Shown: positions 1 to 64,000 of the stretch, one piece after another
Layout: each line of letters begins with the position of its first letter
Numbering within the stretch: the stretch's first letter is position 1
Origin: Aedoeadaptatus ivorii
GTDB taxonomy: Bacteria; Bacillota; Clostridia; Tissierellales; Peptoniphilaceae
Length of the DNA stretch: 64,000 bases
Reading direction: 5' to 3'
NCBI RefSeq assembly: GCF_900638585.1
Contig: NZ_LR134523.1
Coordinates: forward strand, 372,001 to 436,000
Notes under the pieces: generated by a model
What the model saw: the letters and a program-made list of their open reading frames with translations, nothing else
Databases searched by the model: none
What the model was told of the DNA's origin: nothing
Position numbers and translations under genes: made by a program

Positions 1-1402
1 ACAGGGCGGGACTCAAATCGACGATGTATTCGTGAGGATTGTTGAGCCGCTTGATCTCGTCCCAGAGCGTGCCCAGTTCCTTTTGTACCTTGTCGCGAAT
101 GGCGTCGAGGTCGGGGGATTCGTAGACGAGCTTTCCGCCCACATAGATGTCCTCGAGAAGCGGACGCACCTCGTAGTTTTTGAGGGTTTTGCGCTTCCAG
201 GTAAAGAGGGGGTGGAAGATCTCGTATTCGTCCTCGGGAATGGTCTCGCCCTTTTGGGTGATGACATCGGCCAAGGCCTTGCCGTGATCGCGGTCGTAGA
301 ATCGCCAGATTTCTTTGACCCCGGGGGTGGTGATCTTGGTGACGTTCTCGGAGATCTTGATGGTGGGAATGATGGTATCGCCGTCTTCTAAGGCCACCAG
401 CTTATACACCCCGCCGAAGACCGGATGGCTCTTGGAGGTGATCAGCCGCTCGCCGACGCCGAAGGAATCGATGCAGGCGTCTTGCTTTAACAGATCCTCG
501 ATGACGTATTCGTCGAGGGAGCTGGAGGCCATAATCTTTACGTCCTCGAAGCCCGACGCGTCTAAGATCTTGCGGATCTTTTTGCTCAGATAAGCGATAT
601 CGCCCGAGTCGATGCGCACGCCCTTGCCTTCGTGGCCCGCTTCGCGGAGCTCTCGAAAGACCTGAATCGCATTGGGCAGCCCCTGCTTTAAGACGTCGTA
701 GGTGTCGATCAACAAAAAGCAGTTGTCGGGGTAGACCTTGGCATAGGCGCGGAAGGCGTCGATCTCTTCATCGAACATCTGCACCCAGCTGTGGGCCATG
801 GTGCCCAGGGCGGGTACGCCGTATTGGATGTCGGCGAGGGTATTGGCGGTGCCGTTACAGCCCCCGATATAGGCGGCGCGGGCGCCGAGATTGGCGCCGC
901 TGTAACCTTGGGCGCGGCGGGAGCCGAATTCGGTCACGGGGCGCCCGTCGGCGGCGGTACAGATCCGGTTCGCCTTGGTGGCGATCATGGTCTGGTGGTT
1001 GATGGTCAGAAGCACCATGGTCTCGATCAGCTGCGCCTGGATCACCGGGCCGCGCACGGTGACCAAGGGTTCCTGCGGAAAGACCACGGTTCCCTCTGGC
1101 ACCGCGCGCACGTCACAGCTGAACTCGAAATTCGACAGGTACTCGAGAAAGTCCTCGCTGAAGATGCCCTTGGAGCGCAAAAATGCGATGTCTTCGTCGT
1201 TGAATTTCAGCGCTTCGATGTATTCGATCATGGGTTCCAGGCCGCTTACAATGGCATAGCTCGCTTCGTCCGGGGCGGAACGGAAAAACATATCGAAGTG
1301 GACGATCTGATCGCTCATTCCGTTTTCCAAATATCCGTTGCCCATGGTGAACTCGTAAAAGTCCGCCAAGAGTGTGTAATTGTTTTTTTCTGTAAAATTC
1401 AT
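1..1402 (-). CDS. pncB: Nicotinate phosphoribosyltransferase (3' end cut by window edge)
   Basis: Makes nicotinate mononucleotide from nicotinate and PRPP (Preiss-Handler NAD salvage, cytoplasmic). The frame is open from an ATG at 1402 to base 1, about 467 codons, close to the usual 480-490, so only a short C-terminus is missing. It starts MNFTEKNNYTLLADFYEFTM, the typical N-terminus of this family. Also visible are the phosphate-loop region FGSRRAQG, the barrel segment RIDSGDIAYLSKKIRKIL and the conserved DSFGVGERL. A TATAAT on the minus strand (1455-1450) lies about 50 bases upstream. It is divergent from the ABC-F gene. Confidence 0.95.
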   Translation of the reverse strand, partial: MNFTEKNNYTLLADFYEFTMGNGYLENGMSDQIVHFDMFFRSAPDEASYAIVSGLEPMIEYIEALKFNDEDIAFLRSKGIFSEDFLEYLSNFEFSCDVRAVPEGTVVFPQEPLVTVRGPVIQAQLIETMVLLTINHQTMIATKANRICTAADGRPVTEFGSRRAQGYSGANLGARAAYIGGCNGTANTLADIQYGVPALGTMAHSWVQMFDEEIDAFRAYAKVYPDNCFLLIDTYDVLKQGLPNAIQVFRELREAGHEGKGVRIDSGDIAYLSKKIRKILDASGFEDVKIMASSSLDEYVIEDLLKQDACIDSFGVGERLITSKSHPVFGGVYKLVALEDGDTIIPTIKISENVTKITTPGVKEIWRFYDRDHGKALADVITQKGETIPEDEYEIFHPLFTWKRKTLKNYEVRPLLEDIYVGGKLVYESPDLDAIRDKVQKELGTLWDEIKRLNNPHEYIVDLSPAL

Positions 1403-1449
1403 GACACTCACTTTCCGAAAATTAACGTATAAACGCTTTACTGCTTAAC

Positions 1450-1455
1450 ATTATA
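1450..1455 (-). promoter_or_regulatory. -10 element for pncB
   Basis: TATAAT on the minus strand, about 48 bases upstream of the pncB ATG. No good -35 hexamer is visible at 17-bp spacing (the sequence there is ACCGCA), so only the -10 is called. Confidence 0.5.
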
Positions 1456-1554
1456 GCACAGCGGAGGGCAAATGCGGTCGGAAGAAACGATTTCATTTCG
1501 AGCGAAGCGGCGCCCACGCGACGCCTAAACAATGGTGAATTACCGTCGCGCGGG

Positions 1555-1563
1555 TGATACAAT
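1555..1563 (+). promoter_or_regulatory. Extended -10 promoter for the ABC-F gene
   Basis: TGATACAAT is an extended -10 (TGN plus TACAAT), 30 bases before the ATG at 1593. No clear -35, as expected for an extended -10 promoter. Confidence 0.5.
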
Positions 1564-1592
1564 AGGGGAGAATACTACCAGGAAGGTGAACT

Positions 1593-3194
1593 ATGTTACA
1601 AGTAACCGATGTAAGCGTATTGTTTCCGGACAAAAAACTCTTCGACGAAGTGAATCTGCTATTCCAAAAGGGGAATTGCTACGGAATCATCGGCGCCAAC
1701 GGCGCGGGAAAATCTACATTTTTGAAAATCCTCTCCGGCGAGAAAGAGCCCACCACGGGCCATGTCTCCAAGGGAAAAGACGAGCGGCTCTCCAAACTCA
1801 AGCAAGATCACTTCGCCTACGAAGACGAGGTGGTATCGGATGTGGTGATCCGGGGCAACGAGGAATTGTACCGCATCGGCAAGGAAAAAGACGCGATCTA
1901 TATGAAACCCGACTTTTCCGACGAAGACGGCATTCGCGCCGGCGAACTCGAGGCCCGATTTGCCGAGCTGAACGGCTACGAGGCGGAAAGCGAAGCCGCC
2001 CGCCTCTTGCAGGGGTTGGGGATCGGCACCGAAAAGCACGATCTCTTGATGCGGGACTTGATCGAGAGCGAAAAAGTCAAGGTGCTCCTCGCCCAGGCGC
2101 TTTTCGGCGAACCCGAGATCCTGATGCTCGACGAGCCGACCAACGGTCTCGACGTAAAGGCGGTGTTATGGCTCGAGGCCTTTTTGGCGGAGTTTCCGGG
2201 CATTGTAATCATCGTAAGCCACGACCGCCATTTCTTAAACGAAGTCTGCACCCATATGGTAGACATCGACTACGGCAAGATCAATATGGTTACCGGAAAC
2301 TACGACTTCTGGTACGAATCGGGGCAGCTCGCCGCCAAGCTCCTCAAGGAACAGAACAAAAAGAAAGAGGAGAAGGTCAAGGAGCTGAAGGAGTTTATCG
2401 CCCGCTTCAGCGCCAACAAATCCAAATCGCGCCAGGCGACGAGCCGCAAAAAGTTGCTCGAGAAGATCGACGTGGAAGAGATTCGCCCTTCCCTGCGGCG
2501 CTATCCCTTTGTGGGCTTTTCCCTTTCGCGAGAGCCCGGAAACGAGATCCTCACTGTGGAGGGACTATCCGCCAAGAACGAAAAACAGACGCTGCTCGAC
2601 GACATCTCCTTCCGCGTCGACAAGGGCGACAAGATCGCTTTTATCGGAAACGAGATCGCCGTGACGAAGCTGTTTTCGATTCTCGCAGGAGAAGATGCCG
2701 ACTATACCGGTACGGTGAAGTGGGGCCAGACCATTACCGCGCGGTACTTTCCCCGGGACAATTCCCGCTATTTCGACGACGTGGAGGACAATCTCATCGA
2801 TTGGCTGCGCCGCTACTCCGAAGACCAATCCGAAATCGTCATGCGGGGCCTTTTGGGCAAGATGCTATTCTCCGGCGACGAGGCGCTGAAAAAGGCAAAG
2901 GTCCTTTCGGGTGGGGAGCGGGTGCGGATGATGTTTTCCAAGATGATGATCGATCCCGCCAATGTGCTCCTGTTCGATCAGCCGACCAACCACTTGGACT
3001 TGGAGAGCATCGAGGCGGTCAACAACGGGCTGATCGCCTTTAAGGGGAATGTGCTCTTTTCCTCCCACGACCACCAGTTCGTCAGTTCCGTCGCCAATCG
3101 CATTATCGAAATCAAAGAAGACGGCAGCATTCGAGACAGAAAGATGGGTTATGAAGAATATATTCGCGAATTTATCGCCGACGACGATCGCTAA
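1593..3194 (+). CDS. ABC-F family ATPase, YkpA/YbiT-like, with one degenerate ATP site
   Basis: ABC-F proteins are soluble tandem ATPases that act on the ribosome (translation factors or antibiotic protection); no membrane segment is present. 533 aa, usual for the family. The first domain has Walker A GANGAGKS (about residue 35), Walker B LMLDEPTNGLD and SHDRHF, but LIESE stands where the LSGGE signature belongs. A basic, helical inter-domain linker (about residues 245-300, KKKEEKVKELKEF) follows. The second domain has a normal LSGGE signature (LSGGERVRMMF), but its Walker A is GNEIAVTK without the GK[ST] lysine and its catalytic Glu is Gln (LLFDQPTNHLD). The start follows AGGAAGG. The closest named relatives I recognise are YkpA/YbiT, so an antibiotic-resistance role is not implied. 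The exact cellular role is unknown. Confidence 0.9.
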   Translation: MLQVTDVSVLFPDKKLFDEVNLLFQKGNCYGIIGANGAGKSTFLKILSGEKEPTTGHVSKGKDERLSKLKQDHFAYEDEVVSDVVIRGNEELYRIGKEKDAIYMKPDFSDEDGIRAGELEARFAELNGYEAESEAARLLQGLGIGTEKHDLLMRDLIESEKVKVLLAQALFGEPEILMLDEPTNGLDVKAVLWLEAFLAEFPGIVIIVSHDRHFLNEVCTHMVDIDYGKINMVTGNYDFWYESGQLAAKLLKEQNKKKEEKVKELKEFIARFSANKSKSRQATSRKKLLEKIDVEEIRPSLRRYPFVGFSLSREPGNEILTVEGLSAKNEKQTLLDDISFRVDKGDKIAFIGNEIAVTKLFSILAGEDADYTGTVKWGQTITARYFPRDNSRYFDDVEDNLIDWLRRYSEDQSEIVMRGLLGKMLFSGDEALKKAKVLSGGERVRMMFSKMMIDPANVLLFDQPTNHLDLESIEAVNNGLIAFKGNVLFSSHDHQFVSSVANRIIEIKEDGSIRDRKMGYEEYIREFIADDDR

Positions 3195-3255
3195 TTTACA
3201 GAGATTTTACAATTCCAAAATATTAATTTGTTATGGTGTAGACGAGGTGCTTTAA

Positions 3256-4164
3256 ATGCATGGGATTATAGACATCGGTTCTAACACCATTCGTCTTTCG
3301 GTGTTTCGCATCGAGGGAAAAAAAGTAATCAATTTGTTCAACGAGAAGCGGACGGTCGGGATCGCCGGCTATCGAAAAGACGGGAAGTTGACCCAAGAGG
3401 GCATCGACGTCTTGATCCAGACGCTGTCCTCTTTTGCCTATATCATCGACATATTCGGGGATATCCACTACGCCCACGCCATTGCGACGGCTTCCATCCG
3501 AAACATCTCCAATTCCGACGAAGTGATTCGCGCCGTGAAAAAGAAGGTGGGGATGGATATCGAAGTGCTGAGCGGGGAAGAGGAAGCTTATCTCGCCTTT
3601 GTCGGGGCGGGATCGTCTTTGGATGCGGTCGACGACGGCGTGCTCACAGACATCGGCGGCGGCTCTTCGGAGATCGTCCTGTTTCGCGATCGAGAGATCG
3701 TGGACTCGGCGTCTTTGGACATCGGTTCCTTATCCGCCTTTAAGGAATACGTGGCGGGGCTCTTCATGCAGCCCTGCGAGCGCAAGGCGCTGGATCGGCG
3801 CCTGAAGTTTTTGCTCCACGCCCAGGGCGTCGATCGCGAAGACTTCCCCGTCCTCTGTGCCGTCGGCGGCAGCGCTCGGGCGACGCTTTTGATGTATAAC
3901 GAGTTCTACGACGAACATCCCGATAATGACGAGATGGACGTCGACGACCTGAGGACGTTGATGAAACATTTGTTGGAAATGGACGATAAGGACAAGATGG
4001 ATATCATCCTCAAGACAAAGGCGGATCGCATACACACATTCTTGCCCGGCCTCTGTATTCTGTACCGAATCGCGAAATACTTCCACGTGGACCGCATCGC
4101 GGTTTCGCAGACGGGGATCAGAGAGGGCTATGTACTCAGTCGCATTGTAGGAGGCGAATCATGA
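3256..4164 (+). CDS. ppx: Exopolyphosphatase, Ppx/GppA family (short form)
   Basis: Hydrolyses terminal phosphates of polyphosphate and/or the pentaphosphate of pppGpp. 302 aa covers only the two ASKHA-fold lobes; the C-terminal HD-like domain of E. coli Ppx is absent, as in many short Firmicute and actinobacterial forms. The phosphate-binding loops are visible: DIGSNTIRLSVF at residues 6-17 and DIGGGSSEIVLF in the middle. The last 4 bases (ATGA) overlap the ppk1 start, so the synthesis and degradation enzymes are translationally coupled. The start ATG has GAGGTG upstream. Polyphosphatase rather than pppGpp hydrolase is inferred from pairing with ppk1. Confidence 0.9.
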   Translation: MHGIIDIGSNTIRLSVFRIEGKKVINLFNEKRTVGIAGYRKDGKLTQEGIDVLIQTLSSFAYIIDIFGDIHYAHAIATASIRNISNSDEVIRAVKKKVGMDIEVLSGEEEAYLAFVGAGSSLDAVDDGVLTDIGGGSSEIVLFRDREIVDSASLDIGSLSAFKEYVAGLFMQPCERKALDRRLKFLLHAQGVDREDFPVLCAVGGSARATLLMYNEFYDEHPDNDEMDVDDLRTLMKHLLEMDDKDKMDIILKTKADRIHTFLPGLCILYRIAKYFHVDRIAVSQTGIREGYVLSRIVGGES

Positions 4165-6353
4165 CCGATATTTCCTTTACACAAAACAGAGAGTTGTCAT
4201 GGCTCCGTTTTAACGAACGGGTTCTCGACGAAGCCCAAGACGTCAAGGTGCCGCTTTTGGAGCGGATCAAGTTTTTGTCCATCTTCGATTCCAATCTCGA
4301 CGAATTCTTTATGGTGCGGGTGGGGTCTTTGACCGACCTTTCTATGCTGCAAAAAAAGGTCGTCGACAACAAGTCTTTAATGGACCAGGACGAGCAGCTC
4401 GACGCGGTGATGGAGGCGACGAGTTCGCTCTACCAAAAGAAGGACCACGTCTATCAGGAACTGATGGATCGCTTCCGCTCCGAGGGCTATTATTTTGTAG
4501 AGAAGGAAGAACTGTCGGAACACGAAGACACGGTGCTCCAGGCGTATTTCGACAACTCGGTCAGCCCCTTCTTAAACTATCAGATCGTGGATATGACCCA
4601 CCCCTTCCCCCATATTCCCAATCTCGCCATCGTCATCCTCTACACCCTGCACGCCAAGGGGGTGGACGGGGATCGAAAGATCGGCATTATTCAGGTGCCC
4701 GACAAGGTCTCCCGATATATGCGCGTAGACAGCAATAAGTATATTATGCTAGAAGAGATTATCCGGGAATACGGAAAGGCGCTCTTCGAAAACTACGATG
4801 TGGAAGACTCATACATAATGAGTGTGACCCGAAATGCCGATATCGAGTGGGACGACGAGGACTACGAGCTGGAAGAAGACTACCGCTCGCATATGAAGAA
4901 GATGCTCAAAAAGCGCAAGCGTCTGGTGCCGGTGCGCCTGGAAGTCGACCGACTCCCCGACGAGGCGGTCGTGAAGCTGCTCTTGAAAAACCTCTCGCTT
5001 TCTCGCAACCGCCTCTTTGTCACCAAGAGCCCCATGCGGTTGGACTATCTTTTCGCCCTTTCCGGCGAGCTGGAAGAAGCCATGGGCCCGGAATATGTGG
5101 AACCGCCCTTCACCCCCCAACGCAGCCGCTATGTGCGGGATGACATGCCCATGATCGAACAGGTGGAGGCGCGCGATATTCTATTGTCCTACCCCTACGA
5201 GAGCATGGACCCCATCATCCGTCTCTTAAAAGAGGCGGCGGAAGACCCCACGGTGATGTCGATCAAGATCACCCTATACCGCATCGCCAAGGACTCCAAG
5301 ATCGCCGAGCAGTTGATCGCCGCGGCGGAAAACGGCAAGGACGTGTTGGTCTTGATGGAGCTCCGCGCCCGCTTCGACGAGGAGAACAATATCTTGTGGT
5401 CGTCGAATCTGGAAAAGGCGGGTTGCCGGGTGATCTACGGCTTTAACCACTTCAAATGCCACTCCAAGGTCCTCTTGATTACGCGCATGGTCGACGACAA
5501 GGCACAATACATCACGCAAGTCGCCACCGGAAACTACAACGAAAAGACCGCCAAGCTCTATACGGACTTTTCGCTCCTGACCGCCGATCAAAAGATCGGC
5601 CGCGACGCCAATCGCCTCTTCGACAATTTCCTGATCGGCGATATAGAAGGCGAATACGACGAACTCATGGTCAGCCCCAAATCCATGTCCGAAGGGCTCG
5701 AGCGGCTCTTCGACGAGCAGATCGCCTTGGCAAAATCCGGCGGCGAGGGCTATATTCGCCTCAAAATGAACTCGATCTCCGACCGCATTCTGATCGACAA
5801 GATCTCCGAGGCGTCCAATGCCGGCGTCAAGATCGATATGATGGTGCGCGGCATTACCTGTATCGTGCCCGGCGTGCCCGGCCGCACGGAAAATCTGTCG
5901 GTCTACTCGGTAGTGGGACGCTTTTTGGAGCACCACCGCGTCTACCAGTTCGGAAAGGGCGAGGACGCCAAGGTCTACATCTCCTCCGCCGACTTTATGA
6001 CGAGAAACATTCGAAAACGCGTGGAAGTCGCCTGCCCCATCTTGGATCCCGAGATCAAAACGCGGGTACTCGACTTTATGGACACGATGTTTGCCGACGA
6101 CGTAAAGATCCGCGAGCTCCTGCCCACCCGCCGCTATGCGCATGTGGTGAATCGCGACAATATCGTGGCGCAAGAGGCACTTATGAAAGAGGCGTTGGAA
6201 CACGCCCCCGAGGATACGCCCGTGAAGACCGCGCCCCGGCGATTTGCCGAACCCCTGCCTTCTCAGGGCAGAGAAGAACCCGGTGCACAGAAAGAAGAAA
6301 AAGAAGGCTTCTTCGCCCGTCTGATTCGCAAATTGTTCGGGCGATCCCGGTAA
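4161..6353 (+). CDS. ppk1: Polyphosphate kinase 1
   Basis: Polymerises the ATP gamma-phosphate into polyphosphate, reversibly, through a phosphohistidine. 730 aa, full length, with the N-terminal helical domain (starts TDISFTQNRELSWLRFNERV, the family hallmark), head domain and two PLD-like catalytic domains. The autophosphorylated His is most likely His434 in FKCHSK. The second catalytic His lies in LEHHRVYQFG. A charged tail of about 55 residues follows the conserved core. It overlaps ppx by 4 bases and is followed directly by a strong terminator, so ppx-ppk1 look like a two-gene operon. Confidence 0.97.
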   Translation: MTDISFTQNRELSWLRFNERVLDEAQDVKVPLLERIKFLSIFDSNLDEFFMVRVGSLTDLSMLQKKVVDNKSLMDQDEQLDAVMEATSSLYQKKDHVYQELMDRFRSEGYYFVEKEELSEHEDTVLQAYFDNSVSPFLNYQIVDMTHPFPHIPNLAIVILYTLHAKGVDGDRKIGIIQVPDKVSRYMRVDSNKYIMLEEIIREYGKALFENYDVEDSYIMSVTRNADIEWDDEDYELEEDYRSHMKKMLKKRKRLVPVRLEVDRLPDEAVVKLLLKNLSLSRNRLFVTKSPMRLDYLFALSGELEEAMGPEYVEPPFTPQRSRYVRDDMPMIEQVEARDILLSYPYESMDPIIRLLKEAAEDPTVMSIKITLYRIAKDSKIAEQLIAAAENGKDVLVLMELRARFDEENNILWSSNLEKAGCRVIYGFNHFKCHSKVLLITRMVDDKAQYITQVATGNYNEKTAKLYTDFSLLTADQKIGRDANRLFDNFLIGDIEGEYDELMVSPKSMSEGLERLFDEQIALAKSGGEGYIRLKMNSISDRILIDKISEASNAGVKIDMMVRGITCIVPGVPGRTENLSVYSVVGRFLEHHRVYQFGKGEDAKVYISSADFMTRNIRKRVEVACPILDPEIKTRVLDFMDTMFADDVKIRELLPTRRYAHVVNRDNIVAQEALMKEALEHAPEDTPVKTAPRRFAEPLPSQGREEPGAQKEEKEGFFARLIRKLFGRSR

Positions 6354-6360
6354 ACGAGGA

Positions 6361-6385
6361 GAAGACCTGCGGGTCTTCTTTTTTT
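6361..6385 (+). terminator. Rho-independent terminator after ppk1
   Basis: Stem GAAGACC / GGTCTTC (6361-6378) with a 4-base loop, then a T run (6379-6385). Starts 7 bases after the ppk1 stop. Confidence 0.9.
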
Positions 6386-6397
6386 ATTCGGAAACTT

Positions 6398-6406
6398 TGA
6401 TATAAT
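6398..6406 (+). promoter_or_regulatory. Extended -10 promoter for the Lys-tail methyltransferase operon
   Basis: TGATATAAT, an extended -10 with perfect TATAAT at 6401-6406, lies between the ppk1 terminator and the ATG at 6435. The -35 position is T-rich and poor, which fits an extended -10 promoter. Confidence 0.7.
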
Positions 6407-6434
6407 GAAAAAATAAATAAGGAGAAGATGCAAT

Positions 6435-7457
6435 ATGCCGAAAGATAAAAAGAAAAAATTAAAAGCGAAAGACGACAAGCGCGCACAAAAAGCGCAGAAC
6501 GAGAAGAAAAAGAAGGAGGAGAGTAAGGCGGGGGAGAAAAAGACAAAAACAAAAAAGAAAAATAAGGCCAAAGTCGAGCGACAAAAAGCGGCGGACAAAG
6601 CTGCCAAAAAGAAGAGCGCCAAAAAGAAGCGATCGAAGGAAGAGGCGAAGGCAAAGAAAGTGAAGCTGTCTTCAAAGGCGAAAAAAGCGAAGACCGCGCC
6701 TGAAAACAAGAAGAAGCCGTCGAAGGCAAAAGCGAAGAAGACAAAGACGAAGTCGAAATCGAAAAAAGCCAAGTCTGCAATGGTAAAAGCGAAAAAGAAG
6801 CCGTCGAAGGAAAAGAAGGAGAAAGCACAATCCGCACCCGTAAAAGAAGAAGAGAAAACGCCGGCGCATAAGGAGGACGAAGGGGCGGAAAACGACGCGG
6901 CGCATGCGGCCGCCCCGGCGGTCGAAGACAGCCCCACAAAAGTGGTGCCGCGCGTACAAGCGGCGACGAGTGCGGCAAAGCCCCTACAAGCGCCCGCCGG
7001 CGTATCGGCGGTGCTGCGCCGGGTGATCGAAACGCCCCTGGGCCGCCTCTCCCTAAAGGCGGAAGGGGAGGCGCTTACGGAGATCCTATTTACCGAAGAG
7101 GACCTCGGCGGCGACGATGCCCCCCTCTTGCAAGAGGCGGAGCGCCAACTCGCCGAGTACTTTGTCGGCGAGCGCAAGTCCTTCGAGCTGCCCCTCGCCC
7201 TGCGGGGCACGGAATTTCAGCGGGCGGTCTACGATGCGCTCCTCGCGATTCCCTACGGCGAAGTGAAGAGCTACCAGGAAGTGGCCGTCGCCATCGGCAG
7301 AGACCGCGCCTACCGCGCCGTGGGCGGCGCCGTGGGGAAAAACCCGCTTACGGTGGTGGTGCCTTGCCACCGCGTGGTCCGCAAAGACGGATCCGCCGGC
7401 GGCTACAGCGGCGGTGCGCATAGAAAAGAGGCGCTCTTGCGCCTGGAAGGCCGCTAA
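6435..7457 (+). CDS. ogt: Lysine-rich histone-H1-like tail fused to O6-alkylguanine-DNA methyltransferase
   Basis: The C-terminal half (about residues 190-340) is a complete methylated-DNA-protein-cysteine methyltransferase. It has an N-terminal Ogt domain (about 195-250), then the DNA-binding wing with RAVGGAVGKNP and the active-site PCHRVV motif, whose Cys accepts the alkyl group. Residues 1-140 are low-complexity and extremely basic, made of K, A, E, S and T in KKA/AKK units like histone H1 or chlamydial Hc1. An acidic, Ala/Pro-rich spacer (about 141-190) follows. Tail and enzyme share one open frame. AAGGAG sits 10 bases before the ATG, which places translation initiation ahead of the tail; I see no better internal start before the enzyme. 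Ordinary Ogt/AdaB proteins are 150-180 aa. I infer a non-specific DNA tether. The antiporter gene follows 5 bases after the stop. Confidence 0.9.
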   Translation: MPKDKKKKLKAKDDKRAQKAQNEKKKKEESKAGEKKTKTKKKNKAKVERQKAADKAAKKKSAKKKRSKEEAKAKKVKLSSKAKKAKTAPENKKKPSKAKAKKTKTKSKSKKAKSAMVKAKKKPSKEKKEKAQSAPVKEEEKTPAHKEDEGAENDAAHAAAPAVEDSPTKVVPRVQAATSAAKPLQAPAGVSAVLRRVIETPLGRLSLKAEGEALTEILFTEEDLGGDDAPLLQEAERQLAEYFVGERKSFELPLALRGTEFQRAVYDALLAIPYGEVKSYQEVAVAIGRDRAYRAVGGAVGKNPLTVVVPCHRVVRKDGSAGGYSGGAHRKEALLRLEGR

Positions 7458-7462
7458 AAAGC

Positions 7463-9076
7463 GTGAATGCGATTCTACTATTCGTCTCGACGATCTTTAT
7501 CGCGGCGCTCTTTGCGATCAAGTTTTCCCATCGCTACGGCATCCCCTCGCTCTTTTTGTTCTTTCTATTGGGGATCGGTGCCAATGCCCTGGGCGTCGAC
7601 TTCGAAAAATTCGGATTTATGGAGCACTACGCCGGCTTTGCGCTCTTTGTAATCATGTTCTACGGGGGCTACGGCACCAATCTCGAGATGGGGCTTCCGG
7701 TCCTTCGGCCCGCCGTGGCGCTCAGTTCCCTGGGCGTGGTGATTACCGCCTTATTGACGGGGTTGTTCGCGCACTATGTGCTGGACTTTTCCCTCGTAGA
7801 GGGTATGCTCTTCGGATCGGTTATCGGCTCCACCGACTACGCCTCGGTTTCCTCGGTGCTCCAGAGCAAGAATTTGAACCTGAAGTACCGCTCGGCGCCG
7901 CTTTTGGAATTGGAGAGCGGCTCCAATGACCCCACCGCGTATACCATGACGCTGATCTTTTTGGGGTTGTTGACGGGCAGTGCCGTCTCGGTGCCGCTAT
8001 TGTTGTTGAAGCAGCTCGCCTTTGCGCTCCTTGTGGGCTACGGTATGGCGAAGCTCTTTTTTCTCATTCACGACCGCGTCAATTTTACCAAAGAAGGTCT
8101 CTTTACCGTCTTCGTCTTTGCCATGGCCCTCGCCGCCTTTTCCCTCTGCGGACTGGCGGACGGAAACGGCTATCTCGCCGCCTACCTCTTCGGGGTACTG
8201 ATCGGCAATCGGGATTATTCCGGCAAGCGCGAGATGGTCTTTTTCTTCGACGGCCTGACGGAGATCATGCAGATCAGCCTGTTCTTTCTACTGGGATTTC
8301 TTTCCGATCCGCACGCCCTGTGGACGTGGTTTCCCACGGCGCTTGCGGTAATGCTGTTTTTGCTCCTTGTGGCGCGTCCCGTAGCTGTCTTTTTGTTGAT
8401 GCGATTTTTCGGCGGCACCTTTCGCCAAAATCTCCTACTCTCGTGGGCGGGCCTTCGCGGGGCGGCGGCGATCGTATTCGCCATTATGGTCGTAAACAGC
8501 GGCGCCCGATTGGAATCGGACATCTTTCATGCGGCCCTCGGCGTCTGCCTGTTAAGCAGCCTATTGCAGGGGTCTCTTCTCGCCAAAATCGCCATCAAAC
8601 TCGATATGATCGACCCCGACGATACGGTCTTAAAGACATTTAACTACTATCAGGACCGCAGCGATGTGGGCTTTTTGGAGACTCGCGTCAGGGACGATGA
8701 GATCATCGGCATGAAGGTGAAAGATTTGAACCTCGCCTTCGACTTTATCGTCGCTAAAATCGAGCGCGGCGGAAAGACCATCGTGCCCCACGGCGACACC
8801 GTGCTTCAGGCGGGGGATCTGGTCGTGGTGGGCGGAAAAAGCCATTTCGACACCGTCGGCGGCTCGCTGGAAGAATTTACGATTCGAAGCGAGCACCCCT
8901 GGGCCAATCGGCGGATTCGGGATTTGCACCTTTCGCCCAACGAACTCATCCTAATCGTACAGCGCAATCACAATATCCTCGTGCCGTCGGGGGATACCAT
9001 TGTATGCCCGGGGGACAAGGTGCTGTTTACCGACAGCGAAGAGCCGCTATTTGCGGAGAAAGACGCCGAATTGTAA
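7463..9076 (+). CDS. CPA1-family cation/proton antiporter, NhaP2-like, with RCK_C domains
   Basis: Membrane K+(Na+)/H+ exchanger. 537 aa. Residues 1-380 hold about 12 hydrophobic segments, with conserved acidic patches such as FGSVIGSTDYASV and ELESGSNDPTAY typical of CPA1 antiporters. Two C-terminal TrkA_C/RCK_C regulatory domains follow (about 400-460 and 470-535), recognised by VLQAGDLVVVGG and IVCPGDKVLFTD. The start is GTG at 7463, 5 bases after the methyltransferase stop, with only a weak upstream AAGG, so translation is probably coupled. K+ versus Na+ preference cannot be read from sequence. No clear terminator follows. Confidence 0.92.
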   Translation: MNAILLFVSTIFIAALFAIKFSHRYGIPSLFLFFLLGIGANALGVDFEKFGFMEHYAGFALFVIMFYGGYGTNLEMGLPVLRPAVALSSLGVVITALLTGLFAHYVLDFSLVEGMLFGSVIGSTDYASVSSVLQSKNLNLKYRSAPLLELESGSNDPTAYTMTLIFLGLLTGSAVSVPLLLLKQLAFALLVGYGMAKLFFLIHDRVNFTKEGLFTVFVFAMALAAFSLCGLADGNGYLAAYLFGVLIGNRDYSGKREMVFFFDGLTEIMQISLFFLLGFLSDPHALWTWFPTALAVMLFLLLVARPVAVFLLMRFFGGTFRQNLLLSWAGLRGAAAIVFAIMVVNSGARLESDIFHAALGVCLLSSLLQGSLLAKIAIKLDMIDPDDTVLKTFNYYQDRSDVGFLETRVRDDEIIGMKVKDLNLAFDFIVAKIERGGKTIVPHGDTVLQAGDLVVVGGKSHFDTVGGSLEEFTIRSEHPWANRRIRDLHLSPNELILIVQRNHNILVPSGDTIVCPGDKVLFTDSEEPLFAEKDAEL

Positions 9077-9136
9077 ATAGAGTCACCGGCGTGTAAAAAA
9101 AGAATCATCGATTTCGAAGAAAATGTAAAATCGGCC

Positions 9137-9165
9137 TTGACAGTTTCTCCATCTGTCTCTATAAT
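9137..9165 (+). promoter_or_regulatory. Consensus sigma-A promoter for tRNA-Thr
   Basis: TTGACA at 9137-9142, 17-base spacer, TATAAT at 9160-9165. Both hexamers are perfect, ending 18 bases before the tRNA. Confidence 0.93.
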
Positions 9166-9183
9166 AGTATGAGTATTGGAGAT

Positions 9184-9259
9184 GCTATCGTAGCTCAGTC
9201 GGTAGAGCACTACATTGGTAATGTAGAGGTCGCAGGTTCAAATCCCGTCGATAGCTCCA
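9184..9259 (+). tRNA. tRNA-Thr (anticodon GGT)
   Basis: 76-nt cloverleaf with encoded CCA. Acceptor GCTATCG/CGATAGC is perfect, D-arm GCTC/GAGC, anticodon arm CTACA/TGTAG with loop TTGGTAA (anticodon GGT). T-arm is GCAGG/CCCGT, with one A-C mismatch at its third pair. Reads Thr codons ACC/ACU. Confidence 0.97.
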
Positions 9260-9264
9260 AAAAA

Positions 9265-9290
9265 GGCAAGGTATATACCTTGCCTTTTTT
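9265..9290 (+). terminator. Terminator after tRNA-Thr
   Basis: Perfect palindrome 9265-9284 (GGCAAGGTAT and its complement) followed by six T, starting 5 bases after the tRNA CCA. Confidence 0.9.
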
Positions 9291-9387
9291 CGTGCGCGCA
9301 GATTGTCACAGGAATGAAAAATTAAAAGCCGCCTCCCGTGGTATACTTAAAGCGTAAGAGAGCAAACACGCAAAAGGCGGTGTATAT

Positions 9388-10050
9388 ATGAAACAAATCA
9401 GGCGAAAAATCGCCGCGGCATTGGCAGTGCTGATGCTCTTGCCTTCGGCGGTCTACGCGAAGAATTTTTCCGACATCGGCGGCCACTGGTCCGCGCCTTA
9501 TGTGCGCACCCTCAGCGATATGGGCATCGTATCGGGTTACGGCGACGGCAGTTTCCGGCCGAACGGGACAGTTTCCAAGGCGGAGTTTTTTGCCATGGTC
9601 AACCGCGCGGCGGGGCTTCGACGCACCTATACGGTGACATTTTCGGACGTCGCGCCGGGCAGTTGGTACTACCGCGAGGTGGCAAAGGGCGTAAAGGCGG
9701 GCTATCTCACCCCCACCACGGGGCGGCTTCACCCCAATCAGCCCATTTCCCGCCAGGAGGCGATGCGGATCCTCGCCTATATGTATAATATGACGGCGAG
9801 TCCCGGCAGCCTGTCTCGTTTTTCGGATGCGAATTTTATCGCCCCCGCTGCCCGTCCCGGCGTGGCGGCACTGGTCGATGCGGGCGTCGTATCGGGCTAC
9901 GGCGACGGTCGCTTTGTGCCCGGCGGCTCCATCACTCGGGGCGAGGTTGCAAAGGTATTTCAGGTGCTGATCGCGAACTACAATAAGCCCCTGGCGCGGA
10001 CGGTTTTGGATTCCAAGATTCCCTTCGGCCCGCGCGATCTTTACGAATAA
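9388..10050 (+). CDS. Secreted protein made only of SLH domains
   Basis: 220 aa. Signal peptide residues 1-24 (KQIRRK, hydrophobic stretch, cleavage after AVYA). Then three S-layer homology domains of about 55-60 residues each, beginning at FSDIGGHWSAPYV, FSDVAPGSWYYREV and FSDANFIAP, with GYGDGSFRPNG-type ends. SLH domains bind pyruvylated secondary cell wall polymer. There is no additional effector domain: the protein ends 20 residues after the third SLH. It stands alone between a tRNA terminator and its own terminator. It could be a wall-anchored adaptor or a competitor for SLH sites; the function is not evident. Confidence 0.88.
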   Translation: MKQIRRKIAAALAVLMLLPSAVYAKNFSDIGGHWSAPYVRTLSDMGIVSGYGDGSFRPNGTVSKAEFFAMVNRAAGLRRTYTVTFSDVAPGSWYYREVAKGVKAGYLTPTTGRLHPNQPISRQEAMRILAYMYNMTASPGSLSRFSDANFIAPAARPGVAALVDAGVVSGYGDGRFVPGGSITRGEVAKVFQVLIANYNKPLARTVLDSKIPFGPRDLYE

Positions 10051-10070
10051 AGAGTTTGAACATACAAAAA

Positions 10071-10096
10071 CGGCTGCCATCGGGCAGCCGTAATTT
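10071..10096. terminator. Bidirectional terminator between the SLH gene and the RDD gene
   Basis: Stem CGGCTGCC/GGCAGCCG (10071-10090) with loop ATCG. T-rich on the plus side, and preceded by AAAAA so that it also works on the minus strand, between convergent genes. Confidence 0.85.
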
Positions 10097-10786
10097 TTAT
10101 GCGCTGTAGGCGTAAAACAGTTCTTCGTGATCGCGTTCCACGGCGTATAGATCGTCTTTTACCACATAGGTGTCGGAGAGCAGGTCGCCGATGTTTTGTT
10201 TGCGTTCGGTAAATGCCGTAATCACATACAAAATGGGAAAGGTCGTCTGAATCAACCGGCAGAAGAACTCCCGCACGATGACGGTAACCGGCGACAGGCG
10301 GCTTTCCTCCTTGTGGATGACGCGGATGCCGGTGATCATCTTGCCGAGGGTTTGGCCGTCGGTAAAGTAGGTGAACAGCACGAAATACAGGTAGAAGAAA
10401 AAGCCGGAGACCGCGGCGGGAAAGATGCCCTCGGGGCGGCCCGCCAGTGCCACGATGGGCGAGGCGAAAATCGCCGAAAAGGCGGATGCCACGGTGGCGT
10501 CGATACAAAAGGCGACGAAGCGAATCCAAAATCCCGCCGTCACAAAGGAAGAGACGGGGTATTTTCTTCGGAAGGTCCTCCGCGCTTTGGGGAGGGGAGA
10601 TTCGGGCACCGTCGCTTGCTGTGCACCCTCTCGATGTTCGCGCAAGATCGCCGCATCCAGGGGCGGGTTGTTCCGATCGAAGGGCTCGCGATAGCGTTCC
10701 GTCGTCGCTTCTTCTTTCGCCGGTCGCTTTACCGGTGCCTTTTTGTCGCCGTCTTTCTTAAAGGGGTCGTAGTGTTGGTTTTTCAT
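10097..10786 (-). CDS. RDD family membrane protein
   Basis: 229 aa. A charged, proline-containing cytoplasmic N-terminus (1-78) is followed by an RDD domain. Its hallmark residues are visible: FWIRFVAFCID at the first membrane helix and GQTLGKMITGIRV in the loop before the last helix. Three or four membrane segments. RDD proteins are poorly defined; some are implicated in ion exchange. It starts directly after the sppA stop (no gap), with GGAGGTG inside the sppA end, so it is the second gene of an sppA-RDD operon. Confidence 0.85.
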   Translation of the reverse strand: MKNQHYDPFKKDGDKKAPVKRPAKEEATTERYREPFDRNNPPLDAAILREHREGAQQATVPESPLPKARRTFRRKYPVSSFVTAGFWIRFVAFCIDATVASAFSAIFASPIVALAGRPEGIFPAAVSGFFFYLYFVLFTYFTDGQTLGKMITGIRVIHKEESRLSPVTVIVREFFCRLIQTTFPILYVITAFTERKQNIGDLLSDTYVVKDDLYAVERDHEELFYAYSA

Positions 10787-11803
10787 CTATGCACCTCCGT
10801 AGAGATACATGGGTCTAGCGCCTGCATTCAACGATTCAAACAGCAGCTTCTCGATCACTTCGTTTTCGATCGATGTCTTGGAGAAGAAGTTGCCGAAGAT
10901 ACTGCCCGAAAGGCCCGGCGTGTATTCGTAGACCTGTGCATCTTCGGCACCGATGGCGGTCTTTAAGGCGGCGAGCACGTCTTCGGGATAGCCGATTTCG
11001 TCGATCAAGCCGTTTGCTTTCGCCTGATTGCCCGTGTAGATCGAGCCGTCGGCGAGGGTACGCACTTGTTCGATGTCCATCTGTCTGCCTTCGGAGACGA
11101 CCTTCAAAAACTCGCCGTACATATCGTCGATTACGCCCTGCAGGATGGCCCGTTCGTCTTCGGTCATGGGGCGGGTGGTGCTGCCGATGTCCTTGTGTGC
11201 GGCGCTCTTAATCGCCTGATCGGCGATGCCTAGTTTTTCCAACAGGCCCGAGAGATTTTGCCCGCCCATAATCACGCCGATGGAACCGGTGATGGTAGAG
11301 GGGGCGGCGTAGATCTTTTTGGCGGGCGCGGAGATATAATAACCGCCGCTTGCGGCCATATTGCCCATGCTGACGTAGATGGTCTTGTCGGCATCGGCGA
11401 TTGCCTTGAGCTTTTTGTGGAGCTCGGCGCTTTCGAACACGCCGCCGCCGGGGGAATTCACCTCCAGGAGTACGCCTTTTACCGTATCGTCTTCGAGGAT
11501 GTCATCCAATTCGGCGAGCGTCAACCGGTGATCATAGGCCATGGTGCCGGCAAAGGGCGTAGAGGGAATATCCATAATGGGACCTTCTACGGCGATCTTT
11601 GCGATCTTTGCGTCTGCATTTTCGCCTTCTAAGACCGTGCGGTCGAAACTGCCGATGGAATTGCGGATGGATTCTTCGACTTTCTTCATTTGCTCCTCGC
11701 GGTTGATCAGGGAACTGAGACCACTGGAAAGCGCGGAAAGGCCGAGAATCAAAACGGCGATGCCCACGGCGATCCACCGCTTCGTATTCATTTTTTCGAG
11801 CAT
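10787..11803 (-). CDS. sppA: Signal peptide peptidase SppA (short form)
   Basis: Membrane-anchored serine protease that clears cleaved signal peptides. 338 aa from the ATG at 11803, chosen because AGGAGG sits 5 bases upstream; the frame is open further upstream but has no better signal. One N-terminal membrane helix (about residues 10-30), then a single ClpP-like S49 domain. The nucleophile is Ser152 in NMAASGGYY and the general base is Lys204 in AAHKDIGS. The 52-residue spacing equals the B. subtilis Ser147/Lys199 pair. The conserved NSPGGGVFES precedes it. Divergent from the DUF2140 gene. Confidence 0.95.
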   Translation of the reverse strand: MLEKMNTKRWIAVGIAVLILGLSALSSGLSSLINREEQMKKVEESIRNSIGSFDRTVLEGENADAKIAKIAVEGPIMDIPSTPFAGTMAYDHRLTLAELDDILEDDTVKGVLLEVNSPGGGVFESAELHKKLKAIADADKTIYVSMGNMAASGGYYISAPAKKIYAAPSTITGSIGVIMGGQNLSGLLEKLGIADQAIKSAAHKDIGSTTRPMTEDERAILQGVIDDMYGEFLKVVSEGRQMDIEQVRTLADGSIYTGNQAKANGLIDEIGYPEDVLAALKTAIGAEDAQVYEYTPGLSGSIFGNFFSKTSIENEVIEKLLFESLNAGARPMYLYGGA

Positions 11804-11900
11804 AAATCCTCCTGTTCGGTACAATTGTTTTTTGGGATATAGTATGATACATCTATCGGGAGTAAAACTCTCTTTCTTGATGATAACATAGGAGACGGGA

Positions 11901-12452
11901 ATGAAACAACGCAATTGGAAAAAGGCATTTGGGATCCTGGCGGCATTGAATTTGCTGATACTCGCCGCCGTCCTGTTCCTCGCGCGGCCTACGGGCGAGG
12001 TAAAGACCGAAGAAACCATACCCAAAAAGGGAAATATTCAGATCGCGATGGAAGCGGACGCACTTCGAAGCGTCATTGATCGAGGGCTTTCGGAGGCGGG
12101 AATCGAAGGAACGGTAGAGGCGGGCGATGGCATTCGCATGTCGATGCCGGTGGAAGCCTACGGCATCTCCAGCGCGCTTTCGGTGCGCACCGAACCCCGC
12201 GCGACAAAAGACGGCCGCATCGAGCTCGCCGTAAAAGAGGCGAAGCTGGGACAAATTCCCCTGCCGCCGGCGGAGACCGTGGCGATGGCGAGCCGGCTGT
12301 TTCAAAAAGACGGCGTAGCATTCGATTCCGCGCGCCGATCGATCGTCATCGACCCCGCTATGTGGGCGATCGGCGGTATTCGAGATCTAAAGGCCATAGA
12401 GATGGATTCGGCAGAAGGTCGCTATATTTTTGAGGGAACAATGGGAGAATAA
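11901..12452 (+). CDS. YpmS-like DUF2140 membrane-anchored protein
   Basis: 183 aa. Residues 8-28 form one membrane anchor after a basic KQRNWKK start; the rest is predicted extracytoplasmic. It resembles the Firmicute YpmS/DUF2140 family, with alternating strands rich in I/V and conserved Pro residues. No catalytic motif is visible and the function is unknown. The next gene begins 3 bases after the stop, so it heads an operon with the CNNM/CBS protein. Confidence 0.7.
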   Translation: MKQRNWKKAFGILAALNLLILAAVLFLARPTGEVKTEETIPKKGNIQIAMEADALRSVIDRGLSEAGIEGTVEAGDGIRMSMPVEAYGISSALSVRTEPRATKDGRIELAVKEAKLGQIPLPPAETVAMASRLFQKDGVAFDSARRSIVIDPAMWAIGGIRDLKAIEMDSAEGRYIFEGTMGE

Positions 12453-12455
12453 AGC

Positions 12456-13706
12456 ATGGATTCAATCGGCATATACGGCGTAGTTATCGTACTCTTAACC
12501 GCCGCCTCGGCATTCTTTTCCTCGTCCGAGACGGCGCTCTTATCGGCAAATCAGATCCGCCTGCGCCAGGCGGCGACCGAAGGCGACAAGAGCAGTCTGA
12601 TGGTGCTTCGGCTCCTGGAAAAACCCCAGGACATGATCTCGAGCATTTTGATCGGAAACAATATCGTAAATATCGCATCGTCCGCCGTGGCGACGGTGCT
12701 CTTTACCCGCCTACTCGGCGCCAGCGGACCCGTGGTGGCGACGGCGGTGATGACGGTGGTCGTCTTGGTCTTCGGCGAGGTGATGCCGAAGACCGTGGCG
12801 CAGGAACAGCCGGAACTGGTCAGCAAAAAGATCGCCAAGCCGATCTCTGTGATCTCAGTCATTCTAAAACCCGCGGTGTTCTTGTTGGGCGCCTTCACCA
12901 CTTGGGTCAATCGCCTGCTCTTTCCCGACGTGGGCGATAAGCCGACCATAACCGAGGAAGAATTTAAGACCCTGGTCGAGGTGGGCGAGGAAGAAGGGGT
13001 GCTTGAGAGCGCCGAACGCACGTATATCGACAATGTCCTCGACTTTTCTTCCGCCACCGCATCGGATATGATGAAGCCCCGCACCTCGGTGGTCGCCCTC
13101 GACGTAGAGGCGGAGCAGGACGAGATCCTCGCGCTTTTGCGCGAAAACCGGTATAGCCGCGTGCCCGTCTACCGCGATTCCATCGACAATATCATCGGCA
13201 TCCTCTATATGAAAGACGTGGTGCGCACCCTCGCCACCGGCTCGAAACTCGAACTCGAAGAAATGCTTCGGGATCCATATTTTATCGGAGAGAGTGCCGT
13301 GGCGGATCGGATCTTTCGCGAAATGAAGGCGCGCAATCTTTCTATCGCCGTGGTGGTGGACGAATACGCCGGCACCAGCGGCATAATCACCATGGAAGAC
13401 ATCCTCGAGGAACTGGTCGGCAATATCGATGACGAGTATGACCTCGAAAACCGCGCCATGATTCTCTTGGACGCGGGGGTATTTTTGATCGATCCGGAGC
13501 TTCGGATCGACGAAGTGAACGACCACTTCCGATTGGATTTGGAAAGCGAAAAATCCGACTCCATCGGCGGCTTTGTGATCGAGCAGTTGGACCGCATTCC
13601 CAAAGTGGGCGAGGTGATTCGCTACGGGGACATCGTCTTTACCGTTAACGAAATGCAGGGTCTCAAGCTTACCAAACTGAAGATGGACCTACGAGAGCGC
13701 TTGTAG
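12456..13706 (+). CDS. CNNM/CorC-type transporter (DUF21 + CBS pair + CorC_HlyC)
   Basis: 416 aa. DUF21 membrane domain with three to four helices (about 1-190, starting with ASAFFSSSETALLSANQIRLRQ). A tandem CBS pair follows (about 205-330), then the C-terminal CorC_HlyC domain (about 345-415, IGGFVIEQLDRIPKVGE). This family handles Mg2+/Co2+ homeostasis; the old hemolysin name is misleading. Domain order is complete. It lies between DUF2140 and a cation diffusion facilitator, giving a metal-transport neighbourhood. Confidence 0.93.
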   Translation: MDSIGIYGVVIVLLTAASAFFSSSETALLSANQIRLRQAATEGDKSSLMVLRLLEKPQDMISSILIGNNIVNIASSAVATVLFTRLLGASGPVVATAVMTVVVLVFGEVMPKTVAQEQPELVSKKIAKPISVISVILKPAVFLLGAFTTWVNRLLFPDVGDKPTITEEEFKTLVEVGEEEGVLESAERTYIDNVLDFSSATASDMMKPRTSVVALDVEAEQDEILALLRENRYSRVPVYRDSIDNIIGILYMKDVVRTLATGSKLELEEMLRDPYFIGESAVADRIFREMKARNLSIAVVVDEYAGTSGIITMEDILEELVGNIDDEYDLENRAMILLDAGVFLIDPELRIDEVNDHFRLDLESEKSDSIGGFVIEQLDRIPKVGEVIRYGDIVFTVNEMQGLKLTKLKMDLRERL

Positions 13707-13733
13707 GTAAGCGAAGAAAGGAGCGTGAGCGCG

Positions 13734-14912
13734 ATGTTTGAACGATATATGCAGAGAAAGCTCCCCGACGCGCGAGATGCGGCGGCGCGCAGTCGCATGG
13801 GGCGAGAGGCGTCTTTGATCGGGATCGGGACCAATCTCGCCCTGGCGGCATCGAAGATTGTGGTAGGCACGCTTTCCGGCGCCATTTCGATGGTCGCCGA
13901 CGGGCTTAACAACTCCATGGACCTGTTGAGCTCCCTGATTTCTTTGGGGGGCTTTCATTTCGCCGCCATGCCCGCCGATCGCCGCCATCCCTACGGCCAT
14001 GCGCGCATGGAGTACTTGGCGTCCTTTGTGGTGAGCCTGATCATCCTCTGGACGGGGGCGAGCCTGTTTTGGGAATCGGGAAAAAGCATACTGCATCCCA
14101 AGGCGATGGAGGTATTGCCTGTCGCCTTTGTGGTGCTGTTGCTTTCGATCGGGGCAAAATTTCTCCTCTTCGCCTACAATCTCGCCCTGGGAAAGCGCAT
14201 GGGCTCCGATCTTTTGATCGCCACCGCCTATGACGCCCGGGGTGATGTGCTCGCCACCTCGACGGTGGTGCTTTCGGTGGGCGTACAAAAGCTGTTCGGC
14301 CTCAATATCGACGGCTTTGTGGGCCTGCTCGTGGCAGGAGTGATCCTAAAGAGCGGCTGGGAGAGCCTGACCGATACGGTGGATTCTCTTTTGGGCGAAA
14401 AGACCGACCCCGCCCTCATCGAAGAGCTCCTCGCCTTTATCGAGAGCTTTCCCGTCGCCATCGGCGTACACGATTTGATCTACCACGACTACGGTGCACA
14501 GAAGCGCTTTTTGACCGTCCACGTGGAGGTCAACAGCGAATGGGACGTGCTCAAGATCCACGAGGACATCGACGAGATCGAGCGGCGACTGGCGGAGGAA
14601 TTTCAGCTGGATGCCACCATACACATCGACCCCATCCGCATCGACGACCCCCGCAGCAATGCGCTCTATGACTATCTGAAGGGGACCTTGCGAGAAATTC
14701 ACCCCAAACTCGACCTACACGATTTTCGCATCGTCGACCGAAAGGACGGGTTGAATCTCGTATTTGACGTACTCGTTCCCATGGCGATGGAAGGAAAAGA
14801 AGAAGAGATCGACAGAAGGCTGCGTCAAAAGGTCGCCGAAAAGCACCCCGAATACGCGCTGATCACCACCTACGATCCCGACTATCAGGATCTGTTGGGG
14901 GCACAGGAATGA
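13734..14912 (+). CDS. Cation diffusion facilitator (CDF) efflux protein
   Basis: Divalent metal/proton antiporter. 392 aa with six membrane segments in residues about 25-225. The metal site is seen as ADGLNNSMD in helix 2 and AYDARGDVLA in helix 5 (D-D pattern with H/N variants). The C-terminal cytoplasmic part is longer than usual (about 170 residues, two ferredoxin-like repeats). I chose the ATG at 13734, 10 bases after AAAGGAG; an in-frame GTG at 13725 lies only 1 base from it. Zn, Mn or Fe specificity cannot be told. The 3' end overlaps the TraX gene by 4 bases. Confidence 0.92.
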   Translation: MFERYMQRKLPDARDAAARSRMGREASLIGIGTNLALAASKIVVGTLSGAISMVADGLNNSMDLLSSLISLGGFHFAAMPADRRHPYGHARMEYLASFVVSLIILWTGASLFWESGKSILHPKAMEVLPVAFVVLLLSIGAKFLLFAYNLALGKRMGSDLLIATAYDARGDVLATSTVVLSVGVQKLFGLNIDGFVGLLVAGVILKSGWESLTDTVDSLLGEKTDPALIEELLAFIESFPVAIGVHDLIYHDYGAQKRFLTVHVEVNSEWDVLKIHEDIDEIERRLAEEFQLDATIHIDPIRIDDPRSNALYDYLKGTLREIHPKLDLHDFRIVDRKDGLNLVFDVLVPMAMEGKEEEIDRRLRQKVAEKHPEYALITTYDPDYQDLLGAQE

Positions 14913-15694
14913 ACGCGCTTTACAATCCCGACGAGAAAAAGCGGCTCTTGGCGATTTGGTCGAAAGAGGGCGGCCTCAGCGGCAACGCACTGAAATTTTT
15001 TGCTTGCCTCTTTATGTTCTTCGACCATATGGCCCAGGGCGGCGTGCTGCGCGATTCCCTGGGGATCGAGGTGGGGGGCCTTTTGCCCTTTCAGTATTAC
15101 GATTCCCCGGGCCTGTTGGCGGGCAATCTTATGGTGCTCTTCGGGCGCATCGCCTTTCCCATATTCTGCTTCTTTTTGGTGCAGGGTCTCTTTCTCACCC
15201 GCGACTATAAAAAACAGCTGATTCGGCTCTTTCTCTTCGGCGTTCTTTCCGAGATCCCCTTCGATTTGGTTGCAAACGGCGGCCTAGAATGGGGACATCA
15301 GAATGTGTATTTTACCCTGGTGGCGGGGGCGGCGCTCGTCGTGCTCCTAGAAAGAATTCGGCACACGGATTGGAAACGGCTGCCGAAGATCGTCGCATCG
15401 ACGGCCGTTTTTTTGGCCATCGCCGCTCTTTCCGCGGTTTGCGGCTTCGACTACGGCGCCTTCGGCATCGGCGCCATACTGCTGTATTACCTGGCGCGTG
15501 AAGATCGATTCCGCACCCTCTCGGCGACGCTCTTCGGCTTTTGGTTCGAGGCGCCCCTATTCGGTACGGTATATCTTTCGCTGCCTTTTCTTTGGCTCTA
15601 TAACGGAAAGCGCGGGCGCGGGCATAAATACGCATTTTATGCCTTTTACCCCCTGCACTTGCTCTTTTTATACCTGCTTTCGTTGATTTTCTAG
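14909..15694 (+). CDS. TraX family membrane protein
   Basis: 261 aa with about seven to eight hydrophobic segments and the family start, ALKFFACLFMFFDHM. TraX of the F plasmid N-acetylates pilin; chromosomal Firmicute homologues are presumed membrane acyltransferases with unknown substrate. It overlaps the CDF gene by ATGA, and the exporter gene follows 11 bases downstream with its own RBS (AAAGGAGAT). Confidence 0.85.
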   Translation: MNALYNPDEKKRLLAIWSKEGGLSGNALKFFACLFMFFDHMAQGGVLRDSLGIEVGGLLPFQYYDSPGLLAGNLMVLFGRIAFPIFCFFLVQGLFLTRDYKKQLIRLFLFGVLSEIPFDLVANGGLEWGHQNVYFTLVAGAALVVLLERIRHTDWKRLPKIVASTAVFLAIAALSAVCGFDYGAFGIGAILLYYLAREDRFRTLSATLFGFWFEAPLFGTVYLSLPFLWLYNGKRGRGHKYAFYAFYPLHLLFLYLLSLIF

Positions 15695-15705
15695 AAAGGA
15701 GATCT

Positions 15706-17469
15706 ATGACTTTTCTCGATCGCTTGCGGGCCATTCGCCCGTACTTTACGCCTTATCGGGGCATTCTCTTTACCGACCTGCTCTGCGCGGGGCTCACCAC
15801 GGTGTCGGAGATTGCGCTTCCGATCATACTCCGCCACTTGACCAATCTCGGCGTCAAAGACATTGGGCTCATTACGCCGGATTTGATCCTGAGGCTCGCG
15901 GGAATCTTTCTGGTCATCAAAATCATAGAGATCGTCGCCGCCTACTATATGACCAATATCGGCCATATGATGGGGGCGAATATCGAAAAGGATATGCGCA
16001 GAGACGTCTACAACCATTTGCAGACCCTGAGTGCCTCCTTCTACAACGATATGAAGGTGGGCCAGATTATGAGCCGCATCACCAACGACCTCTTCGACAT
16101 CACCGAATTTTCGCACCACGCGCCGGAGGAATATTCCATCGGCGTCTTAAAAGTCGTCGCGACCTTCCTAGTCCTCGCCTCGGTGCATTTGCCACTTACC
16201 GTATTTTTATACCTTATGATTCCGATCATGCTCATCGCCGCCCGCAAATTCCGGTTGCAGATGCTTTCGGCACAGAGAAAACAGCGGCAGATGATGGGGA
16301 ATTTGAACGCCACCATCGAAGACTCCATTTCGGGGATTCGCGTCACCAAGAGCTTTGCCAACGAAGGGATCGAACAAGAGCGCTTCGAAAACGAAAATAT
16401 GCGCTTTTTAGAGACCAAGCGGGAATTCTACAAATCCATGGCGGGCTTTAATGCCGTCACCCGCAACTTCGACGGCATTATGTATTTGATCGTCATCATC
16501 GGCGGCGGCTTCTTTATGATGGCCGGCGAGATCCTACCCGGCGATATGGTCGCCTATATTATGTATGTTTCGACCATGGTACAGACCGTGCGCCGGCTGA
16601 TCGACTTTACCGAGACCTTCCAAAAAGGACTCACCGGCATCGAGCGCTTTCAAGAGATTATGTCCATCGAAAGCGACGTCGTCGATCCGGCGGACGGCGT
16701 GGTACTCAAAGACCCCGAAGGCGCCATCGAGTTTCGGGATGTCGACTTCGCCTACGAGGGGAAATTCCCCGTATTGGAGGACTTTTCGCTTTCCATCCGC
16801 CCCGGCGAAAACGTGGCACTGGTGGGCCCCAGCGGATCGGGCAAGACCACCATCTGCAATCTGATTCCGCGGTTTTACGACGTGGATGCGGGGGCCGTCA
16901 CCGTCGACGGCATCGACGTGCGCGAGATTACCCTCAACAGCCTTCGGCGCAATATCGGCATGGTGCAGCAGGATGTGTACCTCTTTAATACCAATATTAT
17001 GGAAAACATCCGCTACGGCCGGCCCGAAGCCACCGACGCCGAGGTAAGGGAGGCGGCCAAACTCGCCAACGCCTACGACTTTATTATGAACCTCGCCGAG
17101 GGATTTGAGACCTTTGTGGGCGAGCGCGGCGTCAAACTGTCCGGCGGGCAGAAACAGCGCATTTCCATCGCGCGGGTATTTTTGAAAAACCCGTCGATCT
17201 TGATCCTCGACGAGGCGACCAGCGCACTGGATAACGAGAGCGAGATGATCATTCAAAACTCCCTCGAAGAACTCACTGCCGGGCGCACCACCATCACCAT
17301 CGCCCACCGCCTCTCGACCGTCGAAAACGCCGACACCATCCTCGTGCTTCAAAAAGACGCGGGCATCGTAGAACAGGGCAACCACCGAGAGCTGATGGCA
17401 AAGCAGGGCCTGTATCATCACCTCTACACCAAGGGCGGCAATTTGGAAGCAGGTTTCGAAAATCGGTAA
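15706..17469 (+). CDS. ABC exporter, fused permease-ATPase half transporter
   Basis: 587 aa. Six-helix type-I exporter domain (about 1-320), then an ATPase with Walker A GPSGSGKTT, Q-loop VQQDVYLF, signature LSGGQKQRIS, Walker B ILILDEATSALD and H-switch AHRLST, all intact. Probably a homodimer, because no partner half-transporter is adjacent. Drug, lipid or peptide cargo cannot be inferred. It ends the DUF2140-CNNM-CDF-TraX gene run, 45 bases before tmRNA. Confidence 0.93.
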   Translation: MTFLDRLRAIRPYFTPYRGILFTDLLCAGLTTVSEIALPIILRHLTNLGVKDIGLITPDLILRLAGIFLVIKIIEIVAAYYMTNIGHMMGANIEKDMRRDVYNHLQTLSASFYNDMKVGQIMSRITNDLFDITEFSHHAPEEYSIGVLKVVATFLVLASVHLPLTVFLYLMIPIMLIAARKFRLQMLSAQRKQRQMMGNLNATIEDSISGIRVTKSFANEGIEQERFENENMRFLETKREFYKSMAGFNAVTRNFDGIMYLIVIIGGGFFMMAGEILPGDMVAYIMYVSTMVQTVRRLIDFTETFQKGLTGIERFQEIMSIESDVVDPADGVVLKDPEGAIEFRDVDFAYEGKFPVLEDFSLSIRPGENVALVGPSGSGKTTICNLIPRFYDVDAGAVTVDGIDVREITLNSLRRNIGMVQQDVYLFNTNIMENIRYGRPEATDAEVREAAKLANAYDFIMNLAEGFETFVGERGVKLSGGQKQRISIARVFLKNPSILILDEATSALDNESEMIIQNSLEELTAGRTTITIAHRLSTVENADTILVLQKDAGIVEQGNHRELMAKQGLYHHLYTKGGNLEAGFENR

Positions 17470-17471
17470 AT

Positions 17472-17500
17472 TTGACAAATATACAATCGTCGGGTATCAT
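17472..17500 (+). promoter_or_regulatory. Promoter for ssrA
   Basis: TTGACA at 17472-17477, 17-base spacer, TATCAT at 17495-17500, ending 14 bases before the mature tmRNA 5' end. Confidence 0.8.
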
Positions 17501-17514
17501 AAGTAGATACCCAT

Positions 17515-17864
17515 GGGGACGAAATGGCTTCGACGGGGATTCGGAAGCCGGAGTAGCAAGCCGTTGATGAGTCAGGCAACGTTAAAATGGCTCAAAACTT
17601 TAAATGCTAACGACAACAACGTAGCACTGGCAGCGTAAACACGCTACCCACGGAACCGAGAGGTCCACGGCTCGGGGAAGTGTCAATTCAGTGGAGAAAC
17701 GCGCTCGGTCAAGCTTTGCCCCGAGAACGGAATCTATGAAGCTACCTTATAGACGAGTTTTGTTTTTCCCTCGTGTATAGGGGAAATTTCAGGAAAAACT
17801 GAGCTTGGAGAAACTCCGGTGGAAGGATTTTCGGACGCGGGTTCGACCCCCGCCGTCTCCACCA
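17515..17864 (+). ncRNA. ssrA: tmRNA (one-piece)
   Basis: Rescues stalled ribosomes and tags nascent chains. The 5' end GGGGACGAAATGGCTTCGAC pairs with CGTCTCC before the 3' ACCA to form the tRNA-like acceptor, and a T-arm (GCGGG TTCGACC CCCGC) is visible. The resume codon is GCT at 17606 and the stop is TAA at 17636. The encoded tag is ANDNNVALAA, preceded by the charged Ala, with the classic hydrophobic ALAA end recognised by ClpXP. 350 nt. Confidence 0.97.
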
Positions 17865-17874
17865 AATCAAAAAA

Positions 17875-17909
17875 GGCCGTGTGGCAATATACTGTCACGC
17901 GGCCTTTTT
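17875..17909 (+). terminator. Terminator after ssrA
   Basis: 12-base stem (GGCCGTGTGGCA with TGTCACGCGGCC, two wobbles) followed by TTTTT. Confidence 0.88.
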
Positions 17910-17942
17910 CTATGCTCCCGGTTTCGCTATGCGTTTCGATTT

Positions 17943-17950
17943 GATATACT
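17943..17950 (+). promoter_or_regulatory. Extended -10 promoter for the DUF4177 gene
   Basis: TGATATACT, an extended -10 (TATACT at 17945-17950), 23 bases before the start codon. Confidence 0.5.
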
Positions 17951-17972
17951 GCGCTCTATAAGGAGGTACTTT

Positions 17973-18233
17973 ATGACGGAAGATATGAAAAGAGAATCCA
18001 GCTATTCGGTCGCATCTGGCAAAGACTTGCCGTATGTGGTCTTACAGGTGACGCTGAAAGAAAAGTTTATCGGCACCGGATCCGGCAATCTGGTCGAATT
18101 GGAAGAGGTCATCAACGAACAGGCGGCAAAAGGCTACCGGCTGCATACCATGACCACCAGCCACGGCGGCAGTACCGGCTTGCTCGGCGGCGATCGAATC
18201 CAGGCGACACTGGTGTTCGAGGCGATCCGATAA
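17973..18233 (+). CDS. DUF4177 family small protein
   Basis: 86 aa. The start is the ATG after AAGGAGGTACTTT. The core reads YVVLQVTLKEKF, then LEEVINEQAAKGYRLHTM, then QATLVFEA, which is the beta-helix-beta pattern of DUF4177 (usually 60-70 aa). No known function. Single-gene unit between the tmRNA terminator and its own terminator. Confidence 0.8.
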   Translation: MTEDMKRESSYSVASGKDLPYVVLQVTLKEKFIGTGSGNLVELEEVINEQAAKGYRLHTMTTSHGGSTGLLGGDRIQATLVFEAIR

Positions 18234-18274
18234 AGGATGCGCCGCAATCTATAAAAGATATACATTTCGATTGG

Positions 18275-18306
18275 CGGGATCGCAGATTTGCGGTCTCGTT
18301 TTTTTG
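18275..18306 (+). terminator. Terminator after the DUF4177 gene
   Basis: Stem 18275-18298 (CGGGATCGCA with TGCGGTCTCG, including wobbles) and a long T run. Confidence 0.85.
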
Positions 18307-18407
18307 TGCAGAAAGACAAAAAATTATCATTCCGAAATTTACCGAAAAATAACTGTACCTTAACTTTTGAATAATGGGGATAAAACAAGGAGCAGATACA
18401 CTGGGAG

Positions 18408-18441
18408 CCGATGTATAAAGTTGCGGTATACGCAAAATCGG
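18408..18441 (+). other. Nested stem-loop in the leader of the ABC importer operon
   Basis: The 180-base stretch before the importer operon contains a nested hairpin. Outer pairing is CCGAT (18408-18412) with ATCGG (18437-18441); inner pairing is TTGCG (18421-18425) with CGCAA (18431-18435). It does not match a riboswitch class I know, and no T run follows, so it is not a terminator. A cis-regulatory role is only a possibility. Confidence 0.35.
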
Positions 18442-18487
18442 ATCCACGCGCGGCGCGATACGACGCGGGGGCATATGAGGAGGAATT

Positions 18488-19600
18488 ATGAAAAACTGGA
18501 AGCGAAGCCTCGCGGTAGGCGGATTGGGAATGATGATGTTGTTGACGGCGTGCGGTGGAAGCGGCGCAAAAGAGGCCGAGAAACCGGTGGATCTCTCTTC
18601 GATCAGCGTGGAAGAGCTCGAAAAGAAGGCGAAGGAAGAAGGGGAAATCCAATCCATCGGCATGCCCGATGCATGGGCTAACTGGAAGGACACCTGGGAT
18701 CAGATTTCCGAGAAGTATGCCCTGAAACACACCGATACGGATATGAGTTCCGCCGAAGAGATCGCCTTGTTTGAGCAAGAAAAATCCAATCCCACCAAGG
18801 ATATCGGCGACGTGGGCCAAAGTTTCGGGCCCGTCGCCGAAGAAAAGGGCGTCTCCGCCAAGTACAAGACCTCGTACTGGGACAAGGTACCCGATTGGGC
18901 AAAAGACGACGACGGCGACTGGATTATCGCGTACTACGGCACCATCGCCATCATTACGAATACCACCAAAGTGGCGAATCCGCCCAAATCCTTTGCCGAC
19001 GTACTGGAAGGGGACTATAAGGTCTCGATCGGCGATGTCAACGCCGCTACCCAGGCACAAAACGCCCTCCTTTCCGCGGCCATCGCCAATGGCGGAGACG
19101 AGAAGAATCTGCAACCGGGCTTCGATTATTTCGCCAAGCTCGCAGAGCAGGGCCGTTTGGACCTCTCCGATCCCTCCGTGCAGCGACTGGAAAAGGGCGA
19201 GGTGGAAGTCGCCTTCGTATGGGACTTTAACGGTCTAAACTACGCCAAACAAGTGGAAGAAAGCAATCCGAATCTAAAATTCGAAGTCACCATCCCCTCC
19301 GACGGGGCGGTGCAATCCGGGTATTCCACGATCATTAACGCCAGGGCGCCCCACCCCCATGCGGCGGCATTGGCGCGGGAATACATTCTTTCCGACCAGG
19401 GACAGATCAATTTGGCAAAGGGGTACGCCCGTCCCATTCGCGACGATGTGGAATTGCCGGCGGATGTCAAGGACATGCTCCTGGACGATTCGCTGTATGC
19501 CAAGGCACAACCCATTAAGGATATGAAGGCATGGGATGAGGCGGCGAAGGGACTCGGCCAAAAATGGCAGGCCGAAGTCCTTACCAAGGCAAAGAAGTAA
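18488..19600 (+). CDS. ABC importer substrate-binding lipoprotein (polyamine/iron/phosphonate type)
   Basis: 370 aa. Lipoprotein signal with lipobox LLTAC, Cys22. The rest is a type-II periplasmic binding fold like the PotD/AfuA/PhnS group (YYGTIAIITNTTKV in the hinge region, VAFVWDFNGLNYA in domain 2). RBS is AGGAGG. First gene of a five-gene operon with an AP-superfamily hydrolase, two permeases and a PotA-type ATPase. The ligand cannot be assigned from sequence; the hydrolase suggests a phosphoester or phosphonate. Confidence 0.85.
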   Translation: MKNWKRSLAVGGLGMMMLLTACGGSGAKEAEKPVDLSSISVEELEKKAKEEGEIQSIGMPDAWANWKDTWDQISEKYALKHTDTDMSSAEEIALFEQEKSNPTKDIGDVGQSFGPVAEEKGVSAKYKTSYWDKVPDWAKDDDGDWIIAYYGTIAIITNTTKVANPPKSFADVLEGDYKVSIGDVNAATQAQNALLSAAIANGGDEKNLQPGFDYFAKLAEQGRLDLSDPSVQRLEKGEVEVAFVWDFNGLNYAKQVEESNPNLKFEVTIPSDGAVQSGYSTIINARAPHPHAAALAREYILSDQGQINLAKGYARPIRDDVELPADVKDMLLDDSLYAKAQPIKDMKAWDEAAKGLGQKWQAEVLTKAKK

Positions 19601-20421
19601 TGGAGAAACTGATTCTAATCGTACTGGACGGGCTAAATGCACAGACCGCTTTTCGCCATATGGGCTATTTGGAATCCCTCGCCGAGGCGGGTTTGTGTGC
19701 CACCTACCGGGTGATCTCCGAGCTGCCGGCGATGTCGCGTCCCCTGTATGAGACCATTCAGACCGGCCTCGCGCCGCGCGAGCACGGCATTACCAACAAC
19801 GGCATTCCCAAGAGAAGCGGCGAAGAAAATATATTTTCCATTGTGAGACAGGCAGGCGGCGTAACGGCTGCCTGTGCCTATTCGTGGGTCAGCGAGTTGT
19901 ATCACCATACGCCCTTTCGACCGAGCGAAGATCGATTTTTTACAGATGGCGAGGGGGAGATCGCATTGGGTTCGTTCTATTGGAACGACAAATATCCCGA
20001 CGACCATCTCTTTGCCGACGCGCATTATTTTATCAAAACATATGCACCCGAATATCTCCTGCTGCACCCCATGAATGTAGACGATGCGGGCCACGCCTAC
20101 GGATCGGACGCGGCGGAATATGCCTTTGCGGCGGCAAATGTCGACGTGGCACTCAGCGATTATTTGCCGCTGTGGCGGGAGGCGGGCTATCAGGTCGTCG
20201 TGACCGCCGATCACGGCATGAATCCGCTCCGCTTTCACAACGGCGCATCGGATGCGGAGCGGATTGTCCCGCTCTATATCTTTTCGGAAAAAATACTGCC
20301 CGGCGATTTTCGCGATCAACAGCGGTCGCAACGGGAGGTGGCGCCCCTCTGCCTGTATCTGTTGGGGCTTTCCCCTTCGAAAAAGATGATCCCCATGGGG
20401 GTTGCCCGCCGTTCTATGTAA
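19600..20421 (+). CDS. Alkaline-phosphatase-superfamily hydrolase (nucleotide pyrophosphatase/phosphonoacetate hydrolase-like)
   Basis: 273 aa, starting at the ATG that overlaps the upstream stop (TAATG), so it is translationally coupled. The fold signature is present: metal-binding LDGL near residue 10, then PAMSRPLYETIQTGLAPREHGI, DDAGHAYG and TADHGM. Aligned by eye to the NPP/phosphonoacetate hydrolase motif, the nucleophile position (usually Thr) is Ser. There is no signal peptide, so it is probably cytoplasmic. It sits inside the importer operon, which suggests it cleaves the imported compound to release phosphate or a phosphomonoester. The substrate is unknown. Confidence 0.85.
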   Translation: MEKLILIVLDGLNAQTAFRHMGYLESLAEAGLCATYRVISELPAMSRPLYETIQTGLAPREHGITNNGIPKRSGEENIFSIVRQAGGVTAACAYSWVSELYHHTPFRPSEDRFFTDGEGEIALGSFYWNDKYPDDHLFADAHYFIKTYAPEYLLLHPMNVDDAGHAYGSDAAEYAFAAANVDVALSDYLPLWREAGYQVVVTADHGMNPLRFHNGASDAERIVPLYIFSEKILPGDFRDQQRSQREVAPLCLYLLGLSPSKKMIPMGVARRSM

Positions 20422-20437
20422 AAGGAAAGGATCGAAA

Positions 20438-21298
20438 ATGAGAACCGACGCAAAACTTCCGCTCCTATTGTTCCTCCCCTTCGGGGTGTTGGCCCTCTTT
20501 TATATTCTCCTGCCTCTATTTTCTATTCTGTGGAAAAGCTTTTTCGACAATGGCGGTGCCTTTATCGGGATGTCCAATTATGGAGAGATTTTTTCGAATC
20601 CCTACTATTTTATGGGCATCGCCAATTCCCTGAAAGTATCGTTCTTTAGTGCGCTTATCGGCCTGATTCTCGATTTTATGGGCGCCTATGTGATTTATAA
20701 CAACGAAGGCGTCTTAAAAAAGGTATTTTTGAATGTCCTCAATATGACGTCGAATTTTCAGGGCATTCAGCTCGCCTTCGCCTTTATGATCATCCTGGGC
20801 AATTCCGGCGTGCTGGTGCTCTTGGGCCAGGCTTTGGGTTGGAGCTTTCTCGCCGATTTCGACCTCTACGGCACCAATGGCCTGCTCCTCACCTTTATCC
20901 ACTTTCAGATTCCTTTGGGCACGCTGCTCTTGTACCCGGCATTCGCCATGATCCAGGACGAATACAAGGAAGCGGCACAGCTCTTAAAGACCGGTACCCT
21001 TCGTTTTTGGCTGTATATCGGCATTCCCATTCTATCGCCGGTGCTCTTCGGCACCTTCTCGATTCTGTTTGCCAACGCATTGGCGGCCTACGCCACCCCC
21101 TATGCGCTGTTGGGGAACAACTACCCCCTTATGCCGATTCAAATCTCCTCTATGTTTACGGGGGATATCGTGCAGCAGCCGGGAACCGGGAGTGCCCTTT
21201 CGGTGATTATGATATTGATCATGCTCTTGGTAAATGGCTTGGGATTGCTCGCCGGTAGCAATCGAGAGGGGAGGGAAGTCCGTGAAGAAAAACAGTAA
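20438..21298 (+). CDS. ABC importer permease (PotB-like)
   Basis: 286 aa, six membrane segments. The EAA loop is seen as YKEAAQLLKTGTLRFWLYIGIPILSP. The ATG at 20438 has AAAGGAAAGG before it. Pairs with the next permease to form the membrane channel. Overlaps the next gene's GTG by 17 bases. Confidence 0.9.
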   Translation: MRTDAKLPLLLFLPFGVLALFYILLPLFSILWKSFFDNGGAFIGMSNYGEIFSNPYYFMGIANSLKVSFFSALIGLILDFMGAYVIYNNEGVLKKVFLNVLNMTSNFQGIQLAFAFMIILGNSGVLVLLGQALGWSFLADFDLYGTNGLLLTFIHFQIPLGTLLLYPAFAMIQDEYKEAAQLLKTGTLRFWLYIGIPILSPVLFGTFSILFANALAAYATPYALLGNNYPLMPIQISSMFTGDIVQQPGTGSALSVIMILIMLLVNGLGLLAGSNREGREVREEKQ

Positions 21299-22091
21299 AC
21301 TGCTCGATATCCTCGCCTTTGTGGTGATCGGCTTATTTTTGATACTGCCGCTCTTTATGACCGTGGTGTATAGCTTTTTCAGGGATTTTACCAAGATCAT
21401 ACCACGGGAATTTACCTTCGATTTTTATCGGGAACTGTTTACCGCCACAGAGATATGGCCGGTGTTGATCCGCACCGTCTTGATCTCCGTCCTCCCCGTC
21501 TTGATTACCGTAATGATTATGCTCCTCGCCCTATATGCGGCCCGGGTTTACTATCCCAAAGCGGAAGTCATCATGGATGCGGTCTCCAAAATCCCGTACG
21601 GGATCCAGGGCGTAATTATGGCGGTTTCCTTGATCGTCTTATACGGCAATTCCGAGAACTTTTACGGCAATCGGATCTTTCTGCTCGTCTGCTCCTACTG
21701 CGTGTTAATCTGCCCGTATATGTATCAGGGCGTCAAAAACACCCTGACCGCCATCGATATGACGCCTATGCTCGAGGCGGCGGAAATCCTCGGCGCCTCT
21801 TCTCTCCGCACCTTTGTGACCATTATTGTACCCGCCGCCTATCGGGGACTCTTGGCGACGATGCTCCTCTCGGCGGGACTGTTGTTTGCGGACTTTGTGC
21901 TCGTAAATATATTGGCGGGTTCCTATTATGAGACCCTGGGCATCTTCCTCAATCGCATGCTCAGCGTTTCCGGTCCCACCGCCGCCGCCATTTCTACGAT
22001 TATGAGTGTGGTAATGCTGGCGCTTTCCGCCCTGGTCAACCACTTGAACGCACGACAATCGTCCCCGCAAAACGGGAGTAAGGAGAACTAA
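21282..22091 (+). CDS. ABC importer permease (PotC-like)
   Basis: 269 aa, six membrane segments, EAA loop MLEAAEILGASSLRTFVTII. The start is GTG at 21282, preceded by GGGGAGG; the frame is open upstream but without an RBS. Second permease of the operon, 1 base from the ATPase start. Confidence 0.9.
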   Translation: MKKNSKLLDILAFVVIGLFLILPLFMTVVYSFFRDFTKIIPREFTFDFYRELFTATEIWPVLIRTVLISVLPVLITVMIMLLALYAARVYYPKAEVIMDAVSKIPYGIQGVIMAVSLIVLYGNSENFYGNRIFLLVCSYCVLICPYMYQGVKNTLTAIDMTPMLEAAEILGASSLRTFVTIIVPAAYRGLLATMLLSAGLLFADFVLVNILAGSYYETLGIFLNRMLSVSGPTAAAISTIMSVVMLALSALVNHLNARQSSPQNGSKEN

Positions 22092-22092
22092 G

Positions 22093-23106
22093 ATGAGTTA
22101 TATCGCATTTGAAAACATACAGAAGAGCTATGACGGCACCCACTATGTGCTCAAAGACATCAATCTCGAAATCCAAAAAGGGGAGCTCCTCACCCTCTTG
22201 GGCCCCTCCGGTTGCGGAAAATCCACATTGCTGCGTTGTTTGGCGGGATTTAACCGCGTCGATCACGGTACCATCCGCATCGGCGATAAGATCGTCAACG
22301 ATCTCGCGCCCGGGGAGCGAAATGTGGGGATGGTATTTCAGTCTTATTCGCTCTTTCCCAATATGAACGTAGAAAACAATATCGGCTTTGGGCTGAAAAT
22401 GCAGAAGATGCCCAAGGAAACCATACGAAAAAAAGTCGCCGAAATGATCGAAATCGTCGGCCTTAAGGGGCGGGAACATTATGCGCCGTCCCAACTTTCC
22501 GGCGGGCAAAAACAGAGAGTCGCTCTGGCGCGGGCGCTGGTCACCGAGCCCCGCGTGCTCCTATTGGACGAGCCGCTTTCCGCCATCGATGCGCAGCTGC
22601 GAAAGAGCCTGCAAAAATCCATCCGAAACATTCAACAGCAACTGAACATCACCACCATATTCGTCACCCACGACCAGAACGAAGCCATGCTGATGAGCGA
22701 CCATATCACCATCTTAAACGACGGGAGAATCGAGCAGATCGCCACACCCATCGACCTCTACACGCGGCCCCGTACGGAATTTGTCGCCAACTTCGTCGGC
22801 AACTACAATGTCCTGCAGCCACAGGCGTTCGAAACCATGACCGGCGAGACGAGGACGGGCGCCGTCGCCATTCGTCCCGAGGCGATCCAAATCGTGGGCG
22901 AAGACACGCCCCAAAAGGACGACTACATTCGCCTGGTGGGGCGGGTGCGCGACCGCATTCCCAAGGGAAATCTGTTGGAGTATTTGGTAGAAAGCAACGG
23001 AATCGTCCTGAAAATCGATACCCTCTTTCGCACCCACAATCTGTACGAGCCGGGCGAAGCGGTCGGCGTCGAGTTCGAAAGGAGAAATGTGCTGGATCTG
23101 GAATAA
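22093..23106 (+). CDS. ABC importer ATPase (PotA/FbpC-like)
   Basis: 337 aa. Walker A GPSGCGKST, Q-loop VFQSYSLFP, signature LSGGQKQRVA, Walker B VLLLDEPLSAID, H-switch THDQ. The C-terminal TOBE regulatory domain (about 245-335) contains AIRPEAIQI. Last gene of the operon. No strong terminator is visible before the tRNA-Val promoter. Confidence 0.95.
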   Translation: MSYIAFENIQKSYDGTHYVLKDINLEIQKGELLTLLGPSGCGKSTLLRCLAGFNRVDHGTIRIGDKIVNDLAPGERNVGMVFQSYSLFPNMNVENNIGFGLKMQKMPKETIRKKVAEMIEIVGLKGREHYAPSQLSGGQKQRVALARALVTEPRVLLLDEPLSAIDAQLRKSLQKSIRNIQQQLNITTIFVTHDQNEAMLMSDHITILNDGRIEQIATPIDLYTRPRTEFVANFVGNYNVLQPQAFETMTGETRTGAVAIRPEAIQIVGEDTPQKDDYIRLVGRVRDRIPKGNLLEYLVESNGIVLKIDTLFRTHNLYEPGEAVGVEFERRNVLDLE

Positions 23107-23216
23107 GTAGGCGGCAGAATCCCGAAAAGACCAATGCCGGCCCTACGAGAACTTAACCCGAACACCGCATGGGCATAACAAAACCGAATCCATATGACGG
23201 AATTGTAAAATAGTGC

Positions 23217-23245
23217 TTGCAATCTGTCGGCGACCTTGGTAAACT
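23217..23245 (+). promoter_or_regulatory. Promoter for tRNA-Val
   Basis: TTGCAA at 23217-23222, 17-base spacer, TAAACT at 23240-23245, 12 bases before the tRNA. Confidence 0.65.
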
Positions 23246-23257
23246 ATATTGTGCTAC

Positions 23258-23333
23258 GGAGAGTTAGCTCAGTTGGTAGAGCGCTACGTTGACATCGTAG
23301 AGGTCGCTGGTTCAAGCCCAGTACTGTCCACCA
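23258..23333 (+). tRNA. tRNA-Val (anticodon GAC) at the left end of an integrated element
   Basis: 76-nt cloverleaf with encoded CCA. D-arm GCTC/GAGC, anticodon arm CTACG/CGTAG with loop TTGACAT (anticodon GAC at 23291-23293), T-arm GCTGG/CCAGT. Acceptor GGAGAGT/ACTGTCC has a G-G mismatch at pair 4-69. The last 15 bases recur at 25569-25583. Confidence 0.93.
23319..23333 (+). repeat. Left att-like repeat (tRNA-Val 3' end)
   Basis: CAGTACTGTCCACCA, the 3' end of the tRNA, is repeated identically and in the same orientation at 25569-25583. Site-specific integrases commonly use tRNA 3' ends as att sites. Confidence 0.7.
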
Positions 23334-23340
23334 TTTGTAT

Positions 23341-23382
23341 AAACGGCTGGTTGCTGCTAACGCTGCAATTTAGCCGTTTTTT
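23341..23382 (+). terminator. Terminator after tRNA-Val
   Basis: AAACGGCT (23341-23348) pairs with AGCCGTTT (23372-23379) and TTGC pairs with GCAA inside, followed by a T run. Starts 7 bases after CCA. Confidence 0.75.
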
Positions 23383-23453
23383 CGTGTTTTCATAACTTTG
23401 GTTTTTGTTATTTGCGGCTGCAATTTGCTGGTTTTGCATCGTCTCAGAACATC

Positions 23454-23650
23454 ATGGCGCGCACATCAACGCCGTACAAAAGCAAATGCAGAAAGTGCAC
23501 CGAGATCAGTTGCGGCGACGATGTGGCCAACGAACCGGGAAAGGACAAAAAGCATGCGGCGCGCACACTACATCACACGGAAACGACCTATTTGAAAGCA
23601 TAGCTGACCTGCTTATGTAAAAAAAGCTGGGCATTAAGGAATATGAATTT
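23454..23650 (+). pseudogene. Decayed 5' part of the MuF-type minor head protein gene
   Basis: Pieces of the expected upstream MuF sequence appear in different frames. One frame ends KKHAARTLHHTETTYLKA at a TAG (23601-23603). The next frame gives ADLLM, then a TAA (23618-23620), then KKLGIKEYEF, which runs straight into the open frame at 23651. So at least one frameshift near 23600 and one nonsense codon separate the parts. The match to phage heads (RTETTY..., then KKLGIKEYEFLATLD) is from memory of the family. Confidence 0.55.
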
Positions 23651-24418
23651 TTGGCCACCCTAGATATGAAGACCAGTGCAATATGCCGTTCTATGGACGG
23701 CAAGCACTTTCCTATTGACGAAGCTATGCCGGGCGTAAACTATCCGCCTATGCATCCGAGATGCCGATCGACTACGATCACCTACAGGGAGAACAAAGAC
23801 GGAAAGACGAGGACAGCGAGAAGCGAAGACGGGAAGAGCTATGATGTGCCTCTCGATATGAATTACGAAGAGTGGCATAAGACCTATGTAGAGAACGATC
23901 CGGAATATTTGGCTAAGGAAAAAGCATGGAAGAACCGTCATGGTGACAGAAAGCAATATGAGAATTACATTGAAGCGATAGGAAAAAAGAACGTACCCTC
24001 TAGCTTTGATAGCTTCCAAAAATTAAAGTATAATAATACGAAAGAGTGGGAGCAATTAAAGCATTATAAACGTTCAATAAAAAGTGGTGAGTTGACGTCA
24101 TTTGCAGATTTTAAGTTATATAAAGATGTATCTAAAGAGATAGACGAAAAACTGATAGGGCTAAAGACATCAGATGGTGTTGTGATAAATAAGAAATCTA
24201 AGCATTTCATCAATAGGGTGATTGGTTCTGTAGAACAAAAGAGAAATGGAGTGGATATTGAACACGCGATACGAATATTGTCAACCCCCGATGACATTAA
24301 GAGGCTCAAACATAGTACGAGGTATAGCATAATGGGTGTTGGGTCTGTGTCTGTTAATCCGAAAACTGGTAAATTGATTCAAGTAAATCCATTAGGAGGT
24401 CGCAAGAAAAATGATTAA
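23651..24418 (+). CDS. MuF-type phage minor head protein fragment with toxin-like C-terminal domain
   Basis: 255 aa if read from the TTG at 23651; the true N-terminal part is upstream and broken. Residues 1-42 match the end of the phage Mu F/SPP1 gp7 minor head domain: LDMKTSAICRSMDGKHF and GVNYPPMHPRCRST, with Cys12, His35 and Cys38. A charged linker follows (about 45-170). The last 85 residues look like a separate domain: SKHFINRV (His185), GVDIEHAIRIL, Arg224, then a strand pair ending SVNPKTGKLIQVNP. This resembles the small BECR-type nuclease domains found at the C-terminus of MuF polymorphic toxins in temperate Firmicute phages. Nuclease activity is inference. It overlaps the next gene by 8 bases. 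Whether a protein is still made is doubtful. Confidence 0.6.
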   Translation: MATLDMKTSAICRSMDGKHFPIDEAMPGVNYPPMHPRCRSTTITYRENKDGKTRTARSEDGKSYDVPLDMNYEEWHKTYVENDPEYLAKEKAWKNRHGDRKQYENYIEAIGKKNVPSSFDSFQKLKYNNTKEWEQLKHYKRSIKSGELTSFADFKLYKDVSKEIDEKLIGLKTSDGVVINKKSKHFINRVIGSVEQKRNGVDIEHAIRILSTPDDIKRLKHSTRYSIMGVGSVSVNPKTGKLIQVNPLGGRKKND

Positions 24419-24614
24419 CATCACTGAGCTTCAAAAGAATGAATTGAGTAAGGATATTAACAACCTTGAAGAATTATTGAATAACGGCGACTTGGATAAG
24501 TTATTGTTAGCGATTGATGAGTTATTTTTGTCAAATCTCGATGAAAATGACGAGCCCACAGAAAAGGCTATGAAATACCAACGGCTATATGATCAAATAT
24601 ACAACCAAAACTAA
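24411..24614 (+). CDS. Small acidic protein, candidate immunity partner of the MuF toxin domain
   Basis: 67 aa, strongly acidic and predicted all-helical (ELSKDINNLEELLNNGDLDK). A consensus AGGAGGT at 24394-24400 sits 10 bases before the ATG, inside the toxin gene; the start overlaps the toxin stop by 8 bases. A terminator follows 1 base after the stop. Position, size and charge match immunity proteins for polymorphic nuclease toxins. I do not recognise the family. Confidence 0.6.
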   Translation: MINITELQKNELSKDINNLEELLNNGDLDKLLLAIDELFLSNLDENDEPTEKAMKYQRLYDQIYNQN

Positions 24615-24615
24615 A

Positions 24616-24650
24616 AGCACATCTTACGGTATAGCTGGTGTGCTTTTTTG
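24616..24650 (+). terminator. Terminator after the candidate immunity gene
   Basis: AGCACATC pairs with GGTGTGCT around a 13-base partly paired loop, followed by TTTTTT. Confidence 0.75.
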
Positions 24651-25123
24651 ATGCAGTAAAACAAGGTTGCAACTTACAGGCGTGCACTGTAAGGGGCGAA
24701 AGGAGCAGAAAGATGAAGAAGAATTGGAACAAACTGAAGTGATTTTATGACTTAAGAGAAGAAAAGAGCCGGAAAGTGGGCAACGCCTTTGAGCAAGTAG
24801 TAATTGTATAGAGGCGAGGCACGTCAATGCAAAATCCTGGGTAAACAGGAATCGGCCGAAGTGCCTCGTTTATGGTTGTAAAAATTATCCAAATCCTCAA
24901 TCAATTACTTAAAATGGTTGCATAATCATAACACGCGTGTCATAATTCATATAGAAAGTGAGGTGAGAAAGTGATAGAAATCGCTTAGGGGTATGGATCC
25001 CAAAAGCAATTAACGGGTGCCAACAAATACAAGTTAAAAGCTTGCGATCATAAAGCTAGAATTGAAATGGCTTAAGGGTGGGGGTTAATTCCCTACCCAT
25101 AAGAAAGTTCTATCACATGGAAA
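24651..25123. other. Gene-poor AT-rich stretch inside the element
   Basis: No intact gene of useful size. One frame starts with GTG at 24971 behind a good RBS (GAGGTGAG). It is then interrupted by TAG at 24986, TAA at 25073 and TAA at 25100, and runs into the ATG at 25124. Each stop is one C-to-T change from a Gln codon. A GC-rich hairpin (GGGTGGGG with TTCCCTACCC, about 25075-25098) lies in it. Looks like a decaying small gene. Confidence 0.4.
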
Positions 25124-25267
25124 ATGTTAAATCACTTACTCAATCTATTGCTCTTCGTCTCGATTTTGGTGTGCATCGCTTTATTCATTAAAAATGGAAA
25201 GTTGCAGGAAGAAAAGAAAAGACTAGAAAAGGAGCTTGAGCGTGAACAACGAAAGAAAGACAAGTGA
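25124..25267 (+). CDS. Small single-helix membrane protein of the element
   Basis: 47 aa. The N-terminal hydrophobic segment HLLNLLLFVSILVCIALFI is followed by a charged coil KLQEEKKRLEKELEREQRKK. It overlaps the next gene by 26 bases in another frame, as is usual for small phage lysis- or holin-region genes. The RBS is weak (AAGAAAG). No family recognised. Confidence 0.45.
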   Translation: MLNHLLNLLLFVSILVCIALFIKNGKLQEEKKRLEKELEREQRKKDK

Positions 25268-25439
25268 TGCTCAAATTCGAGCGTCAAGAAGATGGGAAGA
25301 AGAAAATCCGGAGAAGAAAAGGTATCAGCGCGTCAGGAGCAACGCCCGTACGTTTGCTCGGAAATATGCCAGGTCTCGCGAAGAAGTAGAGGAGCTACTT
25401 GGTATTTTTGATGAAGAAAATTCGAACGCCACAAAATAA
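25242..25439 (+). CDS. Small phage/ICE-type charged protein
   Basis: 65 aa from the GTG at 25242, 7 bases after AAAAGGAG (an in-frame TTG at 25236 is too close). Its pattern is SDAQIRASRRWEEENPEKK, then SNARTFARKYA, then EEVEELLGIF. It resembles small proteins of unknown function common in Firmicute phages and integrative elements, in which an ASRKWEEKNP-type start and an ARTFIR core recur. Function unknown. Confidence 0.6.
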   Translation: MNNERKTSDAQIRASRRWEEENPEKKRYQRVRSNARTFARKYARSREEVEELLGIFDEENSNATK

Positions 25440-25568
25440 GAGTCCGGAGGTGCGTCCGGATTTCAAAAAGTACATCCTATCGTCCCTATCAGCCCCCAGT
25501 TTAGAGGGGTGCTCGATTATAAACGGCTTCACTAGTGATTTATAGGGGTTTAATGATTGGTTCAGTTT

Positions 25569-25583
25569 CAGTACTGTCCACCA
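25569..25583 (+). repeat. Right att-like repeat (tRNA-Val 3' end copy)
   Basis: Identical 15-base copy of the tRNA-Val 3' end. The preceding TGGTTCA also matches the T-loop region at similar spacing, and AAACGGC follows both copies. The rest of 25440-25714 holds no gene. Confidence 0.7.
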
Positions 25584-25671
25584 TATTTGAAACGGCGTAA
25601 GGTGTGTTCTATGTCGTTTAAGGCGTCCCTTATTCGAAGTGCAGAGGATGCACCCAAATAAGCGCACAAAA

Positions 25672-25695
25672 AAACGCCTCCGAAGAGGCGTTTTT
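25672..25695. terminator. Terminator of the 2-oxoacid oxidoreductase operon
   Basis: AACGCCTC/GAGGCGTT with loop CGAA. T runs occur on both strands; on the minus strand it lies 20 bases after the ferritin-like gene's stop. Confidence 0.85.
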
Positions 25696-25714
25696 GTCGC
25701 GTTTACAGTACTTT

Positions 25715-26209
25715 TTAGTACGGTGCGAAGTTTTGCATATTCCACCATTCTTGTTGGTAGATTTCATATTGGGTACGCAGGGTTTCCAAGTGGGATTGTT
25801 CCCATTTTACGAGGATGTCGAAGAGGTGCTTGGATTCTTCGCTTTCGACTTTTGCCTTTGCGTCTTCGTAGAAGGTCACGGAGTCTTTTTCCATGTTCAT
25901 GCCTACGGAGAATACGGTTACGGCCAAGCGTACCATGTCTTCATCCAATTTGTCCCATTTGAAGATACCGGGAGAAGGAACTTCTTCTTTTAATTTTTCC
26001 GGATCGTAGTTGATTGCCTTGCTGTCGTCGATGATTTTTTCGGACAGGGAACGAAGGTATTCGATGTGCTCTTCTTCTTGTCTTGCGAGGTCCAACAGCG
26101 CGTCCTTCGTAGAGGAGGAAGCGAATTTGTCGGCTGCGAGTTTGTAGAATTCTGCACCTTCGACTTCGTTCAGCATTGCCTGTCTGAGGATTTCAACTTC
26201 ATTTCGCAT
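25715..26209 (-). CDS. Ferritin-like (rubrerythrin-family) di-iron protein
   Basis: 164 aa, four-helix bundle. Candidate iron ligands are Glu17/Glu20 (NEVEGAEFY), Glu47-His48 (QEEEHIEYL), Glu107 (MNMEKDS) and Glu137/His140 (KWEQSHLETL). There is no C-terminal rubredoxin domain. The tail is aromatic-rich (YQQEWWNMQNF). It overlaps the gamma subunit gene by 11 bases, so it is cotranslated with the ferredoxin oxidoreductase. Oxygen or peroxide protection of that enzyme is an inference from context. Confidence 0.85.
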   Translation of the reverse strand: MRNEVEILRQAMLNEVEGAEFYKLAADKFASSSTKDALLDLARQEEEHIEYLRSLSEKIIDDSKAINYDPEKLKEEVPSPGIFKWDKLDEDMVRLAVTVFSVGMNMEKDSVTFYEDAKAKVESEESKHLFDILVKWEQSHLETLRTQYEIYQQEWWNMQNFAPY

Positions 26210-26756
26210 TTACAATCTCCTTCATTTTTTCTCCACCAAACTTCAAGGCTTCCAAGTTGGATTTCATAACTTTTTCGCCCTTCTTACCGTAGAGTTTGTC
26301 TACCGCTTTTTCCAAAGCGCCTTGGCTGACCATGCCGGTGATTTCGTTGAATGCGCCGATCATGATCATGTTGAGAACGCGAGGGTTACCGAATTTTTCG
26401 GTTAGACCGTTGACCGGGAGCAAGTGCGAGTTGATGTCGCCTCTGGTCGTGTCTTTGTTGACCAGGGAGCTGTTGATGAAAATGTGTCCGTCGGGAACGA
26501 CATAGGACTCGAATTTGTCCAAGGAAGGTTCGTTCATGGCGATGACGGCGTCGGCTTGTGCGATGTTGGGCGCGCCGATGGGATCATCGGAAAGAATGAC
26601 GGAGCAGTTTGCCTTACCGCCGCGCATTTCGGGGCCGTAAGAGGGCAACCAGGATACGTTTTTGTCGTCGAACATGCCGGCATAGGTCAACAGTTGGCCG
26701 ATGCCCATAACACCTTGTCCACCGAAACCGGATACGATAACTCTTTTCGTAGTCAT
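26199..26756 (-). CDS. 2-oxoacid:ferredoxin oxidoreductase, gamma subunit
   Basis: 185 aa from the ATG at 26756, which overlaps the beta stop (TAATG); the frame is open upstream only inside the beta gene. The family start RVIVSGFGGQGVMGIGQLL and GPEMRGGKANCSV are typical for PorC/KorC/VorA gamma subunits. Confidence 0.95.
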   Translation of the reverse strand: MTTKRVIVSGFGGQGVMGIGQLLTYAGMFDDKNVSWLPSYGPEMRGGKANCSVILSDDPIGAPNIAQADAVIAMNEPSLDKFESYVVPDGHIFINSSLVNKDTTRGDINSHLLPVNGLTEKFGNPRVLNMIMIGAFNEITGMVSQGALEKAVDKLYGKKGEKVMKSNLEALKFGGEKMKEIVNAK

Positions 26757-27502
26757 TATAGATCCTCCCCGTTGCGCAGATTTCCTAAGGGATAGTAGGG
26801 AATCATGTTGTCTTCTAACCATTTCAATGCTTCTGTCGGAGGCAGACCCCAGTTGGTCGGGCAGGTAGAAAGAACTTCTACGATGCCGAATCCCGTGCCT
26901 TCGAGTTGCAGTTTGAAGCATTCCATAATCGCCTTTTTGGCCTTGCGGATGTTTGCGGGCGTGTTGACGGCAACGCGTTCGACGAATTTAGCGCCGTTGA
27001 TGGTTGCGAGCATTTCGGCGATGCGGATGGGACGTCCGGCCCAAGCTTCGTCGCGGCCGTAGGGGCTGGTGGTAGTCTTTTGGCCGACCAAGGTGGTGGG
27101 CGCCATTTGACCGCCGGTCATGCCGTAGATGGCGTTGTTGACGAAGATGGTGGAAATGTGTTCGCCTCTGTGGGCGGCTTGTACGATTTCGCCCGAGCCG
27201 ATGGAGGCCAAGTCCCCGTCACCTTGGTAGGTGAAGACGAATTTGTCGGGGGTGGAGCGCTTGATACCCGTAGCGACTGCCGGTGCACGGCCGTGTGCAG
27301 CTTCGAACATGTCGCAGTTAAAGTATTTGTAAGCGAGTACGGAACATCCTACCGGTGCGATACCGATGGCATTGCCCGTCAGGCCGAGTTCTTCCAGACA
27401 TTCAGCGACCAATTTGTGCACTACGCCGTGGGTACAACCGGGGCAGTAGTGGGTCGGCATATCGGTGAGTGCTTTGCTTCTGGTGTAGAGTAGTTTTTCC
27501 AT
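26756..27502 (-). CDS. 2-oxoacid:ferredoxin oxidoreductase, beta subunit (TPP-binding)
   Basis: 248 aa. The TPP/Mg motif GDGDLASIG continues through NNAIYGMTGGQ. HYCPGCTHG at the N-terminus is the usual Kor/Vor beta signature. Decarboxylates the 2-oxoacid on TPP and passes electrons to the ferredoxin subunit. One base separates it from the alpha stop. Confidence 0.95.
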   Translation of the reverse strand: MEKLLYTRSKALTDMPTHYCPGCTHGVVHKLVAECLEELGLTGNAIGIAPVGCSVLAYKYFNCDMFEAAHGRAPAVATGIKRSTPDKFVFTYQGDGDLASIGSGEIVQAAHRGEHISTIFVNNAIYGMTGGQMAPTTLVGQKTTTSPYGRDEAWAGRPIRIAEMLATINGAKFVERVAVNTPANIRKAKKAIMECFKLQLEGTGFGIVEVLSTCPTNWGLPPTEALKWLEDNMIPYYPLGNLRNGEDL

Positions 27503-27503
27503 T

Positions 27504-28562
27504 TTACGCCTCCAATAGCTTTAAGGCCACTTCTGCGATTTCTTCCGCGGAAGGAATCATACCGCCTTGGCGACCATAGAATTCTACGGGCAGTTTACCG
27601 TTAACGGCGAGACGTACGTCTTCGACCATTTGACCTTGGTTCAATTCCACGTCGAGGATGACCTTACAGTCTTTGTTGATCTTTTCGTACGCTTCGCTGG
27701 GGAAGGGCCACAGAGTAATGGGGCGGATGAATCCGACTTTGTAGCCTTTTTCCTTGAGGATGTCTCCGGCGGAACGGCAGATACGGCTGGTGGTACCGAA
27801 AGCGGTAAATACGATGTCCGCATCTTCTACGTCGATGACTTCGACGCGTTTTTCCTTGTCGGAGATTTCTTTATATTTTGCGATCAGCTTCTTGTTGTGG
27901 GCTTCGAGCTCTTCGGGAGAGAGGTAGAGGGAGTTGATGATGTGGGGCTCTCTTTCGCCCTTGGTTCCCATTGCCGCCCAGTCGGAGTGATCGTAGGTGG
28001 TGACTTCGTGTTCTTCGAATTCAACCGGTTCCATCATTTGTCCGAGCATACCGTCGCCACAGAGGATAACCGGGGTGCGGTATTTGTCGGCGAGGTCGAA
28101 ACCGAGGTGAATCAGATTTACCATTTCCTGAATGGATGCCGGTGCGAGGGTGATGGTGCGGTAGTCACCGTTTCCGCCGCCGCGGGTGGATTGGAAATAG
28201 TCCGTTTGCGAAGGTTGAATGGATCCGAGACCCGGGCCCCCACGCATCATGTTGACGATCATGCAGGGCAGTTCGGATGCGGCGATATAGCTGATTCCTT
28301 CTTGCATCAGAGAAACCCCGGGAGAAGAGGAACTGGTCGCCACGCGGGTTCCGGTACCGGCGGAACCGTAGAGCATATTGATTGCGGCGACTTCGGATTC
28401 GGCTTGTAAGAAAGTACCGCCGATCTTCGGCAACTCTCTCGCTAAGTACTCGGGAACTTCGGATTGCGGGGTGATGGGGTATGCAAAGAACGTTTTGCAT
28501 CCTGCGGCGATCATAGCCGCGCCGACTGCTTCGTTACCTTTGATTAAAACTTTTTCAGACAT
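27504..28562 (-). CDS. vorB: 2-oxoacid:ferredoxin oxidoreductase, alpha subunit (VorB-like)
   Basis: 352 aa, pyrimidine-binding domain plus the C-terminal domain. It opens KVLIKGNEAVGAAMIAAGC, with AYPITPQSEVPEYLA and TSSSSPGVSLMQEGISYIA. The separate small ferredoxin, beta and gamma genes fit the four-subunit Kor/Vor type. I favour branched-chain (3-methyl-2-oxobutanoate) over 2-oxoglutarate because this length and opening match proteins named VorB in Clostridia, but the substrate is not proven. Confidence 0.88.
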   Translation of the reverse strand: MSEKVLIKGNEAVGAAMIAAGCKTFFAYPITPQSEVPEYLARELPKIGGTFLQAESEVAAINMLYGSAGTGTRVATSSSSPGVSLMQEGISYIAASELPCMIVNMMRGGPGLGSIQPSQTDYFQSTRGGGNGDYRTITLAPASIQEMVNLIHLGFDLADKYRTPVILCGDGMLGQMMEPVEFEEHEVTTYDHSDWAAMGTKGEREPHIINSLYLSPEELEAHNKKLIAKYKEISDKEKRVEVIDVEDADIVFTAFGTTSRICRSAGDILKEKGYKVGFIRPITLWPFPSEAYEKINKDCKVILDVELNQGQMVEDVRLAVNGKLPVEFYGRQGGMIPSAEEIAEVALKLLEA

Positions 28563-28575
28563 TCTATGACTCCTT

Positions 28576-28797
28576 TCACTCTTCTATGCGGTAGACGCTG
28601 ATTACAGAGTCAGGGCAGATGATCGCACAGCTTTGGCATGCGATACAATCTTCCGGATTTTTCGCATAGGCGGGTCTGTAGCCCTTCGGGTTCAATTCAT
28701 CGGTTTTGAGAGCCAAAACATCTTTCGGGCAGACCGATACGCAAAGACTGCAGCCTTTGCAGTAATCTTGATCGAAAGTGACTTTTCCTTTTGCCAT
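28576..28797 (-). CDS. 2-oxoacid:ferredoxin oxidoreductase, ferredoxin (delta) subunit
   Basis: 73 aa, beginning MAKGKVTF after AGGAGG. Two [4Fe-4S] motifs: CKGCSLCVSVCP and CIACQSCAIICP. It takes electrons from the alpha-beta core. In-frame codons upstream (to 28821) would include the RBS itself, so the internal ATG is the start. Confidence 0.93.
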   Translation of the reverse strand: MAKGKVTFDQDYCKGCSLCVSVCPKDVLALKTDELNPKGYRPAYAKNPEDCIACQSCAIICPDSVISVYRIEE

Positions 28798-28808
28798 ATT
28801 TTTCCTCC

Positions 28809-29492
28809 TTATAGCATCCATTGATCCCTAAAATAGAGATCGATGGGAAGAATATAGAGATCGGGGAAATGTGCCTGTACTTCGGGCACCAACTCGCGCT
28901 TGCAGACCGTACCCAATAGGGGCAGGCCCGTAATGTCGCTGACCTGTTCGGCGAGGTCTAAGCCGCCGATGACGTCTTCGGCCGTGGTGTCTTTGAGGAA
29001 ATGCGAGGTATTGAACAAGCCGGTAATTTGGGTATGGCTCGTCGCCTGGGTCATTTCCATAAATTCGATCACCTGTTCCGGCGTCTTGGTCTCCGGACGG
29101 TTGGAGTTGATGACGAAGATCTGTTCGTATCCCGTTTCCTCCAAGGTGGGGTAGTAGCGGGCGAGGGCACGTGCACCGGAAGGATTGCCGCCGACGTCGA
29201 TAATGACGCGACCGTGACCGCTAGCGATGGCGGCATCGATGGCCGGGTCCAACGCGGGGATGTCCAAGGTCTTTGCCTTTGTCGCGGTGTAGAGGGCCTT
29301 GATGCCGTGTTCCTCGAGAAACGTATCCTTATCCCGAATTCGGAAGTACGTATTGATGATATCGAGGTCGACGATCGTCACCTGTTCTCCCTGTTCTGCG
29401 AGCTGTAAGCCTAAGTTGATGGACATTTCTGTCTTACCGCTGCCGAAGTGACCGGTAATGATAAGAATCCTGTGATGCTTCTTCCAATCCAT
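28809..29492 (-). CDS. P-loop NTPase (MinD/CobQ-like) leading the oxidoreductase operon
   Basis: 227 aa. Walker A GHFGSGKTE at residues 14-22, then EQVTIVDLDIINTYFRIRD (switch-like Asp), RVIIDVGGNPSGARAL (Walker B) and a specificity stretch FVINSNRPETKTPEQV. It belongs to the SIMIBI class near CobQ/CobB/MinD/ParA. Single domain, no membrane segment. First gene of the operon, 11 bases before the ferredoxin gene. Tight linkage suggests a role in assembling or maintaining the oxidoreductase; the role is unknown. Confidence 0.8.
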   Translation of the reverse strand: MDWKKHHRILIITGHFGSGKTEMSINLGLQLAEQGEQVTIVDLDIINTYFRIRDKDTFLEEHGIKALYTATKAKTLDIPALDPAIDAAIASGHGRVIIDVGGNPSGARALARYYPTLEETGYEQIFVINSNRPETKTPEQVIEFMEMTQATSHTQITGLFNTSHFLKDTTAEDVIGGLDLAEQVSDITGLPLLGTVCKRELVPEVQAHFPDLYILPIDLYFRDQWML

Positions 29493-29697
29493 ATTTTCTT
29501 CCTTTCTTAAAAGAATCGCAGCAAGAAAACGTTTACACTACGGTACAATGTTTTCCGGCTAAGATCAATATACCATAGAATCGGAAAATGGGAAAGCCTT
29601 ACTAAAGTTTTTTCACTGCAAGGCGCGAAAGTTTGAGGATTCGACAAAATGGATATGAACTAAATTGTCGGAAAGTATATTGGGAAAGGGTTGGACG

Positions 29698-30060
29698 ATG
29701 AATCGCAACAAACGAGAATATAACAGAGCTACACGAGAATTATACAGTTTTCCCCGCGGGAAAACCGCCACTAAGGACGAAGGGGAATCCATACAAGCGG
29801 TACGCGCCTACCGCCGCCGTCGTCGTTCGGTGACGCTGTGGTTGCCGGCGGCGCAGATGCCGCTTACGATCGGCAGTCTCGTGCTGAAAAGTGCGGTATA
29901 CGGGACGAAAAAAAGCTTTTCCGTCGCAAAATACGTGCGAAGGATGCACGGGGCCTTTCGCAGACCCGCCCTTGAGGTGAAAGACCTGGATCTTGCGATC
30001 CAAAGGACTAATGCGTCGCTCAGAAAACAGCGGAAGGAGACCGATATTGACGGCAGATAG
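29698..30060 (+). CDS. Basic hypothetical protein upstream of the Crp/Fnr regulator
   Basis: 120 aa, very basic (RRRRR at about 51-55), with one moderately hydrophobic stretch (VTLWLPAAQMPLTIGSLVL). The ATG at 29698 follows GAAAGGG at 7-base spacing. No family recognised. Its end overlaps the TTG start of the Crp/Fnr gene by 14 bases, so the two are cotranscribed. The 205 bases upstream (29493-29697) separate it from the divergent oxidoreductase operon and hold no gene. Confidence 0.6.
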   Translation: MNRNKREYNRATRELYSFPRGKTATKDEGESIQAVRAYRRRRRSVTLWLPAAQMPLTIGSLVLKSAVYGTKKSFSVAKYVRRMHGAFRRPALEVKDLDLAIQRTNASLRKQRKETDIDGR

Positions 30061-30697
30061 CATGCTTTTTCGCGGCATCGACGACTCGAAGCGCGAACGC
30101 CTATTGCGGGAACTGGGCGCCGAACGCAGGCATTACGCCGCAGACAGCTATATTTTTCACCAGGAAGAGGAGAGCGCGGGGGTCTATATTTTGCTCGCGG
30201 GCTCGGTGGAGGTGGAGCGGATCTCGGCATCGGGACGGCGGCAGATGATCAACCGCTTTACCGAGCCGGGCACGGTGTTCGGCGAGGTATATACCTTTTT
30301 GGAGGATCATCCCTACGATTTCGGCTGCGTAAGCCGCAAGGAATCGGAGGTGTTGTTTTTGCCCAAGACCGCCTTTGACCGGAGAAACGGCGAAATCGCC
30401 GACCGATTGGTGCGCAATATGCTCGCAATTATGTCGCAAAAGGCGTATTTTTTGAATCTGAAGATGCTGGTACACAGCGCCGGGAGCATTCGGAAGAAGA
30501 TTATCCTCTATGTATTGTACGAAAATCCGGAGGGCGAGGGGATGCTTCCCTTAAATCGAGAGGAACTCGCGGCGTATTTGGCGGTGCCGCGGCCGAGCCT
30601 TTCCCGCGAACTCGGAAAGATGCAGCGGGAGGGACTGATTCGGACGGAAGGAAAGTATGTGCGGTTCGATCCCGAGGTGTTGGAAGAATTTTTGTAA
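30047..30697 (+). CDS. Crp/Fnr family transcription regulator
   Basis: 216 aa. Cyclic-nucleotide-like beta-roll (about 10-120: HQEEESAGVYILLAGSVEVER, then EPGTVFGEVYTFLEDHPY), dimer helix, and a C-terminal winged HTH (LNREELAAYLAVPRPSLSRELGKMQREGLI). The start is TTG at 30047, 7 bases after GAAGGAG; an ATG at 30062 is possible but less well placed. No cysteine cluster for an Fe-S centre is visible at the N-terminus. It lies directly upstream of hcp and probably controls it through the operator at 30711-30724 (HcpR-like role, inferred). Confidence 0.88.
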   Translation: MTADSMLFRGIDDSKRERLLRELGAERRHYAADSYIFHQEEESAGVYILLAGSVEVERISASGRRQMINRFTEPGTVFGEVYTFLEDHPYDFGCVSRKESEVLFLPKTAFDRRNGEIADRLVRNMLAIMSQKAYFLNLKMLVHSAGSIRKKIILYVLYENPEGEGMLPLNREELAAYLAVPRPSLSRELGKMQREGLIRTEGKYVRFDPEVLEEFL

Positions 30698-30710
30698 AAG
30701 AGGACAAAGG

Positions 30711-30724
30711 GTAACATTAGTTAC
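30711..30724 (+). promoter_or_regulatory. Inverted-repeat operator upstream of hcp
   Basis: GTAAC-ATTA-GTTAC, a perfect 5-4-5 inverted repeat. Its centre lies about 41.5 bases before the start site predicted from the TATAAT at 30747, the classic class II activator position for Crp/Fnr proteins. Confidence 0.7.
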
Positions 30725-30746
30725 GGTACAGAAAGAAGATTGGTTG

Positions 30747-30752
30747 TATAAT
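30747..30752 (+). promoter_or_regulatory. -10 element of the hcp promoter
   Basis: Perfect TATAAT, 48 bases before the hcp ATG. The -35 position (CGGTAC) is poor, which fits a promoter needing an activator. Confidence 0.7.
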
Positions 30753-30800
30753 CGAAGCATCGAATGGAGCTATGCAACAAAAGAAACCGGGAGGTAGTAT

Positions 30801-32420
30801 ATGTTTTGTTATCAATGCCAAGAGACCGTAAGAAACAAGGGTTGTACCGTAAAGGGCGTCTGTGGAAAGACCGCCGAGGTGGCCGATCTGCAAGACGTTT
30901 TGATCTATGTAACCAAGGGATTAGCGCAGGTGTATAATCGCCTGGGCGAAAAGAATGTCGAAGTCGAGGACCGCATCGCCGACAATTTGTTTACGACGAT
31001 TACCAATGCGAATTTCAACCCCGAAAAGGTAGAGGAATTTATCGTAGATACTTTGGATATGAAAAAGTCGCTCCTCGCTTCTATCGACGATCTCGAAAGC
31101 CTGCCGAAAGAGGCCGGATTCGATATGCGCGACGGATTGAGTGAAGCGGCGAAGGCGGAATACATCGGCGTGCTCGCCACCGAAGACGAGGACGTGCGTT
31201 CCCTGCGCGAGCTGATTACTTACGGCCTGAAGGGCATGGCGGCCTATATCCGCCACGCCAATGTGCTGGGGTATCGAGACGACGACGTCCACGCCTTTAT
31301 GGCGGATGCCCTCGAAAAGATCACCGACGACAGCCTAAGCGTCGAGGATTTGGTGAATTTGACCCTCCAAACCGGCGAACACGGCGTCAAGGCCATGGCG
31401 CTCTTGGACGCAGCCAACACCGGCCGTTACGGCCATCCGGAGATTACCGAGGTCTCGCTCGAACCCAGAGACAATCCGGGCATTTTGATTTCGGGCCACG
31501 ACCTGGGGGATATGGAAGCGCTGCTGCAACAGACCGAAGGCACCGGCGTAGATGTATACACCCACTCGGAAATGTTGCCCGCGAATTACTACCCCGCCTT
31601 TAAGAAGTACGACCACTTCGTCGGCAATTACGGCGGCAGCTGGTGGCACCAACGGGAGGAGTTTAAGAGCTTTAACGGCCCGATTTTGATGACGACCAAC
31701 TGTATCGTTCCCCCGAAGGACGACAGCTATATCGACCGCTTATATACCACCGGCGTCGCCAGCTATCCCGGCGCGACCTTTATTGAAGGCGAGCTCGGAA
31801 AGGACAAGGACTTCTCGGCGCTGATCGAGCAGGCAAAGAACTGCCCGGCGCCCGAAAAGATCGAAGAAGGCACCATCGTCGGCGGCTTTGCCCACAACCA
31901 GGTATTTGCCCTGGCGGATAAGGTGGTGGATGCGATCAAAAGCGGCGCTATCTCGAAATTCGTCGTCATGGGCGGCTGCGACGGCCGCCAAAGCGATCGC
32001 CTGTACTACGAAGAATTTGCCAAGGCGCTCCCCGATGATACGGTGATCCTCACCGCGGGCTGTGCGAAGTATCGCTACAACAAGTTCCACCTCGGCGACA
32101 TCGACGGCATTCCCCGCGTATTGGACGCCGGTCAGTGCAACGACTCCTATTCCTTGGCGGTAATCGCCCTAAAGCTCAAGGAGATCTTCGGGCTCGAAGA
32201 CATCAACGAGCTGCCCATCGTCTATAATATCGCCTGGTACGAACAAAAAGCGGTGATCGTATTCTTGTCGCTGTTGGCTTTGGGCGTAAAGAATATCCAC
32301 CTCGGACCGACACTGCCGGCATTTTTGAGCGAAAATGTGGTCAAGGTTTTGGTAGAAAACTTCCAAGTTTCCCCCATTACGACGGTAGAAGAAGACATTA
32401 AAAAACTCATTACGGCATAA
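30801..32420 (+). CDS. hcp: Hybrid cluster protein (hydroxylamine/NO reductase)
   Basis: 539 aa. The N-terminal [4Fe-4S] ligands are Cys3, Cys6, Cys15 and Cys21 ([21 protein letters not shown]). The hybrid Fe-S-O cluster ligands come from [25 protein letters not shown] and [10 protein letters not shown]. Class III-like short form without the extra domain. Acts in anaerobic nitrosative-stress defence (NO to N2O, or hydroxylamine reduction). RBS GGGAGG. Single-gene unit ending in a strong terminator. Confidence 0.97.
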
Positions 32421-32434
32421 ACGCGATTTCAAAA

Positions 32435-32465
32435 GGCAAGGCGCAAAAGCGCCTTGCCTTTTTTG
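32435..32465. terminator. Terminator between hcp and gmk
   Basis: Perfect 10-base stem GGCAAGGCGC/GCGCCTTGCC, loop AAAA, then T run; A run on the other side, so probably shared by the convergent gene. Confidence 0.92.
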
Positions 32466-32473
32466 TGTGCAGG

Positions 32474-32995
32474 CTATATGCGTGTAAGCACGCCTTCGAC
32501 ATAGGTTTCGATCGTCTGTCGGATCGCATCCTCGCGGCCCGAGGCGTCGACGATCAGATCGCAGCGGCGATTGTCGATGCGCTCCGGCAGAAAACGGCCA
32601 TTTTCTTTTCGGGCGAGGAGGCGCTGTGTACGCGCCTTCTCTTCGATGACAAAACAGATGCGCTTCGCCCCCATCGCCTGCACTTCCTTTGCGCCCGTAT
32701 CGTCCAATACGACGACGGCGTGCCTGTTTTTGTCTTGAACCAGCGCATCGAGATCGGTCTTGGGAATGCCGTAGCAGGCGCCGTGGATTTCGGTGGTGGC
32801 GAGGAGGGCGCCGGCGCATTTTTTCTTAGAAAAGGCTTCGGCGGAGAGAAAATAATAATCCGCGCCGTCGATCTCGCCCGGGCGCGGCGGCCTCGTGGTG
32901 GCGGTGATCAATCGGAAGAAATCCGGTCGTTCGGCGAGGAATTCCGCCTGGGTGGTTTTTCCGGAGCCGGAGGGCCCCTGTATGACAAATAGCAT
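32474..32995 (-). CDS. gmk: Guanylate kinase family protein
   Basis: GMP + ATP to GDP + ADP. 173 aa, slightly short (usual 190-205). P-loop GPSGSGKTT at residues 7-15, the GMP-binding motif TTRPPRPGEIDGADYYF, and the lid region LLARKENG. The ATG at 32995 follows AGGAAG at 5 bases; an in-frame GTG at 33001 touches the RBS. The short lid and divergent middle leave room for a paralogue rather than the housekeeping enzyme. Confidence 0.8.
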   Translation of the reverse strand: MLFVIQGPSGSGKTTQAEFLAERPDFFRLITATTRPPRPGEIDGADYYFLSAEAFSKKKCAGALLATTEIHGACYGIPKTDLDALVQDKNRHAVVVLDDTGAKEVQAMGAKRICFVIEEKARTQRLLARKENGRFLPERIDNRRCDLIVDASGREDAIRQTIETYVEGVLTRI

Positions 32996-33138
32996 AATCA
33001 CTTCCTATCTTTCGGTTCCGTATCGCATAGATACCCTCTTTCTGATATGATGGAAACGTCGGCTCATCGTGTACTTTTTCCCGAGATGGGTATACTAGTA
33101 CAGAACTTTATAAATACAGAAAACATAAGGAGGATACA

Positions 33139-34149
33139 ATGACGATTCGTGTAGGGGTGAACGGTTTCGGCCGCATCGGAAGAGACGTAATTCGAGGTAT
33201 TCTGTTGCGCGAGGAACTTCCCTTTGAGCTGGTGGCACTCAATGCCAGCGGAGACTGGACGCTGATGGCCCACTTATTCAAATACGACACGGTATATCGC
33301 AAATATCCCGGCGACATTCAGGTTGTCGACAAGGGATTCGAAATCGACGGCAAGCTGATTACGATTACGGACCAACGCGATCCCGCGCAAATCCCCTGGA
33401 AGGATATGGGCGTGGATTTGGTGATCGACACCACCGGCGCTTTTAAGGACAAAGAAGGCGTACAAAAGCACTTCGACGCCGGCGCGAAAAAGGTCATCGT
33501 CACCGCACCCACCAAGGGCGAAGACATTACCATCGTAATGGGCGTAAACCACGATCAATACGATCCCGAAAAGCACCACTTCCTTTCCAATGCTTCTTGC
33601 ACCACCAACTGCATGGCACCGGTGACCAAGATCATTATGGACAACTTCGGCATCGAAAAGGGCATGATGACTACGGTACACGCCTATACCAACGACCAAA
33701 ACATCCACGACGCAAAGCATAAAAAAGACTGGAGACGCGCCCGCGCCGCAGCGGAAAATATCATTCCCACCTCCACCGGCGCCGCCAAGGCGGTGGCACA
33801 GGTATTGCCCGAGCTCGAAGGCAAATTGAACGGCTATGCGCTCCGCGTGCCCGTTCCCACCGGCTCCATCACCGATATGGTATTCGAACTCTCCAAGCCC
33901 GCGACGGCAGAAGAGATCAACGCCAAAGTGAAAGAAGCGGCGGAAGGTCCCATGAAGGGCTATTTGGAATACACCGAAGATCCCATCGTATCCAGCGACA
34001 TCATCGCCAATCCCCACGCTTCGATCTTCGATGCGTCCCTGACTTTGGCACAGGACAATTTCGTTAAGGTATTTTCCTGGTATGACAACGAATGGGGATA
34101 CAGTCAAAGAGTCATCGACTTGGCAAGCTTGGTTGCAGAGAAGATGTAA
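33139..34149 (+). CDS. gapA: Glyceraldehyde-3-phosphate dehydrogenase
   Basis: 336 aa. Rossmann motif [12 protein letters not shown], active site [12 protein letters not shown] (catalytic first Cys) and [13 protein letters not shown]. First gene of gap-pgk-tpiA-gpmI-eno. RBS AAGGAGG. The 140 bases upstream hold a TATACT at 33091-33096 but no cggR gene, unlike many Bacilli. NAD specificity is likely from residues after the second strand (NASGDW). Confidence 0.97.
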
Positions 34150-34155
34150 TACGGG

Positions 34156-34180
34156 TCGAGCTCTTACGGGCTCGATTTTT
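34156..34180 (+). terminator. Weak terminator/attenuator between gap and pgk
   Basis: 6-base stem TCGAGC/GCTCGA (34156-34175) with an 8-base loop and TTTTT. It lies 7 bases after the gap stop. The short stem suggests partial readthrough, giving more gap mRNA than downstream mRNA. Confidence 0.55.
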
Positions 34181-34192
34181 CTTGGAGGAATC

Positions 34193-35371
34193 ATGAATTT
34201 AAAATCTATGGACGTAAAGGGAAAGCGCGTACTCTTGCGGGTGGACTTTAACGTCCCCGTAAAGGACGGAAAAGTAACCGACACCACCCGTATCGAAGCG
34301 GCAAAACCCACCATCGACCATCTGCTGAAAGCGGGCGCGGCGGTGATCCTGATGAGCCACCGCGGACGGCCCAAGGGAGAATACAAAGAAGAATTCTCGA
34401 TGGAGCCGGTGCGCAAGGCCGCCGAGGAGATTCTCGGACAAACGATCGCGCCGTTTTTCTCGGGGGTCGTGGTAGACGACAATGTGCGCAAGATGGCAAA
34501 AGAACTCGCACCCGGCGAGCTCGCCATGCTGGAAAACCTCCGCTTTCGAAAAGAAGAGGAAGCCAACGACGCATCCTTTGCTGAAGAGCTGGCATCCATC
34601 GCCGATTTGTATGTAAACGACGCATTCGGCACCGCCCATCGCGCCCATGCGTCCAATGTGGGCATCGCCTCGAAGCTCCCCTCCGCCTTGGGCTTTTTGA
34701 TGGGAAAAGAAGTGGAAGTGCTTTCGAATCTCGTCGAAAACCCCGAGCGTCCGTTTGTCGCGATCCTGGGCGGCGCCAAGGTATCGGATAAGATCGGCGT
34801 CATCGAGAACTTGATCGAAATCGTCGATTCCGTGCTAATCGTCGGCGCCATGGCGAACACCTTTTTGTTGAGCCAAGGCTACGATATGGGCGCCTCTTTG
34901 GTAGAAAAAGAGCAGACCGAACTCGCCGAGCGCCTGATGAAAAAGGCGCGAGAAAAGGGCGTGGACCTGCTCCTCCCCGTGGATCTCGTGGTGGCGAAGG
35001 GGATCGATCGTCCCGATACGGCTCGCGCGGTAAAGCCGGGGGACATCGCCCCCGACGAAATGGCATTGGACATCGGAGAAGAGACTGTCAAGGCATACGG
35101 CATGATCCTCGACGGGGCGAAGAGCGTGGTGTGGAACGGTCCCGCCGGCGTATTCGAAACCGAGCCCTTTGACGCGGGGACCTTCGATTTGGCGAAGATC
35201 CTCGGCGATTTGGACGCCAATGTGGTGATCGGCGGCGGCGATTCCGCGGCGGCGATCACTCGATCCGGGCTGGAAGAGAAGATGAGCCATATTTCCTCCG
35301 GCGGCGGGGCGAGCCTGGAATTTTTGGAAGGCAAGAAATTGCCGGGCATCGCCGCCATTGAAGAGGTGTAA
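34193..35371 (+). CDS. pgk: Phosphoglycerate kinase
   Basis: 392 aa from the ATG behind TTGGAGGAA. Substrate-binding [10 protein letters not shown] and [11 protein letters not shown]-terminal nucleotide domain with [15 protein letters not shown] and the helix-capping GGGDSAAA. Generates ATP from 1,3-bisphosphoglycerate. tpiA follows after 1 base. Confidence 0.97.
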
Positions 35372-35372
35372 G

Positions 35373-36107
35373 ATGAGAAAACTTTTGATCGCAGGAAACT
35401 GGAAAATGAACACCACCGTTTCGGAGGGAGAGGCGCTCGCCAAAGCTCTCAGCGCCTACGATTCCGATGCGGTAGAGATGATGGTCGCACCGCCCTTTAC
35501 CCATTTGGACCGAGTGGGTGCGGTCTTAAAAGACAGCAAAATCGCCATGGGCGCCCAAAATATATCCGCCGACGGATTCGGCGCGCACACCGGGGAGATC
35601 GCCGGCGAAATGCTCGCCGATCTGGGCATGCGCTATGTCATCGTGGGCCACAGCGAAGCCAGAGGACGGGGAGAAGACGACGCCCTGATCCGCGAAAAGG
35701 CGAAGCGCGCTCTGGAATGCGGCCTCGTGGCGGTGATTTGCTTCGGCGAAAGCGCGGAGATTTACGCCACCGACGAGCGGGTTGCGTTTTTGAAGCGTCA
35801 GGTCGCCGAAGCGCTCAAGGGCGCGGATGCCAATGCGGAAGTCGTCCTCGCCTATGAACCCATTTGGGCGATCGGCACCGGAAAGACCGCCGACGGCGAC
35901 GACGCCGATGCGGTGATCGGAGAAATCCGCGCTTCTCTACCCGAAGGCATGCGCGATTCGGTGCGCATCCTCTACGGCGGGAGCGTAAAGGCCGCCAATG
36001 TGGCGTCTTTTGTATCGAAAGAAAATATCGACGGCGTATTGGTGGGTGGCGCGAGCTTAAAGGCCGACGAATTTATGAAGATCGCAGACGAGGCGAGCCA
36101 TGTCTAA
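35373..36107 (+). CDS. tpiA: Triosephosphate isomerase
   Basis: 244 aa. GNWKMN with the catalytic Lys, VGHSEAR with the catalytic His, AYEPIWAIGTGK with the catalytic Glu, and the phosphate loop YGGSVKAAN. The segment after GHSE (ARGRGEDD) is less usual than RREYFGE. It overlaps gpmI by 8 bases. Confidence 0.96.
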   Translation: MRKLLIAGNWKMNTTVSEGEALAKALSAYDSDAVEMMVAPPFTHLDRVGAVLKDSKIAMGAQNISADGFGAHTGEIAGEMLADLGMRYVIVGHSEARGRGEDDALIREKAKRALECGLVAVICFGESAEIYATDERVAFLKRQVAEALKGADANAEVVLAYEPIWAIGTGKTADGDDADAVIGEIRASLPEGMRDSVRILYGGSVKAANVASFVSKENIDGVLVGGASLKADEFMKIADEASHV

Positions 36108-37611
36108 ACCGTTTCTGCTCGCCATCTTAGACGGTTACGGCCTCAGCGAACCGGGCCCGTATAATGCCTGTACGACGGCAAAGACCCCGTGCCTCGACGC
36201 CTTAATGCAAAATGGCTTTGCCACGCTGGATCCTTCCGGCGAGGCGGTGGGCCTGCCGGCCGGGCAGATGGGAAACTCCGAGGTGGGGCACACCAATATC
36301 GGCGCCGGTCGCATCGTCTATCAGGAGCTGACCCGCATTTCGAAAGAGGCGCGGGAAGGAAAGCTCGCCCTGAACCCCGTGGTAGGAGAGGCCATGCGGC
36401 GGGCAAAAAAAAGCGCCCTGCATTTGGTGGGACTGGTGAGCACCGGCGGGGTGCATTCCCATAAGGACCACCTGTATGCGCTTTTGCAAATCGCCAAGGA
36501 CGCGGGCGTAGAAAAAATCTATATCCACGGCATTTTGGACGGTCGCGACGTGGCGCCCACTTCCGCCAAAGAAGAGATCGACGCTTTGCGCGCCTATACC
36601 GAACAAATCGGCGCCGGGGAATTGGTGAGCCTGGTGGGCCGCTTTTACGCCATGGACCGCGACAATCGATGGGAGCGGGTACAAAAGGCATACGATCTCT
36701 TTGTAAAAGGCGAGGGCGTCGGCTTTACCGACACCGATGTGCTCTTCGATGCGGCCTATGCACGGGGCAATACCGACGAATTCTTCGAACCGGCGGTAAA
36801 ACTTTCCGGCGGTTTGCCCGTGGGACGCATCGAGGACGACGATGTGTTTTTGTTCTTCAACTTCCGTCCCGACCGGGCGCGGGAGATCGTGCGCGCCTTT
36901 GCCGATCCGGATTTCGTAAGCTTTCCGCGGGATCCGAACCCCTCGGTCTATGTGGTCACGATGACCCGCTACGACGAGAGCATTCCCAATACCCATGTCA
37001 TCTACCCGAAAGAAGTCTTGTCGGACACCTTGGGCGAGGTGCTGGCGAAAAACGGCCTGCGGCAGATGCGCATCGCCGAGACCGAAAAATACGCCCACGT
37101 CACCTTCTTTTTAAGCGGCGGCAGAGAGACGCCATTTCCCGGTGAGACGCGGATTCTGATCCCTTCGCCGAAGGTGGCGACTTATGATCTACAGCCCGAG
37201 ATGCGGGCGAAGGAAGTGGCGGATCTTTTGATCGAAGGCATCCAAAAGGATTTGGCGGATGTATATGTCGTCAACTTCGCCAATCCCGATATGGTCGGCC
37301 ACACCGGCATTATGGAAGCGGCCACCACGGCGGTAGAGGCGGTGGATGCGGCCCTTGCGCGCGTGCTCGAAGCCCTCGAAGAAAAGGGCGGCGAGGCGCT
37401 CATTACCGCCGATCACGGCAACTGCGAAGTGATGCGCGATGAAACCGGAAACCCCGTCACCTCCCACTCTACCAATCGCGTAGCGCTCCTACATGTGGGT
37501 AGCGACCGCGCATTGAACGACGGGATTCTCGCCGACATTGCGCCTACGATTTTGGCGGCATTGCACATTCAAAAACCCGAGGCGATGTCGGGACACAGTT
37601 TATGGAAATAA
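36100..37611 (+). CDS. gpmI: Phosphoglycerate mutase, cofactor-independent
   Basis: 503 aa, Mn-dependent alkaline-phosphatase-superfamily enzyme. Metal site LDGYG at residue about 10, nucleophile Ser in MGNSEVGHTNIGAGR, and C-terminal metal ligands NFANPDMVGHTG and TADHGNCE. Full length. Converts 3- to 2-phosphoglycerate. Confidence 0.97.
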   Translation: MSKPFLLAILDGYGLSEPGPYNACTTAKTPCLDALMQNGFATLDPSGEAVGLPAGQMGNSEVGHTNIGAGRIVYQELTRISKEAREGKLALNPVVGEAMRRAKKSALHLVGLVSTGGVHSHKDHLYALLQIAKDAGVEKIYIHGILDGRDVAPTSAKEEIDALRAYTEQIGAGELVSLVGRFYAMDRDNRWERVQKAYDLFVKGEGVGFTDTDVLFDAAYARGNTDEFFEPAVKLSGGLPVGRIEDDDVFLFFNFRPDRAREIVRAFADPDFVSFPRDPNPSVYVVTMTRYDESIPNTHVIYPKEVLSDTLGEVLAKNGLRQMRIAETEKYAHVTFFLSGGRETPFPGETRILIPSPKVATYDLQPEMRAKEVADLLIEGIQKDLADVYVVNFANPDMVGHTGIMEAATTAVEAVDAALARVLEALEEKGGEALITADHGNCEVMRDETGNPVTSHSTNRVALLHVGSDRALNDGILADIAPTILAALHIQKPEAMSGHSLWK

Positions 37612-38901
<1,290 letters not shown>

Positions 38902-38909
38902 AGGCAGCT

Positions 38910-39353
38910 ATGATTCTATATTTAATGCGACACGGAAAGGCCGAAGCCGTCGCCGAGCGCGACGAAGACAGAGCTTTGGTGAAAGAAGGCGTCTTTCAGG
39001 CGGAGGACACCGCCGAGGCGTTTTTGCGCAGGGAATGGCCCCTGCCCCAAAAGATTATCGTATCGGAATACCGACGTGCCGTAGAGACGGCGGAGGTCGT
39101 CGCCCAAAAACTCGGCGTACACGATGTGAAGGTCGTCGATTACAAAGACGCCACCAGATGGCGCAATATGAAGACCTATATCACCGACGAGCCGATTCTT
39201 TTTATCGGCCATCAGCCGAGCCTGGGCATGGTCATCGAAGAGATCACCGGCGAATCGGTATCGGTTAAAAAGGCGAGTTTGCACCGCATCGAGTACGATC
39301 CCGATCGCGATCGGGGCGAGTATATCGACAAAATCGAAAGGGTGAGAAAGTGA
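38910..39353 (+). CDS. sixA: SixA-type phosphohistidine phosphatase
   Basis: 147 aa, histidine phosphatase superfamily without a lid domain. RHG motif at residues 7-9 (LMRHGKAE), second basic motif SEYRRAVETAE, and catalytic FIGHQPSLG. SixA removes phosphate from phosphohistidine. It begins 8 bases after eno and overlaps gloA by 4 bases, so it rides in the glycolytic operon. Confidence 0.88.
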   Translation: MILYLMRHGKAEAVAERDEDRALVKEGVFQAEDTAEAFLRREWPLPQKIIVSEYRRAVETAEVVAQKLGVHDVKVVDYKDATRWRNMKTYITDEPILFIGHQPSLGMVIEEITGESVSVKKASLHRIEYDPDRDRGEYIDKIERVRK

Positions 39354-39733
39354 GATACGCACATACCTGTATTCGGGTAAAGGACTTGGAAGCGTCCATC
39401 CTCTTTTATCGAGAGGCGCTGGGGTACGAGATCACGCGCGAAAAGGACCACAGCGAAAACGGCTTTAAGCTGGTGTATATGGCCCTTCCCGGCGACAATT
39501 CCGAACTGGAGCTCACCTATAATATCGGCCACGACGCCTACGAGATCGGCGACGGCTACAGCCATGTGGCGGTTCTTGCGGACGACTTAGAAGCGGAACA
39601 CGCCCGCATCAAAGCCGCCGGCTATCCGGTGACCGAACTCAAGGGACTGCCCGGCGAGGCGACGCGATATTTCTTCGCCACCGATCCCGACGGATACAAG
39701 ACCGAAGTGATTCGGGCACAGTCGGAAATCTAA
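39350..39733 (+). CDS. gloA: Lactoylglutathione lyase-like glyoxalase I
   Basis: 127 aa, GTG start in a GTGA overlap with sixA. Metal ligands fit the GlxI pattern: His5, Glu in SELELTYN, His in YSHVAVLAD, Glu in GYKTEVI. It would detoxify methylglyoxal, a by-product of the triose phosphate pool made by this operon. The thiol cofactor need not be glutathione in this group. Confidence 0.9.
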   Translation: MRYAHTCIRVKDLEASILFYREALGYEITREKDHSENGFKLVYMALPGDNSELELTYNIGHDAYEIGDGYSHVAVLADDLEAEHARIKAAGYPVTELKGLPGEATRYFFATDPDGYKTEVIRAQSEI

Positions 39734-39779
39734 GAATCGGCAAATGGCCGTCGGTAGCGTATTTTCAAGGAAAATATGG

Positions 39780-39825
39780 TACAATAAGTCCGCTAAGAGA
39801 ATATTCTCTTAGCGTTCTTATTGTA
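39780..39825. repeat. 46-nt near-perfect palindrome upstream of murA
   Basis: TACAATAAG (39780-39788) pairs with CTTATTGTA (39817-39825), and the 12-mer CGCTAAGAGAAT (39791-39802) pairs with its exact complement (39803-39814). Only a 2-base mismatch on each side (TC/TT) interrupts it. No T run follows. A possible extended -10 (TGGTACAAT) overlaps the left arm. Confidence 0.85.
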
Positions 39826-39911
39826 GAATAAAGCGCCTTACGGGCAATGTATATAAATATACGACCGCCGTGATACGCAGTTTAAGAAATAGAATTAAGG
39901 GGAGATCGTTT

Positions 39912-41174
39912 TTGGAAAAGATCGTCGTTGAAAAAAGTCCCGCGCTCAAGGGACGCGTTCGGATCAGCGGAGCAAAAAATGCCGCATTGCCGATCCTCGC
40001 AGCTTGTCTGTTGGGTACGGAAGATATTTACTTGGAGGAAGTGCCGGATTTACAGGACGTCAATATTATGTGTAAGGTCCTGGAATCCCTCGGCTCTACC
40101 GTGGAAGTGACGGGAAAGGGCAAACTAAAAATCAATTCCGCGAATCTGCGGGAATACAAGACGCCTTTTGAACTGATGAACAAAATGCGTGCGTCGTTTT
40201 TGGTAATGGGCCCGCTCCTGGGACGCCTCGGCAAGACCGAAAACTCCCTGCCCGGCGGCTGTACCATCGGCGCTCGCCCCATCGACTACCACTTAAAGGG
40301 CTTTCGCGCATTGGGCGCGGATATCGTAGAAGACATCGGCAATATCACCGCGTCCTGTGAAAAGCTCGTCGGCGACAAAATCTATCTGGACTTTCCCTCC
40401 GTCGGCGCCACGGAAAATATTATGATGGCCGCCGTATTGGCACAAGGGGAGACGGTCATCGAAAACGCCGCGAAAGAGCCGGAAATCGTCGATCTTTCCA
40501 ACTTTTTGCGCAAACTCGGTGCCAAGGTCACCGGCGCCGGCACTTCCACCATCCGCATCGACGGGGTAGAAAAACTGGGCGGTGCGCGCCACGCCATTAT
40601 TCCCGACCGGATCGAAGCCGGTACCTTTATGGTCGCCGCCGCCATTACCGGGGGCGATGTTTTGGTGGAAAATGTGATTCCCAATCACATGAAGCCCATT
40701 ATCGCCAAGCTCAAGGAATCGGGGTGCAAGGTGATCGAAGAAGGGGACAATGTGCGGGTTATCGGAAAGGAAATTCCCGATTCCATCGACATCAAGACCC
40801 TGCCGTACCCCGGCTTTCCCACCGATATGCAGGCGCAGTTTATGGCTTATATGACCCAATGTAAGGGCAGCAATGTGGCGATCGAGACCGTATTCGAAAA
40901 CCGATTTATGCACGTTGAGGAGTTCCGGAAAATGGGCGCCGACATTAAGATCGACGGCAGAAGCGCCGTGGTCGTAGGGCCCAAGAAACTCACCGGGGCA
41001 CGCGTGCGCGCCAGCGACCTGCGAGCGGGTGCGGCACTGATCTTGGTGGGTCTCGTCGCCGAGGGCAAGACATATATCAACGACATCTACCATATCGATC
41101 GGGGCTATGAGGGAATCGAAGACAAATTCCGCGGCCTGGGCGCCAAGGTCTACCGCATCGAGGAAGATGCGTAG
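39912..41174 (+). CDS. murA: UDP-N-acetylglucosamine 1-carboxyvinyltransferase
   Basis: First committed step of peptidoglycan synthesis (UDP-GlcNAc + PEP). 420 aa from the TTG at 39912 (MEKIVVEKSP), 7 bases after AAGGGGAG; an in-frame GTG at 39870 has no RBS. ISGAKNAALPIL with the catalytic Lys-Asn, and PGGCTIGARPID with the PEP-binding Cys (fosfomycin target). Monocistronic by spacing. The 178 bases upstream contain the palindrome. Confidence 0.96.
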   Translation: MEKIVVEKSPALKGRVRISGAKNAALPILAACLLGTEDIYLEEVPDLQDVNIMCKVLESLGSTVEVTGKGKLKINSANLREYKTPFELMNKMRASFLVMGPLLGRLGKTENSLPGGCTIGARPIDYHLKGFRALGADIVEDIGNITASCEKLVGDKIYLDFPSVGATENIMMAAVLAQGETVIENAAKEPEIVDLSNFLRKLGAKVTGAGTSTIRIDGVEKLGGARHAIIPDRIEAGTFMVAAAITGGDVLVENVIPNHMKPIIAKLKESGCKVIEEGDNVRVIGKEIPDSIDIKTLPYPGFPTDMQAQFMAYMTQCKGSNVAIETVFENRFMHVEEFRKMGADIKIDGRSAVVVGPKKLTGARVRASDLRAGAALILVGLVAEGKTYINDIYHIDRGYEGIEDKFRGLGAKVYRIEEDA

Positions 41175-41268
41175 GCGATGGCATTGTCGCAATTGTTTTT
41201 ATATTGCCGAAGAAGGGTATATTCTCTGAAAGTGTTGAACACCCAAACAACCTAACGAAAGAGAAGTG

Positions 41269-42798
41269 ATGCCATTGAACAAAAAACTCATTGCCGCCGT
41301 TTTGGCGCTCGCCATGCTCCTGACCGCTTGCGGCGGCGGGGGCGGCGCCTCGTCGGGAAAAGACAAAGATACCCTGACGATCGCCATGGCGGAAGATGCG
41401 ACCACGATGGATCCTGTGATCCAAAACAACATCTATTCTGAAAACGTGGTGCGACAAATTTTCGATACCCTGATCGCCAGAAAACCCGACGGCGAGATGG
41501 AAAACCGCTTGGCGGAATCCATCGAACAACCCGATGAAACCTCGTATGTCGTAAAGCTCCGCTCCGGCGTCAAGTTTTCGAGCGGCGAGGAACTCACATC
41601 GGAGGACGTGGCGTTTTCGCTGGATCGGGCGTCGAAATCCGATTCCTACGCCTATATCTTCGAAAAGATCGACCCCGCCAGCTACGATACATCCGATCCC
41701 GCGGTGCTGAAGTTTAAGCTCAAAGAACCGGACGTGTCCTTTAAGGCGGCGCTCGCCCACCCGGCGGCGTCTATCGTAAGCAAAAAGGCGGTCGAAGCCG
41801 ATCCCGACAAGGCCGAGCGGGAACCGGTGGGCACCGGCCCCTTCAAACTGGAGGATTGGTCGAAGCTCAATTCCCTGACGCTTGCCGCCAACGACGAGTA
41901 CTGGGGCGAAAAGCCCGCTTTCAATAAGATGGTCTTTCGGATCATCCCCGAGGCGAGCAACCGCGTCATCGAACTGGAAAGCGGCCAGGCGGATCTCGCC
42001 TTAGAAATCGCCCCCAACGACATCAAAAAGATCGAAGAAAACGACAAGCTCGCCCTCCACAGGAAGATGGACAACTCCGTGCACTTCGCCGGGTTCAATA
42101 TGACCCGGGCGCCTTTCGACAATCCGAAGGCGAGAGAAGCCGTCTATTCCGCGCTGGATATACAGGCGATTATCGACTCGGTCTATATGGGCGCGGGCAA
42201 AGTCGCCACAGGGCCCATCAACCCGAACTTCGAATACTCCATTTCCGATTCCCTGGAGCCGACAAAGCGGGATATCGAAAAGGCAAAACAACTTTTACAG
42301 GAAGCTGGCGTAGAAGAAGGACAGACCGTCAAGCTGTACGTCTCTCAACAACAGGTCCGCAAGGATATGGCGACGATCATCAAGTCCCAGTTGGAAGAAG
42401 TCGGCCTGAATGTGGAAATCACTGCATTGGAATGGGGTACCTTCGTCAACGCCTTGGAAGCCAAGGAACACGATATCTTTATTATGAGTTGGGCGCCCTC
42501 CGTGGTGGATCCCCACTATACCTTGTTTAGTCCCTACCATACCAAGAATATGGGGGCGGGACCGAACTATATGTACTACAGCAACCCCGAACTCGACGCC
42601 CTCATCGACAAGGGCCTCGCGGTGGAAGGGGACGAGCGGGCAGAGGTCTACAAATCGGCACAAGAGCTGATTATGAAAGACAAACCCGTCGTCTATGCAC
42701 TGTATGGAGAACAGTTGATCGGAACGCAGAAAAATGTTTCCAATTTCGATCCGGATCCCTCCGGCAGTAACGAGTACTATCATATTACGTTCCAATAA
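41269..42798 (+). CDS. Peptide ABC importer substrate-binding lipoprotein (DppA/OppA type)
   Basis: 509 aa. Lipobox LLTAC, Cys21, followed by a Gly-rich spacer. SBP_bac_5 family: TLTIAMAEDATTMDPV, then GTGPFKLEDW, and the C-terminal EYYHITFQ. The ATG at 41269 was preferred over the adjoining GTG at 41266. First gene of a five-gene SBP-permease-permease-ATPase-ATPase cluster. A TATATT at 41218-41223 may be its -10. Peptide is the default ligand; nickel or glutathione cannot be excluded. Confidence 0.93.
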   Translation: MPLNKKLIAAVLALAMLLTACGGGGGASSGKDKDTLTIAMAEDATTMDPVIQNNIYSENVVRQIFDTLIARKPDGEMENRLAESIEQPDETSYVVKLRSGVKFSSGEELTSEDVAFSLDRASKSDSYAYIFEKIDPASYDTSDPAVLKFKLKEPDVSFKAALAHPAASIVSKKAVEADPDKAEREPVGTGPFKLEDWSKLNSLTLAANDEYWGEKPAFNKMVFRIIPEASNRVIELESGQADLALEIAPNDIKKIEENDKLALHRKMDNSVHFAGFNMTRAPFDNPKAREAVYSALDIQAIIDSVYMGAGKVATGPINPNFEYSISDSLEPTKRDIEKAKQLLQEAGVEEGQTVKLYVSQQQVRKDMATIIKSQLEEVGLNVEITALEWGTFVNALEAKEHDIFIMSWAPSVVDPHYTLFSPYHTKNMGAGPNYMYYSNPELDALIDKGLAVEGDERAEVYKSAQELIMKDKPVVYALYGEQLIGTQKNVSNFDPDPSGSNEYYHITFQ

Positions 42799-42809
42799 AG
42801 CAGATTGAG

Positions 42810-42838
42810 AAAGGCTCCGTTTTTCGGAGTCTTTCTTG
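42810..42838 (+). terminator. Intra-operon terminator-like hairpin after the binding-protein gene
   Basis: AAAGGCTCCG/CGGAGTCTTT with a T5 loop, followed by a short CTT tail. Probably lets the binding protein be made in excess over the permeases. Confidence 0.6.
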
Positions 42839-42862
42839 CGTATCGACCGGAAAGAGGAGTGC

Positions 42863-43789
42863 ATGACGAAATATATTATCAGACGCCTGCTGTTTATGAT
42901 TCCCACGCTGTTGGGCGTCAGCTTTATCATCTTCGGTCTTTTGTACCTGACACCGGGCGATGCCGCCACCGCCAAGTTGGGACAGAATGCACCGAAAGAA
43001 GCCGTAGAAGCGTATCGGGAGGAGCTGGGGTTAAACGACCCCTTCCTGGTACAATACGGCAATTACATGAAGGGGGCGCTTACGGGCGACTTGGGAAAGA
43101 GCTACGCCTCCGGCGCCGACGTGGCGGATACCTTGGCGGAGTATTTTCCCGCCACATTAAAACTGACCGCCTTTTCTCTGGCCATCGCCGTAATTTTCGG
43201 GATCCTCTTCGGCATCCTGAGTGCGGTGTATAAGTACAGTTGGATCGACAAGATTTCCATGTTTATCGGCATGATCGGCCTGTCGATGCCGATTTTCTGG
43301 TCGGGAATTTTGTTTATTCTGTTGTTTTCGGTAAAACTGCGCTGGCTGCCCTCGTCGGGCCTTTACTCCTTTAAGCACCTGATTTTGCCGGGATTTGCCC
43401 TGGGCTTTCAGTCCATGGCGGTGATTATGCGCCAGACCCGCTCTTCTATGCTCGAAGTGCTGGGCAAGGACTATATTCGCACTGCGCGCTCGAAGGGGCT
43501 CCGGGAATGGTATGTTATCGTCGTGCACGCGCTGAAAAATGCCATGATTCCCGTGCTCACCAGTGCCGGGCTTTTGACCGGCGCCCTCTTGGGCGGAAGC
43601 GTTCTGACCGAGACGATCTTTTCGATCCCCGGCATCGGACGGCATATGGTGCAGTCTATCGGCGCCAGGGATTACCCCATGATCTTGGGAGCGGTGCTGT
43701 TGATCTCGTTCTCTTACTGCGTACTGAATCTCGCGATCGATATCCTCTATGGATTTTTGGATCCGCGGGTGCGTAGCCAATACGAATAG
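42863..43789 (+). CDS. Peptide ABC importer permease DppB-type
   Basis: 308 aa from the ATG after AAAGAGGAG. Six membrane helices starting YIIRRLLFMIPTLLGVSFIIF. EAA loop YIRTARSKGLREWYVIVVHALKNA. C-terminal LDPRVR typical of DppB. Confidence 0.94.
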   Translation: MTKYIIRRLLFMIPTLLGVSFIIFGLLYLTPGDAATAKLGQNAPKEAVEAYREELGLNDPFLVQYGNYMKGALTGDLGKSYASGADVADTLAEYFPATLKLTAFSLAIAVIFGILFGILSAVYKYSWIDKISMFIGMIGLSMPIFWSGILFILLFSVKLRWLPSSGLYSFKHLILPGFALGFQSMAVIMRQTRSSMLEVLGKDYIRTARSKGLREWYVIVVHALKNAMIPVLTSAGLLTGALLGGSVLTETIFSIPGIGRHMVQSIGARDYPMILGAVLLISFSYCVLNLAIDILYGFLDPRVRSQYE

Positions 43790-43798
43790 GGGGTTTTT

Positions 43799-44650
43799 GT
43801 GGAAAATTCGATATCGAGAAGTAAAGACCTCCGCATGCGTTTTGTAAAGAACAAGATGGCGGTACTGGGACTTTTGATCCTCGCGCTACTGGTTATTATG
43901 GCGATCTTTGCGCCCGTCATCGCCACCCACGTGCCCGAAAAGCAGGACCTCGCCAATCGGCTGGCCCTGCCTTCGGCGGCGCACTTTTTCGGGACGGACA
44001 ATTTTGGGCGCGACATTTTTTCCAATGTCGTCTACGGCGCCCGCATCTCGCTGTTTATAGGCCTTGCCGCCACCACGATTTCGGTGGTCATCGGCACGAT
44101 TATCGGCGCCGTGGCGGGTTTTTTCGGCGGGCAGGTGGACAATGTGATTATGCGGATCGTCGACGTGTTTTTGTCGATTCCGTCTTTGATCCTCGCTATC
44201 GCCATTTCGGCGGTACTGGGCAACGGAATCCGCAATCTGATCCTCGCCGTATCCCTTTCGGGAATTACGGGCTATGCGCGGATCGTGCGGGCGAGCGTCC
44301 TTTCGGTAAAGGAACAGGAGTATGTCGAGGCGGCACAGATCGGCGGCGCGGGCAATCTGCGCTTGATCTTTCGCCATATCCTCCCGAACTGCACCGGGCC
44401 CATCATCGTGCAGGCGACCCTGGGCGTGGGCACCGCCATTTTACAGGCGGCGAGCCTGAGCTTTATCGGGTTGGGGGTACAGCCGCCGACGCCCGAGTGG
44501 GGCGGCATGCTGAGTGCGGGACGGGATTATATCCGCGACTTTCCGCATTTGACGCTATTTCCCGGCCTTGCCATCGCCTTGACTATTTTTTCGCTGAATT
44601 TGTTCGGCGACGGCCTGCGCGACACTTTGGATCCGAAGGAAAGGAGCTAA
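43799..44650 (+). CDS. Peptide ABC importer permease DppC-type
   Basis: 283 aa, GTG start after AGGGGG. N-terminal FVKNKMAVLGLLIL, then FFGTDNFGRDIFSNVVYGARISL, EAA loop YVEAAQIGGAGNLRLIFRHILPN and C-terminal GDGLRDTLDPK. All standard for DppC. Confidence 0.94.
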   Translation: MENSISRSKDLRMRFVKNKMAVLGLLILALLVIMAIFAPVIATHVPEKQDLANRLALPSAAHFFGTDNFGRDIFSNVVYGARISLFIGLAATTISVVIGTIIGAVAGFFGGQVDNVIMRIVDVFLSIPSLILAIAISAVLGNGIRNLILAVSLSGITGYARIVRASVLSVKEQEYVEAAQIGGAGNLRLIFRHILPNCTGPIIVQATLGVGTAILQAASLSFIGLGVQPPTPEWGGMLSAGRDYIRDFPHLTLFPGLAIALTIFSLNLFGDGLRDTLDPKERS

Positions 44651-44651
44651 T

Positions 44652-45632
44652 ATGGCGAAACTCATGGAATTTAAGGACCTTCACGTTTCCTTTCATACGG
44701 ACCGGGGCGTGGTGCACGCCGTAAACGGCGTGAGCTTCGACATCGACGAGGGCGAGACCGTCGCAATCGTCGGCGAAAGCGGAAGCGGAAAGAGCGTGAC
44801 CGCCCTTTCGCTGATGGGGCTTTTGCCCAAACCGGCGGGCACCGTCGACGGGGGCGAGATCCTCTACCGAGGCGAGAATATCTTTTTGATGGACGAAGCG
44901 GCGCGGCGGGATTTGCGCAGCCGCGAACTCGCCATGATTTTTCAGGAACCGATGACGAGCCTCAACCCGGCGCTTCGAATCGGCTTTCAGATCGAAGAAG
45001 TGTATCGGCGCATTTTGGGGCTATCGAAGGCGGATGCCAAACAGAAGTCTTTGGAGATGTTGGAGATGGTCGAGATCCCCGACGCCAAGGACAAAATGCA
45101 CGCCTATCCCCACGAGCTCTCCGGCGGGCAGAGACAGCGGGTGATGATCGCCATTGCCCTGGCGTCTTCTCCCAAACTGTTGATCGCCGATGAGCCCACT
45201 ACGGCGCTGGATGTGACCATTCAGGCGGAGGTCTTGACCTTGATGCGCAATCTGCAAAAAGAGCTCAACACCTCGATCCTCTTGATTACCCACGATTTGG
45301 GCGTGGTGGCGCAAATGGCCGACGAGGTGGTGGTCATGTACGGGGGCCGTGTAATGGAAAACACCGATGTGTGTACGCTCTTCGACCACCCTCTGCACCC
45401 CTACACCAAGGGTTTGTTGAAGGCGCGGCCCACCCGCGAAAGCAAGGGCAAGAAGCTCTATAACATTCCCGGAAATGTGCCCACCGCCTTCGAAATGGAG
45501 GGACACTGCCCCTTCTATTCCCGTTGCAGCGAGCGCATGGAAAAGTGCGCTAAGGCGGTTCCCGCCCTCACCGAAGAGAATCCGGGGCAAGAAGTCGCCT
45601 GTTTCTTATACGAGGAGGATGCCCGTGGATAA
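44652..45632 (+). CDS. Peptide ABC importer ATPase DppD-type
   Basis: 326 aa. Walker [10 protein letters not shown], signature [10 protein letters not shown], Walker [13 protein letters not shown]. The C-terminal oligopeptide-type extension has the four-Cys pattern ([20 protein letters not shown] plus a Cys near AC) that may hold an Fe-S cluster in this family. Confidence 0.95.
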
Positions 45633-46419
45633 GATTTTGGAACTGAAAGATGTGACGAAAGAGTTTTCCGTGGGCAAAAAGACCATCTTCGGCGCCGCGC
45701 CCAAGACGGTAAGGGCGGTCGATCACGTCAGCTTCAGCTTGGGAAGAAAAGAAACCCTAGGCATCGTCGGCGAGAGCGGAAGCGGCAAATCTACATTGGC
45801 GCGCTGTATTTTGGGCCTATATCCCGACGCGCAAGGCGAGGTGCTCTTTGAAGGGAAAAATGTGCTAACGGCAGACAAAAAAGAAATCCGCGCGGTGCGC
45901 CGAAAGATTCAGATGATCTTTCAGGATCCGTACAGTTCGCTGAATCCCCGCATGAGTGCCCGAGAGATCGTGATGGAGCCCTTGATCAATCTGGGGAGCG
46001 ACGACATCCGGCGGCGGGCGGAAGAGACCCTCAAGCTATGCGGTCTTTCTACGCAGCATTTCGAGCGCTATCCCCACGAATTTTCCGGCGGCCAGCGCCA
46101 GCGGATCGGCATCGCCCGGGCGTTGGTGGTAGAGCCGGATCTGATCCTCGCCGATGAACCCACATCGGCGCTGGACGTTTCGATCCAGGCGCAGATTATC
46201 AATCTCCTGGAGGAATTGCAGGAGGAGCGGGATCTGAGCTATATCTTTATCTCGCACAATATCGCCGTGATACAGCATATTTCCGATCGAATCGGCGTCA
46301 TGTATAAGGGCGAATTGGTAGAAATCGGCGACGAAGCGCAGGTCTCCGAGGCGCCGCGACATCCCTATACGAAAAAGCTGCTCGCGGCGATCCCGCCGCC
46401 GGATCCCCATTGCAGATAA
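45625..46419 (+). CDS. Peptide ABC importer ATPase DppF-type
   Basis: 264 aa from the GTG at 45625, 6 bases after GAGGAGG; the ATG at 45619 lies on the RBS. Walker [10 protein letters not shown], signature FSGGQRQRIG, Walker B LILADEPTSALD, and C-terminal HPYTKKLLAAIPP. It overlaps dppD by 8 bases. Somewhat short because it lacks the C-terminal Cys-rich tail. Confidence 0.94.
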   Translation: MDKILELKDVTKEFSVGKKTIFGAAPKTVRAVDHVSFSLGRKETLGIVGESGSGKSTLARCILGLYPDAQGEVLFEGKNVLTADKKEIRAVRRKIQMIFQDPYSSLNPRMSAREIVMEPLINLGSDDIRRRAEETLKLCGLSTQHFERYPHEFSGGQRQRIGIARALVVEPDLILADEPTSALDVSIQAQIINLLEELQEERDLSYIFISHNIAVIQHISDRIGVMYKGELVEIGDEAQVSEAPRHPYTKKLLAAIPPPDPHCR

Positions 46420-46420
46420 A

Positions 46421-46447
46421 AAGCATCCCTCGAGGGATGCTTTTTTT
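46421..46447. terminator. Bidirectional terminator between dppF and ggt
   Basis: AAGCATCCCT and its exact complement form a 10-base stem with a tiny loop; A run before and T run after. Convergent genes. Confidence 0.92.
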
Positions 46448-46456
46448 GATGCGTAT

Positions 46457-48046
46457 TCAATAGAGCGCCGCGATGTAGCCGTCGCAGCGTTTTTCGGTGC
46501 CGCCACAGTAGACGCCGTTTTCGCGCACGAGGATCTGTCCCCGTCCCATATCCAGCTCGTCGCCCGGGATGGTGACCGCATGGCCCGAGGCGCGGAGAAA
46601 ATCGAGGATCTCGGGGGCGTAGGTCGATTCGCACGCAATGCGGTCCTCCCCCGTCCACATAAAGCGTGGCGCGTCCAAGGCGGCCTGGGGATTTGCGCCC
46701 GAGACGAGCAGCCGCAGCAGGGTTTGCACATGGCCCTGGGGCTGCATAAATCCGCCCATCACGCCGAAGGCGGCATAGGGCGCGCCGTCTTTGGTCAAAA
46801 AGCCGGGGATGATGGTGTGATAGGGGCGTTTGCCGCCGGCGAGGATGTTGTCGTGGCCCGCTTCCAAAGAGAAGTTGAGCAGCCGGTTGTTGAGAGAAAT
46901 CCCCGTACCCGGGACCACGACGCCGGATCCGAAGCCGTCGTAATTGGATTGGATCATAGATACCATATTGCCCGCTGTATCTCCCACCGCGAAGTAGACG
47001 GTCGAGGGGGCGAGGGGGTGGCAGTATTCGACGATCTTGGCCGTATCGGCGATGTCGTCGCGGCGGCGTCGGATAAAGGCGTCTGAGAGCAGGTCTTCAC
47101 AGCGCACGCGCATATGATCGGGATCGGTGACGAAGCGGGCACAATCGGTCATGGCGCGCTTCACGGCCTCGACGGTGCGGTGGACGCCCAACGGCGTATC
47201 GAGGTCGATCTTCCAGGGTTTGAGCATCGCCAGGGCCATAAGCACTGAGATGCCGTGGCCGTTGGGGGGCAGTTCGTAAACAGTGGTCCCTTCGAAGTCG
47301 AGGGAGAGCGGCTCTACGCGCAGGGTTTGGTGGGCGGCGAGGTCCGCGGCGGAAAGAAATCCGCCGAAAGTCGCCGAAAATTCCGAGATCTTCTCGGCGA
47401 GCGTGCCGCGGTAGAAGGCCTCGGTTTTGCTTTCTGCGATGGCAATCAGCGTCTCTGCCTGATCGGGATTGGAGAAGATTTCGCCGGGCCGGGGGGCGCG
47501 TCCTTCGGGGGCGAAGGTGTGCCAAAAGGCGTCGAAGACCGGGCCGGTGCAGTGCTTGCGCGTTCTAAGTTCCCGCGCCCACAGAGCCGATACCGTGGGT
47601 GAGATGACGAAGCCGTCCTTTGCATACCGAATGGCGGGGGCGAGCACCTCCAAAAAGGAAAGGGCGCCGAAGGCTTCGTGCACCGTGCGCCAGGCGTCCA
47701 CGGCGCCGGGGACGCCGACGGGTTCGATTCCGTAGGGCGGGATCTTATCGAATCCCTTCTTTTGAAGTGCCTCGGGGGAAATAGACGCGGGGCTCTTGCC
47801 GCTTCCGTTGAAGCCGTAGAGGGCGCCTCCAAAGGAAAATACGGTAAAGAGATCGGAACCCAAGCCATTGGAGGTGGGCTCCACCACGGTTTGGGCCGCC
47901 GCCATGGCGATCGCCGCATCGATCGCGTTTCCGCCTTGCTCTAAAACGGTTCTTCCCGCCTCGGCGGCGAGGGGGGTGGAGGCCAGCGCCATGGCCGGGG
48001 CGTAGACCGCGCTTCGTTTCGAAGGATAGGGATAGCTGTGATACAA
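46457..48046 (-). CDS. ggt: Gamma-glutamyltransferase family hydrolase (YwrD-like)
   Basis: 529 aa from the TTG at 48046, 8 bases after AAAGGAG; a GTG immediately after the RBS is less likely. Ntn-hydrolase precursor. The large-subunit start is MALASTPLAAEAGRTVLEQGGNA. The predicted autocleavage/nucleophile Thr lies in APSTVYFAVGD, followed by GNMVSMIQSNYDGFGSGVV and the small subunit. There is no signal peptide, so it is probably cytoplasmic like YwrD rather than secreted Ggt. Cleaves gamma-glutamyl amides; the physiological substrate is unknown. Confidence 0.9.
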   Translation of the reverse strand: MYHSYPYPSKRSAVYAPAMALASTPLAAEAGRTVLEQGGNAIDAAIAMAAAQTVVEPTSNGLGSDLFTVFSFGGALYGFNGSGKSPASISPEALQKKGFDKIPPYGIEPVGVPGAVDAWRTVHEAFGALSFLEVLAPAIRYAKDGFVISPTVSALWARELRTRKHCTGPVFDAFWHTFAPEGRAPRPGEIFSNPDQAETLIAIAESKTEAFYRGTLAEKISEFSATFGGFLSAADLAAHQTLRVEPLSLDFEGTTVYELPPNGHGISVLMALAMLKPWKIDLDTPLGVHRTVEAVKRAMTDCARFVTDPDHMRVRCEDLLSDAFIRRRRDDIADTAKIVEYCHPLAPSTVYFAVGDTAGNMVSMIQSNYDGFGSGVVVPGTGISLNNRLLNFSLEAGHDNILAGGKRPYHTIIPGFLTKDGAPYAAFGVMGGFMQPQGHVQTLLRLLVSGANPQAALDAPRFMWTGEDRIACESTYAPEILDFLRASGHAVTIPGDELDMGRGQILVRENGVYCGGTEKRCDGYIAALY

Positions 48047-48218
48047 TGGATTCACTCCTTTCTCTATCAGTGTAGACCAGGGGGAACGAATTTTCCAGAC
48101 CGAGGCACAAAAGCCGTAATTCAAGCCGATTGCCGGCCGTTCTGAATTGCAATCACACGGTGTTTATGGTAGGATAGTAACGTTATTGATATACAATTCA
48201 AACAGAGGGGGTGTTAGA

Positions 48219-48455
48219 TTGACCACGTTTTTAAGTATCATAGTGGCGCTGTCGGCGATTGCCTTGATTCTCTCCGTCGTCGTGCAGGAATCGACGCAAG
48301 TGGGATTGGGAACCTTGGACGGCAGCGGAGGCGCTTCTGCGGAGTGGGGTGCCAATCGCGGTACCAGCCGCAAGGAAATGCTGAAGCGGATTACCGTCGT
48401 GACGTCCGTAGTCTTTTTCATTTCTATTATCGTATTGATCGCTGTAACGCAATAA
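48219..48455 (+). CDS. secG: Preprotein translocase subunit SecG
   Basis: 78 aa from the TTG at 48219, 6 bases after GAGGGGG. Two membrane helices flank the conserved cytoplasmic loop VVVQESTQVGLGTLDGSGGASAEWGANRGTS (key residues only: Q, Q, G-L, G, W-G, R-G). Third subunit of SecYEG. The pyrophosphatase gene starts 12 bases later. Confidence 0.93.
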   Translation: MTTFLSIIVALSAIALILSVVVQESTQVGLGTLDGSGGASAEWGANRGTSRKEMLKRITVVTSVVFFISIIVLIAVTQ

Positions 48456-48467
48456 TCAGGAGGAATC

Positions 48468-50471
48468 ATGGATTTTAACATTTTACTCATTGCTCCCGTC
48501 GTGGGGGTAATAGCCATCTTGTTCGGTCTGTATAAGTCTTCTTATGTAGGCAAGCAAGAGGCCGGAGACGAACGCATGAAAGAAATTTCCGGCTACATCC
48601 ACGAAGGGGCCATGGCATTTCTGCAACGGGAATACAAGGCACTCGTCGTATTCGTAATCGCTTTGGCCGTCGTCTTATTCTTCGCCATCAACTGGCAAAC
48701 CGCCGTCTGCTTTATCGTCGGCGCGATTTTCTCGGTATTGGCGGGCTATGTCGGCATGAACACGGCCACCAAGGCCAATGTGCGCACCGCCAACGCCGCC
48801 CACACCAGCGGCATGGCAAAGGCATTGGACATCGCTTTTTCCGGCGGCGCCGTAATGGGCCTGATCGTAGTGGGTCTGGGTATCCTCGGGATCTCCCTGT
48901 TCTACCTCTGGTTCGGCAACCCCGAAATCATCACCGGGTTCTCCCTCGGTGCTTCTTCGATCGCATTGTTTGCCCGCGTGGGCGGCGGTATCTATACCAA
49001 GGCTGCCGACGTCGGTGCGGACTTGGTGGGTAAGGTCGAAGCGGGCATTCCCGAAGACGACCCCCGTAACCCCGCGGTCATCGCCGACAACGTAGGCGAC
49101 AATGTCGGCGACGTCGCCGGCATGGGCGCGGACCTCTTCGAATCCTATGTAGGGGCACTGCTCTCGGTCATCACTTTGGGAACCCTGGCATTTCGTGAAC
49201 AAGGCCTGCAATTCGGCCTCGGCATCGCCGCCATCGGGATTGTGGCATCGATCTTGTCCATGTTCTTTGTAAAGGGCGACAAGAACCCGCAAAAGGCGTT
49301 AAACATCGGTACTTACGTCGCATCCGGCGTGACCATCGTGGCAGCGGGCGTTTTGGCCAACGGCATCTTCGGTTCGCTGACCATGTTTTTCCCGGTTATC
49401 GTCGGCGTTATCGTAGGGCTCACCATCTCCAAGATTACCGAGCACTACACGGCGGCGGAATATAAGCCGGTACAGAGAATCGCAAAAGAATCCGAAACCG
49501 GCGCTTCTACCAATATCATCTCCGGTCTGTCCGTGGGTATGATGTCCACCGTAGGACCGATCATCGTCTTGGCCATCGGCATTATCGCCGCATACGCATT
49601 GGGCGGCGGTAAAGAAAACGCCATCTACGGCCTCTACAGCATCGCACTCGCAGCTGTGGGTATGCTCGCGACCACCGCATCCACCATCGCGGTAGACGCA
49701 TACGGCCCCATCGCCGACAACGCCGGCGGTATCGCCGAAATGTGCGAACTTCCCGAAGAAGTACGCGACATCACCGACTCTTTGGATGCGGTCGGCAACA
49801 CCACCGCAGCTATCGGTAAGGGATTTGCCATCGGCTCTGCAGCTCTGACCGCGCTGTCTCTGTTCGTATCGTATATTCAGGCGACCGGCCTTGCGGGCAT
49901 CGACATTTCCAAGCCCTCGGTTATCGCCGGTACCTTTATCGGCGGTATGCTGCCCTTCGCCTTCTCGGCGCTCACCATGAGTGCGGTGGGTAACGCGGCC
50001 AGTGCCATGATCGACGAGGTACGTCGTCAATTCAAAGACATCCCCGGCATCATGGAAGGCAAGGCGACCCCGGAATACGCCCGTTGCGTAGATATTTCTA
50101 CCACCGCGGCCCTTCGCGAAATGATCGTTCCCGGCATTATCGCCGTCGTCGTCCCCATGCTCGTCGGCTTCCTCTTGGGAACCGAGGCACTGGGCGGACT
50201 CCAAGCCGGTGCGCTGATTACCGGCGTTCTGATGGCGATCTTTATGAGTAATGCCGGCGGCGCTTGGGACAATGCCAAGAAATATATCGAAGGCGGCGCC
50301 CACGGCGGCAAGGGATCCATTGCGCATAAGGCAGCGGTTACCGGCGATACGGTCGGCGACCCCTTCAAGGATACCTCCGGTCCCAGCTTGAACATTTTGA
50401 TCAAGTTGATCACCATCGTCTCCTTGGTATTCGCACCCCTGTTCGTCGCATTCGGAGGCGTGTTCCTCTAA
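48468..50471 (+). CDS. hppA: Membrane-bound ion-translocating pyrophosphatase, K+-dependent type
   Basis: 667 aa, about 16 membrane helices. PPi hydrolysis coupled to H+ and/or Na+ export. Substrate motif [22 protein letters not shown] (key residues) and [12 protein letters not shown], and the second metal motif [25 protein letters not shown] carries Ala at the position where K+-independent enzymes have Lys, so it should need K+; K+-dependent members include the Na+ pumps. RBS AGGAGG. Confidence 0.96.
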
Positions 50472-50483
50472 AATACGACAATA

Positions 50484-50508
50484 AAAATGCCCTTCGGGGC
50501 ATTTTTTT
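50484..50508 (+). terminator. Terminator after hppA
   Basis: AAAATGCCC/GGGCATTTT with a UUCG-type loop (TTCG) and a long T run. Confidence 0.92.
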
Positions 50509-50532
50509 ATGCACAAAAACGGATTCTCTGAT

Positions 50533-50549
50533 ATTGACATTCTTTGACC
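50533..50549 (-). promoter_or_regulatory. CtsR operator
   Basis: On the minus strand GGTCAAAGAATGTCAAT matches the CtsR heptad direct repeat (RGTCAAA-NAN-RGTCAAA) in 12 of 14 core positions. It overlaps the -35 hexamer of the ctsR promoter, which explains autorepression. Confidence 0.85.
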
Positions 50550-50562
50550 ATAAACGTATAAT
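50534..50562 (+). promoter_or_regulatory. Sigma-A promoter of the ctsR operon
   Basis: TTGACA at 50534-50539, 17-base spacer, TATAAT at 50557-50562. Perfect hexamers, 23 bases before the ATG. Confidence 0.93.
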
Positions 50563-50585
50563 GATTCTCACGAGAGGGGGTAAAT

Positions 50586-51041
50586 ATGGCACGACTCAGC
50601 AATGTCATCGAAGAATACATTCGTACGCTGCTTGCAGAGAAAGACGGCAATGTAGAGATCAAGCGCAATGTGCTGGCGCAGCATTTCGGCTGCGCGCCCA
50701 GCCAGATCAACTACGTTCTTACCACCCGTTTTACGCCGGTACAGGGGTTTTATGTGGAATCCCGCCGGGGCGGGGGCGGCTATATTCGCATCGTACAGGT
50801 GGAAATCGAGGACAACCGGAAGTATGCGGATCTTCTGCAAGAGGAGATCGGCGATAGTTTGACCCGGATCAACGGAGACCGGATCCTCGACGCGTTGGCG
50901 GAGGGCGGCTTTCTCGACGAGCGGGAAAAGCGGCTGCTCAAGATCGCCCTTTCCGACCGCGCCCTCGCCGCGGCAGGCGATGTACGCAATCGCCTGCGAG
51001 CGGAGATTTTACAGAATGTTTTATTGGGTATCTTCTCTTAA
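50586..51041 (+). CDS. ctsR: Class III heat-shock repressor CtsR
   Basis: 151 aa. N-terminal winged HTH (SNVIEEYIRTLL, then LAQHFGCAPSQINYVLTTRF) with the tetraglycine wing loop RRGGGGYIRI that senses heat and carries the DNA-contact Arg. C-terminal helical domain is the target of McsB arginine phosphorylation. First gene of ctsR-mcsA-mcsB-clpC-radA. Confidence 0.97.
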   Translation: MARLSNVIEEYIRTLLAEKDGNVEIKRNVLAQHFGCAPSQINYVLTTRFTPVQGFYVESRRGGGGYIRIVQVEIEDNRKYADLLQEEIGDSLTRINGDRILDALAEGGFLDEREKRLLKIALSDRALAAAGDVRNRLRAEILQNVLLGIFS

Positions 51042-51053
51042 GGAGGTGGAGGT

Positions 51054-51566
51054 ATGCTCTGTGAACACTGCCACGAAAACGAAGCACAAATTACCTACAC
51101 GACCGTAGAAGGGGATACGACGAAAGAGTTGCATATTTGTCGCAGCTGCTTTCAGGATTTGATCAAAGAAGATTTTCCGACGATGCAGATTCCATCGGTG
51201 GAAATCCAGCCCCTCCTCAAAGAACTCTTTCCTCTGTTCGGCTATGGCGACAGAAAAGACGAAGAGCGGGCCTGCGCGCACTGCAACCGCACGCTCAGGG
51301 AGTTTCAGGAGACGGGGATCCTCGGCTGTGAACACTGCTATGAGGCGTTTTCCGAGGAGCTGTCTCGGATCCTGCCGCGTATACAGGGGGCCAAGAAGCA
51401 TGTGGGCCACAAGCCCCGCGCCGCCTTGTTGCGCGACGAGAAGAGCCGAAAGATCCAGACTTTGCAAGAAGAACTGGAGCGCGCCGTCGCCGAAGAGCGT
51501 TACGAAGACGCCGCCGACCGACGGGATCGAATCAAGGAATTGCGAGAAGATAAAGATGCACAATGA
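51054..51566 (+). CDS. mcsA: McsA, activator of protein arginine kinase
   Basis: 170 aa. Zinc-finger CxxC pairs at CEHCHENEA, CRSCFQ, CAHCNRT and CEHCYEAF, and a C-terminal UVR domain (LQEELERAVAEERYEDAADRRDRI). Binds zinc and stimulates McsB. RBS AAGGAGG. Overlaps mcsB by 11 bases. Confidence 0.95.
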   Translation: MLCEHCHENEAQITYTTVEGDTTKELHICRSCFQDLIKEDFPTMQIPSVEIQPLLKELFPLFGYGDRKDEERACAHCNRTLREFQETGILGCEHCYEAFSEELSRILPRIQGAKKHVGHKPRAALLRDEKSRKIQTLQEELERAVAEERYEDAADRRDRIKELREDKDAQ

Positions 51567-52547
51567 TCAGGTTTTGCTAACGAGCCGAATTCGGCTGGCG
51601 AGAAATATCGAAGGCTATCCGTATCCGTCGACGATGGATAGGGAAGCGGCCCGGGCGCTTACGGAAAAGATCATCGACGCGTTCGAGAAGCGCGAAGATA
51701 CCTGGGTATACCACAAGATTCAGGATATGGCGCCCTTGCAGAGCCTCTATGCGCTGGAAGAGAATCGGATCAGCCCCGAACTGATGAAAAACAAAGAGAT
51801 CGGTTCGTATCTGGAAGGACCGGACAACGAAATCGTCATGTTGATGGAGGAGGATCACCTGCGCATTCAGGATATGCGCAAGGGATTTTTTTTAGACGAA
51901 GAATACGAAAACGTCGCCTCGATCGCGGGCGATCTGGAAGAGCGCTTGCCGGTCTCCTACGATCCCGTACTGGGCTATCTGGCCGCCTGCCCCAGCAATG
52001 TGGGCACGGGCCTGCGCGCCGGGTGTATGATGCATCTTCCCGCCTTGGACACATTGGGGATGGAACAGATTCAGCGCTCTATCACCCGCATGGGCTTTGT
52101 GCTCAGAGGCATTCGCGGCGAGGGTTCCAAGAGCATCGGGCATATCTACCAGATCAGCAACGAGCGGACCCTGGGCCTTACGGAAGAAGAATTCTTGCGA
52201 CGGGCCAAATCGATCGTCGCTGAGGTGGCGGCGCTCGAGCGGATAAAGCGCAAAGAGATGTATCTGGATCACTTGATCGAGCTGGAGGATATGGCGCGGC
52301 GCAGTTACGGAATTCTGCGCAATGCGCGGATTATCGGCTTTGAAGAAGTGATGTTTCACCTCAGCCATATGAAACTCGGGATCGAACTTTTCGTCTTGGA
52401 CCCCAAGCGGGACTTCGACCTTTACGATGCGATGATTCGCCTGGGAAAGGCCCATCTTCAAATGGAGCGGGGCAGTTTTCTCGACGATCGGAGCAGCAAT
52501 ATATATCGCGCCAATACGGTGCGGAAGTTTATCAAGGAGGTATTTTA

Positions 52548-52548
<1 letters not shown>
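51556..52548 (+). CDS. mcsB: Protein arginine kinase McsB
   Basis: 330 aa, slightly shorter than B. subtilis McsB (363). Guanido-kinase fold: nucleotide-binding SRIRLARNIEGYPYP, catalytic-loop CPSNVGTGLRAGCMMHLP, and RGEGSKSIGHIYQISNERTLGLTE. Marks proteins with phosphoarginine for ClpCP. The pArg allosteric site near the C-terminus looks reduced (RANTVRKF). Its stop shares a base with the clpC ATG. Confidence 0.95.
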
Positions 52549-54990
<2,442 letters not shown>

Positions 54991-55001
<11 letters not shown>

Positions 55002-56343
55002 GGGCTATGTATGCGAATCCTGCGGCTACAAGAGTTCGGGGTTTTTCAGCCGCTGCCCGTCGTGTAAGACTTGGAACAGCTTTCGGGAAGTCGGAGAAGA
55101 GGCGGAGGAGAAACGGTCTACGCGCACAAAAAAAGAGGCGAGACCGCTCACTAGTGTGGTGGGCGAAACCAAAAAGCGACTTTCCAGCGGCTATAAGGAA
55201 TTCGACCGCGTGATGGGCGGCGGCATCGTAGAGGATGGGGTGACGATCCTCGCCGCCAAACCCGGTGCGGGAAAATCTACCCTGCTGTTTCAGATCGCCA
55301 ACGCCCTCGCCAAGGACGGCCTGCGCGTCTTGTACGCTTCGGGTGAAGAGAGCGAGAGCCAGGTGAAGATGCGCGCCGAGCGGATCAGCACGGGAATCAG
55401 CGAAAATATCTGGATCTATGCCGGCACCTCTATGGACGATGTGCGCCACTGGATCCGGGAGATCAACCCCGCCGTCATCATATTGGATAGCATTCAGACC
55501 TTTACCCTCGATGCTTTTTCCGCGCGGGCGGGAACGCCCACCCAAACCATGGAATGTGCGAATCTCTTGGTGGACTACGCCAAGAACAAAGGCAAGCCCC
55601 GGGCGGTGTTTATGGTGGGTCAGCTTACCAAGCAGGATTCCCTTGCCGGCGTGCGGGCGTTAGAACACCTGGTAGATACGGTGCTCTTTATCGACCACGA
55701 AATGCAGGAAGAGCTTCGCATTTTGCAGGTGACGAAAAACCGATTCGGTTCCACCGGCGAGATGGGATTTTTCTCGATGACCGAAGCGGGCATGGTCTCG
55801 ATCGACAACCCTTCCTCGCATTTTATGACCGAACGGGCGGAAGGGGGCGAGGTGCCGGGCTCTGCGATGTGCATCGCCAGAGAAGGGACCCGCAGCATTA
55901 TCGTCGAGATCGAAAGTCTCGTCAGTAAGAGCTTTACGCCCTATCCCCAGCGGATCTCCCAGTGTATGGGCAGAGAACAGCTGGGGGTGCTCCTCTCTAT
56001 ATTGGAAGAGCGGGGCGGTCTGTCGCTGTACGACAAGAATGTCGTGGTAAAAACCACCGGCAATCTGAAGCTCAAAGAAGGGGCTGCGAATCTCGCGGCC
56101 ATCCTTTCGATCGCATCGGCATTTCGCAACAAGCCCCTTCCACGGGACGTGCTCTTTATCGGCGATGTGGGACTCACCGGAGAGATTAAAAATGTCCCCT
56201 CTCTCCAGTCGCGCATTCGCGAAGGGGAGCGGATGGGATTTCGCACCATCTACGTGCCCCTGGGCGCGCGCATCGAAGGGGGAGGAAAAGCGGAGATTCG
56301 GTCTCGGCGTCTTTTATCGGAAGTCGTTCGGGAACTCTTGTAA
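54991..56343 (+). CDS. radA: DNA repair protein RadA
   Basis: 450 aa. N-terminal zinc finger CESCGYKSSGFFSRCPSC, RecA-like ATPase with Walker A KPGAGKST, RadA-specific KNRFGSTGE, and C-terminal Lon-protease-like domain. Branch-migration helicase in recombination. Location after clpC is the usual Firmicute order. Confidence 0.97.
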
Positions 56344-56358
56344 ACAAGGAGACGCACA

Positions 56359-56727
56359 ATGGACTATTACGAGAATCTGCTCGGGCTTTTTGCCGGGGGA
56401 ACGGCGATGATGATCGCCTTGATCGTCGCCATCATCTATATGGTGGCGTGGTGGAAATTGTTCGAAAAAGCGGGGGAAGCGGGGATCGCATCGATCATTC
56501 CCATCTACAACACCGTCGTGCTTGCGCGCATCGTCTACGGATCGGGTTGGTTTGCGCTTTTGCTCCTCTTGCCCGGGATCGGTGCGGTCTATGTGCCGAT
56601 CACGACTTTCTTGTTGATGCGCCGATTTGATCGCAGCGTGCTGTTCAGCTTTTTGGCCATATGGATTCCGTTTTTGGTCCTCGTGCCGGCCTTTGGAGAC
56701 GATCTGTATTTGGGACCGATCCGTTGA
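56359..56727 (+). CDS. DUF5684 small membrane protein
   Basis: 122 aa, about four hydrophobic segments. AWWKLFEKAGEAGIASIIPIYN is the recognisable DUF5684 core, often found in Firmicutes as a short orphan or attached to signal peptidases. RBS AAGGAGA. Last gene of the ctsR operon, ending at a very long hairpin. Confidence 0.75.
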   Translation: MDYYENLLGLFAGGTAMMIALIVAIIYMVAWWKLFEKAGEAGIASIIPIYNTVVLARIVYGSGWFALLLLLPGIGAVYVPITTFLLMRRFDRSVLFSFLAIWIPFLVLVPAFGDDLYLGPIR

Positions 56728-56778
56728 TTTCATAAAAATAAGCCATCGAGATTGACTCGATGGCTTATTTTTATGAAA
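56728..56778. terminator. 23-bp perfect-stem bidirectional terminator
   Basis: Arms 56728-56750 and 56756-56778 are exact complements around loop ATTGA. The A/T-rich base supplies T runs on both strands. It ends the ctsR operon and the opposing L25 gene, whose stop is 5 bases away. Confidence 0.9.
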
Positions 56779-56782
56779 AAGA

Positions 56783-57445
56783 TTATTCGGCGTCTTCTTC
56801 TTCTTCCTCGTCGGATTCGGTTTCGTCGACGGTGGGTACGTCGGCTGTTTCTGCTTCTTCCGCATCTTCGTCTTCTTCGATGATTTCTTCGCGGGGTTCT
56901 TGGAGGGAAGCGACGGCTTCTTCCGCATCGGTGAGGACTTCGATGTCTTCGATCTTAAAGACATCCAAGTCTTCGACGGTGAGGGTATCGCCGATCTCCA
57001 TATCTGCGACATTGACAACGGCTTCGGAAGGAAGATTGGTCGGCAGACATTCGACTTCGACTTCTTCCAACAGTTGCAACAATACGGAGGGTTGTACCTT
57101 GATATCGTCTCTGCCTTCGAGGACGACGGGAATCATCAACTTGATCTTTTCCTTCAGGTTGACGCCGTAGGCATCGAAGTGCAGGAGTTGGTTTTTGAAG
57201 GGGTGCTCTTGAATTTCCTTAAACAGGATCTTCTTGGAGTTGCCGTCCAATTCCGCATCCACCAGAGCGGAGGTACCGGCTACGTCTACGATTTTACGCA
57301 ACTCGTTGGCCTTGGCGACGATGGCTACCGGCTCTTCGCCTTTGGCATAGTAAATGCCGGGGACCAGACCTTCCGTTCTATTCTTCTTGGCGCCGGCAGT
57401 ACCGGTGCCTTCGCGTTTTTCTAAATGTAATTTAAGTTCTGTCAT
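56783..57445 (-). CDS. rplY: 50S ribosomal protein L25 / general stress protein Ctc
   Basis: 220 aa, two-domain TL5/Ctc type. The N-terminal 5S-rRNA-binding domain (1-92) opens LHLEKREGTGTAGAKKNRTEGLVPGIYY; the C-terminal beta domain covers 95-180. A long acidic tail (EEDEDAEEAE... to the end) follows. RBS AAGGAGG. Confidence 0.95.
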   Translation of the reverse strand: MTELKLHLEKREGTGTAGAKKNRTEGLVPGIYYAKGEEPVAIVAKANELRKIVDVAGTSALVDAELDGNSKKILFKEIQEHPFKNQLLHFDAYGVNLKEKIKLMIPVVLEGRDDIKVQPSVLLQLLEEVEVECLPTNLPSEAVVNVADMEIGDTLTVEDLDVFKIEDIEVLTDAEEAVASLQEPREEIIEEDEDAEEAETADVPTVDETESDEEEEEDAE

Positions 57446-57476
57446 TTCGTATCCTCCTTAGTTTACTCGACAATAA

Positions 57477-57482
57477 ATTATA
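57477..57482 (-). promoter_or_regulatory. -10 element of the L25/Ctc promoter
   Basis: TATAAT on the minus strand, 31 bases upstream of the ATG. No convincing -35 is visible. Confidence 0.55.
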
Positions 57483-57527
57483 TCCTAAAATCAGCGCAAT
57501 TTCCACGTTTTCGCGCATTTTTCCGAA

Positions 57528-58400
57528 CTAGGAGACGGGTTTCGCGCACAATACGGCCATAGAAATGCCCCCGCTTCCCAAATGAGAGCCGATAATGGGG
57601 TTTAAGAGGCCCGTATAGACGGTTTCGATCTCCGTCTTTTCGAGAATCAGCTTTTTCACTTCTTCACAGAGCGCTTCGTTGTCGGCGTGGGACAGATAAC
57701 AGATTCGGTGTGCGGGATCCGGGTCCTCTCCGGCGGTGCGTGCGAGGGTCTTGGTCGCGTTCTTTGCGCCGCGTACCTTTTCGCGAATGGCGAGGACGCC
57801 GTCGTCGCGCATATGGAGGAAGGGCTTAATATTTAAGGCATTTCCCACCAAGGCGCCGACACTCGAAAGGCGCCCGCCGCGGTGTAAGTGGTCCAATTCG
57901 GTGACGATGCCGTAGAGCCCGATATGTGCCTTAAAGCTTTCCAGATCGTCGAAATTTTCCGAAAGATCCATGCCCGCCGCTTGATTCGCCTCCGCCCGGG
58001 CACAGATCAAATTGCCGCCGGCGGTGCAGGTGCGGGTGTCCAAACAGCGGATGGTGCGCTCGGGGTAGCGCGCCTGTAAGAGTTTTGCCGCCACCTCCGA
58101 CTGATGAAACTGCATGGATATGCCGCCGCTCATACAGAGGTATAAGACGTCGAGGCCTTTCTCTAAGTATTGTTCGAAATAGTGTTCATAGATCCCCGGG
58201 GAAATCTGAGAAGTATAGGCGGGTTGTTCTTTAAGCAGCCGGTAGAATGTCAAGATATCGTCGCGCGTGGTATCGTCGCCGATCTCGAAATCGCGACCGC
58301 CGCAAGCGGTCCGCATGGGGATTCTGCGGATATTCGTACTATGAAACAGCTCGGGATATAGGTCCTGAGCGCCGTCTGTCAAAATTTGATAGGATGACAT
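57528..58400 (-). CDS. DegV family fatty-acid-binding protein
   Basis: 290 aa from the ATG after GAGGTG (58400). Opens SSYQILTDGAQDLYPEL. The middle LYLCMSGGISMQFHQSEVA carries the fatty-acid carboxylate-binding loop, and the end IIGSHLGSGGISM is typical. FakB-like proteins present fatty acids to FakA kinase; no fakA is in the window. The 290 bases upstream (58401-58693) hold no gene. Confidence 0.9.
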   Translation of the reverse strand: MSSYQILTDGAQDLYPELFHSTNIRRIPMRTACGGRDFEIGDDTTRDDILTFYRLLKEQPAYTSQISPGIYEHYFEQYLEKGLDVLYLCMSGGISMQFHQSEVAAKLLQARYPERTIRCLDTRTCTAGGNLICARAEANQAAGMDLSENFDDLESFKAHIGLYGIVTELDHLHRGGRLSSVGALVGNALNIKPFLHMRDDGVLAIREKVRGAKNATKTLARTAGEDPDPAHRICYLSHADNEALCEEVKKLILEKTEIETVYTGLLNPIIGSHLGSGGISMAVLCAKPVS

Positions 58401-58693
58401 TTTACACCTCGATCCTTTCTCGTCCCCTCCGCTTGTTCGGAGATAGACGTAAATATTATACCACACTTGCTCGCGTAGTTATCTTCGGAAGCGGAGACGG
58501 GGAAAATCCACGCATAAAAAGCGTTTGCGCGTTTAACAAATAACAATGGAAAGGAAAAATGCCGGTGTATAGCCGTTTTCGTAGGTACAAATGTGAATAT
58601 CATGTATAAAAAACAATTCTTGACACGGCTTCCAAAATCTTGTACGCTTGAACATATCTAAAATTATCTATTTGTGTGAAAAGGAGTACAGAG

Positions 58694-59830
58694 ATGAAGA
58701 TTTCGGGGAACGGCGGAAAACTCGCCATCGGCGCCTTGGCGATGACTTTGTTGGCGGGATGCGCACAAAAGAACGACACGCAGGCGAACGGAGCGCAAGA
58801 GGAAGCAAAGAATGCGCAGACGCAAACCGCCGTCGCCAACGATAAGAAGGCGACCGAGGAAAAGAGCGAAGTCGCGGCGGGCGAGATCGCCAAATTGGGC
58901 CTGGGATTCGATACCACGCTCAAGACCACCGATCAGATGGGAGAAAAGGGCGCATCGGCGCAGGCGGACGGGATGGCGGTGGCCGTGGGCTTTGACACCG
59001 ACGGCAAGATCGTCGATCTCCGTTACGATGTGATTCAACCCAAGGTCGAATTTTCCAATGACGGCGCCTATACCGCCCCGGCGGAGGCCGCCTCTTCGAA
59101 ATTGGAACAGGGCGCGAGCTACGGCATGAAAGAAGCTTCGGAGATCGAGAAGGAATGGGACGAGCAATCCGCCGCCATTTCCGCCTATGCGATCGGAAAG
59201 ACGGTAGAGGAGATCGAGGGGATCGCCACCAAGGAAAAAGACGAGCACCACAAGGCGGTACCCGATGTCGCGGATCTCGCGAGCTCGGTGACCATCGACA
59301 TCGGCGCGTTTCAAAAGCTGGTGCGTGAAGCCTATGACAACGCCCAAGACGCGAGCGGCGGCGAAAAGGTGGGCTTAAAGCTCACCGCCGATACCCAAAA
59401 GTCCAAGGGCGTGGAAGGGGAAAAGGGCCTCAAAGCGGCGATTGAAATCTCCGCCGCGGCGGTTATGATCGATAAAGACGAAAAGATCACCGCCTCGAGA
59501 ATCGACATCTCCGAGCCGACGGCAGAATTTGACGCCGCCGGGAAAGTGAAACAGGCGGATGCCGAAATTAAAAGCAAGAGGGATTTGGGCGATGCGTATC
59601 AGATGAAAGAAGCCTCCGAAATCAAGAAAGAATGGTACGAACAGGCCGACGCTTTTGAGGCGTATGTCGGCGGAAAGACCGCAGAGGAAGTTCTCGCCAT
59701 TCCCACCAAGGAAAAAGACGAGCACCACAAGGCGGTGCCCGATGTAGCGGATCTCGCGAGCTCGGTGACCATCGATATCGGCGACTTGCAAAAACTGGTG
59801 CAAGGTGCCGTAGAAAACGCGAGCAAATAA
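58694..59830 (+). CDS. Lipoprotein with two tandem ~159-residue repeats
   Basis: 378 aa. Lipobox LLAGC, Cys23. A K/E/Q-rich spacer (24-65) precedes two copies of one domain. Each has GLGFDTT or GLKLTADT at the start, a strand V.VGFDTDGKIVDLRYD or VMIDKDEKITASRID, then GMKEASEIEKEWDEQ or QMKEASEIKKEWYEQ, then KEKDEHHKAVPDVADLASSV in both. The pattern resembles uncharacterised clostridial lipoproteins (possibly FMN-binding-like). ATG at 58694 with AAAAGGAG upstream. A TTGACA at 58620 with TACGCT 17 bases on may be its promoter. Function unknown. Confidence 0.8.
   Translation: MKISGNGGKLAIGALAMTLLAGCAQKNDTQANGAQEEAKNAQTQTAVANDKKATEEKSEVAAGEIAKLGLGFDTTLKTTDQMGEKGASAQADGMAVAVGFDTDGKIVDLRYDVIQPKVEFSNDGAYTAPAEAASSKLEQGASYGMKEASEIEKEWDEQSAAISAYAIGKTVEEIEGIATKEKDEHHKAVPDVADLASSVTIDIGAFQKLVREAYDNAQDASGGEKVGLKLTADTQKSKGVEGEKGLKAAIEISAAAVMIDKDEKITASRIDISEPTAEFDAAGKVKQADAEIKSKRDLGDAYQMKEASEIKKEWYEQADAFEAYVGGKTAEEVLAIPTKEKDEHHKAVPDVADLASSVTIDIGDLQKLVQGAVENASK
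59226..59306 (+). repeat. Internal direct repeat, copy 1
   Basis: 81-base segment of the lipoprotein gene repeated at 59703-59783, 477 bases (159 codons) away, with three differences, all synonymous. Confidence 0.9.
59703..59783 (+). repeat. Internal direct repeat, copy 2
   Basis: Second copy of the 81-base segment. The flanking parts of the two domains are much more diverged than this block. Confidence 0.9.
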
Positions 59831-59844
59831 TCCCATAGACGCAT

Positions 59845-59871
59845 AAAAAAAGAGCCATCGGCTCTTTTTTT
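59845..59871. terminator. Bidirectional terminator between the lipoprotein gene and rodA
   Basis: AAAAAAAGAGCC/GGCTCTTTTTTT with a 3-base loop; suits both convergent genes. Confidence 0.88.
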
Positions 59872-59893
59872 GTCCCCGAAATCGGGCATTCTC

Positions 59894-61150
59894 TTATTTT
59901 TTGCGTCGTTCGCGGCGCAGGCGTTCTTTTTGAATTTGGCGCTCGCCATAGGCGGCGAGTTTGTCTTTTAGATCGTCCAAGAAATCGATCTTCGCCGCTT
60001 CGGTGCGCTTTCCGCTTCGATTATAGCGGACGCTGAGGCAGAGGCCGATCATGGCGAGGTTCACCAACTGGAAGGTGCCGCCGTAGCTGATAAAGGGGAG
60101 GGGAATGCCCGTAACGGGCATCAGTCCTAAGGTCATCCCCGCGTTTTCCCACACGTGGATAAACAAGATGCTGAGAAAGCCCATGACCATCAGCCGACCT
60201 GTCGCATCCCGCGCGATCTTTGAGAGGGCGAGCAGACGGTAAAACAAGAGACCGTAGAGGGCGAGCACAACGCTGCCGCCCAAAAACCCCAGCTCTTCGA
60301 CCAAGACCGGAAAGATAAAGTCCGTTTCTTTGGTGGGGATAAAATTGTACTGCGTCTGCGGGCCTTCGTAGAGGCCGCGGCCGAAGAACTTGCCGTTTCC
60401 GATGGCGATGCGCCCTTCGTAGGCCTGATACCCGCTCCCCGAGGTATTGGCGCCCGGACGTAGAAAGTCGAGGATTCGATTTTTCTGGTACTCGTCCAGA
60501 CGGGCATAGAAAAAGGGCAGCGATAGGATCGCGGCACCGGCGGCGCCGATAAAATACTTCCAATCCAGATCGGCAAAAAACAACATAATGCCGATAAAAA
60601 ATAGATAGACCATGGCGGTCCCGAAGTCCGGCTGCAGGAGAATCAATCCCACGGGAAAGCCGGCAAAGACGAGGGCCTTGATAAGTTCCTTGGGATGATT
60701 GATGACCTCGGCGTGGGTTTCGAGATAGGCGGCAAAGCAGATCACCAGAAAGACCTTTACGAATTCCGCCGGCTGAAAGTTCACCGGTCCCAAGGAGAGC
60801 CAGCTCTTTGCGCCCCAAGTGGTGTCGCCGTGACCGAAGAGAAGCGTCGCCACCAAAAGCAAGATACTCAGGCCGTATAAGAACGGGTAGTAGCGCTTCC
60901 AAATGCGGTAATCCAACACCATAAGCCCCATAAGAGCGGCAAAGCCCAAGGCGGTCGCCACCCCCTGCTTTAATAAGTAGGATCCGCTCCCGTAGGTTTT
61001 GGTCGCCGAGGATAGGACGAGAAAGCCCAGGGCGGTGATGGCGAGGACAGAGAAGATCAGCGTAAGATCCACATCCCGCTTTTTGGGCACGAAGTCGGCG
61101 ATGCGTTGTGCCTTAATTTTCAAATTTTTAACGGGTATACCTTTTCGCAT
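59894..61150 (-). CDS. rodA: RodA/FtsW-type peptidoglycan glycosyltransferase
   Basis: 418 aa, SEDS family with 10 membrane helices. Catalytic loop with PDFGTAMVYLF and the signature ENAGMTLGLMPVTGIPLPFISYGGT (key residues). RodA (elongasome) is favoured by the NLKIKA start and length, but SpoVE/FtsW cannot be excluded. Basic C-terminal tail ERLRRERRKK. RBS GGAGG 5 bases before the ATG. Divergent from queG, sharing about 60 bases. Confidence 0.9.
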   Translation of the reverse strand: MRKGIPVKNLKIKAQRIADFVPKKRDVDLTLIFSVLAITALGFLVLSSATKTYGSGSYLLKQGVATALGFAALMGLMVLDYRIWKRYYPFLYGLSILLLVATLLFGHGDTTWGAKSWLSLGPVNFQPAEFVKVFLVICFAAYLETHAEVINHPKELIKALVFAGFPVGLILLQPDFGTAMVYLFFIGIMLFFADLDWKYFIGAAGAAILSLPFFYARLDEYQKNRILDFLRPGANTSGSGYQAYEGRIAIGNGKFFGRGLYEGPQTQYNFIPTKETDFIFPVLVEELGFLGGSVVLALYGLLFYRLLALSKIARDATGRLMVMGFLSILFIHVWENAGMTLGLMPVTGIPLPFISYGGTFQLVNLAMIGLCLSVRYNRSGKRTEAAKIDFLDDLKDKLAAYGERQIQKERLRRERRKK

Positions 61151-61209
61151 GTATACCTCCTTCTAAAGGTTATGATAGTATAAGTATACAACAACGAAGG
61201 GGGCTTGTG

Positions 61210-62121
61210 ATGGATCTCGAAGAAATCAAAAACAAAGCGGGTTTTCACGACCTCGCCCATATCCCCCTTACGGTACTTACGGAAATGGAAGTGATCCTCG
61301 CCGCGCGAAGGGAGGCCGGGGAGCGACTGGATATTGAACCCAAGGACGACCGAAGTCGCTACGACTTTCGGGCGGTGTTCCCCGCGGGCAGGTCAGTCTA
61401 TGTCGCCTTTGAGCAGATTCCCTTCGAGAGAAAATTGTCGGCGCCCCGGGCGGGCTACGGTCGCCTGGCGGGGATCTCGCGCGATGTCGATTACCATCTG
61501 CTTCTTAAACACAAAATCGAAGTCCTGCAGGCGCTTTTAGAAGAAGCGGACCCCACGATCCGCTGTCATCGGCAGATCGATACCGGTCCCCTATACGAGC
61601 GGGGGTTTGCCGCGCGCACCGGGCGTGGATTTATCGGAAGAAACGGCAACTTTATTCACCGCGAATTGGGAAGTTATGTTACCATAGGACTTCTGCTCGT
61701 GGATCGGGATTGCGATGGGGCGGCGGAGATCGAAACGTGTCGCTGCGGAAGCTGTATGCGCTGTGTCCGCGCCTGCCCCGGCGGCGCCATAGACCCTTCG
61801 GGACGGCTATCGCCCACGCGGTGCCGCTCGTGGCTCTCCCAAAAACGGGGACCGCTCAGCGAACGGGAACGGGAGATCCTCGCCGATTCCCTCTACGGCT
61901 GCGACATCTGCCAGGCGGTATGTCCCTTCAATGCCGACATTCCCGCGCGGTTTCAGACGAAAAACCCCCGCACATACATTCCCCTCGACGAGGTGGAGGC
62001 ACAGAGCAATCGTACCTTTCGAGAAAATTTCGGACATATGAGCGGCGCGTGGCGCGGCGCGCGACAATGGAAGAAAAACGCCGAGTACATTCGGGCGTAT
62101 TTCAAAGACAGGAAGAGGTAG
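61210..62121 (+). CDS. queG: Epoxyqueuosine reductase
   Basis: Last step of queuosine tRNA modification; cobalamin and two [4Fe-4S] clusters. 303 aa. GRGFIGRNGNFIHRELGSYV, cluster ligands CRCGSCMRCVRACPGGAI and CGCDICQAVCP-like (YGCDICQAVCPFN). The short form lacks the HEAT-like C-terminus. The ATG at 61210 is 6 bases after GAAGGGGG; the GTG at 61207 is too close. No other queuosine gene is in the window. Confidence 0.92.
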   Translation: MDLEEIKNKAGFHDLAHIPLTVLTEMEVILAARREAGERLDIEPKDDRSRYDFRAVFPAGRSVYVAFEQIPFERKLSAPRAGYGRLAGISRDVDYHLLLKHKIEVLQALLEEADPTIRCHRQIDTGPLYERGFAARTGRGFIGRNGNFIHRELGSYVTIGLLLVDRDCDGAAEIETCRCGSCMRCVRACPGGAIDPSGRLSPTRCRSWLSQKRGPLSEREREILADSLYGCDICQAVCPFNADIPARFQTKNPRTYIPLDEVEAQSNRTFRENFGHMSGAWRGARQWKKNAEYIRAYFKDRKR

Positions 62122-62128
62122 AGAATCT

Positions 62129-62779
62129 ATGCGAATCGATAAGCAAACGGCAGAAAAAGTATATGCGCGATTGGAAGCGATGTTTCCCGACGCGCGGGCG
62201 GAGCTCGATTATACTACGCCCTATGAGCTTTTGGTGGCGACGATTCTCTCTGCCCAATGCACCGATGTACGGGTGAACAAAGTGACGAAGGTGTTGTTCG
62301 AAAAATACAACACCCCCGAGCGCATGGTCGCACTCGATCAAAAGACGCTCGAAGGCTATATCAAAAGTTGCGGCGTCTACCGGAATAAGGCAAAGAACAT
62401 CCTTGGCGCATCCCGCGCCATATTAGAAGACTGGGGCGGCGAGATTCCCCCCACCATCGAGGGCCTGATGACGCTTCCCGGCGTGGGCCGAAAGACCGCC
62501 AATGTGGTGGCATCGAATGTATTGGGGATTCCCGCCATCGCCGTGGATACCCACGTGTTTCGCGTATCCAACCGCATCGGCCTCGCAGAGAGCGACAAGG
62601 TGGAAAAGACCGAGGCGCAACTGATGGAAATCTGGCCCGAAGAGAAGTGGAGCAAGGGACACCATCTGCTGATCTTTTTGGGCCGGCGCATCTGTAAGGC
62701 GAGAACGCCCCTCTGCAGCGAATGCGATTTGAAGCCGTATTGCGAATATTATAAGAGGAACGGGAAAGCCCATGAATGA
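62129..62779 (+). CDS. nth: Endonuclease III
   Basis: 216 aa. Base-excision glycosylase/AP lyase for oxidised pyrimidines. HhH motif LPGVGRKTANVV with catalytic Lys, catalytic Asp in VDTHVFRVSNR, and [4Fe-4S] ligands C-x6-C-x2-C-x5-C (CKARTPLCSECDLKPYC). Overlaps the VanW gene by 8 bases. Confidence 0.97.
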   Translation: MRIDKQTAEKVYARLEAMFPDARAELDYTTPYELLVATILSAQCTDVRVNKVTKVLFEKYNTPERMVALDQKTLEGYIKSCGVYRNKAKNILGASRAILEDWGGEIPPTIEGLMTLPGVGRKTANVVASNVLGIPAIAVDTHVFRVSNRIGLAESDKVEKTEAQLMEIWPEEKWSKGHHLLIFLGRRICKARTPLCSECDLKPYCEYYKRNGKAHE

Positions 62780-64000
62780 AAACTATAAAAACTATCGAAA
62801 AAATAAGCGCGCCGCCTTGAAGCGAAAAAAGCACATAAAGCACGGGGTCCTCTTGGTAACGGCGGTCTTGTTGTTTGTCATTGCCGTTATTTCTGTCCCC
62901 GCTTTTGGAAGAATCAGCCCCGGCCTTACCTATAAGGGCGTGTCTTTGGGGACAAAAAGCGAAAGTGGCGCAAAGACAGCGCTGAAAAATGCCGCGGCGA
63001 CCTTCGATGAACGGGAGATCACCCTTCGCGCCGGTTCGCGCGCTGTGCGCACCGACGCGCACGCACTGGGCCTTTCCTACGATCCCGGCGCGGTGGCGGC
63101 GGCCGCGATGAAACTGAGCCGGGATATGAGGCCGTGGGAGCGGATCGGCGCCTGTTTTGCCAAGCGCGAAGTGGCGATGCCCCTTGCGGTCAATGAAAAG
63201 AAGCTCGCGCGCACGCTCTTTTCCTTTGACGGCACGTTATATGATTTGCCCCTCCCCGCCCGTCCGGTGGCGGACAATGGGGATGCGGTGCGAATCGAAA
63301 AGGGGGAGGCGGGAGAAGTTCCCGATGTGAAAGCGGCCAAAGACGCCCTCGCACTTTATGACGGCGCGCCCGTTAAAATCGAAACCACCGCACAGGAGCC
63401 GGCGCTGAGTGCCGAGGCACTTTCGGGGATTGACGGCGTGCTCGCTATGGTGCGCTCCGACTATACAGATTCCGACCGCGACCGCAAGGCAAATGTGGAA
63501 AACGGCGCCTCGTATTTTCGGCGCATTGTGCTCTCGCCGGAAGAAAAAATCTCTTTTCTGCAGGAGATCGGGGGCATCACCGAAGCCCACGGATTTCGAA
63601 AGGGAGAGATCGTAGAAAACGGAAGAATGGCATCGGGCATCGGAGGCGGCGTCTGCCAAGTTTCCACCGCGCTTTACAATGCGGCGGAAGAGGCGGGGCT
63701 TACGGTGCTTACGAAATTCAACCATTCCCGCCCCGTTCCCTATGCCGAGGAAGGGCTGGATTGCGCAGTGGTGGACGGCTACAAGGATTTGATCTTCAAA
63801 AATTCGTACAAGACGCCGGTATATATCGAAATGCGGGCAGACGGCAAGGAACTGGTGTGTAAGATTTACGGGCCCAAGGCGGAAAAGCCCGATGCCATCG
63901 AACTCGCTACCGAGCGCGTGGCGACCATTCCCGCAGGGGAACAGCGGGAGCTTTCTTCTCAGCTAAAGGCGGGAGAAGAAAGGGTAGAGGTGCCCGCCGT
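62772..64000 (+). CDS. VanW family protein, YoaR-like (3' end cut by window edge)
   Basis: About 409 codons visible, open to the window end. Basic N-terminus and one membrane anchor (about 25-47), then two PG_binding_4-like regions (about 50-210). The VanW domain is seen as GRMASGIGGGVCQVSTALYNAAEEAGL and NHSRPVPYAEEGLDCAV (key residues). Cell-surface, peptidoglycan-associated. No van resistance genes are nearby, so a resistance role is not implied. ATG at 62772 inside the nth end. Confidence 0.9.
   Translation, partial: MNENYKNYRKNKRAALKRKKHIKHGVLLVTAVLLFVIAVISVPAFGRISPGLTYKGVSLGTKSESGAKTALKNAAATFDEREITLRAGSRAVRTDAHALGLSYDPGAVAAAAMKLSRDMRPWERIGACFAKREVAMPLAVNEKKLARTLFSFDGTLYDLPLPARPVADNGDAVRIEKGEAGEVPDVKAAKDALALYDGAPVKIETTAQEPALSAEALSGIDGVLAMVRSDYTDSDRDRKANVENGASYFRRIVLSPEEKISFLQEIGGITEAHGFRKGEIVENGRMASGIGGGVCQVSTALYNAAEEAGLTVLTKFNHSRPVPYAEEGLDCAVVDGYKDLIFKNSYKTPVYIEMRADGKELVCKIYGPKAEKPDAIELATERVATIPAGEQRELSSQLKAGEERVEVPA

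Follow-up and report, generated by a model that had tools for sequence, protein, structure and literature searches.

A lysine-rich N-terminal tail joined to Ogt in a single open reading frame of Aedoeadaptatus ivorii

The ogt locus and its fused reading frame

In this work, a window of 64,000 nucleotides (the whole stretch of DNA that was analyzed, positions 372,001 to 436,000 of contig NZ_LR134523.1) was taken from the genome of A. ivorii, which is a single contig of 1,587,771 bases. The features at and around ogt are given below in window positions.

3256..4164 (+): exopolyphosphatase-type gene of the Ppx/GppA family (Pfam PF02541, E 2e-42)
4161..6353 (+): polyphosphate kinase, ppk1 type (four PP_kinase Pfam domains)
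6356..6383 (+): hairpin and T run after ppk, terminator-like (-16.4 kcal/mol, z -2.89; kept in five genus relatives)
6398..6406 (+): TGATATAAT, extended -10-like element (unchanged across the window and the five genus relatives aligned)
6419..6424 (+): AAGGAG, Shine-Dalgarno-like (10 nt to the ATG at 6435, 3 nt to the ATG at 6428)
6428..6448 (+): 6-codon ORF (MQYAER) overlapping the tail start (read from the sequence; its ATG is maybe the ancestral start)
6435..6854 (+): lysine-rich tail, residues 1-140 (by composition; net charge +47)
6855..7001 (+): Ala/Pro-rich linker, residues 141-189 (by composition; pLDDT below 50 over residues 88-190)
7002..7457 (+): Ogt, methylated-DNA-protein-cysteine methyltransferase, with PCHRVV and Cys311 at 7365-7367 (PF02870, PF01035, TIGR00589, and solved relatives)
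7463..9076 (+): potassium/proton antiporter-type gene downstream of ogt (NF003716, 511.6 bits, cut-off 355)

The ppx-type gene scores under the cut-off of the NCBIfam model exo_poly_only (205 vs 307 bits). Elsewhere in the window, two tRNA genes (9184-9256 and 23258-23330) and a tmRNA gene (17515-17864) were observed.

The lysine-rich tail and a complete Ogt, with its catalytic residues present, are joined in a single frame of 340 codons at 6435-7457 on the plus strand. The coordinates, strand, length (340 aa), and PCHRVV motif given in the original prediction were all exact. The whole predicted protein has a mass of 37.0 kDa and a pI of about 10.1. The tail and linker run for 190 codons without a stop, and the other two plus frames contain 4 and 5 stops. 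However, two minus frames across the same stretch are likewise free of stops, because lysine-rich (AAR) DNA leaves few stops on the opposite strand, so the openness of the frame is weak evidence by itself. The control region, conserved ahead of the tail in the genus relatives, is stronger evidence for the frame. The minus-strand ORFs opposite the tail (6181-6978, 265 codons, and 6263-7210, 315 codons) are probably a by-product of DNA rich in lysine codons and a hazard to gene callers. Judged from the sequence, the fusion of Ogt with a basic, low-complexity tail is real, unusual, and well delimited.

In the Ogt part, Pfam Methyltransf_1N (PF02870) spans residues 194-256 (35.6 bits, cut-off 21) and DNA_binding_1 (PF01035) spans residues 260-339 (112.9 bits, cut-off 27), while NCBIfam TIGR00589 reaches 110.1 bits (cut-off 46.4). 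The PCHRVV motif and residues Y280, R294, N303, C311, H312, and E338 are invariant between this Ogt and those of four genus relatives. The catalytic Tyr, Arg, Asn, His, and Glu positions were assigned from what we take to be the corresponding sites of human MGMT, and the Ogt appears to be catalytically complete. A search of solved structures gave 46 distinct matching sequences, the best of which covers residues 195-338. Two of the 46 also match part of the tail, reaching residues 11 and 32; these are engineered fusions of NuMA1 and CENP-C with an alkyltransferase tag, and their tail matches were taken as composition.

The tail (residues 1-140) consists of 43.6% K, 15.7% A, 9.3% E, 7.9% S, and 3.6% P, with 64 K+R vs 17 D+E. 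Its proposed length of about 140 residues was confirmed, with the refinement that the lysine tract is followed by a linker of about 50 residues rich in Ala and Pro (28% Ala and 12% Pro over residues 141-190). The description of the tail as H1-like holds for its Lys/Ala-rich composition but not for its domains: residues 1-189 gave zero family matches in Pfam and NCBIfam at E up to 10, so no H1 domain, and no globular H1/H5 winged helix, was found in them. AlphaFold2, run with five sequences, predicted one helix at residues 3-86 (block-mean pLDDT 77-94), which should be read cautiously because it rests on one charged sequence, no other covering the tail. In the same model (pTM 0.36), residues 88-190 have a pLDDT under 50, and the block means of the alkyltransferase part are 51-91. 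KPAA repeats are absent from the tail. Stretches of the PASK type (20 residues with at least 75% D/E/S/K, including a lysine) occur at six positions of the tail; the accessible part of the source reports such proteins as rare in the bacteria surveyed (PMC12345225).

At the codon level, the lysines of the tail are mixed (AAA 28, AAG 33), and just two tandem repeats were detected, both weak (scores 41 and 33). The longest A run is 6, vs a mean of 9.4 in 5000 synonymous shuffles (P 0.027), and the A6 count is also lower than in the shuffles (P 0.049), both values being uncorrected for the five measures used; the other three measures were ordinary (P 0.11, 0.28, and 0.40). The GC3 of the tail is 0.59 vs 0.72-0.80 in ppx, ppk, the ogt part, and the antiporter gene. 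The mixed lysine codons, few repeats, and short A runs are weak signs, from one genome, of selection on the tail, and the three ordinary measures and the low GC3 were counted against it.

Control region and genus relatives

The hairpin after ppk, which is absent from the list of the consensus scan, and TGATATAAT are both conserved and both lie upstream of the tail in the alignment of the window with five genus relatives (G004 was omitted for its insert). The original prediction had placed the promoter, ribosome-binding site, and start in front of the tail. The extended -10 element (TGATATAAT) and AAGGAG do lie there, but no -35 element was recognized, and the consensus scan gave no sigma-70 site with both hexamers ahead of the tail. 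The ATG at 6428 appears to match the start position of the relatives (GGAG plus 4 nt in G001 and G005). Since it seems to be placed like their start codons, translation may ancestrally have begun there, with the tail ORF possibly relying on the second ATG (6435), perhaps via coupling. Alternatively, 6428 is possibly the start of a leader ORF. The mini-ORF at 6428 is a caveat for the tailed product rather than its refutation. The next in-frame ATG after 6435 is at residue 116. As for an internal start near residue 180, which the original prediction had set against the fusion, the GTGs at residues 170, 171, 193, and 197 were read as having no Shine-Dalgarno-like sequence ahead of them.

The genus set comprised eight genomes, namely the window's own and seven others. 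The order ppx-ppk-ogt-antiporter is kept in six of the seven relatives (ppx being recognized there by its N-terminal sequence), and ogt is tail-less in all six, with frames of 162-203 codons in total. Identity to these six is 70-72% for Ppk and 69-71% for the antiporter. The Ogt of some of the relatives starts with lysines (MKKKEQ, MKKQEK). The gap between ppk and ogt is 95-121 bases in four relatives, 4 in G005 (at its outermost start), and 3,274 in G004. The 3.3-kb insert of G004 (L122 reverse complement, 3264-6391) carries one gene resembling an IS200-type transposase and two others resembling the MBOAT/AlgI and DltD types. The seventh relative, G006 (95% complete), gave no ppk or ogt match and only weak, partial antiporter matches. 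It is the smallest genome of the genus (1.4 Mb) and may have lost the ppk/ogt/antiporter block together.

Distribution and origin of the tail

With the tail as a query, a search of the source genome at E up to 10 matched only the tail itself. The pattern AARAARAARAAR has 50 sites in the genome vs 59 for the reversed pattern used as a control, so it is not in excess. The surroundings of all 50 sites were read (48 loci, 143 kb including overlaps), and the most lysines per 50 residues were 25 in the tail, followed by 17, 14, and 13. The frame with 17 lies on the minus strand and overlaps, out of frame, a ribosomal L25-type gene, and that with 14 is another frame of the tail DNA. Thus, no second copy of the tail was found, the pattern scan covering proteins with four consecutive lysines. 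HU has one match per genome, with a frame of 95 codons in the source genome.

The same fusion was also sought in relatives, as the original prediction had proposed, and no lysine-rich extension of Ogt was found in the family or, for the order and the phylum sample, among the long frames in the list. In the family, 120/130 genomes have Ogt matches, and all ten other frames of at least 205 codons have no lysine-rich upstream part (at most 12 lysines per 50 residues). Ezakiella coagulans belongs to this family, since named locus L099 and family genome G044 share their match coordinates; the species is assigned to Peptoniphilaceae in one abstract (PMC9302094) and to Tissierellia incertae sedis at NCBI. 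Ogt matches occur in 230/249 genomes of the order, where all eleven frames above 250 codons outside the family, among the matches listed, are not lysine-rich. In the phylum sample (matches in 359/398 genomes), only the window's own match, among those listed, aligns ahead of query residue 165, and neither the ten listed frames above 250 codons nor seven others of 218-247 codons are lysine-rich. Some fetched frames were shorter than listed (G385, 214 vs 283 codons; G460, 195 vs 707; G148, G149, G150, and G140, 313-392 vs 374-403). Among the best 80 of 119 named relatives, an Ogt frame was present at 79 loci, and the highest lysine share in upstream stretches longer than 40 residues was 16%. No match in plasmids (399 matching records) or phages (24) covers more than 80% of the query. 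A rare tailed Ogt elsewhere could be missed among unlisted matches or short frames. A literature search, with most subscription journals outside its scope, turned up no description of a bacterial Ogt with a lysine tail among the papers listed.

Other extensions of Ogt were encountered along the way. Two genera elsewhere in the family (G058 and G067) have Ogt fused behind a domain of type I 3-dehydroquinase (AroD), an enzyme of the shikimate pathway (L135:195-1358 and L136:369-1496). The domain ahead of Ogt at L138, L140, L141, L224, L235, and L213, and also at L073, L078, and L094, resembles an HhH-GPD (AlkA-like) glycosylase; several families are represented among these loci. At L225-L229, Ogt is N-terminal in frames of 313-392 codons bearing a C-terminal extension.

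The tail could also have been a neighboring gene, and its presence as a separate gene in relatives was likewise raised in the original prediction. No frame of at least 60 codons with over 20% lysine was found in the fetched stretches of the six ogt-bearing relatives. Since no lysine-rich frame lies beside ogt in these six, or in the G004 insert, a separate-gene origin was ruled out. The hairpin and TGATATAAT are conserved, the tail lies downstream of both, and the relatives are tail-less; by this comparison, the tail is an insertion specific to this lineage, close to the start codon and set between a pre-existing promoter and a pre-existing enzyme, and not a captured neighboring gene.

The tail was seen in one genome only. 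The Ogt itself has just 39-44% identity to that of genus relatives, against 70-72% for Ppk, so a foreign origin was suspected. In a quick tree (110 rows; L085 left out), this Ogt fell outside the well-supported genus clade, its own position being unsupported. When it was constrained to group with the genus, the likelihood rose (p-AU 0.866), and the test therefore does not reject descent within the genus. Fast divergence within the genus is the simpler reading.

Possible function and comparison with known systems

H1 tails are polycationic and bind DNA non-specifically, and a one-use repair protein relies on the quick finding of rare lesions. We hypothesize, with a probability of roughly 55%, that the N-terminal polycation serves as a non-specific polyanion anchor, mainly for DNA, on a complete Ogt and speeds up lesion finding. 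In the lineage of this species, as sampled, Ogt would have gained a polycationic N-terminal tail of about 190 residues, 140 of them lysine-rich and followed by a flexible linker. The gene's own promoter would drive a single product that comprises both tail and Ogt. Its tail would then bind polyanions without sequence specificity, chiefly the chromosomal DNA, and such tethering would hold the single-use repair enzyme at or close to its substrate, so that lesions would be found faster. The anchor reading is supported by the tail charge of +47, the pI of about 10.1, the intact alkyltransferase domains, and the precedent of AGT-2, as well as by the tail-less relatives, the conserved control region, the GTGs without a Shine-Dalgarno sequence, and the short A runs. 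The single genome, the three ordinary shuffle measures, the GC3 of 0.59, and the better-spaced ATG at 6428 were counted against it. We infer DNA tethering or a nucleoid role for the tail, and polyphosphate, which was absent from the original interpretation, also fits as a second polyanion.

The occurrence of the tail in one species only, without a homologue elsewhere in its own genome, together with its low GC3 and the lysine starts already present in some genus relatives (MKKKEQ, MKKQEK), would agree with a neutral or slightly harmful low-complexity expansion, tolerated and functionless. We consider it unlikely, as the 190 codons are open, the lysine codons are mixed (AAA/AAG 28/33), the two repeats are weak (41 and 33), and the A runs are shorter than in the shuffles. 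It is very doubtful that the tail is missing from the cellular Ogt, either because translation starts internally around residue 190 or because the 6428 mini-ORF captures the ribosomes. The GTGs at residues 193 and 197 are close to the protein starts of the relatives and the ATG at 6428 does overlap, but these GTGs have no Shine-Dalgarno-like sequence, no stop separates the tail from Ogt, and about 600 bases lie between these GTGs and the conserved -10 element upstream.

If polyphosphate were instead the main target of the tail, the product of Ppk would hold Ogt under stress or shuttle it to and from the nucleoid. The gene order ppx-ppk-ogt, the six PASK-type stretches (PMC12345225), and, in the available text of another study, the presence of the H1-like AlgP at polyphosphate granules (PMC9239181) are consistent with such a role. 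However, six tail-less relatives share the gene order, and ogt comes with a conserved -10 element of its own and a hairpin upstream. The neighborhood therefore suggests a polyphosphate link but does not prove it, and we hold polyphosphate as the main target to be rather improbable. Both polyanions could also be used in turn, with Ogt on the nucleoid in growth and on polyphosphate in stress, and Ppk and Ppx setting its location. Such a switchable anchor seems distinctly improbable; if true, it would mean a direct physical link from polyphosphate metabolism to alkylation repair. For the non-specific anchor on DNA, the six relatives whose ogt has no tail at this locus offer natural controls for asking whether non-specific tethering helps or hinders the lesion search.

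In comparison with known systems, both domains and PCHRVV are common to the bacterial Ogt/MGMT family (PF02870 + PF01035, TIGR00589), and the difference here is the roughly 190 extra residues of lysine-rich tail and linker at the N-terminus. The AGT-2 of C. elegans likewise combines an alkyltransferase with a long, basic extension that is H1-like in composition (PMC6499797). In the accessible text of the sources, this extension is basic, Pro-rich, and C-terminal, with its function unestablished (PMC6499797, PMC10779285), and in vitro histone H1 was found to stimulate the AGT reaction (PMC6499797). According to the same text, AGT-2 is missing the usual N-terminal AGT domain, whereas in the Ogt described here the tail is N-terminal and PF02870 is present. 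It suggests that histone-like tails on alkyltransferases arose independently in a bacterium and a nematode. AlgP/PhaF of Pseudomonas also have a long Lys/Ala-rich low-complexity region, with a charge of +55 for the AlgP protein against +47 for the tail; in AlgP, as far as the available text describes it, C-terminal KPAA repeats are placed on a helical domain (PMC9239181), whereas here there is no KPAA and the partner is an enzyme. The archaeal AGT-EndoV, in the accessible part of its description (PMC10779285), and the dehydroquinase-Ogt fusions likewise carry an added module, but theirs is folded, while in this Ogt it is a low-complexity polycation.
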